Positions 1 through 39,830 of a stretch of DNA of 39,830 nt are shown here, in pieces. The notes beneath the pieces were generated by a model. It was not told where the DNA came from. It was given only the letters and a program-made list of their open reading frames with translations, and did no database searches. The position numbers and the translations under genes are program-made. Within the stretch, counting starts at the first letter, position 1. Each line of letters opens with the position of its first letter. Origin of the DNA: Gammaproteobacteria bacterium (lineage in GTDB: Bacteria > Pseudomonadota > Gammaproteobacteria > Eutrophobiales > Eutrophobiaceae); NCBI GenBank assembly GCA_026710545.1, contig JAPOQU010000052.1, forward strand, positions 1 through 39,830. The letters are read 5' to 3'.

Positions 1-195
1 CAACTCAAGCTCCGGTCCACCGTAAGCTGGCGCAAAAAGGCGGACAGCCAGGTCACCAAGTCTTTCCGGTGTTGACACCGCACGTTTGATAATTTGCCGG
101 ACTTCCTCTTCCATCGAGACACCATGCTGAGCGGCGCGGACTCGTAACCTTGTCAGAGTATCATCATCAAGTTTTCTAACACTCAGACTGGTCAT
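1..195 (-). CDS. FitA-type ribbon-helix-helix antitoxin (partial, C-terminus beyond window)
   Basis: The reverse strand from the ATG at 195 reads MTSLSVRKLDDDTLTRLRVR and continues open to the window edge, giving 65 codons. The pattern of SxxVRKLDD followed by LRVRAAQHGxSMEEEVRQIIKRA is that of FitA/StbC-like (plasmid stability type) antitoxins, which bind DNA through an N-terminal ribbon-helix-helix and neutralise a VapC/FitB PIN-domain toxin with their C-terminus. A good ribosome binding site (AGGAG) lies about 7 bases before the ATG. A perfect 13-base inverted repeat immediately upstream fits autoregulation. The partner toxin would lie beyond position 1 and is not visible, so the toxin-antitoxin pair is inferred. 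Confidence 0.8.
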   Translation of the reverse strand, partial: MTSLSVRKLDDDTLTRLRVRAAQHGVSMEEEVRQIIKRAVSTPERLGDLAVRLFAPAYGGPELEL

Positions 196-224
196 ATTTA
201 CACTCCTGATGCATATCAGATATA

Positions 225-262
225 TTGACGGCAATGCTAGCATACGATGGCATTGCCGTCAA
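225..262. promoter_or_regulatory. Palindromic operator of the antitoxin gene
   Basis: A perfect 13-base inverted repeat occupies 225-237 and 250-262, separated by 12 bases, starting 30 bases upstream of the antitoxin ATG. Paired half-sites with a spacer of about one helical turn are what FitA-like ribbon-helix-helix dimers bind, so this is likely the autoregulatory operator. The palindrome is seen directly; the function is inferred. Confidence 0.65.
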
Positions 263-278
263 AAATCTATCCAATCCT

Positions 279-359
279 GGAGTTCAAGTCTGGAATTACA
301 TAAAAAATACCCATAAACCTTGAAAATCTGTACTTGAACTCCGGGTTTTCAAGGTTTAT
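279..359. repeat. Two interlocking inverted repeats before the DUF4143 gene
   Basis: Arm pair A is 279-289 with 332-342 (11 bases, perfect). Arm pair B is 313-326 with 346-359 (14 bases, perfect). The order A, B, A', B' means the two helices either exclude each other or form a pseudoknot-like fold in RNA. The segment ends 9 bases before the ATPase start at 369, so it could be a transcript leader, a repeat remnant or a binding site. Nothing identifies which. Confidence 0.6.
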
Positions 360-368
360 CATGCCTTC

Positions 369-1598
369 ATGCTGATCGATCGCCCTATTGCCGTTAACCG
401 GGTCATGGCCGCTTATCGCGTTCACCCGGCTATTGCCCTGCTTGGCCCTCGCCAATGCGGCAAGACCACCCTGGCCCGTATCATCGCCGGAAATGAACCG
501 GAGGTCAGTTACTTTGACTTGGAAAAAGCGGTTGACCAGCGCCGTCTGGAGAATCCGGAGCAGACTTTGTCCCCGCTAAAGGGCCTGGTAGTGCTCGATG
601 AAGTGCAAAGACAGCCACAACTGTTCGAGACGCTGCGCGTGTTACTGGATCGGCCCGATTCAGAGACGCGCTTCCTGCTGCTGGGCAGCGCGTCACCTGC
701 GTTAATCAGAAGGACATCGGAAACATTGGCAGGACGTATCGGTCTGGTGGACCTGTCCGGATTCGATATGACCGAGATCCCGTCCGGGCAGTGGCAAACG
801 CTATGGCAGCGAGGCGGATTCCCCAGGAGTTTTCTTGCGCCGGATGATGCTGCGTCTGCGTTGTGGCGCGAAAACTTCGTTCGCACGTTCCTGGAAAGAG
901 ACATCCCACAACTTGGCATTACCATACCGGCAGAATCGCTCCGGCGCTTCTGGACGATGATCGCCCACTACCACGGCCAGGTATGGAACGCTTCGGAGTT
1001 TGCCCGAGCAATGGGGACAAGCGAGCGCACCGCGCGCAATTACCTTGACATCCTGCAAGGCGCTTACATGGTGCGTGTACTTACACCCTGGCATGAAAAC
1101 CTCAAGAAACGCCAGGTCAAATCACCCAAGACCTACGTGCGCGACTGCGGCGTGTTGCATGCCTTGCTGGAGACCGGTTCGTTCTCTGCCTTGTCGGGAC
1201 ACCCGAAAATCGGCGCTTCTTTTGAAGGCTTCGTGATAGAGCAGATTCTCTCCATCCTGGATACCAGGAACGCCAGCTTCTGGGCGACCCATGCCGGGCC
1301 GGAACTGGATTTGTTGGTCAGCATTGCCGGTAAACGCTACGGCGTTGAATGCAAATACACTGAGGCACCTGGCGTTACACGCTCCATGCGAATAGCCATC
1401 CGGGACCTACAACTTGAACATCTATGGGTAGTCTCTCCCGGTAATGAAGAGTATGAACTGGATGAAGCTATATCGGTGTTACCGGTATGGATGATCCCGC
1501 AACGGGTTCAATCACTACTTGCCCGACCTGATGTCTCACGGATGTCTGAGCCTGAGCAAAGTATAGTTGGAGATAGCATGGTAACTTTGGGGGATTGA
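369..1598 (+). CDS. ATP-binding protein, AAA_14/DUF4143 family
   Basis: This 409-residue protein has a Walker A motif GPRQCGKTT (residues 26-34), a Walker B stretch VVLDEVQ (74-80), a GSASP motif (106-110) and the ETLAGRI segment (118-124) that follows it in this family. The C-terminal half matches the DUF4143 region, where ELDLLV followed by GVECKY resembles a PD-(D/E)XK-like fold. Such proteins are widespread stand-alone P-loop ATPases, often near toxin-antitoxin and mobile genes, and their cellular role is not established. The ATG at 369 has no strong ribosome binding site; an inverted-repeat cluster lies directly upstream. Length is normal for the family and no truncation is seen. The gene lies beside an antitoxin gene and an ATPase-nuclease pair, which suggests an accessory segment. 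Confidence 0.85.
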   Translation: MLIDRPIAVNRVMAAYRVHPAIALLGPRQCGKTTLARIIAGNEPEVSYFDLEKAVDQRRLENPEQTLSPLKGLVVLDEVQRQPQLFETLRVLLDRPDSETRFLLLGSASPALIRRTSETLAGRIGLVDLSGFDMTEIPSGQWQTLWQRGGFPRSFLAPDDAASALWRENFVRTFLERDIPQLGITIPAESLRRFWTMIAHYHGQVWNASEFARAMGTSERTARNYLDILQGAYMVRVLTPWHENLKKRQVKSPKTYVRDCGVLHALLETGSFSALSGHPKIGASFEGFVIEQILSILDTRNASFWATHAGPELDLLVSIAGKRYGVECKYTEAPGVTRSMRIAIRDLQLEHLWVVSPGNEEYELDEAISVLPVWMIPQRVQSLLARPDVSRMSEPEQSIVGDSMVTLGD

Positions 1599-1694
1599 CA
1601 ATGTACATGCGTTTGAATCAAATATCCGGGAAATCGCAAAGCAAAAAACACAGAATGCCTTATTTGTATCGTAAAATAGAACGAACTCACTTCA

Positions 1695-1820
1695 ATGCCA
1701 ACCAAAAGTAATAACATAACACCCTCAACCCCGTATTCTGGATTTTTGAAGGTGGACCTGCTGGCGCTGGAACGGAAGCAATACCTCTGTCTCCATTTTT
1801 CCTTTAAATACGGTGAGTAA
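1695..1820 (+). CDS. Small hypothetical ORF (41 aa)
   Basis: Between the DUF4143 gene and the AAA gene (311 bases without a clear gene), an ATG at 1695 opens a 41-codon frame ending in KYGE and TAA at 1820. It has no convincing ribosome binding site and I do not recognise it. The stretch from SGFLKVDLLALERKQ onward looks protein-like and may be the remnant of a lost gene. The rest of this intergenic region shows nothing else I can name. Confidence 0.2.
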   Translation: MPTKSNNITPSTPYSGFLKVDLLALERKQYLCLHFSFKYGE

Positions 1821-1909
1821 GCAGATTGTCAGGTTGCTCAGGACTGTAAACCTGTAATAATCGTAAACACCGTCGGCGCTGACAATATGAAGATCATGAG
1901 GTTGATCAG

Positions 1910-3220
1910 ATGAATGTACGAAAACTGGTAATAGAAGATGTCCGCTGTTTTGCCGGCAGGCATGAGTTTAACATTCGCCCGCTGACCTTCCTGGTTGGTG
2001 AAAACAGCACGGGGAAATCTACCGCACTCGGCTGTTTGGGCGCATTGGACCATGTCATTAACGGAGCGCCTGACAGGTTGAGTTTCAATAAGGAACCTTA
2101 CCAGATGGGAGCATTTGCGGATATTGTCAGAAAATCCAGACCTGCGAAAAAAGGCTTTGGGCTGGGTTTTTCATTCCAGAACGATGCAGGGAACATGGAA
2201 TATATTCTTACCTGTGAAGAAAGGGAGAAAGGTGCAGAGGCTATTGTCTCAGAAGAGAAGTTCATTTTCGAAAACGGGGAAATAATTTGCAAAGACGCAG
2301 TTTTCACTGTCGATCATGCCGAGACGGTGATTTCTTCTACACATAGAATCAGCCATGACTCGGGAGAAACCTCGGGCGCCCGGCAGTTTATCGTGGAGGT
2401 ATTGCCAATATTTTTCATGCAGGATACGCGCCCGTTTGGCCTGCTGGACTCTTTTCTGAGGCAGAAAGATCATGGAATTGAAGTTCAACTCGCAGAATTT
2501 TTAGAACGCTTTCAACCTGTCTGGCAACAGGCAGCGTCTTTTTCTTTCAAGACACAGAGCTTTGCCCCCATACGGTCCAGACCGCAACGGACCTATAACC
2601 CACAGCAGGAAAACTTCACCTCCGAAGGCAGCGACATTCCCGTCCTGCTCAGGGATATGTCCAAGACTGACAGCGCCTCATGGGAGAAATTGAAACGCCG
2701 TTTGTTGGAGTTTGGCAAGACGTCCGGTTTATTCACCGATATACACGTCCGAAAACTCGGAAAATCCATGAACGATCCATTTCAGTTACGAATCAAGACT
2801 ACAGGTCCCGGTGTAAATTTGATTGACGTGGGATACGGAGTCAATCAAATTCTGCCAATCGTGGTAAAAATTCTTCAGACATCCAGGAAAGCAAACTTCT
2901 TGGTCCAACAGCCGGAGGTCCATTTACACCCTAAAGGACAGGCTGCGTTGTCATCCCTGATGGTCGATCTTATCAAACAAAAGAAACATGATTTCGTCGT
3001 TGAGACACACAGCGACTACATGCTTGATCGGGCTCGCATTGAGATCATGAACGGCAGAATTGCGCCGGAAGACGTTTCACTTATCTATCTTGAGGCAGTC
3101 GGCAGTAGTGTCAAAGTTCACAATATCGAATTTGATCAACAAGCGAACCTGCTGGGAATGCCGGGTAGTTACCGGGATTTTTTTCTCAAGGAATCTGACA
3201 AATTACTCGGCTTCGATTAA
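1910..3220 (+). CDS. AAA ATPase, OLD/RecF-like (DUF3696-related)
   Basis: This 436-residue protein starts with the RecF/SMC-like strand pattern and Walker A GENSTGKST (residues 30-38). A family signature DVGYGVNQILPIV (306-318) follows, then the Walker B region QQPEVHLHP (333-341) and the ETHSDY motif (365-370). This layout is that of ABC-type ATPases of the OLD/RecF class that team with a nuclease or TOPRIM partner in defence systems. At Walker B the usual acidic pair (EE or EQ before PE) is QQ, so the magnesium and hydrolysis residues may be altered. The gene is followed after 10 bases by a PIN-domain gene with its own ribosome binding site, so the two probably form one operon. A role in defence or toxicity is inferred from architecture, not proven. 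Confidence 0.8.
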   Translation: MNVRKLVIEDVRCFAGRHEFNIRPLTFLVGENSTGKSTALGCLGALDHVINGAPDRLSFNKEPYQMGAFADIVRKSRPAKKGFGLGFSFQNDAGNMEYILTCEEREKGAEAIVSEEKFIFENGEIICKDAVFTVDHAETVISSTHRISHDSGETSGARQFIVEVLPIFFMQDTRPFGLLDSFLRQKDHGIEVQLAEFLERFQPVWQQAASFSFKTQSFAPIRSRPQRTYNPQQENFTSEGSDIPVLLRDMSKTDSASWEKLKRRLLEFGKTSGLFTDIHVRKLGKSMNDPFQLRIKTTGPGVNLIDVGYGVNQILPIVVKILQTSRKANFLVQQPEVHLHPKGQAALSSLMVDLIKQKKHDFVVETHSDYMLDRARIEIMNGRIAPEDVSLIYLEAVGSSVKVHNIEFDQQANLLGMPGSYRDFFLKESDKLLGFD

Positions 3221-3230
3221 GGATGAACCC

Positions 3231-3647
3231 ATGTGCCTGATACTGGATACGAACTTGTATAATCTTTTTCTCCAACCTGATAATAGCGACATGAAACCAG
3301 TAAAGGACTGGGTTGACAAGGACGGTAAGATTGCCTGGTCGCCAACAGGGAAGATGAAGCGCGAATTAGACAGGTCGCCGAGAATGAGAACAAGGTTTGA
3401 AGAATATCGCAGGGATGGAAAGCTCAAACTCTATCCCCCCGGAGACGTTGAATGGGAAAGAAAACGGTTACCTAAACTGCATTCCGATGACCCGGACATC
3501 ATCGCCCTTGCCAGGATTACGGGAGTCAACTTGCTGGTATCCGGCGATAAAGACCTCCATACTGATTTTAAACAACTACACGGACAGAGGAAAATTTACC
3601 AGACCAGAAACCATATCGATCTACTCAGGAACAATCGCTGCCCATAG
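3231..3647 (+). CDS. PIN-domain nuclease partner of the AAA ATPase
   Basis: This is a 138-residue protein read from the ATG at 3231, chosen because AAGGA sits 7 bases upstream and the preceding stop ends at 3220. It begins with the PIN strand MCLILDTN (D6), then KRELD (E45), SDDPDIIALA (D86/D87) and SGDKDL (D106, D108), giving the full set of acidic residues expected for a metal-dependent PIN ribonuclease. It has no antitoxin partner of the usual small ribbon-helix-helix kind; its neighbour is instead a large RecF-like ATPase. The ATPase may gate the nuclease. Substrate and trigger cannot be read from the sequence. Confidence 0.75.
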   Translation: MCLILDTNLYNLFLQPDNSDMKPVKDWVDKDGKIAWSPTGKMKRELDRSPRMRTRFEEYRRDGKLKLYPPGDVEWERKRLPKLHSDDPDIIALARITGVNLLVSGDKDLHTDFKQLHGQRKIYQTRNHIDLLRNNRCP

Positions 3648-3698
3648 TTCATCTTCGGGGGCGGCCTGCTGCTGTTGGGCGCGGGGTAATGGCTAGTA

Positions 3699-3722
3699 GG
3701 GGACAGATTAAAATCTGTCCCC
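3699..3722. repeat. GGGGACAG palindromic repeat, copy 1
   Basis: Inverted arms of 11 bases (3699-3709 and 3712-3722) start with GGGGACAGATT and are perfect. Four relatives of the same family lie at 31101, 33430, 33475 and 39166. The design resembles REP elements mobilised by Y1 (RAYT) transposases, but no such transposase is in the window. Confidence 0.75.
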
Positions 3723-3740
3723 ATTCAGACTTTTAGATAC

Positions 3741-3755
3741 GTGGGGCGCCCCCAC
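3741..3755 (-). terminator. Possible terminator hairpin downstream of the TonB receptor gene
   Basis: A short GC-rich stem (3741-3746 with 3750-3755, 3-base loop) lies 13 bases beyond the receptor stop. There is no strong T-run after it on the minus strand, so the terminator call is weak. Confidence 0.3.
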
Positions 3756-3767
3756 AGGCTCCGGGTT

Positions 3768-6023
3768 TCAAAACGTAAACGTCACCTCGCCCCCGATCAC
3801 CCGTCCCTTGGCCAGGGGTGCATAAGCGCCGCCCAGGGGGATGGGTCCCAGCCTTGACGGTAGCTGGGCATCGCCGCCGTGCTTGACTTCATCCAGCAGG
3901 TTCTTGCCATAGACTGAAAACGTCCAATGGCCGCCTTCCGTGTGGAAGTCCAGGCCGGCGTCCAGGATCTTCTGCGACAGGATATAGCCCAGGTTGTTAT
4001 CGGTGAAGCTCGATTCATCGCGGTAGGAGTACCTGATCCGTGTGTCCAGATGACCCAAATCACCGACCTGGAGGTGGTGCCTGAGGCCCAGGCTCCAGGT
4101 CCATTCCGCGGCGCGGGGCAGGTCCAGGTCCTTGTCCCGCCCGTCGATCATGCCGTCACTGTTGAGATCGAATGTCACGTCCTTGTAATCGGCATCAAGC
4201 CAGCCGGCCGAACCGGTAGCCTGGAGGTCATCCGTCAGGTTGACAGCGCCGTCCAGTTCAATGCCGAGTATTTCAGCGTCCGCGGTATTCTTGATGACCT
4301 GTACTACGCCGGAGAAGGGATCCGCCAGGTTGATCTCCCGCTGCATATCTTCGATATCATTAAAAAACAGCGCGCCGCTCAGGTAGCCTTGTGCAAAACT
4401 GGCCTTGAAGCCGATTTCGTAGTTGTCCACGGTCTCCTCGCCGAACGGGCCCGGCCCGAGGTTGACGGTATCGATGGCAGTATTACGCAGGTTGTAGCCG
4501 CCGGAACGGAAGCCCCGGGTCCAGTGCGCGTAGATGCGTGCGGCATCGGATATGTGGTAAGTCATGCCCACCTTGGGAGACCAGCTATCCCACTCTTCAG
4601 CGTCGGTAAAATCGAACGGACAGGTGCCGTCCAGCACGTTGCAAGGCGAGTTCACGTTCCTGACCAGGGTGGCGATCCCGGCCTCCTTCTCCTCGGTTGT
4701 GTAGCGCAATCCGGCGCTCAGTGTGATTGCATCGTTGAGATCATAATCCACGGCCGCAAACACCCCGATTGTCTCCACTTGGTATTCGCCGCCGCCATCC
4801 TGGAGCAGCGCCGGAGAGCCGTCCGGCGTCAGCAGGCCCAGCAGGTTGCGCCGTTCGTGGTAGTTGATATCGTTGTTGAAATAATACACTCCCGTGGTCA
4901 GGTTGAAACGTTCGGCGAATACGCCGTGATAGCGCAGTTCGTTGCTTACCTGTTCTATGTCCTGGGACGCGCCACCGTGGAACAGGCTGACAGGTTGGGC
5001 ATCGATATCGCTCAGCAATTCCGATTCGTAGCTTCGATATCCGAAGATATTGGTAACCACACCGTTTTCGCCAACCTCCAGATTCAATTCCGCTGCCACA
5101 AAATGTGTTTCCGAATCCTGGAAACCTTCCCCGTCTATGGAGAAATCATGGCTGTCGCGGTCAAAGTTGGCCGGCTTCCCGTCGATCCCGAGACCGTTGG
5201 TATGCGTCTGCGAGGCGGAACCGTCGCCTTCGGTTTCGCTGTACTGGTAGCGCAGCACCAGTTCCATCCGTGCAGTGGGTCTCCAGACCACGACAGGACG
5301 GATCATCACCTGTTCCAGGGCGCCGAAGTCATCGCCGGTAAGTTTGTTCTCGAACCAGCCGTCGTCATCGTTGTAGTAAGCCGTAATACCAACGCTGAGG
5401 CTGTCACCGACCGGTCCCCCTGCACTGCCCATCAGGTACTTGTTCAACCCGCCGTCGCCGCCGCCGTCCAGCGCGGTGCGCACGCGGGCCTCGAACTCGT
5501 CTCCGGGTTTCCTGGTATTCACCAGGATGGCGCCGCCGGTCACGTTACGCCCGAACAGGATGCCCTGGGGACCGCGCAGCACCTCGATGCTTTCCAGGTT
5601 AAAGGTATCGAACGCGGCGCCGGTGTTCGATCCGATATATACGCCATCCACAAAAATACCCACGGTGGGGTCGATGGAGGGAATGGAACTGTTTATCCCC
5701 AGTCCGCGTATGGAAAAGTTGCTAATTCCCCTGGCGGTACCGACTTCATCCAGGGCCACGTTGGGCATGCTCACCGCCAGGTCGGTCAGGCCGCGCAGTT
5801 TGCGCGCCTCGATCTGGTCCGCCCCCAGCGCAGTGATTGAAAGCGGCGCGTCCAATACCGTTTCCTCGCGTTTGCGCGCCGTGACCACCACCTCTTCCGG
5901 CAGGGGGACCATATCGCTGTGTTGCCGGGAACTCTGTGCGCCGGCAGATCCCGGAGCGAGTGCGCCGCTCATGACCATCAGGGCGGCGAGTAGGGGTGAG
6001 AAATAGCTGTTGTGATTGATCAT
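3768..6023 (-). CDS. TonB-dependent outer membrane receptor
   Basis: This is a 751-residue outer membrane barrel protein. An N-terminal signal peptide ends near GSAGAQ (residue 30), followed by a TonB-box-like EEVVVTARKRE and a plug domain with GLGINSS, FVDGVYIG and EVLRGPQG motifs. The long beta-barrel ends in a terminal phenylalanine (EVTFTF), typical of outer membrane insertion. The receptor imports a ligand such as a siderophore or other metal complex using TonB energy. The sequence class is the large TBDR group common in marine gammaproteobacteria and sphingomonads. The ligand cannot be told from sequence; no transporter, TonB or regulator is adjacent. It is a stand-alone gene between an accessory segment and yoaA. 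Confidence 0.9.
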   Translation of the reverse strand: MINHNSYFSPLLAALMVMSGALAPGSAGAQSSRQHSDMVPLPEEVVVTARKREETVLDAPLSITALGADQIEARKLRGLTDLAVSMPNVALDEVGTARGISNFSIRGLGINSSIPSIDPTVGIFVDGVYIGSNTGAAFDTFNLESIEVLRGPQGILFGRNVTGGAILVNTRKPGDEFEARVRTALDGGGDGGLNKYLMGSAGGPVGDSLSVGITAYYNDDDGWFENKLTGDDFGALEQVMIRPVVVWRPTARMELVLRYQYSETEGDGSASQTHTNGLGIDGKPANFDRDSHDFSIDGEGFQDSETHFVAAELNLEVGENGVVTNIFGYRSYESELLSDIDAQPVSLFHGGASQDIEQVSNELRYHGVFAERFNLTTGVYYFNNDINYHERRNLLGLLTPDGSPALLQDGGGEYQVETIGVFAAVDYDLNDAITLSAGLRYTTEEKEAGIATLVRNVNSPCNVLDGTCPFDFTDAEEWDSWSPKVGMTYHISDAARIYAHWTRGFRSGGYNLRNTAIDTVNLGPGPFGEETVDNYEIGFKASFAQGYLSGALFFNDIEDMQREINLADPFSGVVQVIKNTADAEILGIELDGAVNLTDDLQATGSAGWLDADYKDVTFDLNSDGMIDGRDKDLDLPRAAEWTWSLGLRHHLQVGDLGHLDTRIRYSYRDESSFTDNNLGYILSQKILDAGLDFHTEGGHWTFSVYGKNLLDEVKHGGDAQLPSRLGPIPLGGAYAPLAKGRVIGGEVTFTF

Positions 6024-6125
6024 CTCATCTTACCGCGGGGAAATTTCGCATTAATATTGTAGTAGCATATCATGCCGTACTCCAAAATTATGCCAGGCTG
6101 GAATATTCGGGTTGAGGAATTTGGC

Positions 6126-6240
6126 GTCAGGTCACACATTTCAAACACAAGCGACAAGTGTCAGAAACATGATAGATTTCTACCTGTGCAATGTGCGACC
6201 TGACCCCAATTATTACCCGACCTGACCCCAAAAATTACCC
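6126..6240. repeat. GGTCAGG-type inverted and tandem repeat cluster
   Basis: An inverted repeat of 15 bases with one mismatch lies at 6126-6140 and 6190-6204. It runs into a 22-base tandem duplication (6197-6218 and 6219-6240, two differences), each unit carrying GACCTGACCCC. The core resembles the GGGGTCAGAGT repeat at 39036 and belongs to the same broad class of palindromic intergenic repeats. It fills most of the 223-base gap between yoaA and the receptor gene. Confidence 0.65.
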
Positions 6241-6246
6241 TGACCA

Positions 6247-8160
6247 TTATTCGTGCCGGCGCAAAAATGCCTCGATGTCGCCCAATTCCCTGGTATGCAC
6301 CATCTGCGGCAGGCTGTTCAGGAAAATCCTGCCGTAGGGCCTGGTCCTCAACCTGGGGTCGCCGATCATCAGCACCCCGTAATCGCTCCGGTCCCGCAAC
6401 AGGCGGCCGATGCCCTGCTTCAGCGTGATGACCGCCTCCGGCACCTGGTAATCCATGAACGGGTTTCTGCCCTGTTCCTCCATCTGTTTCAGTCTTGCGC
6501 GTAATACCGGGTCATCGGGCGCCGCGAACGGCAGCTTATCGATAATGACGCAGGACAGGGCCTGCCCCCTGACATCGACGCCTTCCCAGAAACTGCTGGT
6601 GCCCAGCAACACCGCGTGGGGGGTGGTCCGGAATGTTTCCAGCAGTTCGGTACGCGGGGCGTCACCCTGCACCAGCATGGGAAAATCCAGTGCTGCGCTG
6701 ATTAACTGCGCTGCTGCGCGCAGCGCGCGATGGCTGGTAAACAGGAAAAAGGCCCTGCCCCTGGTGAGGCGCAACAGCGGGATCGATCTTTCGACCACCC
6801 GTTCGGTATACCCGGGTGTTCCGGGATCAGGCAAACCCCGGGGTGAATACAACACGGACTGGGTCTTGAAGTTAAACGGGCTGTCCCAACTCCGGGCCTC
6901 AACATCTTCCAGCCCCAGTTGTGTCGAAAAATGGTCAAACCGGCGGTTCACGCTCAGGGTGGCCGAGGTGAAGACGCTCAGGCAATCGTATTCGCTCATG
7001 CGCGTGCGGAAGACGTCGGCAATATCCAGGGGCGTGCGGTGCAGGAGAAACCCGTTGCCGCGCAATTCCAGCCAGCGGACGTATTCACCTTCTTCCGCTT
7101 CATCGAACTGCTCTATAAAGGCCGACAACGCCGCAACCCGTTTGTGACAGTTATCCAGCGACTTGCCCCTGCCGGCGAAATCCTCCAGCACCCGGTGGAC
7201 ATCTGCCATCTTCTCCAGCAGGGTTGACAAGGCGGCGGAGACCTCCGCCGCGTCCTTCAGTTCGGACCAGGCAACCCGGTTTTCCTTACCCGGAAAACTC
7301 AGGCGCAGGTCGCGCACTGCTTTTTCACACCGGTCCAGCATCTCCGGGAAACCGGGCAGGTCTGCGGCTTCCTCGAAATAAGCCGTCCTGGAATCGGCCA
7401 CCAGTTCCAGCAGTTGCCTGCCGCTCAGGGTCTCGCTGAAGAACTGTGAAGCGAGTTCCGGCAACTGGTGCGCCTCGTCGAAGACCACCACCTCCGCGCT
7501 CGGCAGCAACTCACCATAACCGGCCTCCTTCAAAACCATGTCCGCCAGGAACAGGTGGTGGTTGACCACGGCCAGGTCCGCGTCCGCGGCGCGGCGGCGG
7601 GCGCGGAACACGAAACAGTCATCGTAATAATCACATTCCTGGCCCAGGCAGTTTTCGGCGCTGGATATGCAGGCGGACCTGACGGCAGCATCTTCCGGGA
7701 TGTGGGTCAACTCGGCCAGGTCGCCGCTGTCCGTGCGTTGCGACCAGTCACGGATATCGAACAGGAAACTCCTTCCCTGCCGGTTCAGCCGGCGCGAGTC
7801 GGCTTCCGCCAGTCTCATCCGGTACAGGCACAGGTAATTGGCCCGACCCTTAAGCAATGCAACATTGAGCGGCCGCCCGACCGCCTTGCGCACCAGGGGC
7901 AGGTCCCGGGTAAACAACTGGTCCTGCAGGTGCCGGGTACCGGTAGAGATGATAACCTTGTAGCCGGACTGCAGCGCCGGAACCAGGTAAGCAAAAGTCT
8001 TGCCGGTGCCGGTGCCGGCTTCGCAGACCAGCGACTCGCGCCTGTCCATGGCTTCCCCGATCGCCTCGGCCATCTCGACCTGCTGGGTCCGGATGGTGAA
8101 ATCGGGTATCAGGTCCGCCAGGGCGCCGTGTTCACCGAGGATGTCTGTGGGGGTTTGCAT
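6247..8160 (-). CDS. yoaA: DinG/YoaA-type ATP-dependent DNA helicase
   Basis: From the ATG at 8160 the protein is 637 residues, the size of E. coli YoaA (636). It has Walker A GTGTGKT and a DEAH box (VVVFDEAHQL). Four cysteines in the order YLC, AENC, QEC, DDC form the iron-sulfur cluster site of the XPD/DinG superfamily 2 helicases, and the C-terminal motifs include GTSSFWEGVDV and QGIGRLLR. It unwinds DNA 5' to 3' and acts in repair of stalled forks. The frame extends 22 codons further to a TTG at 8226, but family members begin at MQTPTDILGEHG-like sequence, so I choose 8160. The extension runs into an inverted repeat. It is the last gene of the parE-parC-efp-yoaA direction group. Confidence 0.9.
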   Translation of the reverse strand: MQTPTDILGEHGALADLIPDFTIRTQQVEMAEAIGEAMDRRESLVCEAGTGTGKTFAYLVPALQSGYKVIISTGTRHLQDQLFTRDLPLVRKAVGRPLNVALLKGRANYLCLYRMRLAEADSRRLNRQGRSFLFDIRDWSQRTDSGDLAELTHIPEDAAVRSACISSAENCLGQECDYYDDCFVFRARRRAADADLAVVNHHLFLADMVLKEAGYGELLPSAEVVVFDEAHQLPELASQFFSETLSGRQLLELVADSRTAYFEEAADLPGFPEMLDRCEKAVRDLRLSFPGKENRVAWSELKDAAEVSAALSTLLEKMADVHRVLEDFAGRGKSLDNCHKRVAALSAFIEQFDEAEEGEYVRWLELRGNGFLLHRTPLDIADVFRTRMSEYDCLSVFTSATLSVNRRFDHFSTQLGLEDVEARSWDSPFNFKTQSVLYSPRGLPDPGTPGYTERVVERSIPLLRLTRGRAFFLFTSHRALRAAAQLISAALDFPMLVQGDAPRTELLETFRTTPHAVLLGTSSFWEGVDVRGQALSCVIIDKLPFAAPDDPVLRARLKQMEEQGRNPFMDYQVPEAVITLKQGIGRLLRDRSDYGVLMIGDPRLRTRPYGRIFLNSLPQMVHTRELGDIEAFLRRHE

Positions 8161-8230
8161 TTGATAAGTATAAAATCCTTTTAATGAGTTCAGAGTGATA
8201 ACAAAGTTCGATACGACGGTTGTCAATTTG

Positions 8231-8274
8231 GGACACCCATAAATTTAAAAGTCTCATATAATTTATGGGTGTCC
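8231..8274. repeat. GGACACCCATAAAT inverted repeat
   Basis: Perfect 14-base arms at 8231-8244 and 8261-8274 enclose 16 bases, between the efp stop and the yoaA start. It could act as a terminator for efp or a stabilising hairpin; the arms are AT-rich on the loop side. It looks like another palindromic repeat family present once in this window. Confidence 0.65.
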
Positions 8275-8286
8275 GAAATTAAGTTT

Positions 8287-8856
8287 TCAGTTCTTTACTC
8301 GGCTCACGTATTCACCCGTGCGGGTATCCACCTTTATTTTCTCGTCCTGCTCGACGAACAAGGGGACCTTGACCGTGGCGCCGGTTTCCAGGGTGGCGGG
8401 TTTCGTCCCGCCGGCGGCGGTGTCGCCGCGCACCCCGGGATCGGTCTCCGTGATCCTGAGTTCGACAAAGTTGGGCGGCTGGACGGTCAGGGGGGCGCCG
8501 TTCCACAGGGTCACCCCGCATAACTCCTCTCCCGTCAGCCACTGGCCGGTATCCCCCATAACCGTCCTGTCGGCTTCGATCTGCTCATAACTGCTCATAT
8601 CCATGAAATACCATGTCTCGCCATCGTTGTAGAGGTACTGCAACTCCACGTCCATAACATCAGCCGCGGGCACGCTGTCACCCGACTTGTAGGTCTTCTC
8701 CAGCACCCTGCCCGTCTTCAGGTTGCGTATCTTGATGCGGGTGAACGCCTGGCCCTTGCCCGGCTTGACAAACTCGCTCTCAAGAATATTGCAGGGATAG
8801 CCGTCGATGGTGATCTTCAGGCCGGGCTTGAATTCGTTGGTACTGTGGTTAACCAT
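8287..8856 (-). CDS. efp: Translation elongation factor P
   Basis: This 189-residue protein aligns along its length with E. coli EF-P: N-terminal KOW-like domain, [12 protein letters not shown] loop, then two OB domains ending in [15 protein letters not shown] binds the ribosome between P and E sites and rescues stalling at consecutive prolines. Lysine 34 in the KPGKGQ loop is the residue that EpmA/EpmB beta-lysylate in gammaproteobacteria, so this protein is probably of the lysylated type. It follows parC after 43 bases on the minus strand's upstream side. No good ribosome binding site is visible before the ATG at 8856. Confidence 0.97.
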
Positions 8857-8882
8857 GTGCTGTGTACATTAAAATGTTTGGG

Positions 8883-8903
8883 GTAAAAGTTTGAAACTTT
8901 TAC
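8883..8903. terminator. Palindrome over the parC stop codon
   Basis: A perfect 10-base inverted repeat (8883-8892 and 8894-8903) with one central base spans the parC stop codon (8900-8902). It is AT-rich with almost no loop, so it is a weak terminator candidate or a binding site; function is uncertain. Confidence 0.3.
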
Positions 8904-11152
8904 TTTTTCGGTTTGATGGTTGACACCTGCCGGTAGCCGCGCGGCAGGGCGTTGCCGCGGCGGCCACGCTCGCCATGATAACGGGTCCAGTCCTTGGGTT
9001 TCAAGGTCAGGTGGCGCCTGCCGGATTCGAGGTGCAGCTTGTCTTTTGTGCCGAACACGGTGAGCGCAACCAGGAATTCCTCCCGGCTCTTCAGCCTGGC
9101 GGGCGGTATCTGCATGACCTTGACCCCCTTGCCCCTGGCCAGTTGCGGAAACTCGGTCAGGTCGGTCACCAGCAGGCGGCCCTCGGAACTGACGGCCGCG
9201 ACCAGGTCCTGTTTCTGGTCAGAAACCGGCACGGGGGGCAGGACCTGCGCGGACTGCGGCACGTTCAGCACGGCCTTGCCGGCTTTTGCCTTGGCGTACA
9301 GGTCGCCCAGGCTGGCGACGAAGCCGTAGCCGGCGTCGGTGGAAAGGAAATACAACTGGCCGCTATCACCCAGCATGACGCCGTTGAACACGGCGCCGTC
9401 CGGCGGCGTCACCCAGCTTGACACAGGTTCGCCGTGGCTGCGCGCCGACGGCAGGATGTGCGAGGCGATGGAATAACAGCGCCCGGTCGAATCGAGAAAT
9501 ACGGCAAACTGGTTGCTGCGACCCATGGCGGCCTGCCTGAAACCGTCGCCGGCCCGGTAAGTCAGGGTCTGCGGGTCGATATCGTGGCCTTTCGCGGCCC
9601 GGACCCAGCCCTTCTCCGACAGGATGACCGTAACCTGCTCCGTCGGCATCAACTGGGTCTCATCCATGGCCCTGGCTTCCTCCCGTTGTTCCAGGGGCGA
9701 GCGCCGATCATCGCCGAACTTTTCCATGTCAGCGCTGATTTCCCCTTTCACCAGGGTTTTCAGACGGGTATCCGAACCCAGTACCTGCTGCAACGACTCC
9801 CTTTCTTCCTGCAACTTGTCCAGTTCGCCGCGAATTTTTATCTCCTCCAGCTTCGCCAGGCGCCGCAACCTGAGGTCGAGGATGGCCTCCGCCTGGGTGT
9901 CCGACAACCTGAATCGCAGCATCAACTCCTGTTTGGGATCGTCCTCCTCGCGCACGATGCGGATCACTTCATCAATGTTCAGGTAGGCCGTCATCAGGCC
10001 TTCCAGGACGTGGATGCGCTGCTCCACCTGTTCCAGGCGGTATTGCAGGCGCCGGCGCACCGTTTCCGTGCGGTACTGCAGCCACTCCTGCAAGATGGTC
10101 TTGAGGTCCTTGACCCGGGGCCGCCCGTTGATGCCGATCATGTTCAGGTTGACCCGGTAACTGCGCTCCAGGTCCGTGGTGGCGAACAGGTGCGACATCA
10201 GTTCCGCCAGGTTGACCCGGTTGGAGCGCGGGATAAATACCAGGCGGGTCGGGTTTTCATGGTCGGATTCGTCGCGCAGGTCTTCCAGCATGGGCAGTTT
10301 CTTCGCCTGCATCTGCGCCGCCACCTGTTCCAGGATACGATTGCCGGAGGTCTGGTAAGGCAACGCGGTCACGATGACGTTGCCGCTTTCCTTCTCCCAT
10401 GTGGCCCGCAGTTTCACGGAACCGGTGCCGTTGCGGTAGATATCCAGGAGTTCTTCAGCGGGCGTGATGATCTCCGCTTCCGTGGGGAAGTCCGGGCCCT
10501 TGACGTGTTCGAACAAGTCCTCGATCGTGCTCCGGGGCCGCTCCAGCAGGCGGATACAGGCCCCGGCCACCTCTCTCAGGTTATGGGGCGGAATATCCGT
10601 AGCCATACCCACGGCAATCCCCGTGCCCCCGTTCAGCAGGATGTTGGGCAAGCGCGCCGGCAATAACTTCGGCTCTTCCAGGGTGCCGTCAAAATTGGGC
10701 ACCCAGTCAACGGTACCCTGCCCCAGTTCCGCCAGCAATACCTGGCTGTAGGGCTTGAGCCTGGATTCCGTGTAGCGCATGGCCGCGAATGACTTGGGAT
10801 CGTCCATGGAACCCCAGTTGCCCTGGCCGTCCACGATGGGATAACGGTAACTGAACTCCTGCGCCATCAGCACCATGGCCTCGTAACAGGCGGTGTCTCC
10901 GTGGGGATGGAACTTGCCGATGACGTCCCCCACCGTGCGCGCCGACTTCTTGAACTTGGCGGTTGCGTTAAGGCCCAGTTCCGACATGGCGTAGATGATG
11001 CGCCGCTGTACCGGCTTCAGACCATCGCCGATATGCGGCAGCGCCCGGTCCAGAATGACATACATGGAGTAATCCAGGTATGCTTTTTCGGTAAATTCGT
11101 ATAACGGCTGGGTTTCGTTCTGCTCGAAATCCAGGGCAAGATTTTCCGGCAT
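8900..11152 (-). CDS. parC: DNA topoisomerase IV subunit A
   Basis: This 750-residue type IIA topoisomerase subunit cleaves and rejoins DNA to decatenate daughter chromosomes. It is the ParC rather than GyrA form: FAAMRYTES carries the catalytic tyrosine (Y127), and the C-terminal domain is short and lacks the GyrA box. The quinolone-determining region reads [12 protein letters not shown], with T87 in the position of E. coli Ser80 and E91 in that of Glu84. AGAGGGA lies 7 bases upstream of the ATG at 11152. The gene is 81 bases downstream of parE on the same strand, so both are probably cotranscribed. Confidence 0.97.
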
Positions 11153-11218
11153 TTAGCGGTCCCTCTGGCGGAGTAAATCAGTATCAGGCAATCTACGGAT
11201 TTCTGCCCGGGGTGTCAA

Positions 11219-11242
11219 CTCTAGATCGTCGCTCTAGATCGT
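11219..11242. repeat. 13-base tandem duplication over the parE stop
   Basis: The 11-mer CTCTAGATCGT occurs at 11219-11229 and again at 11232-11242 with a two-base spacer. The second copy contains the parE stop (11234-11236). It looks like a small slippage duplication that copied the parE tail. Confidence 0.7.
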
Positions 11243-13120
11243 TGCCAGATCCCCCTTTCTCTCCAGCCAGTCCTTGCGATCGGGAGCGCGCTTCTTCGCC
11301 AGCAGCATGTCCATCATCTGGTCCGACTTGCTGTCTTCCGGCAGGGTCAGTTTTACCAGGCGGCGCGTTTCTTTCGCCATGGTGGATTCCCGCAATTGCA
11401 TGGGGTTCATCTCGCCCAGGCCCTTGAAGCGCTGTACGTTGACCGTGCCCTTGATCTTCTCCGCGGCGATGCGGTCCAGCACGCCGGACTTCTCCGAATC
11501 ATCCAGGGCGTAGAACACCTCCTTGCCCACGTCGATACGGTACAAAGGTGGCATGGCCACGTACACGTGGCCCGCATGCACGAGCGGGCGGAAATGCTTC
11601 AGGAACAGGGCACAGAGCAGGGTGGCGATGTGCAGGCCGTCCGAGTCCGCATCGGCCAGGATGCAGACGCGGCCGTAGCGCAACCGGGACAAGTCGCTTG
11701 ATCCCGGGTCCACGCCCAGCGCTACCGAGATGTCGTGGACTTCCTTGGATGACAGCACCTGGCCCGGTTCCACCTCCCAGGTATTGAGGATCTTGCCCCG
11801 CAACGGCATCACCGCCTGGAATTCCCGGTCCCGGGCCTGCTTGGCGGAACCGCCGGCGGAATCCCCTTCCACCAGGAACAATTCGCTGTGGTCCGCGGAC
11901 TGGCTGGCGCAATCCGCCAGTTTGCCGGGCAGCGCCGGACCGCTGGTGATCTTCTTGCGGACGACGTTTTTTCCGGCCTTGAGGCGGCCCTGGGCATGCC
12001 GGATCGCCAGTTCCGCGATCCGCTCACCCGTCTCCACGTGCTGGTGCAGCCACTGGCTGAATGAGTCGCGCACTACACCGGAAACGAATGTCGTGCATTG
12101 CCGCGAGGCCAGTCGTTCCTTGGTCTGGCCCATGAACTGGGGATCGTTCATTTTTACCGAGAGCAGGTAGGCGCAGCGGTCCCAGACGTCTTCCGCGGTC
12201 AGCTTGACGCCGCGCGGCAACAGGTTGCGCGACTCGCAGAACTCCCTTAAGGCCTCCAGCAGGCCCTGGCGCAGGCCGTTCACATGGGTGCCGCCCTGGG
12301 ACGTCGGCACCAGGTTGACGTAGCTCTCGGTGATCAGGTCGCCCGGTTCGGGCAGCCAGTGCACCGCCCAGTCTACCTGTTCGTCATTGCCCTGCATGGA
12401 ACCGGTGAACGGCTCGGCGGGCAACAGTTCGATACCCTCAAGCATGCTTGAGAGATAAGTGCTGACCCCGTCCTCATAATGCCACTCCGTGTCTTCATTG
12501 TTGGCTTCATCGTTGAGCCTGACGGTAAGCCCGGGGCATAGCACCGCCTTGGCGCGCAGCAGGTGTTTCAGCTTCGCCCTGGCAACCGTGACGCTGTCGA
12601 AGTAAACCGGGTCCGGCCAGAAACGCAGGGTCGTGCCGGTATTGCGTTTGCCGACCTCCCCTACCACCTCCAGCGGGCTGATGCGCTCGCCGCCGGCAAA
12701 GGCCATGTTGAATTCCTGGCCGTCCCGCTTCACCCAGACTTCCAGGTGTTTGGACAAGGCATTGACGACGGATACGCCCACACCGTGCAGGCCGCCGGAG
12801 AACTTGTAATTCTTGTCCGAGAACTTGCCGCCCGCGTGCAGGCGGGTCAGGATCACTTCCACACCGGGGAGATTTTCACCGGGGTGCTTGTCCACGGGCA
12901 TGCCCCTGCCGTCATCCGTGACCGTGACGGAGTTGTCTTCGTGCAGGGTGACCTCAACCTTGTTCGCATGGCCGATGATGGCCTCGTCGACGCTGTTGTC
13001 GACGACTTCCTGCACCATGTGGTTGGGCCGGGAGGTATCGGTGTACATCCCGGGACGCTTGCGCACCGGTTCGAGACCGGTTAATACTTCGATATCGGCG
13101 GCGGCGTAGGTGGTAGTCAT
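11234..13120 (-). CDS. parE: DNA topoisomerase IV subunit B
   Basis: This 628-residue ATPase subunit partners ParC. The order is GHKL ATPase (EVVDNSVDEAI, DDGRGMPVD, GGLHGVGVSVVNAL), transducer, then the TOPRIM domain (VEGDSAGGSAKQARDREFQ and DADSDG) and a C-terminal MQLRESTM tail. Length matches ParE (about 630) rather than GyrB (about 800), which has an insertion missing here. The ATG at 13120 lies 19 bases after the DUF3501 stop and shows no clear Shine-Dalgarno sequence, so it may depend on the upstream transcript. Confidence 0.97.
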   Translation of the reverse strand: MTTTYAAADIEVLTGLEPVRKRPGMYTDTSRPNHMVQEVVDNSVDEAIIGHANKVEVTLHEDNSVTVTDDGRGMPVDKHPGENLPGVEVILTRLHAGGKFSDKNYKFSGGLHGVGVSVVNALSKHLEVWVKRDGQEFNMAFAGGERISPLEVVGEVGKRNTGTTLRFWPDPVYFDSVTVARAKLKHLLRAKAVLCPGLTVRLNDEANNEDTEWHYEDGVSTYLSSMLEGIELLPAEPFTGSMQGNDEQVDWAVHWLPEPGDLITESYVNLVPTSQGGTHVNGLRQGLLEALREFCESRNLLPRGVKLTAEDVWDRCAYLLSVKMNDPQFMGQTKERLASRQCTTFVSGVVRDSFSQWLHQHVETGERIAELAIRHAQGRLKAGKNVVRKKITSGPALPGKLADCASQSADHSELFLVEGDSAGGSAKQARDREFQAVMPLRGKILNTWEVEPGQVLSSKEVHDISVALGVDPGSSDLSRLRYGRVCILADADSDGLHIATLLCALFLKHFRPLVHAGHVYVAMPPLYRIDVGKEVFYALDDSEKSGVLDRIAAEKIKGTVNVQRFKGLGEMNPMQLRESTMAKETRRLVKLTLPEDSKSDQMMDMLLAKKRAPDRKDWLERKGDLATI

Positions 13121-13139
13121 GGGCGGGGGAACGACGATT

Positions 13140-13739
13140 TCAATCTATGTCGTTGACAAGCGACCGGCGGATTTCTGCCGGTATGGGGGTTAGCTGGTAC
13201 GTGTACTCCCGGTGGCTGATGCCTGCGGAGATTTCCGCGCCCTGTTTCAAGGCGCTGGTGTCTTCCCCGGTCAGTTCGAAGCGCATGAAGTGAACGGACG
13301 AGGTTTTGTCTTCGGTTTCACGTTCCAGGTCTTCATCGCAGACCGGGATGATAACCGGGCCGGCGCCGACGCGCATCCAGACGCAGTCCTCTATGCCGAC
13401 CAGCTTCGCCAGCATGTCCTCGCGCTCTGCCCGGTCGTCGTACTCCAGCATGAAGGTGGCCTTCCAGTTGCTTCCATCCGGGATCAGCGGGTTATAGGCT
13501 GCCAGTTCCTCTTCGATGCCGGCGCGCTCGAAAATCTTCTCTATACGCAGCATTTCCTGTACCTGGTACTGGATGGTGAGGCGGTCCTCGAAATACAGGT
13601 TGGCGTTGGGGCCTAAAGGCAGGCGCCGCGTTTTCTTGTGGGCCATCACCCTGGCGCGAAACTCACTGCGAATCTCGGCGTAGTTCTCCAGCGTGTACAG
13701 GTCTTGCCTGGTTAATTCGGACGGCATGTCCGGTCTCAC
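13140..13739 (-). CDS. DUF3501 family protein
   Basis: This 199-residue protein carries the LTRQDLYTLENYAEIRSEFR N-terminus characteristic of DUF3501. No catalytic motif or signal peptide is visible. The frame opens at a GTG (13739) overlapping the stop of the Fe-S protein gene by 4 bases, and an in-frame ATG lies 12 bases later at 13727; either could be the start, with the overlap favouring translational coupling. DUF3501 genes recur next to rubrerythrin and CCG-type Fe-S proteins, as they do here, so the product probably works with them in a redox or oxidative-stress function. The biochemical role is unknown. Confidence 0.85.
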   Translation of the reverse strand: MRPDMPSELTRQDLYTLENYAEIRSEFRARVMAHKKTRRLPLGPNANLYFEDRLTIQYQVQEMLRIEKIFERAGIEEELAAYNPLIPDGSNWKATFMLEYDDRAEREDMLAKLVGIEDCVWMRVGAGPVIIPVCDEDLERETEDKTSSVHFMRFELTGEDTSALKQGAEISAGISHREYTYQLTPIPAEIRRSLVNDID

Positions 13740-15079
13740 AGGCCGTAGGCGTGTCTCAGCAGGGACAACGGGGAGTCGGCAACGTCACCGTGTTCCTCAC
13801 CCAGGCCGTGCTGGATTTGCGCACCCGCCATGGGGCAATCGCTGACGTAATGTGCGGCGCCGGCCTGCCTGACCTTGTTCACCACCGGGCGGCATATCTT
13901 CATCGAAACCTCGTGAGACTCGGCCTTGACCGCGTAGGTGCCGTCATGGCCCGAGCAGCGTTCTATCACATCAATCTCCGTATCCGGCACCAGCGCCAGT
14001 ACGTCGCGGGTTTTCAGGCCGATATTCTGGACCCGCTGATGGCAGGGCGCATGGTACGATACCTTGCCGAGAGAGTGTTTGAATTCCGTGTTCAACTTCC
14101 CTTCCCTGTGCCGCAGCATGAGGTACTCGAACGGGTCGTAGAACGCCTGCCGCACCCGTTCCACGTCCGCATCTTCCGGGAACATCAGGGGAAGTTCCTG
14201 CTTGAACATCAATACGCAGGAGGGAATGGGCGCGACGATGTCCCAGCCCTGCTCCACCAGCGCAAGCAACTGGGGGATATTGACATCTTTTGCCTGCTCG
14301 ACCGCGTCCAGGTCGCCCAGTTCGAGTTTGGGCATGCCGCAGCAGGCCTCCTTGTCGGCCAGGGAAACCGGGATGCCGTTATGCTCGAATACGGCAATCA
14401 GATCTTCCGCCACCCGGGGCGTATTCCGGTTACAGTAACAGGTTACGAACAGGGCGATCTTGCCCGTGGTACGGCCGGCCGCTGCAACCGTGGCTGCGCC
14501 GGGTTGCCTGTTCTTTACCCGGCTGCGCAACGACCTTGAGTGGAACTCCGGCAAAGGCGCATCCGCATGGATGCCCACCGTCTTTTCCAGCAGTTTGCGC
14601 AGCGGCCGCGATTTATTCGCCGCATTGACCGTTTGCGCAACGACGGGGATACCGGCGAGACGACCCACCGCCTGTGTCGAAGTCAGCGCCCTGTCGCGCC
14701 ATTTCGTCCCGCCCTGTTTGAAGGTCACCGCCTTGGCGCGCAGCATGAGGTGGGGAAAGTCCACGTTCCATTCGTGGGGCGGCACATAAGGGCACTTCGT
14801 CATGTAACAGAGATCACACAGGTAGCAGTGCTCCACCACCTTGCCGTAGTCCGCCTTATCCACCCCGTCCACTTCCATGGTGTCCGACTCATCGACCAGG
14901 TCGAACAGGGTGGGGAACGCGTTGCACAGGCTGACGCAGCGGCGGCAGCCGTGGCAGATATCGAATACGCGTTCAAGTTCCGCGTCCACACTCTCCTGGT
15001 CGTAGTAGTCCGCCTGTTTCCAATCGATGGCATGACGGACGGGCGCCTCCAGGCTGCCTTCGCGAATATCTGTGCTCAC
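13736..15079 (-). CDS. CCG-domain Fe-S oxidoreductase (GlpC/HdrD-like)
   Basis: This 447-residue cytosolic protein has two ferredoxin-like 4Fe-4S motifs: CHGCRRCVSLC (C42, C45, C48, C52) and CYLCDLCYMTKC (C85, C88, C91, C96). Two CCG-type cysteine regions follow, including ACCGMP and HAPCHQ, as in GlpC and heterodisulfide reductase subunit D. Such proteins pass electrons between an Fe-S chain and a partner. There is no flavin domain, so it is an electron-transfer subunit. The start is a GTG at 15079 with a weak ribosome binding site, just past the rubrerythrin terminator hairpin. It is coupled by a 4-base overlap to the DUF3501 gene. The link to rubrerythrin suggests a role in reducing peroxide or an electron donor to it; this is inference. 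Confidence 0.9.
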   Translation of the reverse strand: MSTDIREGSLEAPVRHAIDWKQADYYDQESVDAELERVFDICHGCRRCVSLCNAFPTLFDLVDESDTMEVDGVDKADYGKVVEHCYLCDLCYMTKCPYVPPHEWNVDFPHLMLRAKAVTFKQGGTKWRDRALTSTQAVGRLAGIPVVAQTVNAANKSRPLRKLLEKTVGIHADAPLPEFHSRSLRSRVKNRQPGAATVAAAGRTTGKIALFVTCYCNRNTPRVAEDLIAVFEHNGIPVSLADKEACCGMPKLELGDLDAVEQAKDVNIPQLLALVEQGWDIVAPIPSCVLMFKQELPLMFPEDADVERVRQAFYDPFEYLMLRHREGKLNTEFKHSLGKVSYHAPCHQRVQNIGLKTRDVLALVPDTEIDVIERCSGHDGTYAVKAESHEVSMKICRPVVNKVRQAGAAHYVSDCPMAGAQIQHGLGEEHGDVADSPLSLLRHAYGL

Positions 15080-15097
15080 AGGATTTTACCGGTCCTC

Positions 15098-15126
15098 AAA
15101 AAAAGAACCGGGCACAGGCCCGGCTC
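15098..15126 (-). terminator. Rho-independent terminator after rubrerythrin
   Basis: On the minus strand a stem CCGGGC/GCCCGG (15118-15123 with 15108-15113, 4-base loop) is followed by seven T's (15098-15104). It sits between the rubrerythrin stop and the Fe-S protein start. It probably attenuates rather than wholly isolates the downstream genes, or they have their own promoter in this 72-base gap. Confidence 0.8.
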
Positions 15127-15151
15127 TCCGTTCTGCTCAGCCCCGGGCCAA

Positions 15152-15571
15152 TCAGGCGTCGAGGTTGTCCAGCGCTTTTTGAAAGCGGTTGGCATGGGAA
15201 CGCTCCGCCTTGGCGAGAGTCTCGAACCAGTCGGCAATTTCATCCAGGTCCTCGTCCCGTGCGGTCTTCGCCATACCTGGATACATGTCGGTGTATTCGT
15301 AAGTTTCACCGGCGATAGCCGCTTTCAGATTGTTTTCGGTTGAGCCAATCGGCTCGCCGGTTGCAGGATCACCCACTTCTTCCAGGTATTCCAGGTGGCC
15401 GTGGGCATGGCCGGTCTCACCTTCGGCGGTGGAGCGGAAAACGGCAGACACATCGTTGAAACCCTCTACATCCGCTTTCTGGGCAAAATACAGGTAACGG
15501 CGGTTAGCCTGTGATTCACCTGCAAACGCTGCTTTCAGGTTTTCTTCTGTTTTGGTACCTTTCAAACTCAT
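15152..15571 (-). CDS. Rubrerythrin-family diiron protein lacking the rubredoxin domain
   Basis: This 139-residue four-helix ferritin-like protein shows both half-site motifs: E19 with ETGH (E52, H55) and E89 with ERSH (E123, H126). These hold the diiron centre that reduces hydrogen peroxide in rubrerythrins. The usual C-terminal rubredoxin domain (two CxxC motifs) is absent, so it needs a separate electron donor, for which the neighbouring Fe-S protein is a candidate. The start is the ATG at 15571 with GGAGG about 7 bases upstream. It faces xseB across a 212-base divergent gap that must hold both promoters. Confidence 0.93.
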
Positions 15572-15783
15572 CGGATTTCCTCCCAGTCAATCTTGGCTGA
15601 CTTATGATAATTCGTACGGGTGCAACATAGTTATGAATTTAGCCGACCCGGCCGATAGTGTCAACTTGATAAACCGGACTGTTTCATTGTATTTTTTTAT
15701 CGCAAATATAGGTTTTATCAATAAGGTGTGTAAATCATTGAGTTATTGATACAATTCCGGCATCGACGACAGGAGGCGAGCTT

Positions 15784-16032
15784 GTGTCCGAAAAAAAAAC
15801 CGAAATAGATTTTGAGAAAGCGCTGGCTGAACTGGAAAAACTCGTTGAAACCATGGAAAAAGGCGAACTCACTCTGGAAGAATCCCTGAAACACTTCGAA
15901 CGCGGGGTAACCCTGACCCGCGCCTGCCAGCAGGCCCTGGCAGATGCAGAACAGAAGGTACGTATCCTGACCCGGAACAGCGAGACGGAAGAACTGGCGG
16001 GATTTGCAGCAGATACCGATAATGATGGCTGA
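15784..16032 (+). CDS. xseB: Exodeoxyribonuclease VII small subunit
   Basis: This 82-residue protein has the XseB pattern FEKALAELEKLVETMEKGEL followed by LEESLKHFERGVTL and LADAEQKVRIL. It forms a coiled helical hairpin that assembles on XseA to give the single-strand DNA exonuclease VII. The start is GTG at 15784, supported by AGGAGG 7 bases before it. Its stop overlaps the ispA start (TGATG), so the two are translationally coupled, the standard xseB-ispA arrangement. The expected third gene, dxs, is not downstream here. Confidence 0.95.
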   Translation: MSEKKTEIDFEKALAELEKLVETMEKGELTLEESLKHFERGVTLTRACQQALADAEQKVRILTRNSETEELAGFAADTDNDG

Positions 16033-16979
16033 TGGGGAACAGACCCCCGCTTGCGATGCGCGGGGGCATGCTTAATCCTGTTCCCGATAAGCGCTTTTCC
16101 GCACGGCTGGCAGAATACCAGGCCCGGGTGGAAGCCGCTCTCGACCGCTGCTTGCCGGCGGCGACGGAAAAACCAGAATCGTTGAACGAAGCCGTTCGCT
16201 ATTCGGTTTTCGGCGGCGGCAAGCGCGTCAGGCCGGTACTGGTGTACGCCGGCGGTGAAGCCTTCAACGCCGAACCTGCAGCACTGGATGGCTGCGCCTG
16301 CGCCGTGGAGATGATCCACACCTATTCGCTTATCCATGACGACCTGCCGGCTATGGACGACGATGACCTGCGCCGCGGAAGGCCGACCTGCCATAAAGCC
16401 TATAACGACGCCACCGCCATCCTGGCCGGCGATGCCTTGCAGGCCCTGGCTTTCCAGGTTCTGGTAGAAGACCCCGGCATCACCGTGCCGGCCGCACAAC
16501 GTTTGAAGATGGTCGATACCCTGGCGCTGGCTGCCGGCCCGGGCGGCATGACCGGCGGGCAGGCCATCGACCTGGAGGCGGAGGACAAGAAGCTGGGCCT
16601 GGACGAACTGCAGACCATGCACTCGCGCAAGACCGGCGCATTGATCAGGGCCAGCGTTGAACTCGGCGCGCTATGCTCCGGGACGGTTGACGAGCAACAG
16701 TTTCAAAGCGTCTCCCGCTATGCGGACTGCATCGGCCTGGCTTTCCAGATTCACGACGACGTCCTCGACATTGAGAGCGACACCGAAACGCTGGGCAAAC
16801 CCCAGGGTTCAGACCTGGAACGGAACAAGTCCACCTATCCGAACCTGCTGGGCATGGAAGGGGCGAAACAGGCGGCCCGGGACATGCTGGAACAGGCGCT
16901 GGAACATTTATCGGATTTTGATGAAAAAGCGGACATGTTGCGACAGATAGCTCTCTTTATCGTAAACAGGAATAGCTGA
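16032..16979 (+). CDS. ispA: Farnesyl diphosphate synthase
   Basis: This 315-residue cytosolic polyprenyl synthase joins dimethylallyl or geranyl diphosphate with isopentenyl diphosphate to make farnesyl diphosphate. The first aspartate motif is DDLPAMDDDDLRRG (from about residue 103) and the second is HDDVLDIESDTETLGKPQGSD. GGGKRVRP binds the diphosphate. The ATG at 16032 overlaps the xseB stop; in-frame ATGs at 16056 and 16068 are alternative starts, since the first dozen residues are not family-like. It ends in FIVNRNS, matching the IIQRNK end of E. coli IspA. Confidence 0.95.
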   Translation: MGNRPPLAMRGGMLNPVPDKRFSARLAEYQARVEAALDRCLPAATEKPESLNEAVRYSVFGGGKRVRPVLVYAGGEAFNAEPAALDGCACAVEMIHTYSLIHDDLPAMDDDDLRRGRPTCHKAYNDATAILAGDALQALAFQVLVEDPGITVPAAQRLKMVDTLALAAGPGGMTGGQAIDLEAEDKKLGLDELQTMHSRKTGALIRASVELGALCSGTVDEQQFQSVSRYADCIGLAFQIHDDVLDIESDTETLGKPQGSDLERNKSTYPNLLGMEGAKQAARDMLEQALEHLSDFDEKADMLRQIALFIVNRNS

Positions 16980-17023
16980 CCCCGGGGAGGTCCGGATAGC
17001 CTTTTTAAGACCTGCTTACAATG

Positions 17024-17791
17024 TTAGAGTTCATTTTTAGCCTGTTCCCACAATTCATCCATTCTCTCCATTGTCGCGGTTTCAAGGTTTTCTCCATTCG
17101 CCTCTAAAGTTGATTGTATAAAGCGGAAGCGCTGTTCGAACTTGTTGTTGGCCTCGCGCAAGGCCGTTTCCGGATTGATCTCCAGGTGCCTGGCGAGGTT
17201 GATGGCCGCAAAGAATACATCGCCCAGTTCGGCCTGCAGGCGGGAGCGTCCCTCCCCTGCCGCCATTCCCTGTTTCAGTTCATCGACTTCCTCTTCAACC
17301 TTGGCCAGTACCGGGGCCGGTTCGTCCCAGTCGAAGCCTGCCTGGGCCGCGCGTTTTTGCAGTTTCTCCGCCCGCAACATTGCCGGCAATGCCCTGGCGA
17401 CGGCGCCGAGATAATCCCCGCCGCGCTCCTCCCGCTTCATCTTTCTCCAGTTACTCTTCACTTCCTCGACCGAGTTTAACTGCTGCCCGGCAAAGACATG
17501 GGGATGTCTTCTCTCCAGTTTCTCGCTGACAGCGCCGGCCACGCCGGCAAAATCGAAGCTGCCGGCTTCGGACGCCATTTGCGAATAAAAGATTATATGG
17601 AACAATAAATCCCCCAGTTCATCCCGGATTTCTTCCGTATTGTTTTGCTCGATGGCATCGACCAGTTCGTATATCTCCTCCAGCGTATAGGGGACAATGG
17701 ATTCCATCGTCTGTTCCCTGTCCCAGGGGCATCCGCTATCGGGGTCGCGCAATGCGCTCATGATATCGATTAGTTTTTCCATAGCCTTCAT
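17024..17791 (-). CDS. mazG: Nucleoside triphosphate pyrophosphohydrolase
   Basis: This 255-residue protein has two MazG domains. The first carries the metal-binding EEIYELVDAI and DELGDLLFHI motifs after CPWDREQT; the second carries EEVDELKQG and ELGDVFFAAINLARH. It hydrolyses non-canonical or excess NTPs to NMP and pyrophosphate. The start at 17791 is favoured by AGGAAA about 7 bases before the ATG. It is a single gene convergent with ispA and divergent from the HNH gene. Confidence 0.95.
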   Translation of the reverse strand: MKAMEKLIDIMSALRDPDSGCPWDREQTMESIVPYTLEEIYELVDAIEQNNTEEIRDELGDLLFHIIFYSQMASEAGSFDFAGVAGAVSEKLERRHPHVFAGQQLNSVEEVKSNWRKMKREERGGDYLGAVARALPAMLRAEKLQKRAAQAGFDWDEPAPVLAKVEEEVDELKQGMAAGEGRSRLQAELGDVFFAAINLARHLEINPETALREANNKFEQRFRFIQSTLEANGENLETATMERMDELWEQAKNEL

Positions 17792-17928
17792 TTTAACTTT
17801 CCTGCAAAAATGGCTTGTAATATCTTAATTTTCTGGTAGTTTTTGACCGTAATAATTCCTGACGGAAAACATGACGGCCTGCCGGGTCCCTCTGGATACG
17901 GCAGGGCGTGCGATTACCGGATTAAAAC

Positions 17929-18501
17929 ATGAAACCACTTATCTTGCGACTTGATATGTCCGGGACACCCGTTACCTGGGTCCCCTGGCAGGATGCGGTA
18001 AGCCTGTACTGCCGTGATATGGTGGGCTGGACCGCGGGCGACGAAACCTTTACGTTCCACGGCGGCATCAACAGGAAGAGTGGTTTACGTTCAACTATCT
18101 CGATAAATTCCATTATCGCGGTCAAGCGTTCAAGAAGTCATAAACACACGTTTCGGAACGTTCCGCCACTGACCAATCGTGAACTGTTTCTGCGGGATGC
18201 GAGTATCTGCATGTACTGCGGCTCCCGTCATAAAGACGGTGCATTGACGCGGGACCATGTCGTACCCATATCACGCGGGGGCAGGGACCGCTGGTCCAAT
18301 GTAGTCACTGCCTGCAAGTCATGCAATACCCGCAAGGGCAACAGGAATCCTGAAGAAGCCAGGATGGCGCTACTGGCGGTGCCTTATGTGCCGAACTGGG
18401 CGGAGTACCTGGCCCTGTCGAACAGGAAGATACTGGCAGACCAGATGGAATTTCTGAAATCACAGTTTTCCGGCCGCAGGATGCCGTTCTACAATCAATA
18501 A
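17929..18501 (+). CDS. HNH endonuclease domain protein
   Basis: This 190-residue protein has a C-terminal HNH domain: zinc cysteines C94/C97 (CMYC) and C129/C132 (CKSC), the H of TRDHVVPISRGG (H110) and N124 of SNVV. These are intact, so nuclease activity is plausible. The N-terminal half (MKPLILRLDMSGTPVTWVPW and onward) is shared by a set of chromosomal HNH proteins of gammaproteobacteria whose role is unclear. No restriction or phage gene lies nearby, and no strong ribosome binding site is visible. Confidence 0.85.
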   Translation: MKPLILRLDMSGTPVTWVPWQDAVSLYCRDMVGWTAGDETFTFHGGINRKSGLRSTISINSIIAVKRSRSHKHTFRNVPPLTNRELFLRDASICMYCGSRHKDGALTRDHVVPISRGGRDRWSNVVTACKSCNTRKGNRNPEEARMALLAVPYVPNWAEYLALSNRKILADQMEFLKSQFSGRRMPFYNQ

Positions 18502-18519
18502 GCTCTGCTACGATATTTG

Positions 18520-18543
18520 GGGATCAGTGGGGTCACTGATCCC
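18520..18543. repeat. GGGATCAGTG inverted repeat
   Basis: Perfect 10-base arms (18520-18529, 18534-18543) with a 4-base loop lie 19 bases after the HNH stop. The composition resembles the other GGGG-CAG repeats, and it could terminate the HNH transcript. There is no T-run. Confidence 0.6.
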
Positions 18544-18565
18544 AATGATCTACGAGGAATAATTC

Positions 18566-18931
18566 ATGAAAACCATGCTGGGTGTATTCATACTCGGGTT
18601 ATCGTTACAAATCCAGGCTGCCGACAGGTCAGGCAACTATGCCATCTGGGGACTGGGCCAGAAGTCCTGCTTCCGTTATCTGAAAGAGCGGAGTGCGGCT
18701 GAAGACGGGCCGTATAAGAGCTACGTCATGGGCTACCTGACCGCGTATAACGCCATGACGCCGGAAACCTACAGTATTTCCCGGGACATGAATCTTGACG
18801 ATATCATGGTATGGCTGGATGATTACTGCGATGCAAACCAGATGCATGGTATGGAATCGTCGATGCTGGAGTTCATCGGCACACACTATGAAAAACGCTT
18901 CCGGACTCCACCCTCGTCAATAGGCCGTTGA
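18566..18931 (+). CDS. Small secreted protein, unknown function
   Basis: This 121-residue protein has a signal peptide (MKTMLGVFILGLSLQIQA, cleavage near residue 18) and a periplasmic body with conserved-looking cysteines in SCFRYL and DYCDAN. The arrangement (a cysteine, then GYLTAYN, then YCDAN) resembles small periplasmic helical proteins of the Rap1a/HdeA-like type, but I cannot assign a family. AGGAAT lies 7 bases upstream of the ATG at 18566. Confidence 0.7.
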   Translation: MKTMLGVFILGLSLQIQAADRSGNYAIWGLGQKSCFRYLKERSAAEDGPYKSYVMGYLTAYNAMTPETYSISRDMNLDDIMVWLDDYCDANQMHGMESSMLEFIGTHYEKRFRTPPSSIGR

Positions 18932-19001
18932 CGGCGTAACCTGCCGATTGTTACTGCATTAATTTTCGTTAGATGTTATAGTTTTCGTTTAATGGAGGGG
19001 T

Positions 19002-19007
19002 TATAAT
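19002..19007 (+). promoter_or_regulatory. Likely -10 element of the lipoprotein promoter
   Basis: TATAAT at 19002-19007 stands about 90 bases before the lipoprotein ATG in an AT-rich gap. No good -35 hexamer is seen at the proper spacing, so this is a moderate call. Confidence 0.45.
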
Positions 19008-19094
19008 CTGCGGATTGATTATATCGGTAAAATACGCCATTATTGGCGCACTGGAAGTTTATATCCTTAATCGGGGCAAACTGGAGAATAAAAC

Positions 19095-19397
19095 ATGAAG
19101 AGAACCTTAGTCAAAGTAACATTTTTTGCGGCTGTACTGATGGTACTGGGCGGCTGTGCAACAGTTGAGCAGCTTAACGAGGTCAGGGCAATTGCAGAGA
19201 GCGCTCAATCCGCAGCAAACAGTGCGGCCTCTGCAGCGGACAGCGCAGCATCGGCAGCGGACAGTGCGGCATCGGCAGCAAACCAGGCGATGGACGCAGC
19301 CAATTCAGCCCAGTCTGCGGCAGACGCGGCGATGGCATGCTGCAACGAAAATTCAAGCAAGCTGGATCGCATGTTTGAAAAAGCGATGGCGAAATAA
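19095..19397 (+). CDS. Alanine-zipper outer membrane lipoprotein
   Basis: This 100-residue protein has a signal peptide ending in the lipobox LGGC (lipidated C21). A near-perfect heptad repeat of SAASAAD units (about residues 33-72) follows, the alanine-zipper coiled coil seen in OprI/Lpp-like lipoproteins, and a CCNEN-SSKLDRMFEKAMAK tail. It probably forms a trimeric rod that links the outer membrane to peptidoglycan. The final lysine is consistent with covalent attachment, and an L,D-transpeptidase that could carry this out lies just downstream on the other strand. The DNA shows 21-base tandem repeats in the heptad region. Confidence 0.85.
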   Translation: MKRTLVKVTFFAAVLMVLGGCATVEQLNEVRAIAESAQSAANSAASAADSAASAADSAASAANQAMDAANSAQSAADAAMACCNENSSKLDRMFEKAMAK

Positions 19398-19438
19398 ACG
19401 TCTAACCAGCCAAAGCTGATTAAATAACCAATTCCTCA

Positions 19439-19468
19439 CCGGTGCGTCACGTGACCGTGGCGCACCGG
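19439..19468. terminator. Strong hairpin between convergent genes
   Basis: A 13-base-pair stem (19439-19451 with 19456-19468, one G-T pair) closes a 4-base loop. It sits between the lipoprotein and L,D-transpeptidase genes, which converge. No T-run follows on either strand, so it may stabilise 3' ends or stop transcription with other factors. Confidence 0.5.
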
Positions 19469-19529
19469 AGGAAGGTATTCTCCAGTCCGGCACGGCGATG
19501 ATCAATCGTCGTGCAATGAGCCGCTCTCC

Positions 19530-20501
19530 CTAAAATGAATTGCCGTCGTTCTGTTCCGGCGGCTTGATCCTGCCGATTTCAACCGGGATGCCGTTACTTT
19601 CCGCTATTACCGATTTCGCCAGGCCCCAATCCACCTGGTATCCCCCCTTACCGGTTACTTTTATCAGCATTTCAACCACGCTGGTGAGATTTCCTTCAAA
19701 CAGTTCCGTGTCCTCTTCCAGGTAGGGATGAGCTTCCAGGTAGATCCTGCCGTTATATGTTCCCACCTTGTAAGGCTGATTGACGATGCGCACAGGCGTA
19801 CGTAAAGACACCTGCTGGTACAGGCTCTTGATGTCTTCAGGATACAGCCGGATACAGCCATGGCTGACGCGCATGCCTATGCCGAACGGTTTATTGGTGC
19901 CGTGAATAATATACTCGGGCATTCCCAGCCTCATCATATAGTTACCCAGGGGGTTTTTCGGTCCGGGAGGCACCCGTTTGGGCAGCGGGTCACCCTGCTC
20001 CGCATGTTCCTTGCGGATTGATTCAGGAGGATACCAGGAAGGACGGGTTTTCTTCTGGATGATGCGGGTATTCATATACGGCGTTGACCAGCCCTGACGG
20101 CCGACTCCGACCGGGTGGGTAATTACCTCAGGTAGCTGGTTAGTTTCCTGCGCAGGGAAATAGTAAAGACGCATTTCCGGTATATTCAGCACGATGCCGG
20201 CATGGGGGGCGCCGGGCAGAACATACAGGTTCGGCAGTACAATTTCCGTCCCCTCACCCGGCAACCAGGTATCCACGCCCGGGTTAGCCAGCTTGATTTC
20301 CTGGAAACCCAGTCCGTTGGCCCTGGCTATGTCCGGGAGTGTATCTTCGTGTTCGGCATGGATTTTATCCACGGCGCCCATCAACGAATCACCCGGATTC
20401 TCCAGCATGAAGGAAACCGTTGCCCGGGCCGGCGTGAAAATGATTGCGATTGCCAACATAAGCACGAGCCCGTGCAAGCTTGTGAATGTAATTTTCCGCA
20501 T
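19530..20501 (-). CDS. L,D-transpeptidase (YkuD family)
   Basis: This 323-residue periplasmic enzyme has a signal peptide (cleavage near residue 27), a LysM-like peptidoglycan-binding part (about 50-91, TLPDIARANG followed by LPGEGTEIVLP) and a YkuD catalytic domain. Its active site is H200 with SHGCIR (catalytic C216). It makes L,D cross-links in peptidoglycan or attaches Lpp-like lipoproteins to diaminopimelate, as E. coli YbiS/ErfK/YcfS do. The start overlaps the moaB stop by one base (TGATG) with AAGGAA upstream, so the pair is coupled although functionally unrelated. Confidence 0.94.
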   Translation of the reverse strand: MRKITFTSLHGLVLMLAIAIIFTPARATVSFMLENPGDSLMGAVDKIHAEHEDTLPDIARANGLGFQEIKLANPGVDTWLPGEGTEIVLPNLYVLPGAPHAGIVLNIPEMRLYYFPAQETNQLPEVITHPVGVGRQGWSTPYMNTRIIQKKTRPSWYPPESIRKEHAEQGDPLPKRVPPGPKNPLGNYMMRLGMPEYIIHGTNKPFGIGMRVSHGCIRLYPEDIKSLYQQVSLRTPVRIVNQPYKVGTYNGRIYLEAHPYLEEDTELFEGNLTSVVEMLIKVTGKGGYQVDWGLAKSVIAESNGIPVEIGRIKPPEQNDGNSF

Positions 20502-21019
20502 CAGGATTCCTTCAGCCTCGGCATCAATTCAACCAGGTTGCAGGGCCGGGTCCGGTAATCTAGCTGCTGTGAGATGATGTTGTCCCAGCCCGTAGCGCAG
20601 GCGCCCGATGATCCCGGCAGACAAAAAATATACGTGCCGTTGGCGACCCCGGCAAGCGCGCGGGATTGCAGCGACGAAGTGCCAATCTCCTGGTAAGACA
20701 GGTACCGGAACAACTCACCGAAGCCTTCAATTTCCTTGTCAAACAACACGGAAACCGCCTCGGGCGTGCCGTCACGGCCGGTCACTCCCGTCCCGCCCGT
20801 GGCCAGGACCGCATCCGCGTCGGCATCAGCGCACCACCGGGATACCGTCGCGCGAATCCGGGAAATATCATCCGGTACGATGGCCTTTTCATAGAGCCGG
20901 TGACCGGCCTCTTCCAGCCTGCGAACCAGGAGTTTGCCGGATTTGTCGGTTTTCTCCGTGCGTGAATCGGAAATGACCAGTACGGCTATATTCAGCGGCT
21001 TGAATTCTCTGTCAGACAC
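20501..21019 (-). CDS. moaB: Molybdenum cofactor biosynthesis protein B
   Basis: This 172-residue MogA/MoaB-fold protein has the TGGTGVTGRD motif (about 95-104) and the LVISDSRTEKTDKSGK N-terminus. Family members adenylate molybdopterin before metal insertion; in E. coli MogA is the active enzyme and MoaB is not, so activity is uncertain. The rest of the Mo cofactor genes lie at 28106-34763; moaB stands apart and is coupled to the L,D-transpeptidase gene. Confidence 0.92.
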   Translation of the reverse strand: MSDREFKPLNIAVLVISDSRTEKTDKSGKLLVRRLEEAGHRLYEKAIVPDDISRIRATVSRWCADADADAVLATGGTGVTGRDGTPEAVSVLFDKEIEGFGELFRYLSYQEIGTSSLQSRALAGVANGTYIFCLPGSSGACATGWDNIISQQLDYRTRPCNLVELMPRLKES

Positions 21020-21052
21020 GTTCTACTCACAGCAAATGGGCACAGTATAAAC

Positions 21053-21149
21053 TAACATGGATGCACAGGATATACAGGATAAAAATGAAAAACGTATTCC
21101 CTGGCTCCTGCCTATTTCATGACGGAAAAAATCCTGCACATCCATGTTA
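21053..21149. repeat. TAACATGGAT inverted-repeat element
   Basis: 19-base arms (21053-21071 and 21131-21149, two differences) enclose 59 bases between moaB and the MATE gene. The last three bases of the element (21147-21149, TAA read on the minus strand) are the MATE stop codon. A related pair lies at 22452-22502. Confidence 0.75.
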
Positions 21150-22457
21150 AATTTCACTTATCCAGTTGCCGGCGCCCCGGTAATACCAGAGCAGGCTTAA
21201 CGCGCGCGCGATGAAAAACCCCATCAGGGCCAGCCACAGACCGTGGTTGCCCAGGCCGAGCAGCAGGTACCAGCACGGAAGATAGACCACGAACGTGGAA
21301 AACAGCATGCCGTTCCTGAGTTCCCTGCCCCGCGTGGCGCCGATGAAAATACCGTCGAACATAAAACACCAGACGGAAATAACCGGCGATGCGATCATCC
21401 AGGGCAGGTACTGGTAGGCAGTCTCCCTGACAGCCTCGATATTTGTCATCAGGTTGACCATCCCGGCGCCGGCGATGATAAACAGCAGTGAATACAGCAA
21501 TGCGACGCCTCCCCCCCAGGTCATCACCGAGCGCACGGACTCGCGAAACTGCCTGTGGTCTCTTGCGCCGACGGCCTTGCCGACCAGGGCCTCGGCGGCA
21601 TTGGCGAAACCGTCCAGGCCCAGGGCAACCAGCATCTGGAAGTGCAGCAGGACGGCATTGGCCGCGAGGATCAGTTCTCCCTGGCTTGCGCCCTGCCGGG
21701 TAAAAAATGCAAAGGCGAAAATCAGGCACATGGTCCTGATAAAGATGTCCTGGTTCAGTAGCAGCAGGGCGGCAAAATCCTTCGTATCGAGGATAACCTG
21801 CCTGCGCCAGCGGCCGGGGTGGCGCTTCAGTTCGCCGTAGATGAAAAAGGCCGCCAGTCCGGAACCGGAATACTGGGATATGACGGAAGCCAGGGCCACG
21901 CCGCGCACGTCCAGACCCAGGCCGAAGACGAAGACAAAATCAAGAACGATATTCAGGATGCCGATCAACAGGGTAACGTACAGCGTGGCCCGGGCATTCT
22001 GCATGCCCAGCAACCAGCCGATGCAGGTCATGTTCAGTAATACCGCGGGCGCGCCCCAGACTGCCCAGTAGAAGTAGACCCCGGCATGCTTCCTGATGTC
22101 CGCGGAGCCGCCGACAAGATCGAGCCCGAGGGTAATAATCGGGGTCTGGAGCAACAGGATGACCAGGGCTATAACCACTCCCAGGAAACAACTGTGCAGC
22201 AGGGCGGACCTCAGGCGCTCATGATTTTCATCTCCCTTGAACTGGGCGATGATGCCGACAGTACTCATGCGCAGAAAGCCCATGCCCCAGTAGAGGAAAT
22301 TGAAAATCACCGCGGCCACTGCCACGGCGCCGATATAGACAGGGGTGTCCAGGTGTCCGACGACGGCCGTATCCACCATTCCCTGCAGGGCGATCGTCAG
22401 GTTGGACAGGATCAGCGGCACCGCCAGCCGCAGCAGGCGGGTATTATGTTTTAACAT
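21147..22457 (-). CDS. MATE-family exporter (DinF-like)
   Basis: This 436-residue inner membrane protein has about twelve hydrophobic helices. The N-terminal RLAVPLILSNLTIALQGMVDTAVVGHLD is typical of the DinF branch of MATE antiporters, which export organic cations in exchange for sodium or protons. Substrate is unknown. Start and stop codons both lie inside TAACATGGAT-type repeat arms: ATG at 22455-22457 and TAA at 21147-21149. No lexA or oxidative-stress regulator is nearby. Confidence 0.93.
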   Translation of the reverse strand: MLKHNTRLLRLAVPLILSNLTIALQGMVDTAVVGHLDTPVYIGAVAVAAVIFNFLYWGMGFLRMSTVGIIAQFKGDENHERLRSALLHSCFLGVVIALVILLLQTPIITLGLDLVGGSADIRKHAGVYFYWAVWGAPAVLLNMTCIGWLLGMQNARATLYVTLLIGILNIVLDFVFVFGLGLDVRGVALASVISQYSGSGLAAFFIYGELKRHPGRWRRQVILDTKDFAALLLLNQDIFIRTMCLIFAFAFFTRQGASQGELILAANAVLLHFQMLVALGLDGFANAAEALVGKAVGARDHRQFRESVRSVMTWGGGVALLYSLLFIIAGAGMVNLMTNIEAVRETAYQYLPWMIASPVISVWCFMFDGIFIGATRGRELRNGMLFSTFVVYLPCWYLLLGLGNHGLWLALMGFFIARALSLLWYYRGAGNWISEI

Positions 22458-22502
22458 GGATGGACAGGATATTGACTGGGTAAATCCTGTATATCGATGT
22501 TA
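22452..22502. repeat. Second TAACATGGAT-type element between nitroreductase and MATE genes
   Basis: Arms 22452-22470 and 22484-22502 (19 bases, three differences). The left arm contains the MATE start codon and the right arm ends on the nitroreductase stop codon (22500-22502). Confidence 0.75.
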
Positions 22503-23108
22503 ATCGTTATTATCCCCGGCTCCCCATTTGCCGAAAAAGAAGTGCTCAGCGCCAGGGTTTCGCCGTCTCGGGGCAAATTCTCTCTCCCGCCGTTCTTCAG
22601 GTACATCCTCCCGTGCCGTTTGATAGCCTATGGCGATCATGGCCATTGGCGTATGCCCTTCCGGGATGCCGAAAACCTGCCTGGATTGATGCGCGTCGAA
22701 CCCGCCCATCTGGTGCGCCATAAGGCCAAGGTCGGTAGCCTGAAGACACAGACTGATGCCTGCGGAACCGGTATCGTACTGCGCCCACCGGTTCGGTTCG
22801 CCGTTGTGCGCGAAGTGTTCCGCCGCCACCGCCAGGATAAGAACCGGGGCATTTTGCGCCCAGGCAATGTTGCCCTCTGCAAGACATTCCAGGGCCGTGT
22901 TCCAGGCCGCCTCGTCCCTGGACCGGTCACAGATGATGAAATTCCAGGGCTGGGCGCCGTAACAGGACATGGACCATCTTGCTGCCTCTATACAGCTGGT
23001 AAGTTTTTCAGCTTCCACCGGCCGGCCGGGGTCGTACGAGACCCCGCTCCAGCGCCGCGCCAGCAAGTCATTAATAGGAACTGTAGATTGCGCTTTTTTC
23101 TCAAACAT
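22500..23108 (-). CDS. Nitroreductase-family flavoprotein
   Basis: This 202-residue FMN protein carries the family markers RRWSGVSYDPGRPV (FMN phosphate contact), the CYGAQPWNFIICDR segment and the LMAHQMGGFDA loop. Members reduce quinones, nitro compounds or enone substrates with NAD(P)H. The physiological substrate is not readable. The gene lies upstream of the MATE gene on the same strand; the 42-base space between stop and start is wholly repeat, so co-transcription is plausible. Confidence 0.9.
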   Translation of the reverse strand: MFEKKAQSTVPINDLLARRWSGVSYDPGRPVEAEKLTSCIEAARWSMSCYGAQPWNFIICDRSRDEAAWNTALECLAEGNIAWAQNAPVLILAVAAEHFAHNGEPNRWAQYDTGSAGISLCLQATDLGLMAHQMGGFDAHQSRQVFGIPEGHTPMAMIAIGYQTAREDVPEERREREFAPRRRNPGAEHFFFGKWGAGDNND

Positions 23109-23206
23109 TATTGTTTTCCAACGTTGGTTTCGAATTTCTAATCATTATATCGTCTGGGCCGGCTGTTGGCACGGTATCAAACCAGGGAACGGGAGTTGCT
23201 GCCGGA

Positions 23207-24379
23207 TCAGTCCCGGCGCATGCGGTCGGAGGTTGCGATGGGAGTACGGTATTTAAGGACGACTATACAGGACGAAACGATAAAAGTAATCAATGTGGCG
23301 AGCTGGATCAAGTACGAGGTCTCCTGCCGGATAAAATGCGCTTCAGCCGCGAGAAGCGCAATCAGGAAGGAAAACTCGCTGATCTGTCCCAGCCGGTAAC
23401 CTACTTCCCTGGAGATTGCCCGTTTTTCATGGGCCTTGACGAACAGCTTCTCAAAGACAAAGGGCTTGATGACCAGGGCACAGGCAGCAAGAATTGCTGC
23501 CGGGAGGATGATCTGGGAAATAATATCCAGGTTAAAACTGGCGCCCATGGAGAAAAAGAACAACACCAGGAAGAAATCCCGCAACGGCTTCAGTTTCATG
23601 GTGATGAACAGGGCGATTGGGCTGGAGGCTAAGGTGATCCCGGCGATGAACGCGCCGATCTCGCGGGACAGGCCCATCAGTACGGCCACCTCGGCGACCG
23701 CCAGGCACCAGGCAATGGCCAGTAAAAAGATATATTCGTGAATTTGATCAAACCGGTTGATTAACCGGACGATAACGTAACGTTCAAAGAACCAGGAAAC
23801 AAGGATCAAAAGCGGCAGCGTCAATAGTTGCATGGTGATATCCACCAGCAGCATGTCATCCTTCCCGTATCCCTGCAGCATCAGCAGAATAATAATCGCT
23901 ATCAGGTCCTGGATTAACAGTACGCTGATGATCATCTGTCCCGTATGGCGATGGTGCAGCGCAGTGGTGGGCAACAGTTTCACACCGATGATGGTGCTGG
24001 AGAACATCATGATGGAACCGATCAGCAGCGCTTCCGGCAACGGGTAGCTGAAACCCCAGGCAATAGCAAAACCCGCCGCAAAAAATAAGAGCGAACTGAG
24101 TAACGTTACCCACAAGGCCTCGCCCAGCATTTTCCATAATTCCTGGGGAAACAGGTCCAGGCCGAGCAGGTAGAGCAGGAAAACGATGCCTATGTGCGAG
24201 ATATCGGCAATCAACTCCGGATCGTCGACCAGACCTGCGCCCCACGGTCCCAGGATGACGCCGAGTATGATATACGCAACGATTATGGCCTGGCGCGCGT
24301 ACAGGGCCAGCGTAGCAAGTATCGCAGCGCCGGTAAAAATCAGGAAGATCGAAAACTCTATTTCGTGAACAGCCGCCAT
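23207..24379 (-). CDS. Cation:proton antiporter (CPA2, KefB/RosB-like membrane domain)
   Basis: This 390-residue membrane protein has about twelve helices and the CPA2 pattern (FLIFTGAAILATLALYARQ, LGVILGPWGAG, LLLYLLGLDLFPQELW, FSSTIIGVKLL). It stops after the membrane domain, lacking the cytosolic TrkA-N/RCK domain of KefB or KefC, so glutathione or NAD gating is not expected. It exchanges K+ or Na+ for protons. A large inverted-repeat element lies just upstream of its ATG. Confidence 0.9.
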   Translation of the reverse strand: MAAVHEIEFSIFLIFTGAAILATLALYARQAIIVAYIILGVILGPWGAGLVDDPELIADISHIGIVFLLYLLGLDLFPQELWKMLGEALWVTLLSSLLFFAAGFAIAWGFSYPLPEALLIGSIMMFSSTIIGVKLLPTTALHHRHTGQMIISVLLIQDLIAIIILLMLQGYGKDDMLLVDITMQLLTLPLLILVSWFFERYVIVRLINRFDQIHEYIFLLAIAWCLAVAEVAVLMGLSREIGAFIAGITLASSPIALFITMKLKPLRDFFLVLFFFSMGASFNLDIISQIILPAAILAACALVIKPFVFEKLFVKAHEKRAISREVGYRLGQISEFSFLIALLAAEAHFIRQETSYLIQLATLITFIVSSCIVVLKYRTPIATSDRMRRD

Positions 24380-24399
24380 GAGATATAAATTATCACGAT

Positions 24400-24624
24400 T
24401 ATCCGCAGATGACGCAGATTAGCGCAGATAAGATCAAAAACAATCTGGAGACTAATATCAGATTGGTATGGCAGTGGCTGCATGGAATGACATAAAGCGT
24501 CTCAAGTGATAATTATTTTTAAGACTCCGTAATGAACCGAAATTTATGAATTAACTTCAGCGTAAAACAACTTCAATATACAAAACGAATTTTTATCTGC
24601 GCTAATCTGCGTCATCTGCGGATA
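24400..24624. mobile_element. MITE-like element with 32-base terminal inverted repeats
   Basis: Perfect 32-base inverted arms (24400-24431 and 24593-24624) carry the ATCCGCAGAT / ACGCAGAT / AGCGCAGAT core and enclose 161 AT-rich non-coding bases. No transposase is inside. A single copy of the core with one difference lies at 38049-38077 and a 13-base part repeats at 24637-24649 in the AmpG-like gene's last codons. It is non-autonomous if mobile at all. Confidence 0.6.
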
Positions 24625-24629
24625 TATTT

Positions 24630-25991
24630 TCATCTTTCATCTGCGGATAGCAGTGGTTTTTTCATCAGGTAGATGATGAGCAACAACGCCGGCGCACCCA
24701 GCAATCCGGCGTAGAGGAAGAACCAGGCATAACCGGCGGCCTCAACCACAATACCGGAAAAACCGCCGATGATTTTTGCGGGCAGGGTCATCAGGGAGGA
24801 AAACAGGGCATACTGGGTGGCGGTGTACGTGGTATTGGTCAGGCTGGAGAGGTAGGCGATGAAGGCCGAGGTGGCAAAACCGCCGCTCAGGTTATCGAAA
24901 CTGATCACAACAGCCAGGCTCACGAGATCGGGGTCGCTCATGGCCAGCCAGACAAAGAACAGGTTGGTCACGGGCACCAGCACGGCGCCCAGCAGCAGCG
25001 GTCGGTAAATCCCGTAGCGCATGACGAATATTCCGCCCAGCCCTGCGCCGAGGATGGTCATGAAAAACCCGAACACCTTGGTAACGTTGGCAATATCGAC
25101 CTTGCTGAAACCCAGGTCCAGGTAAAACGGATTGGCCATGACACCCATGGTGATATCGCTGAGCCGGAATGTGCCGATGAGCAGCAGGATCACCAGGGCC
25201 AGCACCCCGTTCCTGCGGAAGAACTCTACAAAAGGGCTGATGACGGCGCCGGCAAACCAGGCAGTAAGCCTGGCGAACCTATGGGTTCCCTCCGCCACTC
25301 CCAACTTCCGCCCCAGTTCACTTTCCAGCTCCCCGGCAGCGGCGGATTCCGAATGGGCCGGCTCGGCAATGACCAGGGTTGTTACTATGCCTATACCCAT
25401 CAGGCAGGCCATGGTGAAATAAGCGTATTGCCAGCTCTGGGCCGCGGCAATGTAAAACGCGCCGGCGCCGGCAACGAGCAGCGCCACCCGGTAACCGAAT
25501 ACATAGCTGGCTGCCATCGCTCCTTGCAACAACCTGTCCACGGCTTCGATGCGATAGGCATCTATGGTTATATCCTGGGTCGCGGATCCGAACGCGACCA
25601 GCAAGGCAAAGATCGCGATAAGCTGCAACTGTGACAGGGGATCGGACAAGGCCATCCCTGCCAGGCCCAGGGCGATCAGGAACTGTGCCGACAACATCCA
25701 AGAGCGCCTTTTACCCAGCCGCCGGGTCAGGACAAAGATTGGTACCCGGTCGACCACGGGCGCCCAGAACACCTTGATCGAGTAGGTAATGCCGATCCAG
25801 CTGAAAAAACCGATGGTGGATAAAGCCAGGCCGACGTCCCGCAACCAGGCCGACAGCGTCGAGAAGACCAGGAGGAAGGGCAACCCCGCAGAAAATCCCA
25901 GGAAACACATGGCGATGACGCGGGGCCGGGTGTATACCGCCAGTGCATCACGCCAGTCTCTGCCGGGTTTATCAATCACGCCGCTGTACAT
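24630..25991 (-). CDS. AmpG-like MFS permease
   Basis: This 453-residue inner membrane protein has about twelve to fourteen helices and the AmpG pattern: MCFLGFSAGLPFLLVFSTLSAWL, WAPVVDRVPI and GKRRSWM. AmpG imports anhydromuropeptides (GlcNAc-anhydroMurNAc peptides) for peptidoglycan recycling and can influence beta-lactamase induction. No ampC, ampR or ampD gene is adjacent. The last codons (LSADE) come from a copy of the ATCCGCAGAT repeat, so the native C-terminus has been replaced or extended. Confidence 0.9.
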   Translation of the reverse strand: MYSGVIDKPGRDWRDALAVYTRPRVIAMCFLGFSAGLPFLLVFSTLSAWLRDVGLALSTIGFFSWIGITYSIKVFWAPVVDRVPIFVLTRRLGKRRSWMLSAQFLIALGLAGMALSDPLSQLQLIAIFALLVAFGSATQDITIDAYRIEAVDRLLQGAMAASYVFGYRVALLVAGAGAFYIAAAQSWQYAYFTMACLMGIGIVTTLVIAEPAHSESAAAGELESELGRKLGVAEGTHRFARLTAWFAGAVISPFVEFFRRNGVLALVILLLIGTFRLSDITMGVMANPFYLDLGFSKVDIANVTKVFGFFMTILGAGLGGIFVMRYGIYRPLLLGAVLVPVTNLFFVWLAMSDPDLVSLAVVISFDNLSGGFATSAFIAYLSSLTNTTYTATQYALFSSLMTLPAKIIGGFSGIVVEAAGYAWFFLYAGLLGAPALLLIIYLMKKPLLSADER

Positions 25992-26102
25992 TCACAAGCT
26001 TATATCGGTGAGGCCCTGGAGCCCCCATTTTACCCGAAAATTGACTTTTTTAAGCCCACTTATAGCCATGCATTAGTAATTATTTATCTAATAATCAATG
26101 AG

Positions 26103-27815
26103 TTATGGTGATTTATCCTGGTCCGACCCATCCGGCATGTGGTGCCTGGGATGGACCGGGCGCATGAAGGCATTGCTGACCAGTGCGATAGCCAGCAACA
26201 GGGCCATGAGGTACATGGTGCTGTTATACAGGTTCGGTGTCGGGTCAACGGTTCCTGCCGGCGCGATATCCATCAGGCTGGCGATTGTCACGGTCTTTGC
26301 CTGCACCAGCGCCGGCAACTGGTCAAGACCGGCGCCGAATGACTCGGCAAATACTGCCGGGTCAATCTTTGTCACCAGATCATCTATGGCCCGGGTTACG
26401 GCGTTTTCCCGTAGCGAGGTTATCGCCAGGGGACCCAGTACACCGGCTGTACTCCAGGCGGTCAACAGGCGGCCGTGAATGCCTCCGACGTATTTCGTCC
26501 CGAAGATGTCCGCCAGGTACGCCGGTATCGTGGCGAAGCCGCCGCCGTACATGGTGAAGATGATCATGGTGGCGGCGTAGAAGTACACCAGCCAGACGGC
26601 CACGGGGTTGACGCTGACCTGTTGCGCGGTATAGGGGATGGAACAATACAGCAGGATACCCAGCGCAAAGAAGATCCAGTAGGTATTGCGCCGCCCGATG
26701 TAATCCGACGTACTGGCCCAGATAAACCGTCCTATCATGTTGAACACGCTGATCATGACGACGTATGTCGCGGCAAACGCACCGTCGACGATATGCGGGA
26801 GGGTGGAACCGAAGATCTCGGTCATCATGGTCTTGGCAACGCCCAGCACGCCGATACCGGCGGTGACGTTGAAACAGAGTACGATCCACAACTGGTAGAA
26901 TTGCCGCGTCTTCAATGCCTGGTCAATGTCAACGTGGTTGCGGGTCATCATCCTCTTTTCTGCGTGCGCCTCATCCGGTGGCGTCCAGCCGGCGGGTTGC
27001 CAGTCCGGAGCCGGCAACCGGTAGGAGAACGCGGCGATCATCATGACGACAAAATAAATCGCGCCCATGGTGAAGAACGTCTGGGCGACGCCGACCGATC
27101 CGGTGCCTACCAGGTAAACCCCTTCGGGCCCCGGTATCACCATCTGCGCGACCTCGTTGGCGCCGACAACGACGACCTCGCGCAGTTCGCCGGCGACTTC
27201 CACAAAACGCCGGCCCGCCCGGGTAACCAGTTCGAGATCGGCAACCGCGCCGAGGTAGTCGGGAGCCCGGTAGAAAAACTGTATGAAATACTCCTTCAGG
27301 GGGGCGCCGATCATGGCGCCGCCGCCGAAACCCATTATCGCCATCCCGGTAGCCATCCCGCGCCGGTCAGGGAACCAGCGGATCAACGTGCTCACGGGTG
27401 AGACATAACCCAGCCCCAGGCCGCACCCTCCCAGCACGCCGTAACCCAGGTACAGCAACCACAACTGGTGGGTGATAATGCCGATACCACCCACGATAAA
27501 ACCGCCACCCCAGCAACAGGCCGAGACGACGCCCACCATGCGCGGACCCACCGTCTCCAGCCACCTGCCGGCGATAGCCGCCGCCAGTCCCAGGGCTACA
27601 ATCGACACGGTGAAAATCCACACCACACTCTTCAGGGTCCAGTCATCGGCAGCGCTCACCACCACACCGAGCTGCTTTACCAGGGCGGGATTAAAGATGC
27701 TCCAGGCATACACCGAGCCGATACACAGGTGTATGCCGAGGGCCGCGGGGACGATCTTCCAGCGATTGAATCCGGGTTCTGCGATGATGTGTTGCTTGGA
27801 CAGTATGCCCGGCAT
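26103..27815 (-). CDS. OFA-family MFS transporter (oxalate/formate antiporter type), long form
   Basis: This 570-residue membrane protein has the OFA features: RWKIVPAALGIHLCIGSVYAWSIF at the start, LGLGYVSPVSTLIRWFPDRRGMATGMAIMGFGGGA, and GGGFATIPAYLADIFGTKYVG. Usual members have about 420 residues. Extra sequence lies between helices 6 and 7 (about 194-250, the GELREVVVVGANEVAQMV region) and before the last helix (RENAVTRAIDDLV and following). The long form exists in some proteobacteria. The gene points away from moaA across a 290-base gap. Transport of a small carboxylate such as formate is suggested by its position next to fdhD but is not proven. Confidence 0.85.
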   Translation of the reverse strand: MPGILSKQHIIAEPGFNRWKIVPAALGIHLCIGSVYAWSIFNPALVKQLGVVVSAADDWTLKSVVWIFTVSIVALGLAAAIAGRWLETVGPRMVGVVSACCWGGGFIVGGIGIITHQLWLLYLGYGVLGGCGLGLGYVSPVSTLIRWFPDRRGMATGMAIMGFGGGAMIGAPLKEYFIQFFYRAPDYLGAVADLELVTRAGRRFVEVAGELREVVVVGANEVAQMVIPGPEGVYLVGTGSVGVAQTFFTMGAIYFVVMMIAAFSYRLPAPDWQPAGWTPPDEAHAEKRMMTRNHVDIDQALKTRQFYQLWIVLCFNVTAGIGVLGVAKTMMTEIFGSTLPHIVDGAFAATYVVMISVFNMIGRFIWASTSDYIGRRNTYWIFFALGILLYCSIPYTAQQVSVNPVAVWLVYFYAATMIIFTMYGGGFATIPAYLADIFGTKYVGGIHGRLLTAWSTAGVLGPLAITSLRENAVTRAIDDLVTKIDPAVFAESFGAGLDQLPALVQAKTVTIASLMDIAPAGTVDPTPNLYNSTMYLMALLLAIALVSNAFMRPVHPRHHMPDGSDQDKSP

Positions 27816-28018
27816 GACTTACCTCTTGTTATTGTTGTCTGTTAGCCAACTACCCGGACACCTTCATCGCCTGGTCAGACCGGGATGGAAAGTTCATTAT
27901 TGTAACGTGAATAGAATTGAAATTATCGAAAAATTCGCCTAGTCTATGGTATTACGTAAAGTAACAGTCCATAGTAGTATTATTCATCAGCAAAACCAGC
28001 ATCCAGCGGTTTTCTGAC

Positions 28019-28105
28019 CCTTTCTGCGAAGCTTGTCCCTGCGCAGCCAAGGAGCGGGAAGCTGCATGAGGTGCTCGCTTGCGGAGGAATGCCAAGAGCA
28101 ACGCA
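28019..28105 (+). promoter_or_regulatory. Possible structured leader of moaA
   Basis: The 87 bases before the moaA ATG hold paired elements (TCCC with GGGA at 28036-28060, AAGCTT near 28029) and a GGAGG (28083-28087) too far from ATG 28106 for normal initiation. A six-codon ORF starts at 28089 and ends with a TGA overlapping the moaA ATG, which would allow translational coupling. Moco-sensing leaders precede moaA in some enterobacteria, but I cannot match this sequence to that motif. Confidence 0.25.
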
Positions 28106-29107
28106 ATGAGACAGGAAAGCGACATATTAGTCGACAATTTCGGCCGCACGGTCAATTATGTCCGTATTTCGGTAACGGACCGTTGCGACTTTCGTTGCGT
28201 CTACTGCATGGACGAGGAAATGCAGTTCGTGCCCAGGGCCAAGCTGTTGTCGCTGGAAGAGATTGCAATAATTGCCGAGGCTTTCACCGAACTGGGTGTC
28301 GGGAAAATCCGTATTACCGGCGGTGAACCGCTGATCCGGCGCAATATCGCCAAACTGTTCCGGGATATAGGTGAACTGGACGGCCTGGAGGAACTGCTGC
28401 TCACTACCAACGGTTCGCAACTGCCGAAACTGGCGGGCGAACTGAAAGATGCCGGGGTGAAGCGCATCAACATCAGCCTGGACTCCCTCGATCCGGACAA
28501 GTTCAGGCGCCTGACCCGCGTCGGCGAACTGGGCAAGGTGCTGGCCGGTATCGATGCGGCCGAGGCCGCCGGGTTTGAAAAGATCAAGATCAACTCGGTC
28601 ATCCTGAAAAACCGCAACGACGATGAAATACTGGACCTGGTCGGGTTTGCTTCAGCGCGGGGCATGGACATCAGTTTCATCGAAGAGATGCCTCTCGGGG
28701 TAATCGGCGACCATGACCGTGAGGAAGCCTATTACTCGAGTGACGAGATCAGGGCCGACCTGGAACAGCGCTATTCGCTGCTTCCCACCACCGAATCCAC
28801 CGGCGGTCCCTCGCGTTATTACAGGATTGTCGAAACCGGCACCAGGGTGGGCTTCATCTCGCCCCACAGCCATAACTTCTGCGACAGTTGCAACCGGGTC
28901 AGGCTCACCTGCGAAGGCCGCCTGCTGCTCTGCCTGGGGCAGGAACACTCGGTGGACCTGCGCCAGGTCATCAGGACCCATCCCGGCGACAAGGACAAAC
29001 TGAAACAGGCGCTGCGCGCATCCATGGATATCAAACCCAAGGGACATGATTTCGACCTCTCAGTCAAGCCCGTCATTTTTCGCCACATGAATATGACGGG
29101 AGGTTAA
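28106..29107 (+). CDS. moaA: GTP 3',8-cyclase (radical SAM)
   Basis: This 333-residue enzyme converts GTP to 3',8-cyclo-dihydro-GTP, the first step of molybdopterin synthesis. The radical SAM cluster is CDFRCVYC (C27, C31, C34) and the C-terminal substrate cluster uses [18 protein letters not shown]. It ends with the conserved double glycine needed for activity (MTGG). The ATG at 28106 is chosen because family N-termini begin shortly before the [11 protein letters not shown] segment; a TTG nine codons upstream is the alternative. It abuts fdhD without a gap. Confidence 0.97.
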
Positions 29108-29971
29108 ATGCCTTCCAAATCATACCGGCCGGAAATGACCGATGCCGGCATCCAGCCAACCATCGCTGTCGAGGCGGTCGACGAGTTCCGCAATATCCGG
29201 GAAATGCACATCGCCGATGAACGGCCCCTGACCATCTACGTCGACAGCTACGAGATCGTCACCCTGATGACACTCGGTAAAACCCCTGAACTGCTGACCC
29301 TGGGTTATTTGAAAAACCAGGGCATTGTCGAGGATATCAATGAAATACGCTCGGTACAGGTCGACTGGGAGGTGAATGCCGCGGCGGTGGTCACCTGGTC
29401 CGGAAGGGACGACTGGAAAGACCGCCTGGGACCGAGAATCGTGACTACGGGCTGCGGCCAGGGGACTGTGTACGGTAATATCCTGGAGCAACTCAACGAG
29501 ATAGAACTGCCCGTTACACGGCTCAGGCAGTCGGATATCTATGCCCTGCTGAAAAACCTTGCCCACTATAACGACGTCTACAAGAGCGCCGGCGCCGTGC
29601 ACGGCTGCGCCTTGTGCACCGGCATCGAAGTGGCCGTTTTCATCGAGGACGTGGGCCGCCACAACGCGGTCGACGCCATTGCCGGGCAGATGTGGCTTGA
29701 AGGGACGTCCGGCCATGACAAGCTGTTCTACACCACCGGCCGGTTGACCTCGGAGATGGTCATGAAAGTGGCGCAAATGGGTATTCCGGCTCTGGTATCC
29801 CGTTCCGGCATTACCCAAATGGGGCTCAAGCTGGCAAAAGACTTCGGCGTGACCCTGTTCTCCCGCGCCAAGGGGAACCATTTCCTCATCTACAACGGGG
29901 CGGAACATATTGATTTTGACGTGTCCCTGCCGCCGAAGCGCGCGGTTGCCAACCTGAAAAGCGCCGGCTGA
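29108..29971 (+). CDS. fdhD: Formate dehydrogenase accessory sulfurtransferase
   Basis: This 287-residue FdhD-type protein moves sulfur from a cysteine desulfurase to the bis-MGD cofactor of formate dehydrogenase, a step needed for activity. The pair C167/C170 (HGCALC) is the sulfur-carrying site, and EDVGRHNAVDAIAG is a strong family signature. Its ATG follows the moaA TAA directly, so the genes form one operon. The presence of fdhD implies a Mo- or W-dependent formate dehydrogenase elsewhere in the genome. Confidence 0.96.
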   Translation: MPSKSYRPEMTDAGIQPTIAVEAVDEFRNIREMHIADERPLTIYVDSYEIVTLMTLGKTPELLTLGYLKNQGIVEDINEIRSVQVDWEVNAAAVVTWSGRDDWKDRLGPRIVTTGCGQGTVYGNILEQLNEIELPVTRLRQSDIYALLKNLAHYNDVYKSAGAVHGCALCTGIEVAVFIEDVGRHNAVDAIAGQMWLEGTSGHDKLFYTTGRLTSEMVMKVAQMGIPALVSRSGITQMGLKLAKDFGVTLFSRAKGNHFLIYNGAEHIDFDVSLPPKRAVANLKSAG

Positions 29972-29991
29972 ATAACTCTGCGGATCACAAG

Positions 29992-30585
29992 GTGCAGAAA
30001 GCCGAAATAACGGGCATTGTCCTGGCCGGGGGTGAGGCCAGGCGCATGGGCGGCGGTGACAAGGGCCTGGTGGAATTGCGCGGCAAACCGCTGATCGAGC
30101 ATGCGCTGACGGCGCTAAGCCCGCAGGTCAACGCGGTCATTATCAATGCCAACCGCAACCGGGACCGTTACTGTGTCTATGGCCATCCTGTCATAGCAGA
30201 CGGCAGGCAGGGTTTTCAAGGCCCGCTTGCCGGTATGCTGAGTTGCATGCAAGCGGCTGAAACGGAGTTCATGGTTTCGGTCCCCTGCGACTCGCCGTTA
30301 TTGCCGGATGACCTGGTAGCCCGCCTGTTCAGGCAACTGAGCGATGAGGAGGCGGAAATCAGCGTTGCCCATAACGGCGACAGGGTCCAGCCGGTGTTTA
30401 CGCTCATGTCCGCCTCCCTGGCGCCTTCCATGCAGGCATTCCTGGATGGGGGCGGCCGCAAGATCGACAAGTGGTTCGCTCAGCACAGGCTGGCGCTGAC
30501 GGATTTTTCCGACAAACCCGACTGCTTCAGGAATATCAACAAACCGGCTGATCTGGCGCGTATGGAAGCTGAGTTGGATGCCTGA
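29992..30585 (+). CDS. mobA: Molybdenum cofactor guanylyltransferase
   Basis: This 197-residue nucleotidyltransferase adds GMP to molybdenum cofactor to give the MGD form used by formate dehydrogenase. The N-terminal LAGGEARRMGGGDKGL loop (about residues 10-25) binds GTP, and the PCDSPLLPDDL motif holds the catalytic metal. The start is GTG at 29992, with AAGG directly in front. It overlaps mobB by 8 bases. Confidence 0.96.
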   Translation: MQKAEITGIVLAGGEARRMGGGDKGLVELRGKPLIEHALTALSPQVNAVIINANRNRDRYCVYGHPVIADGRQGFQGPLAGMLSCMQAAETEFMVSVPCDSPLLPDDLVARLFRQLSDEEAEISVAHNGDRVQPVFTLMSASLAPSMQAFLDGGGRKIDKWFAQHRLALTDFSDKPDCFRNINKPADLARMEAELDA

Positions 30586-31114
30586 AAACCGGACAGTCCC
30601 GCTGATCGGCTTTGCCGCCTGGAGCGGCACCGGGAAAACGACCCTGCTGGTCAACCTGCTGGGTATCTTTACTTCGCTCAAGTTGCGTGTCGGTGTCATA
30701 AAACACGCGCACCATACGTTTGAGATTGATTACCCGGGCAAAGACAGCTACGAACTGAGAAAGGCCGGCGCCAGCCAGGTGTTGATCGGATCCAGGCAGC
30801 GCTGGGCGCTGCTGGTTGAAAACAGGGATGCCGATGACAAGCCGCTGGAATACCATGTCAGGAACCTGGACCTGGATAAGCTGGACCTGATCCTGGTGGA
30901 AGGCTTCAAACCCGAGGTCATCCCCAAGATTGAGCTGCATCGCCCAAGCCTGGGTCGCAATTTACTGTATCCGGATGATGAGAGTATCATAGCGATTGCA
31001 ACTGACGCCGGGTTATCCGAAGATACGGAATTACCGGTCCTGAACTTGAATGACCCGCAGCAGATCGCGCAGTTTATAATTGACCGTTACAATTTAACCA
31101 GGGGACAGATTTGA
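30578..31114 (+). CDS. mobB: Molybdopterin-guanine dinucleotide biosynthesis adapter
   Basis: This 178-residue P-loop GTPase has GFAAWSGTGKTTLLVNLL near the N-terminus and the VIKHAHHTFEIDYPGKDS motif. It helps MobA, probably by supplying GTP. Translation overlaps mobA. The last codons (RGQI then TGA) come from the GGGGACAG repeat at 31101-31124, so the repeat defines the end of the protein. Confidence 0.95.
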   Translation: MPENRTVPLIGFAAWSGTGKTTLLVNLLGIFTSLKLRVGVIKHAHHTFEIDYPGKDSYELRKAGASQVLIGSRQRWALLVENRDADDKPLEYHVRNLDLDKLDLILVEGFKPEVIPKIELHRPSLGRNLLYPDDESIIAIATDAGLSEDTELPVLNLNDPQQIAQFIIDRYNLTRGQI

Positions 31115-31124
31115 ATCTGTCCCC
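31101..31124. repeat. GGGGACAG palindromic repeat, copy 2, over the mobB stop
   Basis: Perfect 11-base arms (31101-31111 and 31114-31124) identical to those of copy 1. The central TG is the start of the mobB stop codon TGA (31112-31114). Confidence 0.8.
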
Positions 31125-31138
31125 GGAATCATTGAGAC

Positions 31139-32398
31139 ATGAAGGTAGAGAAAGATCCGAGTTGCAGGGATGACTTCGACCCGAAGTCACTGTCTGCCGA
31201 TGCCGCCCTGGAACAGGTAATATCCGGGGTCGACCGCGTCAAAGGCATTGAGAAAATCGCTATTCGCGATGCGTTGAACCGGATCCTGGCGGAAGAGATC
31301 CAATCCGGTATCAACGTGCCTTCCGGGACCAACTCAGCCATGGACGGTTATGCGGTCAACAGCGCTGATATCCCATCCGGCGGTACAGCCGCACTGGATG
31401 TGCTGGGCACGGCGTGGGCCGGCAAACCTTTCAACGGCAATTTAACCCCGGGGAACTGCGTCCGCATCATGACCGGGGCAATCATGCCGGACGGCGCCGA
31501 CACCGTGATCATCCAGGAAGATGTCCAGGTCAACGACTCCGGCATAACAATCGACGCTTCCACCAGGAAAGGCGACAACGTGCGCCAGGCTGGCGAGGAC
31601 ATCGCCGTCGGCGATCTCGTGTTGAGCCGGGGCCGGCGCCTGAACCCTGCAGATATCGGCCTGATTGCTTCTCTCGGCATCGCCGAAGTCTGCGTGGTGC
31701 GCCGCTTGCGGGTGGCGTTTTTCTCGACGGGCGATGAATTGCGTTCCATCGGAGAGCCCCTCGGCAACGGCGCCATATACGACAGCAACCGCTACACCTT
31801 GTACGGCATGCTGGAGAAGATGGGCGCCGATATTATCGACATGGGCGTGATAAAGGACGACCTGGACGCCCTGGAGGAGGCCTTTTCCATCGCTGCCGCC
31901 AATGCCGATGTTTTGATCACATCGGGCGGGGTTTCCGTCGGCGAGGCGGATTACATCAAGGAAATCCTGGCGAAACTGGGCAAGGTAGACTTCTGGAAAG
32001 TAGCCATCAAACCCGGGCGCCCGCTTGCCTTCGGCCATGTTGGCGATGCCGTCTTTTTCGGGCTGCCGGGAAATCCCGTGTCCGTCATGGTGACCTTTTA
32101 CGAGTTTGTCCAGCCGGCATTGCGAAAAATGACAGGCGAGGACGATACCGGCATCCTGACCCTGAAAGCCCGTTGCGACTCCAGGTTGAAAAAACGTCCC
32201 GGCCGGGTGGAATACCAGCGCGGTATTTTGCAGAGTGATGAGGATGGGAACCTGGTGGTCGCCAAGACCGGCGCGCAGGGCTCCGGGATCCTGCGATCCA
32301 TGTCGCAGGCGAACTGCTTTATCATCCTGCCGATTGAATCAGGCGGCGTGGAGCCGGGAACAGTCGTAGATATTCAGCCTTTCTCCGGACTGGTTTAA
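31139..32398 (+). CDS. moeA: Molybdopterin molybdenumtransferase
   Basis: This 419-residue enzyme inserts molybdate into adenylated molybdopterin. Motifs are PSGTNSAMDGYA near the N-terminus, the MTGAIMPDGADTV segment, and TSGGVSVGEADYIKE with GLPGNPVSVMV in the MoCF-fold domain. It ends in a short domain IV. The ATG at 31139 has only a weak ribosome binding site, which is 14 bases after the repeat. Confidence 0.96.
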   Translation: MKVEKDPSCRDDFDPKSLSADAALEQVISGVDRVKGIEKIAIRDALNRILAEEIQSGINVPSGTNSAMDGYAVNSADIPSGGTAALDVLGTAWAGKPFNGNLTPGNCVRIMTGAIMPDGADTVIIQEDVQVNDSGITIDASTRKGDNVRQAGEDIAVGDLVLSRGRRLNPADIGLIASLGIAEVCVVRRLRVAFFSTGDELRSIGEPLGNGAIYDSNRYTLYGMLEKMGADIIDMGVIKDDLDALEEAFSIAAANADVLITSGGVSVGEADYIKEILAKLGKVDFWKVAIKPGRPLAFGHVGDAVFFGLPGNPVSVMVTFYEFVQPALRKMTGEDDTGILTLKARCDSRLKKRPGRVEYQRGILQSDEDGNLVVAKTGAQGSGILRSMSQANCFIILPIESGGVEPGTVVDIQPFSGLV

Positions 32399-32403
32399 TC
32401 CGT

Positions 32404-32454
32404 GGTTCCCGCGCACGCGGGAACCCGGCGAACTAAATCGCCGCCTGCGGCGGC
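32404..32454. terminator. Two hairpins between convergent moeA and pqqB
   Basis: Stem 1 is 10 base pairs (32404-32413 with 32416-32425); stem 2 is 6 base pairs (32440-32445 with 32449-32454). They sit between the moeA stop and the pqqB stop. An AT-rich tail (ATTTTATAATT) follows stem 2, so stem 2 may stop moeA transcription. Confidence 0.5.
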
Positions 32455-32460
32455 ACAATT

Positions 32461-33390
32461 TTATAATTGAATATCCATCCCGTCGTAGGACACCTCCCAG
32501 CCCGCAGCCTCTACCGTCCGGCGTTCCTCGCTGTTGGCAAACAGGATCGGGTTGGTGGTGTTGATGTGGATAAAGACTTTTCTTTTAATTCCCAGGTGTT
32601 TTAACGCGGCGAGGGTGCCGTCCTCTCCGGAGACGCTGATGTGTCCCATTCTCTGCCCTGTCTTTACCCCGACGCCGTCACGGATCATCTCATCATCCAC
32701 CCACAAGGTACCGTCGAAGAAAATCAGGTCGGCGCCGCTGATCCTCTGCGCCAGTTCCGCTGTCACCCGCGCGCAGGCCGGCATGTAGTAAAAAGACTTC
32801 CCGTTGTTGATATCTTCAACGTAGAGGGCGATCGTGTCTTCATCCACCGAGCCGAAGTCCTTGCCCTTGCTCTCGTCCTCCAGCCACAGGGCCACCTTGC
32901 CCGGTACGGCAAACGGCGTAATGCGTATTCCCATGGAACTGCCGTCCGGTTTCATCAACTCCAGGGGTTCATTCAATGCCATGGCTTCCCGGCTGACGAA
33001 TTTCGGGTTCAACACGTTGAATATCGTATTGGCCTGCAGTACGCCCAGCACTCTCTGGGTTGCATAGATGCGCAGGGGTTGCGATTCACGCAGGTTCAGC
33101 AGCCCCGCAACATGGTCCACGTCGGCATTGGTCAGTATCGCGCCCATTATGGGACTGTGCCGCAGGTCTTTTTTCGGGTGCAGGATGTCATTATCGTTGA
33201 TTTGCTGGCGCAGGTCCGGCGACGCATTAAACAGGTACCAGTCCTCCCCGTCGGCGCTGATTGCGATGGACGACTGCGTCCGCTGCGGCGCCGCCGGATC
33301 ATCCAGCCTGGCCCGCCTGCTGTTCGGGTGGTTACAGTTCCACTGTGGATAGCCGCCGCCCGCGGCCGCGCCTAATACCCTGATACGCAT
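32461..33390 (-). CDS. pqqB: PQQ biosynthesis protein PqqB
   Basis: This 309-residue metallo-beta-lactamase-fold protein begins with the signature RVLGAAAGGGYPQWNC and has DVDHVAGLLNL, the metal-binding part. PqqB hydroxylates the cross-linked precursor peptide or its product in PQQ synthesis. It lies on the minus strand, about 5 kb from pqqCDE, downstream of moaD-moaE. AGAGGAG is 7-13 bases before the ATG. No pqqA precursor gene is found near it. Confidence 0.95.
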   Translation of the reverse strand: MRIRVLGAAAGGGYPQWNCNHPNSRRARLDDPAAPQRTQSSIAISADGEDWYLFNASPDLRQQINDNDILHPKKDLRHSPIMGAILTNADVDHVAGLLNLRESQPLRIYATQRVLGVLQANTIFNVLNPKFVSREAMALNEPLELMKPDGSSMGIRITPFAVPGKVALWLEDESKGKDFGSVDEDTIALYVEDINNGKSFYYMPACARVTAELAQRISGADLIFFDGTLWVDDEMIRDGVGVKTGQRMGHISVSGEDGTLAALKHLGIKRKVFIHINTTNPILFANSEERRTVEAAGWEVSYDGMDIQL

Positions 33391-33429
33391 GGTGACATGA
33401 ACTCCTCTTTGTATTGATATTAAACCAAC

Positions 33430-33519
33430 GGGGACAGACTTAAGTCTGTCCCCATATTTAACTTGATGGCAAGCGGGGACCGGCTTAAGCCTGTCCCCTT
33501 ATCTAACTCGATGCGTAAC
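33430..33519. repeat. Two tandem GGGGAC palindromes with the moaE tail
   Basis: Copy 3 (33430-33453) is a perfect 24-base palindrome. Copy 4 (33475-33498) differs by one base. They are part of a roughly 45-base tandem unit (33430-33474 and 33475-33519) whose second copy contains the last codons and stop of moaE. Confidence 0.7.
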
Positions 33520-33949
33520 CCGCTGTGTTCCGGTCAACCCAGCGTTCCCCGCTCTTGACCGCTTCCTTTTTCCAGAACGGCGCCCTGTGTTTCAGGTCCT
33601 CGATGATGAAACGGGTCGCGTCGATGGCATCGCCCCGGTGGGCTGACCAGGTCGCTACCAGTACGATATCTTCGCCTACTTCGATGTCCCCGGTGCGATG
33701 CAGGAGCAGGATATCGTGTACCGCCCACTGGTTTTCCGCCTGCTCGCATATCTCTTCCAGGTGTTTTTCCGTCATGCCCGGATAATGCTCCAGGGTCATG
33801 CTGCGGACTTCCTCGCCTTCGTTGAAATCGCGCATCGTGCCGACAAATATACAACCGGCGCCGATTTTTCCCGGGTTGGCGGGCAATGCCTGGTAGTTTT
33901 TCACCTCTGCCAGGGCATCGAAAGGCGCCAGCCTTAATTCTATCAGCAT
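33503..33949 (-). CDS. moaE: Molybdopterin synthase catalytic subunit
   Basis: This 148-residue subunit forms molybdopterin from precursor Z with sulfur from MoaD. The family motifs are GAGCIFVGTMRDFNEGE, LEHYPGMTEKHLEEI, LLHRTGDIEVGEDIVLVAT and the KHRAPFWKKEA helix with catalytic lysines. Its start is 10 bases after the moaD stop, so it is in one operon with moaD. Confidence 0.96.
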   Translation of the reverse strand: MLIELRLAPFDALAEVKNYQALPANPGKIGAGCIFVGTMRDFNEGEEVRSMTLEHYPGMTEKHLEEICEQAENQWAVHDILLLHRTGDIEVGEDIVLVATWSAHRGDAIDATRFIIEDLKHRAPFWKKEAVKSGERWVDRNTAGYASS

Positions 33950-33959
33950 GACGGCCGCT

Positions 33960-34193
33960 TCAACCCCCGGTTACAGGCGGGAAAAAAGCGACTTCATCTC
34001 CCTCCTTGAGTTCGGGGTCGCCCTTGACGTGCTCCATGTTGACGGCGACGAGCAGCGAGTCCGGCATCGGCTTGCCGCCGGAGGTTGTCTGCCAGACATC
34101 TGAAACCGTCAATCCGGCCCTGAATTCCACCTGGTCCTCAGCGCGCCCCATTTCCTCTCGGATACGGGCGAAAAATTTTACTTTTATCAACAT
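33960..34193 (-). CDS. moaD: Molybdopterin synthase sulfur carrier subunit
   Basis: This 77-residue ubiquitin-fold protein ends in the double glycine VTGG, which is activated and thiocarboxylated to donate sulfur to MoaE. It has a typical KVKFFARIREE N-terminus. It is divergent from moaC across 96 bases, where a TATATTAT stretch (34232-34239) could form a -10 region. Confidence 0.95.
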   Translation of the reverse strand: MLIKVKFFARIREEMGRAEDQVEFRAGLTVSDVWQTTSGGKPMPDSLLVAVNMEHVKGDPELKEGDEVAFFPPVTGG

Positions 34194-34289
34194 CGTATTC
34201 TGTCTTGCTAATCAACCTGTCCGGTTCTGGTATATTATATGAAAATTGCGGACATGCCTGCAGGCATTTTATGAAAACGGTATGAGCAT

Positions 34290-34763
34290 ATGTCGAAATT
34301 GACACATTTCAATGAAACCGGAGAAGCGCATATGGTCGACGTCTCCGCCAAGGATGCGACCCACCGCATTGCCGTGGCTGAAGGCACGATCAGGATGCAG
34401 GACAAAACGCTGGCCCTGATCATGGACGGTGGACATAAGAAAGGAGACGTGCTGGGAATCGCCCGGGTAGCAGGCATCATGGCGGCAAAAAAAACCGCGG
34501 AACTCATCCCGCTGTGCCATCCCCTGTCCATCAACCATATCGATATCGCGCTGGACCCCAGGCCTGGAGAAAGTGCGGTTTACTGCCAGGCGCGGGTCGA
34601 AACCATCGGCCCTACGGGAGTCGAAATGGAGGCGTTGAACGCGGTCCAGGTCACCCTGCTGACGATCTATGACATGTGCAAGGCCGTCGACCGGGGCATG
34701 AGCATCGAGACGGTCCGGCTTGTGAAAAAATCAGGGGGGAAATCCGGCGAGTGGGCCAGATAA
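34290..34763 (+). CDS. moaC: Cyclic pyranopterin monophosphate synthase
   Basis: This 157-residue enzyme makes cyclic pyranopterin monophosphate from the MoaA product. Conserved motifs are [44 protein letters not shown] and the C-terminal [10 protein letters not shown] with a catalytic lysine. A GC palindrome (GCCTGCAGGC, 34256-34265) lies 24 bases upstream in the divergent moaD-moaC gap. Confidence 0.97.
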
Positions 34764-34772
34764 GATACCGTC

Positions 34773-34810
34773 AGTCCTGCGCAAGCGGGAATGGCGACGC
34801 GCGCAGGACT
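34773..34810. repeat. AGTCCTGCGC inverted repeat
   Basis: 10-base perfect arms (34773-34782 and 34801-34810) lie between the convergent moaC and carbinolamine dehydratase genes. Terminator or repeat; no T-run. Confidence 0.5.
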
Positions 34811-34850
34811 CGCTGATTTCCAGCCCCCATTTCTCACCAGGTGACGAGGG

Positions 34851-35240
34851 CTAGCTGTATTTTATATATTTGAACCTTTGATCATCCGGCGTACCATCCA
34901 GGGCGCTGTCTTCTTCCACCCCGGGCTGCCACATGACCACATCTTCTATCTTCTTTGCCAGTTCAAAATCCTTGTCGGTCACGCCTTTTGCCGCGTGGTT
35001 CATCAGTTTGACAATGACGAATGCATAACTGGCGGTCAGGTCGGGGTGATGCCAGGCCGCTTCAGCCAGGTGGCCGACCGTATTGATCACCATGAGAGTA
35101 CCCTTCCAGCCGCTGGTCTTGTAGCGGCGGCGGATCCAGCCGCCCTCGTAATACCAGTCCGGCAATTCGTCCTGCAGTCGCTGTTCTATCTCTTCCACCT
35201 CGTAGGTGGCATCTTTTGTTTCTTTGCGCCACTTAGCCAT
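34851..35240 (-). CDS. Pterin-4a-carbinolamine dehydratase-like protein
   Basis: This 129-residue protein has the DCoH fold with its AAWHHPDLTASYAFVIVKLMNH motif (the two histidines and the aspartate in HHPDL are the usual active site). In animals and some bacteria it dehydrates the 4a-hydroxy pterin formed by phenylalanine hydroxylase. Here it lies with mfnB and DUF447 genes. In methylotrophs such genes accompany the H4MPT pathway, so a role in H4MPT pterin chemistry is more likely than phenylalanine metabolism; phhA is absent from the window. The last 20 residues (DSALDGTPDDQRFKYIKYS) are an extension past the core fold. Confidence 0.88.
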   Translation of the reverse strand: MAKWRKETKDATYEVEEIEQRLQDELPDWYYEGGWIRRRYKTSGWKGTLMVINTVGHLAEAAWHHPDLTASYAFVIVKLMNHAAKGVTDKDFELAKKIEDVVMWQPGVEEDSALDGTPDDQRFKYIKYS

Positions 35241-35308
35241 AAACTTTCCTCACTATAGAAATACGTCTTAACATTGATATTGTAGCAAATCGGTGAACGA
35301 TATCAGGA

Positions 35309-36022
35309 CTATACCAACCTGTCCCGGTGTTTGCTGATGGATGTATTTTCCGGAATTAATTTTCTGATTTCAGTAACCTTCGTACTGTCAATCTGCATGG
35401 TCCGTTCATGTTGTCTGCACAAGGCGCCGCGAAATCCCAGGTAATCCGGGTTAATCCGAAGTAACGGCGGGATGTCCTCGCCGGTGAGCGCCCCGGCCAG
35501 GCCGGTTACGAGCCCGGCCCGTTTGGCGTTGTTCACGAATTGCGCCAATGCCTCGTCTTCCATTTTCTCTCTCAGGTTCCCGCTTGCCTTGTCGCAGGTA
35601 TCCAGCATCACGCCCATGACGCCTGTGCTCTTCAACTTCTCGAAGTCGGCCTCAACAGGGGAGAACTCTGCGAAGAAGACCAGCACGATCCGGATATTCC
35701 TGTGTGTGAGCCTGTCCAGCGCAGACAAGGTAAAAGGGGACAGGGACCTGGCAAACACACCCACCTTGACGATATCCACGCCGCTGGCGTGCATACCGAG
35801 TACGGCGCCCTCCAGTTCTGCGGCACAGGCCGGCAGGTCGCCGATGGTCGCGCTGAGCGTGGTTGTTTTACCAACCAGGGCCGTGATCAATCGTACCTTG
35901 TCCTGCTCCAGCGCGCCCAGCGCGCCCCGGTTCGGATCTTTCAAATCTATCACGTCCGCCCCCAGGGAGCAGACCAGCCGCGCTTCCTCGACGGACGAGA
36001 CGCTGGCAAGGAAGCCTGTCAC
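35309..36022 (-). CDS. mfnB: (5-formylfuran-3-yl)methyl phosphate synthase-like (DUF556)
   Basis: This 237-residue protein has the MfnB signature VIDLKDPNRGALGAL (about 24-38), with K28 the likely Schiff-base lysine, and the later VKVGVF and GLAGALTGEDI segments on a TIM-barrel. MfnB condenses two molecules of glyceraldehyde 3-phosphate into the furan unit of methanofuran. The start is GTG at 36022 with AGGACGG about 8 bases before it. It lies 12 bases after the DUF447 gene in the same operon. Its presence suggests a bacterial methanofuran analogue for the formyltransferase/hydrolase complex of C1 oxidation. Confidence 0.88.
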   Translation of the reverse strand: MTGFLASVSSVEEARLVCSLGADVIDLKDPNRGALGALEQDKVRLITALVGKTTTLSATIGDLPACAAELEGAVLGMHASGVDIVKVGVFARSLSPFTLSALDRLTHRNIRIVLVFFAEFSPVEADFEKLKSTGVMGVMLDTCDKASGNLREKMEDEALAQFVNNAKRAGLVTGLAGALTGEDIPPLLRINPDYLGFRGALCRQHERTMQIDSTKVTEIRKLIPENTSISKHRDRLV

Positions 36023-36034
36023 GTTTTTACCGTC

Positions 36035-36586
36035 CTACGAATAATAACCATCAACCTTCTCCATCAACCACTGCCATGCCGTCCGCTCCTTATCGCCAGC
36101 GGTCTTTTTGATTGCGATGTCCAGGTATTCCAGTTCCGAGCGGATCTTCTGTTCCGGCAGCATGTGTAACCGGCTTACCAGGATAGCCGCCTCAACCACC
36201 GCGGCCTGGGCGCGGTTGAAACCCTCGAACGGCGCATGGCTTGCTGCATAGACCGCCCGGCAGGTAAACACCGGGCGTAACTCGTCATCCTTGTGGTTAT
36301 CTACCCTGGCTTCAACGTGGGCATGGGCCGCAGCCAGACGTTTACAGGTGATATGGGTTGCATCCACGACCGGCCAGTCATGCCTGCCGGTTAAACACCC
36401 GGCAATGATCATGACATCCGTGGTTGCGTTAATCACCACCACGCCGGAGTTTAGCAGGTTATCCAGGGTCTTTGACGGTTTGAACGGCGCGATCAGGTAA
36501 TTTTCGTTTTCACGGCGGATCCCCATGGGCGCGATGTGCACGCTCCCGTCCTTGTTCATCGTGGTAATGACCGTTTCGTATATCAT
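36035..36586 (-). CDS. DUF447 family protein
   Basis: This 183-residue protein begins with IYETVITTMNKDGSVHIAPMG, the split-barrel pattern of flavin-binding DUF447 proteins. The second half (VFTCRAVYAASHAPFEGFNRAQAAVVEAAILVSRLHML) holds the helical part of the family. DUF447 genes are conserved in H4MPT clusters of methylotrophs and methanogens but the reaction is not established. Its ATG overlaps the DUF6513 stop by one base (TGATG), so they are translationally coupled. Confidence 0.85.
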   Translation of the reverse strand: MIYETVITTMNKDGSVHIAPMGIRRENENYLIAPFKPSKTLDNLLNSGVVVINATTDVMIIAGCLTGRHDWPVVDATHITCKRLAAAHAHVEARVDNHKDDELRPVFTCRAVYAASHAPFEGFNRAQAAVVEAAILVSRLHMLPEQKIRSELEYLDIAIKKTAGDKERTAWQWLMEKVDGYYS

Positions 36587-38034
36587 CAGGATTTGCGTTT
36601 CCTGGCCTGCAGGGTGGTGCCTGCGGGTTTATATTCCCCTGTATTCCCATCTTTCAGGCCGTGTGCGGATTTCGTCCGCGCCGCCTGTTCCCCGGACGTT
36701 CCCGGAACGATCGCCACACCCCAATCCAGGTCTTCATCCTGCATGTAACGCTTGCCGAGTCTCAGCGCCGTCTCGGCCTTTGCCAGTTCAACCCCCATGT
36801 AAAAGGCATGGGGGGCATCCTCCTGCAGCGATTCCAGCGCCGGGAACAGTTCAAAGGGGTCCTGGCCCGTCACCAGACCGTCCCGATTATAGACATGAAT
36901 GCCTTCCGGCGTAATCTCAACCCGGTAGCTGGGGTCCTTGACCTGCGCGGCCACTTCCCTGATCTCGCCGAGGGTGTAGGGAAACGGTTTGCGCGAGTGG
37001 CCCGTGAGCAAACCGCCGTCAACCCCCTTCGGCAACCCTTCATCCTGTTTTGCGGCATACATGATACGCCGGGCCAGGTCCAGTTCACGCACGACGGAAC
37101 AGGCATGGGGGCTGACTTCGGTCGCCAGCACGTGGTTGATGTCCAGTTCCGATATGATCCCGCACAGCATGGCGTTGATCCCGCTGGTATCCGCCTCGGT
37201 CAATTCGGTCAGGTTGCCGGTGCCCATCATGATCTCGATACCGGGGTAACGTTCCCTCAAGGCGTGATAACGGATAATGGAGTCGGTAAAGCCGAAATGG
37301 ACAGGGTCCAGGATACTGTCGGCAATGAACGGCTTGTCCTGCGCCATGAATTTATCGATCAGCCGGTACAGGGAGGGCATGTCGGTGTGTTGTTCCGGGA
37401 TCAGGATGGGGATGGCGTCCGTTTCTTCCGCAATCCAGGCGCTGCTCTCATGCAGGCTCAGCAGGAAGTCTGCGCCTGCCCTTACCCCGCGCAGCAACTC
37501 ATCGTCTTCCAGTGAATCGACGCTGACCTTGTAACCCGCTTCATGCAAGGCCTGAACGGCCTCTTCAAGGTGCGGAAAAGGCGTATCCGGCAGGCAGCCT
37601 ATGTCAATCACGTCCGCCCCGTCCCGTTTATACCTGGCGGCCCTGGCAAGGATGTCGTCGACACTGATCTGCGGGGCCTCCACAATCTCCGCAAAAATAC
37701 CGACACTGTGTTTGTCCAGGTTGACCGGTTCTGCTTCCCTTCCGAAAAAAGCGGGCAGGTCCTTGACGTCCACCGGACCCCGTTGCACCGCTATGCCCAG
37801 CGACTCGCTCAACGATTGCAGGTCGCCCTGGCACAGTCCCGGGACGATGATCCTGTTCACTCCGTCAACGTCATGCAACCGGCGTCCGATCATCTGCGCG
37901 GTCATCAGCGCGGCGACGCTGACACCAATCTCTCTTGCCTCCCAGGTAAACTCGACCGGTTGCATGTCCCCAAGGACACGCCGCAGGCGCTTTTCTGCAA
38001 GCTTGCCGGTCAGGAAGAGAATGTGTTCGGTCAT
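36586..38034 (-). CDS. Dihydropteroate synthase-like protein (DUF6513-type)
   Basis: This 482-residue protein has an N-terminal region (about 1-120) of its own and then a dihydropteroate-synthase-like TIM-barrel: GADVIDIGCLPDTPFPHLEEA, SVDSLEDDELLRG, PFIADSILDPVHFGF, IMMGTGNLTELTEADTSG. The GHSRKPFPYTLGEIREVA segment and a C-terminal part follow. It is not folate FolP (much longer and different N-terminus). In methylotrophs and methanogens homologues occur in H4MPT gene sets, where the p-aminobenzoate-ribofuranosyl pterin side must be joined, so a role in H4MPT or methanofuran assembly is inferred. It leads the operon DUF6513-DUF447-mfnB. Confidence 0.8.
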   Translation of the reverse strand: MTEHILFLTGKLAEKRLRRVLGDMQPVEFTWEAREIGVSVAALMTAQMIGRRLHDVDGVNRIIVPGLCQGDLQSLSESLGIAVQRGPVDVKDLPAFFGREAEPVNLDKHSVGIFAEIVEAPQISVDDILARAARYKRDGADVIDIGCLPDTPFPHLEEAVQALHEAGYKVSVDSLEDDELLRGVRAGADFLLSLHESSAWIAEETDAIPILIPEQHTDMPSLYRLIDKFMAQDKPFIADSILDPVHFGFTDSIIRYHALRERYPGIEIMMGTGNLTELTEADTSGINAMLCGIISELDINHVLATEVSPHACSVVRELDLARRIMYAAKQDEGLPKGVDGGLLTGHSRKPFPYTLGEIREVAAQVKDPSYRVEITPEGIHVYNRDGLVTGQDPFELFPALESLQEDAPHAFYMGVELAKAETALRLGKRYMQDEDLDWGVAIVPGTSGEQAARTKSAHGLKDGNTGEYKPAGTTLQARKRKS

Positions 38035-38048
38035 TTCTTATGTGATAT

Positions 38049-38077
38049 ATCCGCAGATTACGCAGATTAGCGCAGAT
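38049..38077. repeat. Single ATCCGCAGAT repeat copy
   Basis: 29 bases match the arm of the element at 24400-24624 with one difference, 15 bases upstream of the DUF6513 start. The mate arm is absent. Confidence 0.7.
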
Positions 38078-38181
38078 GGAATAAACATAAAAGCTGGAAG
38101 ATCGATTAATAATTGGTTGTTATCAACCAGTGCCGCTGCAGAATGGTTTAATATAATGACTATTACTGATATAATCGTCTG

Positions 38182-38213
38182 GTTACGAAACTAATAACCT
38201 TTTGTTTTGTAAC
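38182..38213. promoter_or_regulatory. Inverted repeat upstream of pqqC
   Basis: Arms 38182-38191 and 38204-38213 (10 bases, one difference) lie in the 264-base divergent gap between the DUF6513 gene and pqqC. Possible regulator site; nothing else is recognised in the gap besides the repeat at 38049. No small pqqA-like frame is present. Confidence 0.3.
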
Positions 38214-38298
38214 GATATTATTTTGACGTGGGGAGTCCCGCAGAATCTGGCACACTTTTCGCTCTATATTACCGAAGACCAAAGACAACGAGACATTA

Positions 38299-39051
38299 AT
38301 GGGAAAGACTGAAACACCGGCTCCCTGGCCCCGGCAGAAATTTGAACAGCGCTTGCGCGACAAGGAGAAGTATTACCATATCCATCACCCGTTTCACGTT
38401 CTGATGAATTCCGGGAAACTGGACAAGCCGGCGATACAGGGCTGGGTAGCCAACCGGTTCTACTACCAGACCAGCATCCCGGTGAAGGATGCCGCCATCA
38501 TGGCCAACTGCCGCGAACGCGACGTCAGGCGTCAATGGGTACAACGCATAATCGACCACGATGGCCAGGAAGGTGAGGACGGCGGCATCGAGGCATGGCT
38601 GCAACTGGGCGAAGCCGTGGGCATGGACCGGAATGAACTAATCTCGGAGGAACATGTACTGCCGGGTGTGCGCTTCGCCATCGATGCCTATTACAACTTT
38701 GCCCGCACGGCCACCTGGCAGGAAGCGGCCTGCTCATCGCTGACCGAACTGTTTGCCCCCAAAATCCACCAGAAACGGCTGGACAACTGGCCGCAGCATT
38801 ACACCTGGATTGACGCGAACGGATACAACTATTTCCGCAAGCGCTTGAGCGAGGCAAGACGGGACGTACAGCACGGCCTGGACGTGACGCTGGATTATTT
38901 CAGGACCCGGGCAGACCAGGAACGGGCCCTGAATATACTGCAACTGAAGCTGGACATACTCTGGACCATGCTGGACGCCATGTGGATGGCGTATATTGAG
39001 AACAGGCCGCCCTATTACTGTGTCAAAACGGGAAATTTGGGGTCAGAGTAA
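38299..39051 (+). CDS. pqqC: Pyrroloquinoline-quinone synthase
   Basis: This 250-residue cofactorless oxidase carries out the last eight-electron oxidation and ring closure in PQQ synthesis. Motifs are [48 protein letters not shown] and [20 protein letters not shown]. The last codons (GNLGSE and stop) come from the GGGGTCAGAGT repeat at 39036, so the native tail has been altered. The ATG at 38299 lacks a strong ribosome binding site. Confidence 0.97.
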
Positions 39052-39114
39052 AAATACTTGACAATAAACAGCGCCACCTTGATAACCTGATTGTATTTTT
39101 ACTCTGACCCCAAA
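39036..39114. repeat. GGGGTCAGAGT inverted repeat over the pqqC stop
   Basis: Perfect 22-base arms (39036-39057 and 39093-39114) with a 35-base loop. The left arm holds the pqqC stop codon (39049-39051). Confidence 0.85.
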
Positions 39115-39165
39115 CTCTCATGATCAGATCTCTGCACACCCCGACAGCATGTAACTCAGCTTGCT

Positions 39166-39189
39166 GGGGACAGAATTAATTCTGTCCCC
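39166..39189. repeat. GGGGACAG palindromic repeat, copy 5
   Basis: A perfect 24-base palindrome (12-base arms) 20 bases before pqqD. Confidence 0.8.
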
Positions 39190-39209
39190 GAATTTACACA
39201 GCAAATATC

Positions 39210-39473
39210 ATGAGCGAGATCCTGGAAATTGCCCCCACGTTCCGCTTCCAGTGGGAAGAGGCCCAGGATTGTTACGTTATCCTGTATCCTGAGGGCATGG
39301 TGAAACTCAGCGGCAGCGCCGGCGAGATCATGAAACGCTGCGACGGCAACAAAAGCACCGGTGAGATTATCGCCGAACTTGAAACCGCATTTCCGGGGGT
39401 AGACCTGGAAGACGACGTGCGTAACTTTATAGAGAATGCAAGAGACAATGGCTGGATCAGATACAAACCGTAG
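39210..39473 (+). CDS. pqqD: PqqA-binding chaperone PqqD
   Basis: This 87-residue RiPP-recognition-element protein binds the PqqA precursor peptide and presents it to PqqE. The family pattern is [33 protein letters not shown] and [10 protein letters not shown]. It overlaps pqqE by 26 bases in another frame. It follows pqqC after 158 bases filled with repeats. Confidence 0.95.
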
Positions 39474-39830
39474 CAAACCGCTTTGGCTGCTGGCCGAGCT
39501 CACTTACCGCTGCCCGTTGCAGTGTCCTTACTGCTCCAACCCGGTGGAGATCGCCAAATACAACAACGAACTCAGCACCGAAGACTGGATAAGGGTCCTG
39601 CAGCAGGCGCGCAAGATGGGTGCGACCCAACTGGGTTTCTCAGGGGGTGAACCCTTGGTACGGAAGGACCTGGAGGACCTCATCCGCGAGGCCCGGCGTC
39701 TCGGTTACTACACCAACCTGATTACCTCCGGGGTGGGTATGGACGCCGATCGCGTGGAGAAATTCAAGGAGGCGGGCCTTGACCATATCCAGATCAGTTT
39801 CCAGGCCAGCAATGAAGATCTGAACAATTA
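39448..39830 (+). CDS. pqqE: PqqE radical SAM enzyme (partial, cut by window end)
   Basis: From the ATG at 39448, 127 codons are visible: [20 protein letters not shown] with the radical SAM cluster [24 protein letters not shown], and [15 protein letters not shown]. PqqE links glutamate and tyrosine of PqqA, the first step of PQQ synthesis. The remaining about 250 residues, including the SPASM cluster cysteines, lie outside the window. Confidence 0.95.

Follow-up and report, generated by a model that had tools for sequence, protein, structure and literature searches.

Two adjacent genes in a 39,830-nucleotide stretch of a gammaproteobacterial genome (Eutrophobiaceae; assembly GCA_026710545.1, contig JAPOQU010000052.1; hereafter the window) are an obligate pair, in which an OLD-class ABC ATPase gene is followed by a gene for a PIN-domain protein. 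We consider it fairly probable that the pair is a defence module in which the ATPase gates a PIN ribonuclease, probably causing abortive infection by a lock-and-release mechanism. The defence reading is based on the obligate adjacency, the agreement of the two trees, the PIN fold with its acids, the defence contexts of some loci, and the precedent for the ATPase fold. Against it stand the metabolic surroundings of most loci, the lack of phage or plasmid carriers at the sensitivity used, a possible DNA flap role of PIN proteins, and the doubtful activity of the ATPase.

Conservation of the two-gene unit

Both open reading frames of the originally predicted unit are present, and the ORF listing of the window places them 10 bp apart (Table 1). 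Promoter and terminator scans returned chance-level results only.

Table 1. Features of the window discussed in the text
Feature	Position	Strand	Remarks
FitA-like ribbon-helix-helix antitoxin	1..243	-	cognate FitB toxin on overlapping contig C38
Segment missing at the same site in same-genus G014	356..3761	.	genome comparison
DUF4143/AAA_14 ATPase (PADLOC candidate PDC-S01)	369..1598	+	same insertion as the pair
ATPase ORF	1910..3220	+	OLD/SMC-head-type ABC ATPase, 436 aa
Walker A GENSTGKS	1997..2020	+	ATPase residues 30-37; conserved in relatives
Signature-like motif DVGYGVNQ	2825..2848	+	ATPase residues 306-313
Walker B region QQPE	2906..2917	+	ATPase residues 333-336; both usual acids are Gln
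H-loop ETHSD	3002..3016	+	ATPase residues 365-369
PIN ORF	3231..3647	+	138 aa, ATG start, TAG stop; predicted ribonuclease effector
PIN D6	3246..3248	+	alignment of relatives
PIN E45	3363..3365	+	alignment of relatives
PIN D87	3489..3491	+	alignment of relatives
PIN D106	3546..3548	+	alignment of relatives
PIN D112	3564..3566	+	invariant; alignment of relatives

With the window PIN as a single query, searches of genome contigs, plasmids, and phages turned up no relatives, since one sequence cannot span so divergent a family. The search that succeeded was guided by a profile: with a five-row PIN alignment (A5) as the query, it covered 84,980 species genomes and returned 124 PIN relatives, 80 loci of which were retrieved. 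The same ATPase gene lies directly upstream on the same strand in 77 of the 77 evaluable loci, the other three being cut by contig ends upstream of the PIN gene. These pairs are spread over more than a dozen phyla, so that the expected recurrence in distant genomes was confirmed. With few exceptions, the two genes are separated by -1 to about +38 bp; the gap of 248 bp in L068 reflects a degenerate PIN start. Beyond the window, whole-genome searches gave the same picture, with the ATPase directly upstream of all eight clear PIN relatives (G016, G266, G488, G492, G755, G654, and two in G748), partly the same records as in the 80-locus set. The weak class-search matches L028-L035 were judged unrelated by E-value, L028 and L034 also by their genes.

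The ATPase and PIN trees agree, with a Mantel distance correlation of r 0.895, a value reached by none of 2000 permutations (none exceeded 0.114). In the reverse direction, eight family ATPases were found in 369 genomes of the class; seven flank a PIN gene, one of these being a second ATPase copy at a shared PIN, and the eighth (G661) stands alone. Taken together with the PIN loci, the PIN was never seen without the ATPase, and the ATPase can lose the PIN. The PIN gene of L055 is interrupted by a stop next to a whole ATPase gene. A constant third gene was sought across the loci beside the pair, and none was found. In L147 (G492:C156), two ATPase copies flank one PIN, the second copy having an altered Walker B, QQSETHLYP.

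Properties of the two proteins

Profile matches and fold comparison bore out the assignment of the first protein to the RecF/OLD-like ABC ATPases. It matches Pfam AAA_15 (1.9e-18) and AAA_21 (4.7e-13) as well as the ATPase region of Thermus OLD. Its best PADLOC profile is NsnB of Menshen (1.7e-43 over residues 4-433), with further matches to PDC-M55A (3e-38) and AriA (3.2e-19); the HEC-03B profile (7.3e-23, best stretch residues 270-418 only) ranks below NsnB and PDC-M55A. The AlphaFold model (AF2, pLDDT 89.4) is closest to SMC/Rad50/PtuA-type ABC heads with Z about 20, and the solved PtuA of retron Ec78/Eco7 and Septu among these fold matches is a precedent for such a fold in nuclease complexes. 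The fold matches listed did not include solved AriA, an absence that carries no weight. Neither the domain search nor the model revealed a Toprim or other nuclease domain, the protein ending at residue 436. Walker A and the ETHSDY motif (residues 365-370) were both found as originally predicted and are conserved in the relatives, as are D306, G308, G310, and Q313 of the signature-like motif.

The original prediction had not mentioned a Gln-Gln replacement at Walker B. The stretch LVQQPEVHLHP aligns with IIEEPE of Thermus OLD, placing QQPE over E276-E277, of which E276 is the Walker B acid of that protein (PMC7049728). QQPE occurs in 74 of 75 family ATPases (73 by pattern and L102 by eye), and the remaining one has HQPE; related ATPases of the window's genome read EQPE or EEPE. 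Judging from these motifs, the family ATPase most likely binds ATP, and standard ATP turnover is doubtful and may not occur. Given Gln at both Walker B acid positions in nearly every member, the switch is more likely to work by ATP binding and release than by ordinary turnover. We propose the ATPase as the sensor or regulator half of the pair.

The PIN protein was modelled with high confidence (AF2, pLDDT 94.9) as a PIN fold whose nearest structures are RNases, namely VapC toxins (best match Z 10.5, 2.8 Å over 118 residues), SMG6, Nob1, Utp24, and HARP RNase P. The fold and the nearly invariant acids support a PIN partner with a catalytic set. Among 81 relatives, D6 and E45 are each kept in 80, D87 in 81, and D106 in 79; the predicted set of D6, E45, D86/D87, and D106 is thus near-invariant, whereas the additionally proposed D108 is Asp in only 14 of the 81. 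D112, which the prediction had not listed, is invariant in this alignment. No model in Pfam, NCBIfam, PADLOC, or PHROGs matches the PIN (one chance-level PHROG, 0.24), so the suggested PADLOC profile search succeeded for the ATPase, with NsnB on top, and failed for the PIN. Searching PDB sequences with the PIN profile yielded a chance ferritin match only. We also observed an almost invariant cysteine at each terminus, C2 (3234-3236) and C137 (3639-3641). C2 is present in 81 of 83 PINs and C137 in all complete members. Full invariance of C2 was rejected since L072 and L081 lack it and the count is partly a product of choosing starts that read MC.

PIN proteins can also act as DNA flap nucleases. 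The pair could be imagined as a DNA-acting complex akin to Rad50-Mre11 or Septu, whose PIN would cut invading DNA directly. The ATPase fold, nearest to SMC/Rad50/PtuA heads, and the association with DNA restriction operons would suit such a complex. We nevertheless regard it as improbable, as the nearest PIN matches are the RNases listed above and the 138-aa PIN has no visible DNA-binding extension.

A toxin-antitoxin-like addiction or stress module, with the ATPase as a large antitoxin holding the PIN for self-maintenance or general stress rather than against phages, appears rather unlikely to us, although several observations fit it. The PIN fold is nearest to the VapC/FitB toxins, the PIN is never found without the ATPase while the ATPase occurs once without the PIN, the interrupted gene of L055 is a PIN gene beside a whole ATPase, the ATPase may be a non-hydrolysing binder, and most copies lie outside defence neighbourhoods. 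The embedding of pairs inside restriction, DISARM, and E1-E2 operons argues against it, as does the gene order, the PIN being preceded by a 436-aa ATPase unlike the small VapB/FitA antitoxins.

Genomic neighbourhoods and mobility

The pair lies in an accessory island, as originally suggested. The last 141 bases of contig C38 are identical to the first 141 of the window, and joining the two reveals a 7.2-kb insertion with an XRE control gene, a PglZ fragment, PtuB, PtuA, FitB, FitA, the DUF4143/PDC-S01 gene, and the ATPase-PIN pair. Profile matches on C38 identified the PglZ N-terminal fragment (118 aa, 1.9e-41), PtuB (1.7e-81), and PtuA (7.4e-150). A TonB-receptor gene (window 3768-6023) borders the insertion on one side; on the other, on C38, lies a convergent transporter gene, which we take from its sequence to be of the short-chain-fatty-acid type. 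In the same-genus genome G013 the site is empty, the two border genes meeting within about 20 bp; in G014 fitAB is present and window positions 356-3761 are missing; and in G016 the site holds a DUF4143-type gene. As an accessory insertion holding PtuAB, FitAB, and a PglZ remnant, the island is a defence island.

Other features of this genome (G000) deserve mention. The complete Septu PtuAB adjoins a BREX remnant, the 118-aa N-terminal part of PglZ (L137, G000:C38:5804-9377). A 43-bp sequence right after the PIN stop (3647-3689) resembles the 3' end of the transporter gene and is possibly a trace of the insertion's origin. Two more OLD/DUF3696-like ATPase genes (L003, L004) are each overlapped by a gene for a protein of 310-326 aa without a Pfam match, in a layout resembling NsnB/NsnC or PDC-M55A/B.

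In other genomes, about 11 of the 80 loci show operonic contact with a restriction, DISARM, E1-E2, or GmrSD gene, a raw count with no background rate, and in most loci the pair sits among ordinary metabolic genes. The expected location in defence islands therefore holds for these loci and for the window island and fails for the majority. The pair is found in type III restriction systems between Mod and Res (L046), after Mod (L038), and before ResIII (L044); in type I systems after the specificity subunit (L079) and before HsdM (L096); and in DISARM between DrmD and DrmMI (L078 and L098, the second of the two genes in L098 being a long Eco57I/MmeI-type methylase gene) and before DrmA (L065). 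It follows ThiF/E1-E2 genes in L066 and L102, overlaps a GmrSD_N-AlbA gene in L009 (the same locus as L047), lies beside a DUF499 gene in L027, and is preceded by a GmrSD_N/DUF262 gene in G016. In three Latescibacteria loci (L062, L068, L088), the ATPase gene shares its first 4 bases with the end of a sulfatase-like gene. Alignment scans for the PIN found none in viral contigs, and none was found on phage or plasmid records at the sensitivity used.

The pair is mobile between phyla. The window PIN is closest to Binatota and Desulfurellaceae copies (62-64% identical, in a six-member tree group with support of 98) and only 40-42% identical to the copy of its own genus. Very many carriers have record names of what we presume to be sponge-symbiont lineages (Poribacteria, Entotheonella, Synechococcus spongiarum, AqS3, Caldilineaceae, Latescibacteria), and the pair may pass between members of sponge communities; this tally covers L037-L116, with hosts inferred from record names without control for collection bias. 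A host housekeeping pair, with a role in RNA processing or repair and no part in conflict, would agree with the many loci amid metabolic genes and with the grouping of the Poribacteria copies in one part of the tree, itself weakly supported (35). We hold this explanation to be highly improbable because the pair is patchy and rare (2 of 53 family genomes and 2 of 398 phylum genomes), the window copy clusters with Binatota and Desulfurellaceae copies instead of its own genus, and G013 and G014 lack the insertion.

Comparison with known systems and a possible mechanism

ATPase-PIN dyads in general are already known, contradicting the original view that no such arrangement had been established: HEC-03 is one, and a 2026 survey described OLD-ABC ATPases with PIN endoRNases as partners in BREX and BREX-related (BR) loci (PMC12839542). 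In those dyads, the PIN replaces Toprim and was proposed to be a backup suicidal effector; the survey notes their occurrence in other restriction-like systems and cites earlier reports (PMC12839542). The window pair is alike in its nuclease-free OLD-class ABC ATPase and adjacent PIN gene, a likeness drawn from the published description and not from PIN sequences. The surveyed dyads come from BREX/BR loci, whereas the window pair belongs to a Septu/FitAB island where the PglZ remnant is the only trace of BREX, and relatives of the pair occur in DISARM and in type I and type III systems. The BREX location, which the window pair lacks, is a trait of the surveyed set and no stated requirement of the class.

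HEC-03, a PADLOC candidate (HEC-03A and HEC-03B), likewise consists of a DUF3696-type ABC ATPase and an adjacent small MC-starting protein, PIN-like by motif only and not folded in our comparison. The window's genome contains a copy of it (L002; HEC-03B 3.7e-125, HEC-03A 4.9e-35). The two ATPases are 22% identical, and HEC-03B keeps EQPE at Walker B where the window family has QQPE; a further difference in this genome is the RNA ligase gene that comes after HEC-03B. Membership in HEC-03 was rejected on the PIN: the HEC-03A profile does not match the window PIN and matches one of 63 PIN relatives (E 0.007), and a profile comparison of the two was not significant (prob 6). The window family is set apart from HEC-03 by its PIN. 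At L138:13100-15764 (G000:C99) of the same genome, a HEC-03-type ATPase and PIN-like gene precede the gene for an RNA ligase (PF09414), and G098 has a similar ATPase with an RNA-ligase-like gene (L146); the former locus suggests RNA cutting and sealing together.

The family is set apart from Menshen, PARIS, Gabija, and Septu by its partner. Menshen (NsnABC) shares the NsnB-like ATPase, the best ATPase match, whereas the Menshen and PDC-M55 partners are a DUF262 protein and a protein of about 305-315 aa. Membership in Menshen was rejected, as NsnC is a different 305-aa protein without a match anywhere in G000, and no NsnA (DUF262) gene occurs among the window ORFs near the pair; PDC-M55 was likewise rejected, its partner not being a PIN. 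PARIS (AriA/AriB) also has split OLD-class ATPase and nuclease genes, with the ATPase as sensor and a separate tRNA-cutting nuclease (PMC12839542), but AriB is a Toprim tRNA nuclease. The ATPase head is nearest to PtuA of Septu and retron type I-A PtuAB (Z about 20), yet PtuB is an HNH nuclease, and the authentic PtuAB is a separate pair on C38. Gabija combines an ATPase-Toprim fusion with a UvrD-like helicase, unlike the 436-aa ATPase without Toprim and the PIN found here. VapBC/FitAB share the PIN fold and acids and have a small antitoxin upstream, in contrast to the ABC ATPase in 77 of 77 loci of the family. Validated defence effectors also include PIN proteins that lack a VapB antitoxin (DefensePredictor DS-3 and DS-5, PMC13092281).

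The best-supported account is the ATPase-gated ribonuclease. The OLD-class ATPase would dimerise on ATP and bind the PIN protein, holding it idle. An infection signal, which might be a phage protein, DNA ends, or the failure of a co-resident restriction system, would change the state of the ATPase and thereby free or activate the PIN. The PIN would then cut RNA, with tRNA or some other RNA of translation as the most likely target, and stop the growth of the infected cell. The module would thus work like PARIS with another nuclease fold. A more specific version, which we offer tentatively and think somewhat unlikely, sees the Gln-Gln Walker B ATPase as a non-hydrolysing ABC clamp that serves as a one-shot, ATP-bound lock on the PIN ribonuclease. 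The pairs would form a distinct, widespread, unmodelled defence family and act in DISARM, type I/III restriction, and ubiquitin-like E1-E2 operons as a fail-safe, going off once the main system has been overcome.

The pair is probably an uncatalogued version of a known switch that cuts RNA when a phage attacks. If this is true, a mobile two-gene RNA-cutting immune module would be added to the OLD-ATPase family, one present in more than a dozen phyla yet absent from the curated libraries searched (Pfam, NCBIfam, PHROGs, PADLOC). The fixed Gln-Gln Walker B would offer a natural test of whether OLD-family ATPases work by ATP binding or hydrolysis, and the insertion of the pair inside DISARM and restriction operons would make the idea of a backup suicidal effector directly testable.
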